In this document: positions 1-20,934 of the stretch, piece after piece
How positions within the stretch are numbered: position 1 is the first letter of the stretch
Layout: each line of letters opens with the position of its first letter
Made by a program: the position numbers and the translations under genes
IMG/VR virus record: IMGVR_UViG_3300032291_001756
Location: 1-20,934 of that record
Strand: one strand, 5' to 3'
Length of the DNA stretch: 20,934 nt
DNA from: a virus
Notes under the pieces: model-generated
What the model was told of the DNA's origin: nothing
Seen by the model: only the letters and a program-made list of their open reading frames with translations
Databases searched by the model: none

Positions 1-1371
1 CCTGCCCTGCAGGAGCTTGCCACCTTGGTAGATGTTGCGTCTAAGAACGGTCAGCTAAACCGCTCTATCTTTTATGATAGCATCGGTGCTGAGGATGTGG
101 GTCGTGCTCGTAACCTTTCGGATCGCTTCTCGGCTATCTCTGGAGCCATGTTCCACCAAGTGGAACGGGCCAACCGGCAGGTGGCGCTCGTGGCTGCCTA
201 TAACCTCGAACTCGCACGTCTTCGCAACAAGCCAAGAGATTCAGAGCGCGGACTGAGCGAGGCTGAGCAACGCACCCGTGCCGCGGAGCGTGCTGTATAC
301 CAAGCGACGGAAACCGGTGGTGGCGCTACTCTTGCCGCTGCGCCGCGCTTTGCGCAGAAGGGCATTGGGCGTGTAGCCCTCATGTACAAAAACTTCGGTC
401 TGTCTCTGTTCTACATGCAGATGAAGTTGCTAAAGCAGTTGACCGTAGGCAGTAATGATCCTGACTTTACGCCAGAAGATCGTCGGGTAGCTTTTAGGCA
501 GCTTGTCGGTCTGCAGCTGTCGTCCTTTGCCTTTGCAGGGGTATCGGGTGTTCCGCTCTATGGGCTTGTGTCCACTATAGCAGATGCGTTCCTCGGTGAG
601 GACGAAGAAGACGCGGACTCGCTGACTCGCAAGTATCTCGGTGAGGGGCTCTACAAAGGCTTCCTAACAGAGATATCAGGGCTCGACATCTCGTCTCGTA
701 TCGGCCTGACTGGACTTTTGATCCGCGAGAACCGCTATAACACCGACCCCTCTGCGGAAGAGACCCTTGTAGCTAACCTTGGTGGCCCCGCATGGTCTAC
801 CGTAACGCAGGCTGGTCGTGGCGTATCTGAGTTCTATTCGGCCATGACTGGTGGTGAAGGTGATATGGTACGAGGCATTGAGAACATGGTGCCTGCCGCA
901 TTCCGTAACTTCATTAAGGCCGGTCGTTATGTCTATGACGGCGGCGATATTGAGACACGTCGTAAGGACATCATTACTGGTGATCTGGGTTCTAGCGACC
1001 TGCTCGGGCAGGCTCTTGGTTTCGCACCAACCAAAGCCACGTTGGCGCAAGACCTGAACCAGCTAACGGTGAGGATCAGCAACGCTGTCGTTGAGAAGCG
1101 CTCACGGCTGTCAAAGCTATACTACATCGCTATGCGTGTTGGGGATATGGAAGGCGCCAAAGAGGCGCTGGAAGACATACGCGCCTTTAACAAAGATGTT
1201 GCGCAGCGTTTTCCAGAGGCCGTCATCGACAACGAGTTCATTAAAGACTCGCTTAAGAGCCACGAGCGTACGTCGAAGGAGATGTCTAGCGGCGTAACGC
1301 TTAACCCTGTTGTGCGTGAGGAGCTCGAAGTCCTGAAGTCGATGTACAATAAGGGCCTGCAGCTGTTCTAA
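1..1371 (+). CDS. C-terminal part of a large phage virion-associated protein (5' end outside window)
   Basis: The frame is open from the first base, so the start lies outside the window; the TTG at 25 is only the first possible start inside it and is not supported. The 456 visible residues contain no enzyme motif I recognise. There is a long charged helical stretch, then an Arg/Phe-rich segment around a Y-K-N-F-G motif, a hydrophobic stretch (about residues 165-200) with Gly and Ala that could insert in a membrane, and a polar helical tail ending in LQLF. This style matches the C-termini of the very large polyvalent or PLxRFG-type internal virion proteins of tailed phages, which often carry lytic or DNA-ejection functions upstream. 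That assignment is inference from composition and context. It is the only plus-strand gene and converges on the replication array, as expected for the end of a structural module. Confidence 0.7.
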   Translation, partial: PALQELATLVDVASKNGQLNRSIFYDSIGAEDVGRARNLSDRFSAISGAMFHQVERANRQVALVAAYNLELARLRNKPRDSERGLSEAEQRTRAAERAVYQATETGGGATLAAAPRFAQKGIGRVALMYKNFGLSLFYMQMKLLKQLTVGSNDPDFTPEDRRVAFRQLVGLQLSSFAFAGVSGVPLYGLVSTIADAFLGEDEEDADSLTRKYLGEGLYKGFLTEISGLDISSRIGLTGLLIRENRYNTDPSAEETLVANLGGPAWSTVTQAGRGVSEFYSAMTGGEGDMVRGIENMVPAAFRNFIKAGRYVYDGGDIETRRKDIITGDLGSSDLLGQALGFAPTKATLAQDLNQLTVRISNAVVEKRSRLSKLYYIAMRVGDMEGAKEALEDIRAFNKDVAQRFPEAVIDNEFIKDSLKSHERTSKEMSSGVTLNPVVREELEVLKSMYNKGLQLF

Positions 1372-1372
1372 G

Positions 1373-1399
1373 AAAAAAGCCCCGGCGCGAAGCCGGGGC
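1373..1399 (-). terminator. Intrinsic terminator closing the minus-strand array
   Basis: A perfect 8-bp GC-rich stem (GCCCCGGC at 1379-1386, GCCGGGGC at 1392-1399) has a 5-nt GCGAA loop. Read on the minus strand it is followed directly by six T residues (1378-1373), the classic rho-independent layout. Read on the plus strand the stem comes just after the stop of the virion gene but has no T-tract. It therefore fits best as the end of leftward transcription, with possible weak action on the convergent plus-strand transcript. Confidence 0.85.
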
Positions 1400-1457
1400 A
1401 AGTCAGAGAACAACAGAAGACTAGCTGGCGGCAAGCCTGCGCGTCGCGCGCACAATA

Positions 1458-1676
1458 TCATGCGGTTCTCCATACACGCAACCCTAAATACGGGGTCTCG
1501 ATTCTCTGCCTGCATGTTAGGGAGATTCCTAACCTTTTTCCCACGCCCTGAACCTGCCTAACGCAGAGATCGGTGTTGACGCAGGGGACAAAGAACGAGC
1601 CACCAACGTGCAGTTCATCCCACGGCACGATGATGCGAACCCCGTCTGGGTCTAAATCATTTATTCTCTTCGCCAT
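1458..1676 (-). CDS. Small conserved phage protein, unknown function (72 aa)
   Basis: This is the last gene of the leftward array. The ATG at 1676 lies inside the end of the primase-helicase gene, 20 bases overlapping it, with a weak GGACGAG upstream; a TTG at 1694 would add 6 residues but is less likely. The protein starts MAKRINDLDPDG and continues with I-I-V-P-W-D-E-L-H-V-G-G-S-F-F-V-P-C, then a basic segment, and ends G-L-R-V-W-R-T. The mix of a short strand, a V-P-W motif and a basic C-terminus looks like a compact folded nucleic-acid-associated protein, and I recall similar short proteins in replication modules of marine phages, without a known function. An 18-bp dyad (1516-1533) lies within the coding region. 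Confidence 0.75.
   Translation of the reverse strand: MAKRINDLDPDGVRIIVPWDELHVGGSFFVPCVNTDLCVRQVQGVGKRLGISLTCRQRIETPYLGLRVWRTA
1516..1533. repeat. Dispersed 18-bp dyad, copy A (GTTAGG-N6-CCTAAC)
   Basis: Exact match to GTTAGG, spacer GAGATT, CCTAAC, located inside the 72-aa gene. On the plus strand it is followed by CTTTTT, so it could also serve as a weak terminator for transcription coming from the virion gene. It is one of five sites in the window with identical spacing. Confidence 0.75.
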
Positions 1677-4515
1677 CTGGCTCGTCCAGAACAATCGGTA
1701 TCTCGATGGTGTCCACGACGTTCATACGCATCTTGGTGCCCTTGGTCAGTCTGATCTTAGACTTCTTGACGCTGTACTTGGCCTTGAGCTCTGCAAGAAC
1801 CGAGTTGTAGTTGACCTGCTGATCGGCCAGCCAAGCCTTGAACGGGGTCGGTAATAGGAACAGCACGTTTAGGTCGGTCTCGTATCGGCCGATGATGTCG
1901 GCGGTCTTTGGCTGCTGGTCTGGCACTACAAGGTCATCAATCCCATTCCCGTTCTTCTTGCTGCGTCCGTCTATGGTGGACTTAATCTGTAGGATGCGGC
2001 CCAAATTCTCGTAGGTGTAGGCAGTCACCAAGTCCATCGGGTCGAGCGACATGTCGGAGCTGGTTGTCTTGTTGGCTTTGAGGATGTTCTTGATGATGTA
2101 GTCCCGCAGCACAGGGATGTCGTAGTCCAGCAGCCCTAGGTGCTTACAAATCACGGCAGCCGCTAACGAGGTGGCCACGGCGGCTGACCAGAAGCGGTTC
2201 TCTGGGCCGAGGTCTGCGGCCACGTCGATCTTGCGCTGTAGCGTCTCCAGAAGCAGTTTTGTCTCGGTTAGGTTGGCCATGACGTACTGGACAAATAGGG
2301 TGCCTGCATGGCCGTAGTTGGTCTGGATGTTGGTGCTAAACGCGTCGGTCTGCTTCTTGTCGGCCTTCTCGTTAAACAGCTTGCTTGTCTCAATCTCCAA
2401 CACCCTCTGGGCCTCTGCCTTTGGCATCGCCTTTGCCATAGCCACCTTGTCGATCAGGCTGCAGTTCGCTGATGAGATGAACAGCAGGTTCCAAGGGTCG
2501 CCACGATAGCGCTCGGTGTTGCCTGTGGAAGCAAGCCGGTTGCGCTGCTGACCCCCCGTAATCTGGTAGATCATGTCCGAAGCATCTTGCGGTTTGATGT
2601 TGGTAATCTCGTCCATACACACAGGCAGGCTGTGCATGACATCGGCTCTGTTCATACGGGAGTTATGGGTGTCGCGCTCTTGGAGCAGCAGCTTACGCGG
2701 GTCGCCCCATACCGAGAGCGCTGCGTATTGGGCATGCGTCTTACCAAATCCGGAGTCCTTAGACCAGATATGCAGTAGGGCCGCATTGATCGGCAGAAAC
2801 TTCATCAGCACCGAGCCGAAACCGACGCAGGTGATGAACTGGTGGAGCTCAAAGCCGGGACGGTTGTAGAAGTTCACGGCATCGCGCCACCCGTCGAGCG
2901 TGCCTGCGGGCTCAAAGAACTCCAGCATGCCCCGCGTTGCGGCCGAGGGTGCGTTAAACTCTACGCGGTCTTCATAGATGACCTTGTCCCCTAGGACGAA
3001 GCCCTTGAAGTCTGGGAGCCAGCCGAACTGGCGGTGTGCATCATCTGCCTGCGTTGTAATCTGCAGGTTTTTAACCATAGATTGTGTAAAGCTCATGATC
3101 GCATCCACTTCCTTGTTGATAGCTATGACGCCGTTTGTGGCGAGGACTTTGCGAAATTCTTCCTTGGACGTAACGACGTAGAGAGGCACCACAAAAGACC
3201 TTACCCCGTCCCTAGGCAGATGGTGCCGCATCTCGACAATTTCACCCTGCTCTGGATCGTTTAGGCGGCGCACTACATACAGGTCGTGATGCCATATAAT
3301 CCGCTCGCTCACTTCACCATCATCGTCAATCACACGGATGAACACGCCGCCGTTCTTACCGCGGAAATATGGGTTCGGGTATTCTGGGATTTCGTAGACC
3401 CTAGGCGGCTCGTTGGGTTTCTCTGGGTTGTCGACAACGATGGTGTTGTCCTCTGGTGATGCTTCCGTGAACTGCTGACCAAGAACGATTGGTGACTTGA
3501 TCTTGTTCCAGTGTGGGCACCCTTGGCAGCCGCCCGGATTGTACTCCTCGAAGCGCGCGCAGAGATACGGCCCCTTGATGAGGTCGGCCTTTTGCATAGC
3601 GGTATCTTCGTCGTAGTCGGGATGCCCCATAGAAACAGCGCGCACAGCCTTTGGCATATCGGTGCAGTGCTTTGCGATAGATAGGGCTGCGCGCCACATA
3701 GGCTCTGGTAGTTCCGCCCTGTTCTCGATGCAGTGAGCCAGCTGGGCACATCCCTTGCCGGCTACAGTCTTCTGCATGATGCTCTTGAACGATGCTTCTC
3801 GCTTACCGATCAGGGCGTCCATCATGGCACTGTTTGTAACAGCTGGAGAATATCGCCTAGCGGGCATGCTAGTCGGCAGACTACCGGCCACGGACTCGAG
3901 CAGCGCTGCGAAGGCAAAGAACTCCACTGGGGCCGGCTCGGTCATGCCGAAGAAGGTAACGGGCTTACGATCACCGCCCTTATGGTTATGCGTACCCGGC
4001 ACCCGTAGAACGCGGGCAGCGTCGGCGGTCACTGTCTCGTCGGCCTTGAACCCTTGGGCCTTGGCGAGCGCCTTGAGCTTTTCAGCCACAGGGAGCCACG
4101 CCATGAAGTCCACAGGCGCAGTAAGCGGCCAGTAGACGTGCACACCATAGCCGGAGCTGACTAGGAATGGGCGAGGCAGCCCGTTGGCTTTGACGAAGGT
4201 CTTTAGCGCCACTATGGCAGCGTATTGGTCGGGAAACTCTTTTGGCTTTCCGGTCTTGAGGTTAACTCCGCAGTCCAAGTCCATGAAGAACGCCCGCATC
4301 TGCTTGACGTTATCGGCCTCGCGGGAGCCAGCTTCTTCAAATGTACCGAGGGCGAAGTAAGCATCCAAGCCGTTTTCGTCAAAGTTCATAGCAGCGTGCT
4401 CTAGCTGCTCTATAGTGTCGTAGAACTTTTGGATGCGTCTGTTCTCGTTAATAGCGAGAACGCAGTAGGAGCCTGCAGTCCCAAGAACGGACTGCAAAAA
4501 TGTCATTGTATCCAT
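1657..4515 (-). CDS. Phage primase-helicase (PrimPol-like N-terminus, P-loop helicase C-terminus)
   Basis: A two-part replication protein of 952 residues from the ATG at 4515; the longer frame from a TTG at 4581 only translates a stem-loop and is rejected. The N-terminus resembles archaeo-eukaryotic primases: FFMDLD (acidic pair at 79 and 81), SSGYGVHVYW (about 121-130, with the His expected in the active site) and RVLRVPGTHN (about 168-177). A probable zinc site follows, with Cys319, Cys330 and Cys333. The C-terminal half has a Walker A motif, SKDSGFGKTH (585-594), and a Walker B-like CMDEI (Asp635, Glu636), as in DUF927/VirE-type phage helicases. Such fusions prime and unwind at phage forks. 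It lies directly downstream of the ssDNA-binding protein gene, with a strong stem-loop in its leader, and overlaps the next small gene. Confidence 0.88.
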   Translation of the reverse strand: MDTMTFLQSVLGTAGSYCVLAINENRRIQKFYDTIEQLEHAAMNFDENGLDAYFALGTFEEAGSREADNVKQMRAFFMDLDCGVNLKTGKPKEFPDQYAAIVALKTFVKANGLPRPFLVSSGYGVHVYWPLTAPVDFMAWLPVAEKLKALAKAQGFKADETVTADAARVLRVPGTHNHKGGDRKPVTFFGMTEPAPVEFFAFAALLESVAGSLPTSMPARRYSPAVTNSAMMDALIGKREASFKSIMQKTVAGKGCAQLAHCIENRAELPEPMWRAALSIAKHCTDMPKAVRAVSMGHPDYDEDTAMQKADLIKGPYLCARFEEYNPGGCQGCPHWNKIKSPIVLGQQFTEASPEDNTIVVDNPEKPNEPPRVYEIPEYPNPYFRGKNGGVFIRVIDDDGEVSERIIWHHDLYVVRRLNDPEQGEIVEMRHHLPRDGVRSFVVPLYVVTSKEEFRKVLATNGVIAINKEVDAIMSFTQSMVKNLQITTQADDAHRQFGWLPDFKGFVLGDKVIYEDRVEFNAPSAATRGMLEFFEPAGTLDGWRDAVNFYNRPGFELHQFITCVGFGSVLMKFLPINAALLHIWSKDSGFGKTHAQYAALSVWGDPRKLLLQERDTHNSRMNRADVMHSLPVCMDEITNIKPQDASDMIYQITGGQQRNRLASTGNTERYRGDPWNLLFISSANCSLIDKVAMAKAMPKAEAQRVLEIETSKLFNEKADKKQTDAFSTNIQTNYGHAGTLFVQYVMANLTETKLLLETLQRKIDVAADLGPENRFWSAAVATSLAAAVICKHLGLLDYDIPVLRDYIIKNILKANKTTSSDMSLDPMDLVTAYTYENLGRILQIKSTIDGRSKKNGNGIDDLVVPDQQPKTADIIGRYETDLNVLFLLPTPFKAWLADQQVNYNSVLAELKAKYSVKKSKIRLTKGTKMRMNVVDTIEIPIVLDEPDGEENK

Positions 4516-4538
4516 TGCCGCCACTCTATCTGTTGAAA

Positions 4539-4580
4539 TGCCGCGACGAGGTGAGGTTATTTTTATCCCTCGTCGCGGCA
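4539..4580. other. 13-bp perfect stem-loop in the leader of the primase-helicase gene
   Basis: TGCCGCGACGAGG (4539-4551) pairs fully with CCTCGTCGCGGCA (4568-4580), leaving a 16-nt A/T-rich loop. It fills the 78-base gap between the ssDNA-binding protein stop (4594) and the primase-helicase ATG (4515). On the minus strand only TTTC follows, so it is a poor intrinsic terminator. It may be an RNA processing site, a binding site for translational control, or a DNA cruciform near the origin; none of these is shown. Confidence 0.8.
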
Positions 4581-4593
4581 AGCCCGTTAAGGA

Positions 4594-5499
4594 TTACTCG
4601 TCGTCCCACTGCGAGACAAGAGCCGAGATGTCGGCCTTGGGCCCCTCGGCAGGCTTAGCGGTCTTTTTAGTTTCAACTTTCTTCGGTTCTACGACCTCGT
4701 CTTCGTTGTCGACGATGATCTTTTCCTTGGCCGGATTGTAGTTCTTGGTTCCGGCCTCAGAGTCCTTCTTCTTAGCACCATCGGTCTGCGCAACGGTCAT
4801 AGTGACGGCCTTGATAGCATCTTCGCTGTCTTTGGCTACCACTGCAACTTGTAGTTCTTCCTCGGTCAAAGGACGCACGGGTTTGAAGTGCAGCTTCGGG
4901 GTCTCCGAATTTTCATCCATAACCATCTGGGTCATCACTGCGATGATCGGCGTGTCGTGCGCATCGAGGAACTTGGCATATGCCTGCATAGGCATCTTGC
5001 CGTTCTTGCCGTCACCGAACAGTGACGTGGCCGGCAGCTGCATCTGATACACTTCATCAGGCTTGCCCTCTAGCGTGATTGCCAGACGCTGATTGAAGCG
5101 GCAGGCGCGGCTATCGCCTTGACCCGAACCTTTGACGTTCATTGGGCAGTCAGCGCAACGCACGGCTTTCTTCTGATCCGCGGGAACTTCTGCTGCTGGC
5201 GCACGTGTATCGGCTGACCAGCAGGTCGGTGCCGCAGTGTTGTTCGGATCGTAGGTGCCTTCGTAGTAGGTGCGCGAGATCGGTGCAGCGTTAACCACCA
5301 CGACGTTCAGGTGGTCTTCCTTGGACACGGAAACCTGCTCACCATCGACGAAAAGGCGGAACCGGCCGCCCTTGATCGAGATACGCTTACCAGCGGAACC
5401 GGGCCCACCAGCAAGCATTTTGTTCATATCGCGCAGCGACTTGAATAGGTCGCTGTTTACCAGCGGGTTGCCTTTGCCAAAAAGTGTCATTTCACTCAT
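4594..5499 (-). CDS. Probable phage single-stranded DNA-binding protein
   Basis: 301 residues, starting at an ATG after GGAGAACAAC. The N-terminal two thirds are rich in short strands. Four cysteines (Cys93 in a P-T-C-W-S motif, Cys115 and Cys118 in C-A-D-C-P, Cys133 in R-A-C-R-F) could bind zinc. The C-terminal third is a disordered Lys/Glu-rich linker ending in an acidic tail, S-Q-W-D-D-E, the hallmark of ssDNA-binding proteins that recruit partners through their last residues. The gene sits between a small HTH gene and the primase-helicase, the usual place for such a protein. I know related proteins mainly as hypothetical or ssDNA-binding proteins of phage replication modules. Certainty on function is moderate; reality of the gene is high. 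Confidence 0.75.
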   Translation of the reverse strand: MSEMTLFGKGNPLVNSDLFKSLRDMNKMLAGGPGSAGKRISIKGGRFRLFVDGEQVSVSKEDHLNVVVVNAAPISRTYYEGTYDPNNTAAPTCWSADTRAPAAEVPADQKKAVRCADCPMNVKGSGQGDSRACRFNQRLAITLEGKPDEVYQMQLPATSLFGDGKNGKMPMQAYAKFLDAHDTPIIAVMTQMVMDENSETPKLHFKPVRPLTEEELQVAVVAKDSEDAIKAVTMTVAQTDGAKKKDSEAGTKNYNPAKEKIIVDNEDEVVEPKKVETKKTAKPAEGPKADISALVSQWDDE

Positions 5500-5509
5500 G
5501 TTGTTCTCC

Positions 5510-5740
5510 TTAGTTATCGGTTTCGTTGTCGAAGTCCATTTCCAACTGCGCCGATTTCTTCGGCGCGTTGACTAGTGCATCTGCCAGCTTAGGCAGGTCG
5601 AACCTGTAGGTGTTACCCACCTTCAGATATGTGTCTCTCGGTACCGTGCCGTTGCGAAGCCATGTACGCACGGTAGCTACCGATACGACAAAATGCTCCG
5701 CGACGCCTTCAATAGTAACAAAGGGTTTGTCGGTCATCAT
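5510..5740 (-). CDS. Small helix-turn-helix DNA-binding protein (excisionase/MerR-like)
   Basis: 76 residues. Residues 8-45 read as a winged helix of the HTH_17 type: T-I-E-G-V-A-E-H-F, then S-V-A-T-V-R-T-W-L-R-N-G as the recognition part, then a wing with Y-L-K-V-G-N-T-Y-R-F. This fold occurs in excisionases, terminase small subunits and phage regulators. The C-terminus is acidic. The ATG overlaps the stop of the upstream gene as ATGA, and AGGAAG lies upstream. A second ATG follows at once and is equally possible. In this setting it could be a local regulator or an origin-binding protein; no integrase is visible here, so an excisionase role is not supported. Confidence 0.75.
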   Translation of the reverse strand: MMTDKPFVTIEGVAEHFVVSVATVRTWLRNGTVPRDTYLKVGNTYRFDLPKLADALVNAPKKSAQLEMDFDNETDN

Positions 5741-6150
5741 TTCTTCCTCACAGTGATGACGTACTCGCTGTCGACGTTTAGGCCGGGTGGAAGTACATCG
5801 GGGTTTTCTTCGAGGAACTGCTTCATCACAGTTTGGTTGAGGCGCTTCTCGTAGAACTGTGGGACTTCGTGTTCCAAGATAAACTTGTTCATCGAGTCCC
5901 AGTCATTTGTCCAGTAGCGCGTCTTGATCGTGCGATAAAATGTTCCCGCTTGGGTGCGGACGCTGTCGATGTTCTGCGACTTGCAGTAGTCGAGCAGCTC
6001 CGACTTGATAGCGTTGATTTGCGCCTCTAGGACAGTGTCCTGCTCCTCAAACGCCGCCTTTAGTTCGGCCCGCTTATCGCGGATTTTGATGTAGGTTCTG
6101 GTCAACGCATCCGGTGTAGGGCCTACATCGCCCTCGGTTTCAGTAGTCAT
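5737..6150 (-). CDS. Coiled-coil phage replication-module protein, unknown function
   Basis: 137 residues. Residues 17-65 form a charged helix with heptad-like spacing (R-D-K-R-A-E-L-K, E-A-Q-I-N-A-I-K-S-E-L-L). Then come T-Q-A-G-T-F-Y-R-T-I-K-T-R-Y-W and a C-terminal F-L-E-E-N-P-D-V-L-P-P-G-L segment. I recall this architecture as a common hypothetical of phage replication regions, somewhat like Gam or Gp157-type helical proteins, but the match is not firm. It is the first gene behind the candidate promoter at 6180-6208 and has a good GGAG ribosome binding site. Its stop overlaps the next ATG, so translation of the two is probably coupled. Confidence 0.72.
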   Translation of the reverse strand: MTTETEGDVGPTPDALTRTYIKIRDKRAELKAAFEEQDTVLEAQINAIKSELLDYCKSQNIDSVRTQAGTFYRTIKTRYWTNDWDSMNKFILEHEVPQFYEKRLNQTVMKQFLEENPDVLPPGLNVDSEYVITVRKK

Positions 6151-6166
6151 AGTGGTTCTCCTTCAC

Positions 6167-6181
6167 TATCAAGAATTGATA
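6167..6181. promoter_or_regulatory. Operator-like 15-bp dyad at the start point of the 6180-6208 promoter
   Basis: TATCAA-GAA-TTGATA is a perfect 6-bp inverted repeat with a 3-bp centre. It covers the region from the -10 element to just past the predicted transcription start, the normal place for a repressor site. The small HTH protein encoded one gene downstream is an obvious but untested candidate binder. Confidence 0.5.
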
Positions 6182-6208
6182 TATATTACTATCTAATGCA
6201 CTAGTCAA
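6180..6208 (-). promoter_or_regulatory. Candidate sigma70 promoter for the ssDNA-binding/primase operon
   Basis: On the minus strand TTGACT (6208-6203) is followed by a 17-bp spacer and TATATA (6185-6180). The match is 5 of 6 at -35 and 4 of 6 at -10 with ideal spacing, in the most A/T-rich stretch of the array and in one of its few real gaps. The -35 box overlaps the stop codon of the SNF2 helicase gene. The predicted start is near 6173, about 23 bases before the ATG at 6150. Confidence 0.6.
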
Positions 6209-7736
6209 GTAATTCTTTGTAAAGATCGACGACCTTGGTATGCACGTCTATCTTCTCGTCGAGCATCTTGTAGACCCGACGCTCTACACCCGATCCCTGT
6301 AACTGGACAACTGTACATTTGTTTACTTGCCCCTTGCGGTGCACCCGCGCGTTAGCCTGCGCATAGGTTTCGAGTGATGATGTTGGCGCCCACCAGACGA
6401 CTGTATCAGCCGCAGTGAGTGTGACGCCGTGTGCAGCGGCCTGTGGTTGGATAACCAATACCCGTGGGTTGGGCTGCTGCTGAAACTGTTTGAATATCTC
6501 GGTTCTAGTGCCAGCGTTCACGTCGCCATTGATGACGGCGTTTGTGATGCCATCCTTGGTCAGCTGCGCGGTCAGCATGTTGATGACGTGCTTGAAAGGC
6601 ACGAAGACTAGCACCTTGTGCGAGGTTTCGGCGATGACTTCCTTGAGGACATTGTAGCGGTTGTTGATGTCGAACTGGACTGTATCACCTGACTCGGTGT
6701 AACTTGCGCCGGCCGATATTTGCAGGAGTTTGCCCATCATCACAGCGGCGTTTACTGCCGTGATCTGCTCGCCAGCGACTTCCATAACCATCTGTTTCTT
6801 TAGACGGTTGTAGTAGAGCTCCTGCTGCTTGGTCAGTTCCACATCCCGCTTAACGTAGGTCATGTCGGGCAGGTCTAGGCATTCTTCCTTGGTGAACCGT
6901 ATCGCCGGCTGCAGTGCGCGGTGCACAGTGTATTCGGAGTTTTCTTTGGGCTTCCACCGATACTGCGATAGCTTAATCATAACCATGTCTTTCCAAGCGG
7001 CGGCGACCTTGGGCACACCCATTGGGTTGACGAGTTTGGCCAAACCGTAGGCGTCCTCGGGCCCCTGCGCCGCAGGCGTACCCGTCATCATCCACAGCCA
7101 AGTATCTGGCCCTACCAGAGAGTTCAGCACCTTCCAGCGCTTGGTCTGGGCAGACTTATAATGACTAGCCTCATCAACGATAATGAGGTCGTATCCTGCC
7201 GCAGCGATGTCGTCTTTTACGATCTCCACGCCGTCGTAGTTGATGATCAGGAAGTCAGCCTTACCGGCGATGATTTTCTTGCGCTTGGCCGCTGTGCCGT
7301 AGGCGATGTCGACTGTCCGGTGCATGGCAAATGAGAACAAGTCCGCGCGCCATGCGCTGTCCATAATCGAGAGCGGACAGATAACGAGAACGCGTTTGAT
7401 GATACCCTGCTTCATCAGAAAGTCCGCGGCCCATATCGCGCTGGCTGTCTTACCCGTCCCCGCTTCGTTGAAGCAGAACGCCTTGCGGTTCATAGTCAGA
7501 AAGGCTGCCGTAGTGCGCTGGTGCGACATCGGGGTAAACTTACCCGTCCAGCTGTATCGGTTCTCGATGGGCGACGGCACGTTTATATTGAGCCCGCGAA
7601 GCGTGTGTGCCTCGTTCACACCCCAGTGTACAACAACCTCGTGCTCGTTAACTGCTTTGCTTTTTGGGATGATCGTAGTGACTTGTTTTGGATTGCGTAG
7701 CCGTAACAGCAACGCCTTATTGTCGATGATCTGCAT
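6201..7736 (-). CDS. SNF2-family DEAD/DEAH-type helicase
   Basis: 511 residues with a full superfamily 2 motif set: N-E-A-G-T-G-K-T (Walker A, about 90-97), V-I-C-P motif Ia near 108-111, V-D-E-A (motif II, 187-190), T-G-T-P (motif III, 218-221) and Q-A-N-A-R-V-H-R-K-G-Q (motif VI, 460-470). The D-E-A-S variant and the R-x-H-R-x-G-Q ending are typical of SNF2-like helicases and annealing or remodelling ATPases found in many phages near DNA polymerase. It is expected to move on duplex or branched DNA during replication and recombination rather than to be the fork helicase. The ATG at 7736 follows GGAGAACAAC. A candidate promoter for the downstream genes overlaps its stop codon. Confidence 0.93.
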   Translation of the reverse strand: MQIIDNKALLLRLRNPKQVTTIIPKSKAVNEHEVVVHWGVNEAHTLRGLNINVPSPIENRYSWTGKFTPMSHQRTTAAFLTMNRKAFCFNEAGTGKTASAIWAADFLMKQGIIKRVLVICPLSIMDSAWRADLFSFAMHRTVDIAYGTAAKRKKIIAGKADFLIINYDGVEIVKDDIAAAGYDLIIVDEASHYKSAQTKRWKVLNSLVGPDTWLWMMTGTPAAQGPEDAYGLAKLVNPMGVPKVAAAWKDMVMIKLSQYRWKPKENSEYTVHRALQPAIRFTKEECLDLPDMTYVKRDVELTKQQELYYNRLKKQMVMEVAGEQITAVNAAVMMGKLLQISAGASYTESGDTVQFDINNRYNVLKEVIAETSHKVLVFVPFKHVINMLTAQLTKDGITNAVINGDVNAGTRTEIFKQFQQQPNPRVLVIQPQAAAHGVTLTAADTVVWWAPTSSLETYAQANARVHRKGQVNKCTVVQLQGSGVERRVYKMLDEKIDVHTKVVDLYKELLD

Positions 7737-7751
7737 GTTGTTCTCCTAGAT

Positions 7752-7769
7752 GTTAGGGTTTGCCCTAAC
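7752..7769. repeat. Dispersed 18-bp dyad, copy B (GTTAGG-N6-CCTAAC)
   Basis: GTTAGG, spacer GTTTGC, CCTAAC; the stem extends to 7 bp with a 4-nt loop. It lies in the 28-base gap between the helicase start and the stop of the small basic gene and overlaps that stop codon. On the plus strand it is followed by GTTTTTT, so terminator activity for antisense transcription is possible. Confidence 0.78.
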
Positions 7770-8022
7770 GTTTTTTCTCACCGGGCTTATGACCGTTCCG
7801 GCTGCGGTTCTTCGAGGGGCTCTCCAGCTTGTAGCCGTCAGCGTTGGTGCCGCCCTTGGCCAGCGCCTTCTTGTGGCTCACATCCTTACCAGTGCGATCC
7901 ACACCCTTCTTGTCCAAAGCGCGACGTGCCCGCTGCCGCTCCATGCGATCTGGGTGCTCGCCGCGCTCTTTCTGTTTTTGGTACTCGTGTTTGTATGGTC
8001 TAGGAGACTTCGTATATGGCAT
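7765..8022 (-). CDS. Small basic HNH-like phage protein
   Basis: 85 residues, very rich in Lys and Arg. After a Tyr/Lys/Arg-rich start (M-P-Y-T-K-S-P-R-P-Y-K) comes R-T-G-K-D-V-S-H-K-K-A-L-A-K-G-G-T-N-A-D-G-Y-K-L-E-S-P-S-K-N. The D-V-S-H, G-G-T-N and final S-x-x-N spacing recalls the beta-beta-alpha-metal fold of HNH nucleases (D-x-x-H, G-G-x-x, N), but the fold is minimal and metal ligands are incomplete. Phage proteins of this look are sometimes annotated as HNH or as structural DNA-binding proteins. The ATG lies 5 bases after the stop of the nuclease gene upstream; the GGGGG at that stop may serve as ribosome binding site. Function is uncertain. Confidence 0.7.
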   Translation of the reverse strand: MPYTKSPRPYKHEYQKQKERGEHPDRMERQRARRALDKKGVDRTGKDVSHKKALAKGGTNADGYKLESPSKNRSRNGHKPGEKKR

Positions 8023-8027
8023 GGTTA

Positions 8028-8693
8028 TTAACCCCCGTTATGGGCACACTCTACCACAGGGCAGTACTTTCGGCATAGTCCCGATGGTCTTGGGTTCCAC
8101 ACATTTGTCTCATGCGCCTTTTCCAAGGCGGCGTACTTCATAACCCACGGCTTCCATAGCACGCCCTCGTCAGTGACGGAATAGTCCTGCTTCACGATCT
8201 CGTTGGCGATGGTAAACAGCAGCGCGCCCTTAGCCTTCTTCACCTGCGGGAAGTGCTTAAATACCGACAGGGCCATAAGCTGAAGCTGCCCAACGTCGGC
8301 ATACTTCGAACTCTTACCAGTCTTGTAGTCGATGATGCGAGCCGTATCCCCGTTGATAACCAACAAGTCCACGATACCGCGGAACCACACGTTCTTGGCG
8401 AAGAAGTCGCACGGCTCAAGGTCAGCGGTTAGGCCCATCTTGAGTTCGCAGTGCTTCTCCCCCGGCATGGCAGCGAGCTTCTCCATAGCGGCCTGCATGA
8501 ACGAGAACTGCGGCGGCAGTGGCTTGCCGTCACGAATATATTCTTCGCATGCCTTGTGAAACTCGGTGCCATATCTGGTTGCATCGGTCTCTTGGAATGG
8601 GAACTCTTTGAGCACGTTCACGTGGTAATACTGCTTCGGACACGTCTCAAAAGCCTTCATCCTACTAAAAGACCATGCACCTGCACTGCTCAT
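8028..8693 (-). CDS. PD-(D/E)XK nuclease, RecB/Cas4-like with Fe-S cysteines
   Basis: 221 residues. It begins with the S-x-S-x-x-x-x-F-x-x-C-P motif of the PDDEXK_1 family (Cys18). The nuclease core is visible: His46 in Y-G-T-E-F-H, Asp109 in G-I-V-D-L-L, Asp122 and Lys124 in I-I-D-Y-K-T-G, and Gln136 in G-Q-L-Q-L. Cys207, Cys211 and Cys216 at the C-terminus together with Cys18 match the one-plus-three cysteine pattern that holds a 4Fe-4S cluster in Cas4, AddB and related exonucleases. It probably resects DNA ends during phage recombination or degrades host DNA. No CRISPR genes are nearby, so a Cas4 role in adaptation is not supported. The ATG overlaps the DNA polymerase stop as ATGA, so translation is likely coupled. 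Confidence 0.9.
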   Translation of the reverse strand: MSSAGAWSFSRMKAFETCPKQYYHVNVLKEFPFQETDATRYGTEFHKACEEYIRDGKPLPPQFSFMQAAMEKLAAMPGEKHCELKMGLTADLEPCDFFAKNVWFRGIVDLLVINGDTARIIDYKTGKSSKYADVGQLQLMALSVFKHFPQVKKAKGALLFTIANEIVKQDYSVTDEGVLWKPWVMKYAALEKAHETNVWNPRPSGLCRKYCPVVECAHNGG

Positions 8694-11407
8694 TCCGTCT
8701 CTCCATAATTTTTTCCAATACCTGCTTCACAGTCGACGGGTAGGCCATCGGCCCATGTTGGAACCCAACGCATACACTCTTCGACATAGGCTTTGCAGGT
8801 TTCAGCCTCATCGTCAGGCACACAGCATACAATGCTGTCATGGACTGTCAATACTACGCGGTACTTCTTACTAATTCGCAGCATTTGTTCGCCGATGATA
8901 AGTCTGGCCAGTGCCTGCGTTACGTTCTCGACCACCTTCCCGCCGTAGATACGGGTGCGGCCGATGCGGGTTTTGTAGGAATATTCCATCCCGCCTTTCT
9001 CGTTCTCGGCCTCTTCCAGCTCGTCGTAGCGGATCAGCAGACCATTGGGCAGTATGATGCCGGGGGCGTGTGGGTCTACGCCTAGCACCCCGTCTTTACC
9101 GAACGGCATGGCGTCTCCGCGCACCATGTATCGCAGCATGATACCCGCCTGCTTCCACATGTTAGAGATCATGTCGTTTGTTTCGCGGTAGATACTGATG
9201 ATCTTGGCGGCTTCGTTTTTGGTGATCTCCACCCCAGAGTTCTTGAGGGCCAGCTGAAACTTATCGCCACCCATGCCGTAACCGCAGTTATGCACGATGA
9301 TTGGCCCGGCAGTAGTCGCAACTGTGTATCTGTTCTTCGGCCCGGCGAAGGCGATGTCGTAGGTCATCAAGTTCTGCTTGCAGTGCGGCGACAGTTCGAC
9401 GGTTGGCGTGGTTTTGCAGTTTGGTAGCAAACCGCAGATTGCCCGGCTCATACCCCTTATTATTGTCGATACGGTCGATATCGCGCGTCGGGTCATCCCA
9501 TCCATCCAGTGTGAGCAGATACCGTAGGAACTCTGCGCGATCTGCGCGCCATGAGGCGTGTACAACAATACCTCGCCCCCCATAGTGGTGGTAAGCGGCG
9601 TTAGTTTTGGTGTGGCAGCGCGACAAACACGAAGAAATCCGGTTAAGGAGCCGCTCGCGGTGGGCGTCATCAGGAAGTACGCTGCGGTACTTAAGCCAGC
9701 GTTTTCGATTAGCCGCACGTTTTGCGCACGTGTTGCAACGCGTTGTACGGCCCGCTTTGAGGTTTGCGCGGTCCACCATGCCTTCCCAGCCGCAAGTACA
9801 GCGGACAATGGGATGCCATCCTGATTTAGGTTTTGGCTCCCAACGTAGGATTTCAAGGTCGCCAAACGTAGCGCCGATTGGAAAAGGGAAGGGTTCGTAG
9901 TTACCTCGGACCACTCCCGCCACCCATGTTCCGTTAGTATTTCGTGGTCCGCTGTGGCGGCTACCGCTGCCATACGTATTGTCGGTTTTACCCCCTGCGC
10001 GACCACACCCTGATGTGTTACCCATGCGTCCCCATCCCATACTTTATCCGTAATCGTAACCTGTATAATAGGGATATACCCACGGTCCGTCAAGACTAGG
10101 GTATCCCCAGCGAAACAGCCGAGCACTGTCGTCTTACCGACAAAGCGCTCGCCAGCGGTTATGTCCATCACCCCTTTATTATAGATACGCGACGCCATTA
10201 TCTTATACGGGTCGTACTCCATATCCTCCTTTTTTACCCCTGCGGCTACCTCTGCATTATTTTTTGCAAATATGTCTACAACGTCGTCCTGACCAGCCAG
10301 CCACGCCAGCATACGCGCTTCAATCTGTGCAGAGTCTGCCTCGACGATGCTGTAGCCATCTGGTGCTACGATACACTTCTTGAGTGCCTTGGCGTTAGGG
10401 CCCCGACTAGGGAGGTTCTGCAGATTGATCTTATCATCCCCGCCCCAGCGGCCCGTGTGGGCCGCGTAGTAGCGCACGGGTACAGGCAGTATGCCCCGCC
10501 CCGATATGTCGATGAAGCGCTGTGTGCGGGTCTCCTCTAGCGTGGACTTCACTCCTAGCCGTGCGGCAGCCAGCGTCTGCACCTGTGGGTCATAGTGATC
10601 CAGCAGGTCTTTCATACCCTGATCGGTCTTAGCCAGCGCGTAGGTCATTTTCCCCGTGGTAGGGCTGATCTTCATGGGGCACGGGACGCCCAGATTACCT
10701 AGCAGCGTAGCAAACTTGGGGTTCGACATGAGGTCGGACTTGTCCTCTAGGCCAGCGGACTTGAGCAGGTCTCCCTTCATAAGCTGCGTCTTCGCTAGGT
10801 GCGCTTCTAGACGCTCTCGGTCGAGCCCAAGCGTGGGCTCCGTAAACATACGCAGGGTCAGGTCGATCAGCTTGAGTTCGGACTTAGGGAAGCCCCGTGA
10901 CAGCATGATGTTGAAGATTTCGTAGGTCAGGTCTACGTCATTTATGCAGTACTGGCCGTAGGCCGACAGCTCCTCAAACGAGAAGTCGCTACGCCTCTTG
11001 CCCTTGGCATCAAGCACCTCGTTGCCCTTCTCCCCCACCCCGTAGTTTTGGGCGAGGGTTTTCAGGCTAGCGCTCTTCTCAACCCCGTGGATGGCACGGG
11101 CCATGCAGAGGGTATCAAACAGAACCTTGGGACGGATACCGAACCGCCACGATAGAATTGCACCGTCAAACATCATGTTGTGTGCCAGTACCGCGGAGTT
11201 GGCCCAGTTATACTGGGCCAAGAACTCCTTAGTGCGGCCGTGAGTGCCGCTGAACCATTCGGTGGTGCCCGCGTTGACCTTCACCCCCACCCCAATGACT
11301 TGGAAGCGGGGGTCACGAACATACTCTTCCGTGGTTATCTTGGACAGCGAGTAGTCCTTGTCGTAGTAGGTCTCAAAGTCGACGGTTAGAATATCCATGC
11401 CACTCAC
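8690..11407 (-). CDS. Family A DNA polymerase with 3'-5' exonuclease domain, interrupted by an intein
   Basis: 905 residues as read; 628 after intein removal. The N-terminus is a DnaQ-fold exonuclease: T-V-D-F-E-T (Asp10, Glu12), H-N-x-x-F-D (Asp81) and Y-C-I-N-D-V-D (Tyr153, Asp157). The polymerase part has motif A E-A-D-S-A-Q-I-E (Asp358, Glu363), motif B starting at Arg421/Lys425 and continuing after the intein as G-Y-G (709-711), and motif C V-H-D-S (His856, Asp857). The intein (431-707) cuts motif B, so the enzyme cannot be active before splicing. Coordinates use a GTG that overlaps the upstream stop as GTGA; the ATG three codons later (11398) is equally plausible. The stop overlaps the nuclease gene. 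This is the replicative polymerase of the phage. Confidence 0.95.
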   Translation of the reverse strand: MSGMDILTVDFETYYDKDYSLSKITTEEYVRDPRFQVIGVGVKVNAGTTEWFSGTHGRTKEFLAQYNWANSAVLAHNMMFDGAILSWRFGIRPKVLFDTLCMARAIHGVEKSASLKTLAQNYGVGEKGNEVLDAKGKRRSDFSFEELSAYGQYCINDVDLTYEIFNIMLSRGFPKSELKLIDLTLRMFTEPTLGLDRERLEAHLAKTQLMKGDLLKSAGLEDKSDLMSNPKFATLLGNLGVPCPMKISPTTGKMTYALAKTDQGMKDLLDHYDPQVQTLAAARLGVKSTLEETRTQRFIDISGRGILPVPVRYYAAHTGRWGGDDKINLQNLPSRGPNAKALKKCIVAPDGYSIVEADSAQIEARMLAWLAGQDDVVDIFAKNNAEVAAGVKKEDMEYDPYKIMASRIYNKGVMDITAGERFVGKTTVLGCFAGDTLVLTDRGYIPIIQVTITDKVWDGDAWVTHQGVVAQGVKPTIRMAAVAATADHEILTEHGWREWSEVTTNPSLFQSALRLATLKSYVGSQNLNQDGIPLSAVLAAGKAWWTAQTSKRAVQRVATRAQNVRLIENAGLSTAAYFLMTPTASGSLTGFLRVCRAATPKLTPLTTTMGGEVLLYTPHGAQIAQSSYGICSHWMDGMTRRAISTVSTIIRGMSRAICGLLPNCKTTPTVELSPHCKQNLMTYDIAFAGPKNRYTVATTAGPIIVHNCGYGMGGDKFQLALKNSGVEITKNEAAKIISIYRETNDMISNMWKQAGIMLRYMVRGDAMPFGKDGVLGVDPHAPGIILPNGLLIRYDELEEAENEKGGMEYSYKTRIGRTRIYGGKVVENVTQALARLIIGEQMLRISKKYRVVLTVHDSIVCCVPDDEAETCKAYVEECMRWVPTWADGLPVDCEAGIGKNYGETE
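9288..10040 (-). CDS. HNH homing endonuclease encoded out of frame inside the polymerase intein
   Basis: 250 residues on the same strand as the polymerase but in a different frame (offset 2). A Cys4 zinc ribbon (Cys81, Cys83, Cys102, Cys105) follows a G-A-T-F-G-D-L-E-I-L start that is usual for phage HNH proteins. The endonuclease core is unmistakable: Y-H-H-Y-G-G-R-G-I (150-158), a following Trp, then D-I-D-R-I-D-N-N-K-G-Y-E-P-G-N-L-R-F-A-T (187-206) and Q-N-H-A-N-R-R. A Lys/Arg/Glu-rich helix ends the protein. The core (about 9396-9800) lies between the two Hint halves; the ends overlap Hint coding sequence. A TAA two codons before the ATG blocks read-in, and the TAA stop is made from the last bases of the intein His and Asn codons. 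A strong promoter candidate lies just upstream; the ribosome binding site is weak. Confidence 0.85.
   Translation of the reverse strand: MGWGRMGNTSGCGRAGGKTDNTYGSGSRHSGPRNTNGTWVAGVVRGNYEPFPFPIGATFGDLEILRWEPKPKSGWHPIVRCTCGWEGMVDRANLKAGRTTRCNTCAKRAANRKRWLKYRSVLPDDAHRERLLNRISSCLSRCHTKTNAAYHHYGGRGIVVHASWRADRAEFLRYLLTLDGWDDPTRDIDRIDNNKGYEPGNLRFATKLQNHANRRTVAALQAELDDLRHRLRRAEEQIHSCDYCRANHRA
10065..10093 (-). promoter_or_regulatory. Near-consensus sigma70 promoter inside the intein, upstream of the HNH gene
   Basis: On the minus strand TTGACG (10093-10088), a spacer of exactly 17 bases, and TATTAT (10070-10065) match the bacterial consensus at 10 of 12 positions. The predicted start near 10058 leaves an 18-base leader before the HNH ATG at 10040. 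The same bases encode intein block A residues (L-T at the -35 box, P-I-I at the -10 box), so protein and promoter share sequence. Confidence 0.65.
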
Positions 11408-11937
11408 AAGAACACGCCGCCCGCTGCACGGTTAATTTCGATCAGGTGCAATGCTTGCGACTTTGCGTCGTCCAAAGCATTATGGTGCGTGCCTACGCGC
11501 TCCATCTTTACGGATTGATATGCTTGCTTGACTGTTCGGTAGCATCTGTCTAGCCAAAATGGCCAAGAGGCCAAACTAAGTCGTTTGCAGGATCGGTGGA
11601 TAATTACATTGTCGAATGTAGCCCCGTTACCCCACACGCCTTGCAGTGGCGCACCCTCTGTGATGAGGAAGCCGGTAAAGTTACGCAGTGCTAGTTCTAG
11701 TCCAACACCAGCATCCTCGCCATCTTCTAAAGCGGCGCGTGCTGCTGCATCCTGCCGCAGCCACCACATAACAGTGCTAGCATCCATAACCGCACCACTA
11801 TCCACTGCGCTTTCAAGTGTGCAGGGCGTGTAAAACTCCTTGTGGATACCCATAGCGTCAAAGGCTACAGCGCCGATGGAAAGGATCGGTGCTTCTGGCC
11901 CGTTACCCATAGTCTCAATATCAACCATAATGTGCAT
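11404..11937 (-). CDS. DnaQ-like 3'-5' exonuclease (DEDDh type)
   Basis: 177 residues. Exo I is M-V-D-I-E-T-M-G (Asp6, Glu8); Exo II is G-N-G-A-T-F-D-N (Asp109); Exo III is T-H-H-N-A-L-D-D-A (His141/142, Asp146), the DEDDh order. The I-E-T-M-G and V-W-G-N-G segments are close to the phage 3'-5' exoribonuclease/Rv2179c-like group, so it may act on RNA or on DNA ends. It precedes the polymerase and its stop overlaps the GTG of that gene. Because the polymerase keeps its own exonuclease motifs, this enzyme is an extra activity and not the missing proofreader. The ATG at 11937 has GGGAGAACGAAA upstream. Confidence 0.9.
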   Translation of the reverse strand: MHIMVDIETMGNGPEAPILSIGAVAFDAMGIHKEFYTPCTLESAVDSGAVMDASTVMWWLRQDAAARAALEDGEDAGVGLELALRNFTGFLITEGAPLQGVWGNGATFDNVIIHRSCKRLSLASWPFWLDRCYRTVKQAYQSVKMERVGTHHNALDDAKSQALHLIEINRAAGGVFL

Positions 11938-11951
11938 TTTCGTTCTCCCTG

Positions 11952-12545
11952 TTATTCGTCGTTCAGTGGTGTATCGAGGTGCTCGTAGAACACGTTCACG
12001 TTCTTGGCGTAGTAGACTGTGCTGGCGATCTGTTGATCCCCACTTGCATAGACTTTCAGCGCGGCTACTTCCCCGTTCTTGTGCATAGTGCTTAGGCGCC
12101 CGCCTACCTTCTGGATGAGGTCAGGGATGCCGGAGAGTGGAATGCTCTGTTTTGCGATAGCCTGCGTCAGCTCTTGCACTGTCCACGGGCGGAGTTGCTC
12201 CAGAACCGAGGTGAACACCCCAACGAAATCGGTAGGATGCGCCTTTGTGGGCGCTGGAGTGTTAGGTACATCCCTAACAACATCGGCCACACGGGATAGG
12301 ACTTCGACGCGCACTGCGCGCCAGCGTGATGGGTGGTGCTTGGTATGTTCGGAGGCGTAGTTGTCTGTAGCCCATACACGCAGGGTATCGCCCACCTCTA
12401 GCGCGTGGCGCTGCACATCCACGACGGATAGGAATACTTGCTCGTTGTCTGGTGTAATTGCGAAGCCTAGGCCCGCCCGAGCAGTGAAGTTGTAGGTGGC
12501 TTCCAGTTGTTGCAGTTCCGTTGGTTTGAAATAGTTCATGGTCAT
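11952..12545 (-). CDS. Probable OB-fold plus winged-helix nucleic-acid-binding protein
   Basis: 197 residues, not assigned to a family with certainty. Residues 18-86 look like a cold-shock-type OB fold: F-T-A-R-A-G-L-G-F-A-I, then V-F-L-S-V-V-D-V near 37-44, V-G-D-T-L-R-V near 51-57, and a final strand W-R-A-V-R-V-E-V. A Pro/Thr linker follows. Residues 119-175 look like a winged helix: W-T-V-Q-E-L-T-Q-A-I, a second helix, G-G-R-L-S-T-M-H-K-N-G-E-V as recognition helix and turn, then a strand-rich wing. The combination suggests binding to DNA or RNA next to the polymerase. The start overlaps the stop of the upstream gene as ATGA. One copy of the 18-bp dyad lies inside the linker coding region. 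Confidence 0.72.
   Translation of the reverse strand: MTMNYFKPTELQQLEATYNFTARAGLGFAITPDNEQVFLSVVDVQRHALEVGDTLRVWATDNYASEHTKHHPSRWRAVRVEVLSRVADVVRDVPNTPAPTKAHPTDFVGVFTSVLEQLRPWTVQELTQAIAKQSIPLSGIPDLIQKVGGRLSTMHKNGEVAALKVYASGDQQIASTVYYAKNVNVFYEHLDTPLNDE
12261..12278. repeat. Dispersed 18-bp dyad, copy C (GTTAGG-N6-CCTAAC)
   Basis: GTTAGG, spacer TACATC, CCTAAC, inside the coding region for the linker between the OB-like and winged-helix-like parts of the upstream-encoded protein. Same length and spacing as copies A, B and D. Confidence 0.75.
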
Positions 12546-13090
12546 TCCTTGTCCTTAGTACTTAAAATTTCACGGCACTCTCCGGCAATGGCGGAGTAGG
12601 CAGATGCGTCAGTATAGTTGTCTGGGTGGTATCCTTCCTGAAATGATCTGGTCATCTTCACCAATACCATCATCCACGCAACATCTTCGGCATCGAGCTT
12701 TACGATGCGTTTGTCCGTGCGCTTTAACTTATACTTCGTATTGATGTAGGCGTTCCACAGTTCTGCGCAGTCGGTTAGATTGTTGATGGGTGGGCCGTAG
12801 GCTTTGTTTCTGTCCCCGCTCGTAAGGCTGATTGCCGTCTCTAGGGTCTTTACCCGTGTCGGTTTCGCTTGCGTGCTTGCCGAAACATACAAAATATCAT
12901 CGTCAACCCATTCCTCTTGCGCTGATTTCGCGCTGGCAAGAATTACTTCTATCGGGGTGCCTACACGGTCAAGGCACGATTGTGCTAGTTCGAGGGATAC
13001 TGCACAGGCGGTCGCTATATCGCCAGCTTCAGCAGAGGGGTGCGCTAGCAGAAACCGCCACACACGTTCTTCTTCAATAGACATTGTCAT
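12542..13090 (-). CDS. DUF6378-type phage protein with N-terminal winged helix
   Basis: 182 residues. Residues 6-48 look like a short winged helix (E-R-V-W-R-F-L-L-A-H-P-S, then D-I-A-T-A-C-A-V-S). From about 83 the sequence matches the DUF6378 pattern as I recall it: T-S-G-D-R-N-K-A-Y-G-P-P-I-N-N, L-W-N-A-Y-I, D-A-E-D-V-A-W-M-M-V-L-V-K-M-T-R, then D-N-Y-T-D-A-S-A-Y-S-A-I-A-G-E. The acidic D-A-E-D-V and the H-P-D-N-Y-T-D segments resemble the helical MazG-like or HD-like nucleotide-hydrolase world, which suggests a nucleotide-related role without proving it. GGAGATAAGG precedes the ATG. The 65-base gap upstream is one of the largest in the array and shows no convincing promoter. Confidence 0.8.
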   Translation of the reverse strand: MTMSIEEERVWRFLLAHPSAEAGDIATACAVSLELAQSCLDRVGTPIEVILASAKSAQEEWVDDDILYVSASTQAKPTRVKTLETAISLTSGDRNKAYGPPINNLTDCAELWNAYINTKYKLKRTDKRIVKLDAEDVAWMMVLVKMTRSFQEGYHPDNYTDASAYSAIAGECREILSTKDKE

Positions 13091-13155
13091 CCTTATCTCC
13101 TTTATCGTTAGTTAGTGCTGCTTAGCATTATTTGCAACCGCTTCATAGCATATTT

Positions 13156-13653
13156 TTACTTTCCGGACATGATGCCCTCTACGGGGCGGTCGGGTTGGTT
13201 CTGATACTTTCCATCGTACGATGCTCTTTCGATTGTCTCGTGAAAGATCACCTGCGCGATGCCCGCACCGGCTGGAATGTGCAGCCGCTCACGTCCATGA
13301 TATACTAGTTCCAAGGTCAAGAATCCGCACCATCCCGGTTCGATAACCGTGTTGAAGACCGACAAGCCCTTGCGCGCCCACGTAGACTTGTCATGGACAA
13401 TGCCAACCAGATTTGACGGCATCTGGAACTCTTCGATGGCGCTGGCTAGGGTGAAGTTGTCCGTAGCTGTGTGTATTCCATCCACCCATACGCCACCACC
13501 GTTCCAGCTATTCCCGAACACAATATCCTGCTTGATGCGGATGTCATACCCCGCCTCGGACAGGCCGAAAGAAACGCCGTGTTCGCGGTGCTTCTCGGTG
13601 ATCATATCCTTGATCGGGGCGCGATATAAAAGATGTGAGCCGTTGACGATCAT
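13156..13653 (-). CDS. dCTP deaminase / dUTPase-family enzyme
   Basis: 165 residues, close to the usual length. Conserved pieces are G-L-S-E-A-G-Y-D-I-R-I (30-40), D-K-S-T-W-A-R-K-G-L (88-97) with Arg94 at the position of the catalytic Arg of E. coli Dcd, P-G-W-C-G-F-L-T-L-E-L (106-116) with Glu115 at the position of the catalytic Glu, and A-G-A-G-I-A-Q-V-I-F then Y-D-G-K-Y-Q-N-Q at the substrate-contacting C-terminus. It would convert dCTP to dUTP, or directly to dUMP if bifunctional, feeding dTTP synthesis during replication. The ATG overlaps the stop of the 55-aa gene. Retention of the catalytic Glu argues for a deaminase rather than a plain dUTPase. Confidence 0.9.
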   Translation of the reverse strand: MIVNGSHLLYRAPIKDMITEKHREHGVSFGLSEAGYDIRIKQDIVFGNSWNGGGVWVDGIHTATDNFTLASAIEEFQMPSNLVGIVHDKSTWARKGLSVFNTVIEPGWCGFLTLELVYHGRERLHIPAGAGIAQVIFHETIERASYDGKYQNQPDRPVEGIMSGK

Positions 13654-13817
13654 TCTTCATTCTCCAATATCTTCAGGGCAGCCAGCACCTTGTTGACGTT
13701 GTATTCCCAATCTTCTGCCATTGTATCACACGCCTCGCATTCTGTGCCGCACCTTTCCTGCGGCTCGTCGTACAGTTCTCTCGCAACCTTCCGCGCATGT
13801 TCTATGGTGAACTTCAT
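13650..13817 (-). CDS. Small protein with a Cys cluster (55 aa), unknown
   Basis: A 55-residue protein starting M-K-F-T-I-E-H-A-R-K. Its ATG overlaps the stop of the membrane protein gene upstream and its TGA overlaps the dCTP deaminase ATG, both as ATGA, so it fills a gap of 160 bases exactly. The centre has R-C-G-T-E-C-E-A-C-D (Cys23, Cys27, Cys30), possibly a metal site, between two helices; the end is K-V-L-A-A-L-K-I-L-E-N-E-E. I recognise no family. The perfect fit between its neighbours makes it very likely real. Confidence 0.75.
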   Translation of the reverse strand: MKFTIEHARKVARELYDEPQERCGTECEACDTMAEDWEYNVNKVLAALKILENEE

Positions 13818-14017
13818 TCTTTATCCCCAAGCAGAATGATCGTAATGGCCGCAACGGGCCAGAACAAGATAACCAACATCGAAACGGCCCTAACGGAATC
13901 CTCATCTAGGTCAGGTAGCGTCTCTTCAACAGACTCCTCAAGGTATTCGAAGTCGTCCACAAGGTAAAACAGGGGGATGGCGTATAGCGCCATCGTAGCC
14001 AACATCCAGATATTCAT
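13814..14017 (-). CDS. Small two-helix membrane protein (67 aa)
   Basis: Two hydrophobic segments (about residues 2-19 and 45-62) flank a strongly acidic loop with many Glu and Asp residues (D-D-F-E-Y-L-E-E-S-V-E-E-T-L-P-D). The last residues are G-D-K-E. It resembles a holin-like or small inner-membrane protein in topology, but its position in an early or replication array argues against a lysis role. Start and stop both overlap neighbouring genes as ATGA. No family recognised. Confidence 0.72.
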   Translation of the reverse strand: MNIWMLATMALYAIPLFYLVDDFEYLEESVEETLPDLDEDSVRAVSMLVILFWPVAAITIILLGDKE

Positions 14018-19473: not shown

Positions 19474-20577
19474 TTATATCTCCTTACGAATAGTGTTATT
19501 AAAACCGCATACCTCGTTGATCCATTTGTTCACCGAGGAGCGAATGTGTGCATTTCGCTTTTTTTCTACTTCAGCAGACGGCGCGTCCGTATGCTTCCAC
19601 ATTTGGAAACCGCCCCCTGCATCATGTATTTTGAACATAGCGGTGAGTGTCAGGCTATGCCGCATCGGGTGCTCTTGGTCTTTGATAATGCTGTGGATTA
19701 GTTTCGGTTCGGCCCCTTGGAATAGGTTGCCGTATAGCCCACCGACCTGCTTCTCCAGCTTGAGTTCTTTTGCAATCTGCTTAAGTTCCTTGTTTGTATG
19801 GTCTTTGAGTTGCCAGTTTATCTGGGCCTGCATAAGTGGGTATAGAACTGTGACGTGCTCGAGGAACGCGGCGATGTCCTTCTTGAGCGAAGCCTTTAGT
19901 TCCTTGTTCACATAGGTGCGGTCTACCATGACCTTGTGCGGCTCACCGACGAGTGTGAAGCCGCCGTTTTCCTCACGCTTGAATGTCACGCTAAGCCCGT
20001 CATCGCCCGCGGTAGCCGATTTCATATGCAGGTTAGTCCATGAAGCCCCCTTGTGTTTATTCTTCTCCGCTTTCCAATGCTCCACAACGTATTTGGGCGC
20101 GCTCGTTGTTTTGGGTAGGTGGGCCTTAATGCTACCGCTAGCACTCACGAACTGCTTTCCTTGGTTGGTCTGGTGAAACCACATATTCCTAGGCAGCGCG
20201 CGCTCGATAAACGAGTAGATGTGGTTGTGCGCCCAATCCCCCGCGCCATTGCGGATGGTGATGGTCTCTGTCCCGTCCTTGAGCTTGCGCCAGACGATAG
20301 GAGAAAGCCTAGCAACTTCTTCGAGCGTGATAGGGTGGGTCTCTCGAAACTGCGTAGCGCCTACGCCCCATGTGAATACTGGATCGGCGCGGCCGCCGCA
20401 GGACAGTGCGTAGCAGGTGTCGCTTACCTTGATGATACGTTCGTATTTACGAGCGCGGTTGCCGACAGGTCGTATGTCCTGTTCTAGCGTATGCTTCTTA
20501 CTCACCAGTGGCTTGGTATCCCTGTAACGTGCCTCTGCGTCGGCGAAGCAGTTGATCTTGTTGATTTGGTTGCTCAT
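19474..20577 (-). CDS. Phage protein of unknown function, 367 aa
   Basis: The ATG at 20577 follows GGAGAAACA. The sequence is Lys/His-rich and mixed alpha/beta, with one Cys pair in S-D-T-C-Y-A-L-S-C-G-G (residues 55 and 60) and a helical middle with K-E-L-K-A-S-L-K-K-D-I-A-A-F and K-D-H-T-N-K-E-L-K-Q-I-A-K-E-L. A basic C-terminus ends R-K-E-I. Its size and charge suit a nucleic-acid-associated protein, but no motif confirms that. The following gene starts 2 bases after its stop, and its ribosome binding site lies inside this gene's end, so the two are likely translated together. Confidence 0.7.
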   Translation of the reverse strand: MSNQINKINCFADAEARYRDTKPLVSKKHTLEQDIRPVGNRARKYERIIKVSDTCYALSCGGRADPVFTWGVGATQFRETHPITLEEVARLSPIVWRKLKDGTETITIRNGAGDWAHNHIYSFIERALPRNMWFHQTNQGKQFVSASGSIKAHLPKTTSAPKYVVEHWKAEKNKHKGASWTNLHMKSATAGDDGLSVTFKREENGGFTLVGEPHKVMVDRTYVNKELKASLKKDIAAFLEHVTVLYPLMQAQINWQLKDHTNKELKQIAKELKLEKQVGGLYGNLFQGAEPKLIHSIIKDQEHPMRHSLTLTAMFKIHDAGGGFQMWKHTDAPSAEVEKKRNAHIRSSVNKWINEVCGFNNTIRKEI

Positions 20578-20589
20578 TTTTGTTTCTCC

Positions 20590-20934
20590 TTAAAATTCTA
20601 GTTGTAGTTCGCGGCGGATATCCATGCGGTCGTAAAGACTGTCTATTACGTCAATACCCGCGTCGTTGTGTTCATACACGCGCTCGTAGTCGCCTTCGTC
20701 CTCGCCGAGTCTTAGTTTACAGTGTGCGTATGGAAACGCATCACCACGTTCTTCTGCGAAAGTTTTCACAACCTCTACCATGTCTTCCAACCCTTGCACG
20801 TCCTCGTAGGAGTCATACCATTTGATACTATCGGCAACGAATGTTAGCCCCCACACCCCGTTCCAGTCTCGGACTGTCCACCGTTCAGCTAGGTTATGCT
20901 CACTCACAAATGGTCGCATCTGGTAGATCGCCAG
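20590..20934 (-). CDS. Acidic phage protein, unknown (5' end probably outside window)
   Basis: The frame is open to the right edge. An internal ATG at 20919 would give 109 residues, but it has no ribosome binding site and five more in-frame codons precede it before the edge, so the real start may lie beyond. The protein has W-T-V-R-D-W-N-G-V-W-G-L, then a helix with L-E-D-M-V-E-V-V-K-T-F-A-E-E-R, and an acidic D-E-G-D-Y-E-R-V-Y-E segment. No family recognised. Confidence 0.62.
   Translation of the reverse strand: MAIYQMRPFVSEHNLAERWTVRDWNGVWGLTFVADSIKWYDSYEDVQGLEDMVEVVKTFAEERGDAFPYAHCKLRLGEDEGDYERVYEHNDAGIDVIDSLYDRMDIRRELQLEF

Follow-up and report, generated by a model that had tools for sequence, protein, structure and literature searches.

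The polymerase gene and its intein

The window, by which we mean the whole stretch of DNA analysed, is a 20,934-base IMG/VR virus record. On its minus strand it carries a PolA-family DNA polymerase gene with an intein inserted at motif B, and within the DNA of that intein lies a second reading frame, in the -1 register relative to the polymerase, with the motifs of an HNH endonuclease (Table 1). The initial annotation had read this as an endonuclease nested out of frame within an intein that looks competent for splicing, and every element that it described is present. The host ORF matches Pfam DNA_pol_A (E 4.8e-22) together with a 3′-5′ exonuclease, as well as the DNA polymerase family phrog_17 of the PHROG collection, and both Hint halves of the intein lie on the single continuous ORF from 11407 to 8690, so that this is neither a split intein nor a fractured gene.

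Table 1. Positions in the window of the polymerase gene, the intein and the nested endonuclease gene, with the evidence for each feature.
Feature	Position	Strand	Evidence
PolA-family DNA polymerase, 905 aa precursor; ORF runs straight through the insertion	8690..11407	-	ORF; Pfam; PHROG
Intein, 277 aa (CFAGDT...TADHEIL...VHN), in PolA motif B (TTVLG^CGYGMGG)	9287..10117	-	splicing residues; empty alleles; Foldseek
Hint N-terminal half, intein residues 1-91	9845..10117	-	AlphaFold pLDDT ~96 mostly; polymerase-frame omega 0.31-0.33
Hint C-terminal half, intein residues 245-277, His-Asn end then Cys+1	9287..9385	-	AlphaFold; polymerase-frame omega 0.27
Maximal endonuclease ORF, 250 codons plus TAA, -1 frame relative to polymerase	9288..10040	-	ORF; same register in 88/88 homologues
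Endonuclease core, residues 56-215; selected in the endonuclease frame, polymerase frame merely open	9396..9875	-	omega 0.19 vs 1.7; codon-position rates
Endonuclease zinc ribbon, CxC...CxxC	9726..9800	-	four Cys invariant in endonuclease alignments
YGGRGI...DRIDNN, catalytic-region motifs of a phage HNH family	9459..9584	-	invariant residues; phrog_374
YGGRGI motif	9584-9567	-	sequence
DRIDNN motif	9476-9459	-	sequence
Best candidate start, ATG, residue 6; last base of an Ala codon joined to the conserved Trp codon of Hint (GC[A TG]G)	10023..10025	-	NTG in 74 homologues
Shine-Dalgarno-like GGGATGGGG, 5′ of the start, encoded by Hint Trp-Asp-Gly	10030..10038	-	duplex energy -6.9 kcal/mol
Endonuclease stop TAA, read across the His and Asn codons that end the intein (CA[T AA]C)	9288..9290	-	sequence; homologues

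The insertion has the hallmarks of a class 1 intein, namely a nucleophile at residue 1, a TxDH block B, a terminal His-Asn, Cys at +1 and a Hint fold, and it is placed in frame at a conserved site for which intein-free alleles are known. Among 31 sequences (the window and 30 homologues) Cys1, T55, H58, H276 and N277 are invariant, and the window has Cys at +1, in agreement with the initial annotation that no splicing residue is missing. The Hint part has no Pfam match, but AlphaFold predicts a Hint fold from intein residues 1-91 and 245-277, most of which are modelled at a pLDDT of about 96, and a Foldseek search with the intein model finds mini-inteins as its best solved matches (probability 1.00, best E 2.8e-4). 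The in-frame middle, residues 92-243, is modelled at a pLDDT of about 30 and forms no domain; it appears disordered, which bears out the observation that the polymerase frame of the intein contains no endonuclease.

The nuclease ORF of the window is uninterrupted and matches two PHROG HNH families, phrog_374 (E 5.5e-31) and phrog_3377 (E 5.2e-20); the putative HNH assignment rests on these family profiles. Neither Pfam nor NCBIfam yields a match to the nuclease, a PDB search with an endonuclease profile gives no significant match, and the structural model (pLDDT 78) retrieves nothing with E < 0.001 by Foldseek and no solved relative. The zinc ribbon and the YGGRGI and DRIDN motifs lie where they had been noticed, and residues Y148, G149, R151, G152, I153, D184 and R185 are invariant in the endonuclease alignments (one of them built with trimmed ends and without L091, which carries a stop).

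Conservation of register and selection in two frames

Homologues were gathered from IMG/VR, one genome scan and phage records, giving 88 distinct sequences with recognisable Hint halves, and in all 88 the nuclease lies in the identical register. Their polymerase frames contain no stops in 63,636 bases against 1,566 in the third frame, although the homologues are related and such counts overstate the number of independent events, a bias limited by the sister-pair test given below. Isolates with this layout include Salmonella phage Ent1, Pseudomonas MR14 and Vibrio 97.13, and Sodalis phage SO-1 has it too.

The initial annotation had proposed that the open polymerase frame across the HNH core exceeds chance expectation, and this is confirmed in the window, where synonymous recoding of endonuclease residues 45-215 introduces a mean of 5.0 polymerase-frame stops and leaves none in 0.12% of recodings; the unconstrained third frame has 13. 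The corresponding frame of 44 nuclease homologues in which no Hint flanks were detected has 221 stops in 16,260 bases, with nearly all of the sequences affected. A chance ORF is thus ruled out both by the recoding (P 0.0012 for the window alone) and by the stops in the Hint-less homologues.

Selection was measured in 21 independent sister pairs, with omega conditioned on there being no polymerase-frame stop. Within the nuclease core, change is fastest at the third positions of nuclease-frame codons (0.28-0.30 vs 0.05-0.10), and in both Hint zones at the third positions of polymerase-frame codons. For nuclease residues 56-215 omega is 0.19 in the nuclease frame, where it is below 1 in all 21 pairs, and 1.7 in the polymerase frame. 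The preference is reversed on either side, with omega at 2.7 in the nuclease frame and 0.31 in the polymerase frame for residues 6-32, which overlap the N-terminal Hint half, and at 1.4 and 0.27 respectively for residues 224-249, which overlap the C-terminal half. The element is therefore a relay in which the selected frame passes from polymerase to nuclease and back to polymerase. The suggestion that both frames are kept holds in the sense that the polymerase frame is free of stops in the core, but the amino acids that it specifies there are unconstrained, as are those of the endonuclease frame across the splicing halves; only in residues 33-55, a stretch of about 23 codons, and nowhere else, is pooled omega below 1 in both frames (0.46 nuclease, 0.81 polymerase).

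Probable start and stop of the endonuclease gene

The open reading frame between 9288 and 10040 proposed initially is intact, but 10040 is probably not its true start, since 50 of the 88 homologues have a nuclease-frame stop within residues -25 to 5, several of them directly 5′ of residue 6. The nuclease probably starts at the ATG at 10025 (residue 6) or further downstream. An NTG codon occupies residue 6 in 74 homologues, as ATG in 49, GTG in 20 and TTG in five; CTG is never found against 8.7 expected from codon usage (naive P 3e-6, the sequences not being independent). Residues 6-32 are unconstrained in the nuclease frame, and seven of the 88 homologues are interrupted by a stop somewhere from residue 8 to residue 42; in some homologues, or in all of them, initiation may therefore take place further downstream, at residue 40 or 43. 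At the other end, the residue-251 stop provided by the His-Asn codons is present in 59 of the 88 homologues, including the window, and is the first stop in 23.

The Shine-Dalgarno-like duplex at -6.9 kcal/mol is close in strength to those of the window's real gene starts (-7.2) and well removed from random sequence (-2.6). Synonymous recodings of the Hint Trp-Asp-Gly motif nonetheless give equally strong duplexes; the strength is a by-product of the motif and therefore not independent evidence for initiation, and we have dropped it as a sign of selection.

Empty alleles and movement of the element

Intein-free relatives with an intact motif B, which the initial annotation had proposed to seek, do exist. 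Three of them (L166-L168) have nucleotide flanks 94-97% identical to those of the window (96-97% for L166), and the codon at the insertion site is Ala (GCN) in 77 of 79 intein-free relatives, against the Cys+1 codon (TGC) in the window. Mismatches between the window and L166 are concentrated near the site, with eight in the 80 positions within 40 nt of it and eight in the 690 beyond (Fisher 6e-5); omitting the +1 codon leaves five in 77 (p 0.006). This clustering fits co-conversion of the flanks.

Comparison of pairwise distances among 74 sequences shows that nuclease and Hint remain correlated after the polymerase is removed (partial r 0.67), whereas nuclease and polymerase do not after Hint is removed (partial r 0.04), pointing to a common ancestry of the endonuclease and the splicing halves that is independent of the polymerase. 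In one pair of homologues (L009 and L013) the inteins are about 98% identical from the boundary onwards while the exteins are only about 60% identical (59% for the upstream protein sequence). Taken together, the correlations and this pair show that the nested element moves between polymerase genes as a unit, and has done so recently. The components of a homing signature – empty alleles, flank co-conversion and unit transfer – are all represented.

The range of arrangements

All of the fetched loci were scanned with Hint and nuclease profiles. The range of ARRANGEMENTS recovered comprises 99 Hint/nuclease pairs, 89 of which are nested in the -1 register and four in the +1 register (L162, L165 from Allobaculum, and second copies in L123 and L148); a further five are split or interrupted (L082, L132, L135, L035 and L032), and Salmonella phage SS3e is a single broken isolate in which a frame break places the Hint halves in different frames. 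A continuous in-frame fusion of Hint and nuclease is found in none of the 99 pairs. The occurrence of two registers and of several PolA sites suggests that the nested layout has more than one origin. We lean, if only slightly, towards the broader view that a whole clade of mobile phage inteins is built in this out-of-frame way as a rule, and that the design has arisen more than once, with the -1 register at PolA motif B and the +1 register both there and at other PolA sites; the W-D-G-x-x-W motif of Hint would supply a ribosome-binding site and start, and the His-Asn a stop, so that the splicing domain would be pre-adapted to accommodate an overlapping nuclease gene.

Close relatives of the nuclease are present in more than 150 sequenced phage records, mostly annotated as polymerase alone, and the polymerase intein of Salmonella phage Ent1 is annotated as splicing domains only.

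A model for the nested element and its alternatives

We consider it very likely that a mobile intein has settled in this phage PolA gene and that its homing endonuclease is supplied by a separate, overlapping gene in the -1 frame, expressed most probably by internal initiation. This reading draws on the anatomy, the conserved register, the selection in each frame, the co-inheritance and recent transfer of the element as a unit, the empty sites and the Ala/Cys difference. From these we infer splicing, internal initiation, cleavage and the cleavage target. A single mRNA would yield two products. Ribosomes in the polymerase frame would make a precursor from which the Hint halves, joined by a disordered linker of about 150 residues that is the nuclease DNA read in the polymerase frame, splice themselves out and restore the polymerase. 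Ribosomes starting internally, most likely at the NTG of the Hint W-D-G-x-x-W motif, would make a free zinc-ribbon HNH endonuclease, which would cut polymerase alleles that lack the intein at their motif B. With the invaded copy as template for repair, the whole element would then be moved and the +1 codon converted from Ala to Cys, the residue that splicing requires.

Among the alternatives, programmed -1 ribosomal frameshifting, which would produce a fusion of the N-extein, the N-terminal Hint half and the nuclease, fares best, though we regard it as unlikely. A register of exactly -1 throughout the main family is what it predicts, and the heptamer AAACCCT is present near residue 49 in 18 sequences. 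Slippery heptamers of the -1 type occur, however, in just 31 of 86 sequences and are not conserved, the second, smaller set of nested inteins in the +1 register would be out of reach of a -1 slip, and the absence of CTG at the candidate start also speaks against it. It is somewhat less likely again that the nuclease ORF is a decaying relic within an intein that persists as a splicing element alone. The initial annotation had recognised that its reading would fail if relatives routinely had a broken HNH frame, and a single nonsense codon does fall in the core of two of the 88 (L012 and L014), as the homing cycle predicts for some lineages; in the seven noted above the stop is confined to the N-terminal tail. 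Such breaks are far from routine, the low omega of the core in every sister pair and the recent transfer between divergent polymerases are not those of a relic, and the catalytic-region motifs are intact in the window.

A group I intron with an HNH ORF has very little probability. HNH genes are known in phage group I introns of DNA polymerase genes (PMC3428280), and the GenBank record of Sodalis phage SO-1 labels its gp39, which has the nested HNH ORF in the same register, a 'type I self-splicing intron'. Rfam gives no match in the region, whether cut at the gathering score or relaxed to E 1, and none of the 88 homologues has a stop anywhere in the host frame. Read in that frame, the flanks specify a Hint domain with Cys1, TxDH, HN and Cys+1 whose protein sequence is under selection (omega 0.27-0.33). 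An in-frame endonuclease domain displaced by recent indels or sequencing errors, in favour of which stands the frame break at this place in Salmonella phage SS3e, has next to no chance of being correct, being already refuted by the homologues: sequencing error is excluded because 88 distinct metagenomic, phage and genome sequences share one register, the endonuclease frame is under purifying selection, and no continuous in-frame version occurs among the roughly 100 scored pairs.

If the overlapping-gene reading is correct, splicing and homing are encoded by two frames of one DNA segment, and the nuclease could therefore be expressed, lost or evolve with little effect on splicing. The layout further points to a path by which fused, nested and split inteins could pass into one another. 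Annotation that bars overlapping genes can miss a homing nuclease of this kind. The arrangement is found in cultured phages (Jerseyvirus, Dhillonvirus and Pseudomonas MR14), and translation of the hidden nucleases is therefore directly testable.

Comparison with known systems

The usual description of a mobile intein is of a bifunctional protein to which the nuclease belongs as an in-frame fusion. The element described here resembles the canonical large inteins with in-frame LAGLIDADG or HNH domains, such as those of the PI-SceI type and the helicase intein of Ent1 gp34, in combining Hint with a homing endonuclease at a conserved extein site with a homing signature. It differs in that all 88 homologues have their endonuclease in the -1 frame, where it is predicted to be a separate product, outside the intein protein. 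Dassa et al. are said to have described, in 2009, fractured genes in which split inteins have a free-standing endonuclease gene between their halves. These share with our element a nuclease that is (here by prediction) its own protein between intein halves, and loci such as L132, L035 and L032 have a similar layout. In the window, unlike a fractured gene, the Hint frame is unbroken, so that the intein would work in cis, with the nuclease gene overlapping it. Group I introns with HNH ORFs likewise unite a splicing function and an endonuclease ORF in one insertion, but splicing here would be effected by protein (Hint) rather than RNA, and no ribozyme was found.

Our literature search turned up no intein described as housing an endonuclease in another frame, although a prior description is possible in a preprint on actinobacteriophage intein architectures (10.1101/2025.01.02.630785) or in the 2009 work of Dassa. 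Of the published cases that we found, the nearest is the ShiLan domain, an HNH element read out of frame within DNA methylases of Mycobacterium phages (Arsenault, Gosselin and Gogarten 2025, PMC11855218); PMC12613952 gives a comparable methylase example. In both the ShiLan domain and the polymerase element an out-of-frame HNH occupies an insertion through which the host frame stays open, the end is TAAC, the distribution is disjunct, and the residue after the site differs between invaded and empty alleles (Thr/Ser vs Pro for ShiLan, Cys vs Ala here). Internal initiation is proposed for both, in the ShiLan case as leaderless and without a ribosome-binding site (PMC11855218). The ShiLan authors detected no splicing domain, Hint or otherwise, and the gene invaded is a dispensable methylase (PMC11855218), whereas here a conserved Hint intein in a polymerase surrounds the ORF, the start and stop are built from Hint codons, and more than 80 homologues have been compared with selection measured in both frames.

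Registers, frame loss and annotation of the nested inteins

Among the collected homologue loci (L-numbers), the HNH frame is not always in the −1 register of the main family, and inteins with the opposite (+1) register are listed in the table. The nuclease frame is broken by a single nonsense codon in two loci, TAG at residue 85 in L012 and TGA at residue 165 in L014, with the intein frame intact in both, as is expected of a homing cycle. Two intein-free polymerases (L187 and one other) have Cys at the insertion site where Ala is usual, a possible footprint of intein loss.

The HNH ORF nested in the polymerase of Sodalis phage SO-1 (L246, NC_013600; 1358-4546 and 2842-3600) is labelled in GenBank as a type I self-splicing intron; present evidence makes the insertion an intein that houses a nested endonuclease. 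Jerseyvirus polymerases L073 and L076 are annotated simply as 'endonuclease', although their polymerase frame encodes none. In Salmonella phage SS3e (L247, 1347-4447) several annotated ORFs represent a polymerase broken around its intein; the Hint halves differ in frame, probably through an indel or sequencing error.

Most of what lies outside the polymerase in the window belongs to a phage replication module.

Features of the window and nested out-of-frame HNH inteins in the +1 register
Feature	Locus	Coordinates	Polymerase site
DUF927 primase/helicase	window	1657-4581	
SNF2-type helicase	window	6201-7736	
PD-(D/E)XK nuclease	window	8028-8693	
Rv2179c-like exonuclease	window	11404-11937	
phrog_200 'lipoprotein' family protein	window	15570-16421	
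+1 intein	L162	1982-3328	motif B
+1 intein	L164 and L165 (Allobaculum)	about 3750-4660	motif B
+1 intein	L123	4588-5511	other than motif B
+1 intein	L148	2134-3045	other than motif B

Split-intein-like insertions

The first copies in L082, L132, L135 and L014 (about 2000-3450) contain an insertion resembling a split intein, as do the genes of L032 and L035; the former four loci also have a nested intein at motif B, the insertion site used in the window. In all six, the Hint halves lie in different or interrupted frames and a free-standing HNH gene sits between them, a layout similar to that of 'fractured genes'.

Follow-up and report, generated by a model that had tools for sequence, protein, structure and literature searches.

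A conserved promoter of the sigma70 type, written into the coding sequence of a DNA-polymerase intein, very probably drives the HNH endonuclease gene that is nested out of frame within the same intein. This reading was derived from sequence comparison, with no transcript data at hand and with the host and its sigma factors unknown, and its support comes from consensus-directed synonymous selection among relatives.

Architecture of the Intein and Its Nested HNH Gene

The element is located on the minus strand of the window, i.e., the whole stretch of 20,934 nucleotides that was analysed, and its coding features are as follows.

8690..11407, minus strand: family A DNA polymerase ORF of 905 aa, interrupted by the intein (ORF; Pfam DNA_pol_A and DNA_pol_A_exo1; PHROG DNA polymerase)
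9287..10117, minus strand: intein of 277 aa, from Cys1 to His-Asn and then Cys+1 (block A, TxDH block B and HN-C junction motifs; AlphaFold and Foldseek; empty-site alleles)
9288..10025, minus strand: HNH endonuclease gene as counted from ATG2, 245 aa, -1 frame relative to polymerase and intein (ORF; PHROG HNH endonuclease; conservation of start and Shine-Dalgarno (SD) sequence)
9393..9878, minus strand: HNH endonuclease core (residues 55-216 of the 250-aa ORF); the intein frame is free of constraint over this stretch
9920..9955, minus strand: intein block B, TADHEILTEHGW, read as the conserved GPRNxxGTW in the HNH frame; synonymous constraint is back sharply at intein codon 56
10038..10040, minus strand: ATG1, the start assumed in the preliminary description; conserved, without SD; several relatives have an in-frame stop soon after it

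The polymerase frame is open across its 905 aa, and the insertion carries the intein motifs CFAGDT..., TADH (block B TxxH) and VHN followed by C. AlphaFold modelling assigned the splicing domain to residues 1-87 and 245-277, with a pLDDT of about 90 for the intein ends, and predicted residues 88-244 to be disordered; the top Foldseek matches of the ends are inteins (Ssp DnaB, gp41-1, RecA), so that predicted model and fold search together identify a HINT splicing fold. Judged by this model, 9287..10117 is a true intein with a splicing domain, protein splicing itself being inferred. Further, intein-free polymerase alleles were identified in three loci (L074, L075 and L076) whose flanks are 96-97% identical, and this presence and absence of the element between near-identical alleles meets the expectation for a homing endonuclease. 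As near-identical polymerases without the intein exist, the intein is regarded as mobile and its arrival as probably recent, while cleavage of the empty polymerase allele by the HNH protein is inferred. All three empty alleles code for Ala at the position of the window's Cys+1, and this Cys probably arrived along with the intein.

Counted from ATG1, the HNH ORF comprises 250 codons (9288-10040, -1 frame) and its product was assigned to PHROG HNH endonuclease families (best 5.5e-31), whereas Pfam and NCBIfam returned no family match for it. Neither a sequence search of the PDB nor a fold search with its model was informative, and the first ~40 residues of the model are of low confidence. The comparison was extended to relatives, defined as loci with an HNH gene out of frame within the same DNA-polymerase intein (approximately 80 divergent ones, as 95% clusters). 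These were divided by the residue following the block-A isoleucine, which is Glu in group 2 (17 representatives) and any other residue in group 1, the window's own (63 clusters). The same nesting in the same frame was found in 120 loci, 72 after 95% clustering, and a further search added more; among them are loci of Salmonella Jerseyvirus, Escherichia and Sodalis Dhillonvirus and Pseudomonas phage MR14. Related inteins with the HNH gene in the opposite (+1) frame were observed at a second polymerase site (L330, L331, L335, L338 and L344), a +1 nesting also being present in the related inteins of L348, L350, L351, L353 and L363; two such inteins occur within one locus in L335, L344 and probably L349.

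Nesting and dual coding are demonstrated: all pol-a loci tested have the HNH in the -1 frame of the intein, and the overlapping intein frame of the nested HNHs contains zero stops (63 representatives), whereas in nearly all HNH homologs outside such inteins the corresponding frame is interrupted by several stops. Constraint is divided between the two frames, with the intein frame conserved at the ends and the HNH frame in the middle, and in the predicted models folding is divided likewise; constraint on the HNH frame is strong only from intein codon 56 onward. From block B on (9955-9917, minus strand) synonymous constraint is strong in the window, and whether a protein motif or a nucleic-acid signal accounts for it remains unresolved. 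The HNH stop lies inside the intein in every locus measured, and the TAA used in the window, formed within CAT-AAC, i.e., the codons of the intein's last His-Asn, is found in 20 representatives including the window.

For the HNH start the preliminary description had taken the ATG at 10040, which has to be revised. SD-like sequence precedes ATG2 (10025) in 96% of the loci having this codon and ATG1 in 9%, the background being 21%, and it is general at ATG2 and ATG3 (96-100% of the loci carrying them). The SD energy at ATG2 has a median of -6.9 kcal/mol as compared to -2.3 for the background, and ATG1 of the window, with -3.3, is without SD. Given this conserved, SD-backed start and the early in-frame stops behind ATG1 in several relatives, ATG2 is the likelier putative start. 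Two reservations apply: the SD of ATG2 may be an inherited by-product, since the intein motif WDGxxW helps to create it, and three loci (L204, L223 and L243) must start further down, as they contain stops beyond ATG2.

Putative Promoter Boxes and Synonymous Codon Choice

The putative promoter comprises the following features, counts referring to group-1 representatives.

10088..10093, minus strand: -35 box TTGACG; Leu codon TTG in 41/48, 6.8 expected
10071..10087, minus strand: spacer of 17 nt with little or no synonymous constraint (synonymous excess ~0 at spacer codons with enough data)
10065..10070, minus strand: -10 box TATTAT; T as third base before the Ile codon in 42/50, 12.3 expected
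10026..10058, minus strand: predicted HNH transcript leader, its start near 10058 being inferred; synonymously conserved codons just upstream of ATG1

Minus-strand positions 10093-10065 read TTGACG-GACCGTGGGTATATCCC-TATTAT, as had been stated before. With hexamers near TTGACA and TATAAT (10/12 matches) and 17 nt between them, the site meets the sigma70 consensus and its spacing range of 16-18 nt, and the distance of 24 bases between the -10 box and the ATG is correct for the ATG at 10040. Two further statements of the preliminary description hold in part. A score of 10/12 is indeed the highest on the minus strand; it is shared with sites at 14360 (CTGATA-17-TATAAT) and 8851 (TTGACA-16-TATGCT). 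The same bases were said to encode block A, which is true for the -35 box, overlapping the end of block A (L9-T10), but not for the -10 box, which lies just beyond it (P16-I17-I18). The competing site at 8851-8824 (minus strand, TTGACA-16-TATGCT), located in the polymerase C-terminal region, was rejected, its boxes varying among relatives. Taken alone, the window provides no evidence for a promoter, because its 11 promoter-like sites are fewer than the 13.9 +/- 3.6 expected from shuffled sequence.

Among relatives, synonymous choice upstream of the HNH start is informative, because the intein codons located there carry no HNH code. Apart from the boxes, synonymous sites of group 1 are close to saturation and most columns upstream of the HNH gene follow the codon-usage expectation; control columns yielded z-scores from -2.1 to +3.8, the upper end stemming from one control Leu column (-2) with some excess (z up to 3.8). 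At the boxes, synonymous identity amounts to 0.74 for the -35 Leu codon TTG (0.20 expected) and to 0.72 for the codon opening the -10 box (0.27 expected). The consensus base is present at -35 T1 in 55/61 group-1 loci (12.9 expected, z=13.7) and at -10 T1 in 54/63 (14.5 expected, z=12.3), with smaller excesses at -35 G3 (z=6.5), -35 A6 (z=5.6) and -10 A4 (z=6.8), and hence every box base left free by the intein protein is biased toward the sigma70 consensus in this group. These z-scores overstate certainty given shared ancestry, the safeguards being the saturation of the other columns and clusters of low identity.

Evaluation against a codon-shuffle null, in which synonymous codons were redrawn per locus from its own usage, gave a corresponding picture. 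At least 10/12 matches at the same place are found in 33/50 group-1 representatives, 2.0 being expected (maximum 7 in 500 trials), and after clustering to 62% identity in 7/14 (0.5 expected). The top-scoring promoter ahead of the HNH gene has exactly this offset and a spacing of 17 nt in 61/68 loci; the mean score is 9.76 as compared to 7.77 (sd 0.10) under the null. Two loci (L174 and L334) possess a perfect TTGACA-17-TATAAT. Inteins with near-identical residues and the HNH gene in the other frame lack the box bias, L344 excepted. Codon-shuffle null, lower-identity clusters and box-less related inteins thus agree in supporting the view that selection acts on the DNA itself, although this remains a deduction from aligned sequences. 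Comparing synonymous box positions among relatives had been proposed beforehand as a check, and it revealed strong selection on exactly the protein-free bases, beyond the demands of protein coding; the original claim of an intein-embedded promoter driving HNH is supported to this extent, promoter activity being untested.

Synonymous conservation is also seen in the leader, with an excess of 0.25-0.52 at intein codons 22-26 whose cause is unexplained. One locus, L314 (733-1080), has lost the HNH core by deletion with the intein frame intact, possibly representing a mini-intein in the making. Group-1 inteins that never carried a nested HNH gene were not found for comparison; the HNH-deleted L314 keeps the boxes.

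Loci without Boxes and Alternative Explanations

Relatives with the nested HNH gene that lack the boxes had been named as the refuting case, and such relatives exist: 23 representatives, of which 17 constitute group 2 and six belong to group 1 (L024, L025, L180, L222, L243 and L264). The promoter is hence not universal, and it is not the sole route to expression of nested HNHs. As box-less loci fall mostly into lineages of their own and a strong SD of the GAGGAG type is present at ATG3 in group 2, their existence does not render the promoter unreal where it is conserved. A displaced promoter was searched for in group 2 without a clear excess being found (7.76 vs 7.45, sd 0.15). On the HNH tree (63 representatives) the promoter label changes 7 times as compared to 17 with shuffled labels, and since promoters occur on both sides of the midpoint root, losses are suggested, the tree not being truly rooted. 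Group-2 loci (e.g., L007, L019 and L022) possess another synonymously conserved block at intein codons 0-8, i.e., at the intein start, which reads GGT TGT nTT GCC GAG GGA ACT nnn GTA, is devoid of sigma70 boxes and is unexplained in function.

Box-less loci bear on the assumption that internal initiation at ATG2 or ATG3 of the polymerase message is the sole source of HNH, with the boxes not in use. For group 2, which has an SD and no detectable promoter, this route probably applies, the SD-like sequence ahead of both codons is general as described above, and a leaderless version is the published guess for similar hidden HNHs (PMC11855218). As an account of group 1 it is nevertheless unlikely, as it leaves the consensus-directed synonymous selection at both boxes unexplained. 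Production of the endonuclease through a programmed -1 shift out of the polymerase frame would fit the constant -1 frame of the pol-a loci tested and can be disregarded almost entirely: inspection of the window by eye, from the last HNH-frame stop to the core, showed no slippery heptamer, conservation is seen instead at starts backed by an SD, and a second-site intein uses the +1 frame.

Two further explanations were weighed. That the boxes are a by-product of coding the intein residues VLT...PII, together with base composition, is reasonable insofar as the box dinucleotides AC, AT and [AG]T are forced by Thr, Ile and Val/Ile and promoter-like sites are not in excess in the window. However, the expectation from each locus's own codons is exceeded many-fold, and group-2 and second-site inteins with very similar residues show no box bias, which makes this reading highly improbable; a chance by-product of coding is ruled out by the codon-shuffle null for the group as a whole. 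A different DNA signal, e.g., an operator recognised by the HNH protein or a binding site of some factor other than sigma70, is likewise improbable. It has a precedent in T4 intron endonucleases, which bind operators overlapping their own promoters (PMC2988022), and leader codons and the different group-2 block are conserved too, but the favoured bases coincide exactly with the sigma70 consensus, their spacing is the correct one, and the homing site is unlike the promoter region. An operator resembling the homing site and overlapping the promoter was rejected on the latter ground (best 12/20, null 12.2).

Proposed Expression Model

According to the preferred reading, a sigma70-type promoter would be embedded in the codons for the N-terminal splicing domain of the intein and would transcribe the HNH homing-endonuclease gene in the -1 frame of the same intein. 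Binding of RNA polymerase by the boxes is inferred, as are the transcription start near 10058 and the timing of expression, and translation would most likely begin at the ATG at 10025. The polymerase message would give rise to the intein-containing polymerase, with the splicing domain coded by the intein's two ends, and the internal message to the endonuclease, coded mainly by the intein middle. As the last two intein codons also contain the end of the HNH gene, promoter, gene and stop would move together with the intein. Independent transcription of HNH leaves room for a share of its translation to come from the polymerase message. In 34/40 loci the SD-ATG2 region is predicted to be freer on the short transcript than on that of the polymerase, as compared to 60% at random positions; by analogy, this gives weak support to a scheme such as the delayed translation of T4 I-TevI (PMC2988022). 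With somewhat better than even confidence it is suggested that this class of phage inteins constitutes a three-layer unit of (i) a splicing domain, (ii) an out-of-frame homing endonuclease and (iii) the endonuclease's own promoter, kept by codon choice within intein motifs, whereby the endonuclease may be expressed at a different time from the host gene, its start site being freed only on the short transcript, as in T4 I-TevI.

Relation to Known Systems

The element combines known kinds, i.e., an intein with a homing endonuclease, a hidden HNH and an internally promoted endonuclease gene, in a new form. Among the closest known systems is the ShiLan domain of mycobacteriophage DNA methylases, which was reported in 2025 to hide an HNH out of frame (PMC11855218). 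In both, the HNH occupies an alternative frame of an insertion that is kept open in the host frame, its stop TAA lies within the last bases of the insertion, and the distribution is sporadic. ShiLan, however, has no splicing domain and no RBS was found for it, whereas the window harbours a true intein with conserved promoter and SD; a defining property of ShiLan, the absence of a detectable splicing domain in the host frame, is hence not given, and the window element shares the kind of dual coding yet is a different element. T4 intron endonucleases, which have internal promoters (PMC2988022), resemble it as endonuclease genes in self-splicing elements with their own internal promoter. The T4 elements are group I introns and are removed at the RNA level, whereas the promoter described here overlaps intein protein-coding sequence and resembles that of host sigma70 rather than a T4 middle or late promoter. 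In the brucellaphage large-terminase gene an HNH out of frame in a phage gene was described as intein-encoded (PMC4422536); the host gene is a different one, and in the available part of that report no test for a splicing domain is given and the way in which the HNH is expressed is not stated. A literature search yielded no account of a promoter within the coding sequence of an intein, most subscription journals not being covered.

The authors of the ShiLan report leave the route of HNH expression and translation open and mention no promoter (PMC11855218), so that expression of out-of-frame HNHs in phage insertions was an open question in 2025. For one large group a concrete and testable answer is now suggested, namely a promoter written in splicing-domain codons, by which a mobile element would possess its own transcription unit and leave the protein to be spliced undisturbed. 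The arrangement occurs in cultured phages of E. coli and Salmonella, which makes the prediction accessible to experiment. The same nesting and boxes as in the window were seen in the genomes of Jerseyvirus Ent1 and SE2, Escherichia phage Pubbukkers, Sodalis phage SO-1 and Pseudomonas phage MR14, the boxes of Pubbukkers reading TTGACC-17-TATTAT. In the records of these five phages a promoter is annotated here in none and the HNH only in that of SO-1 (L156, 2809-3567), where it is labelled a type I self-splicing intron although it resides inside an intein that is open in frame, a probable misannotation.
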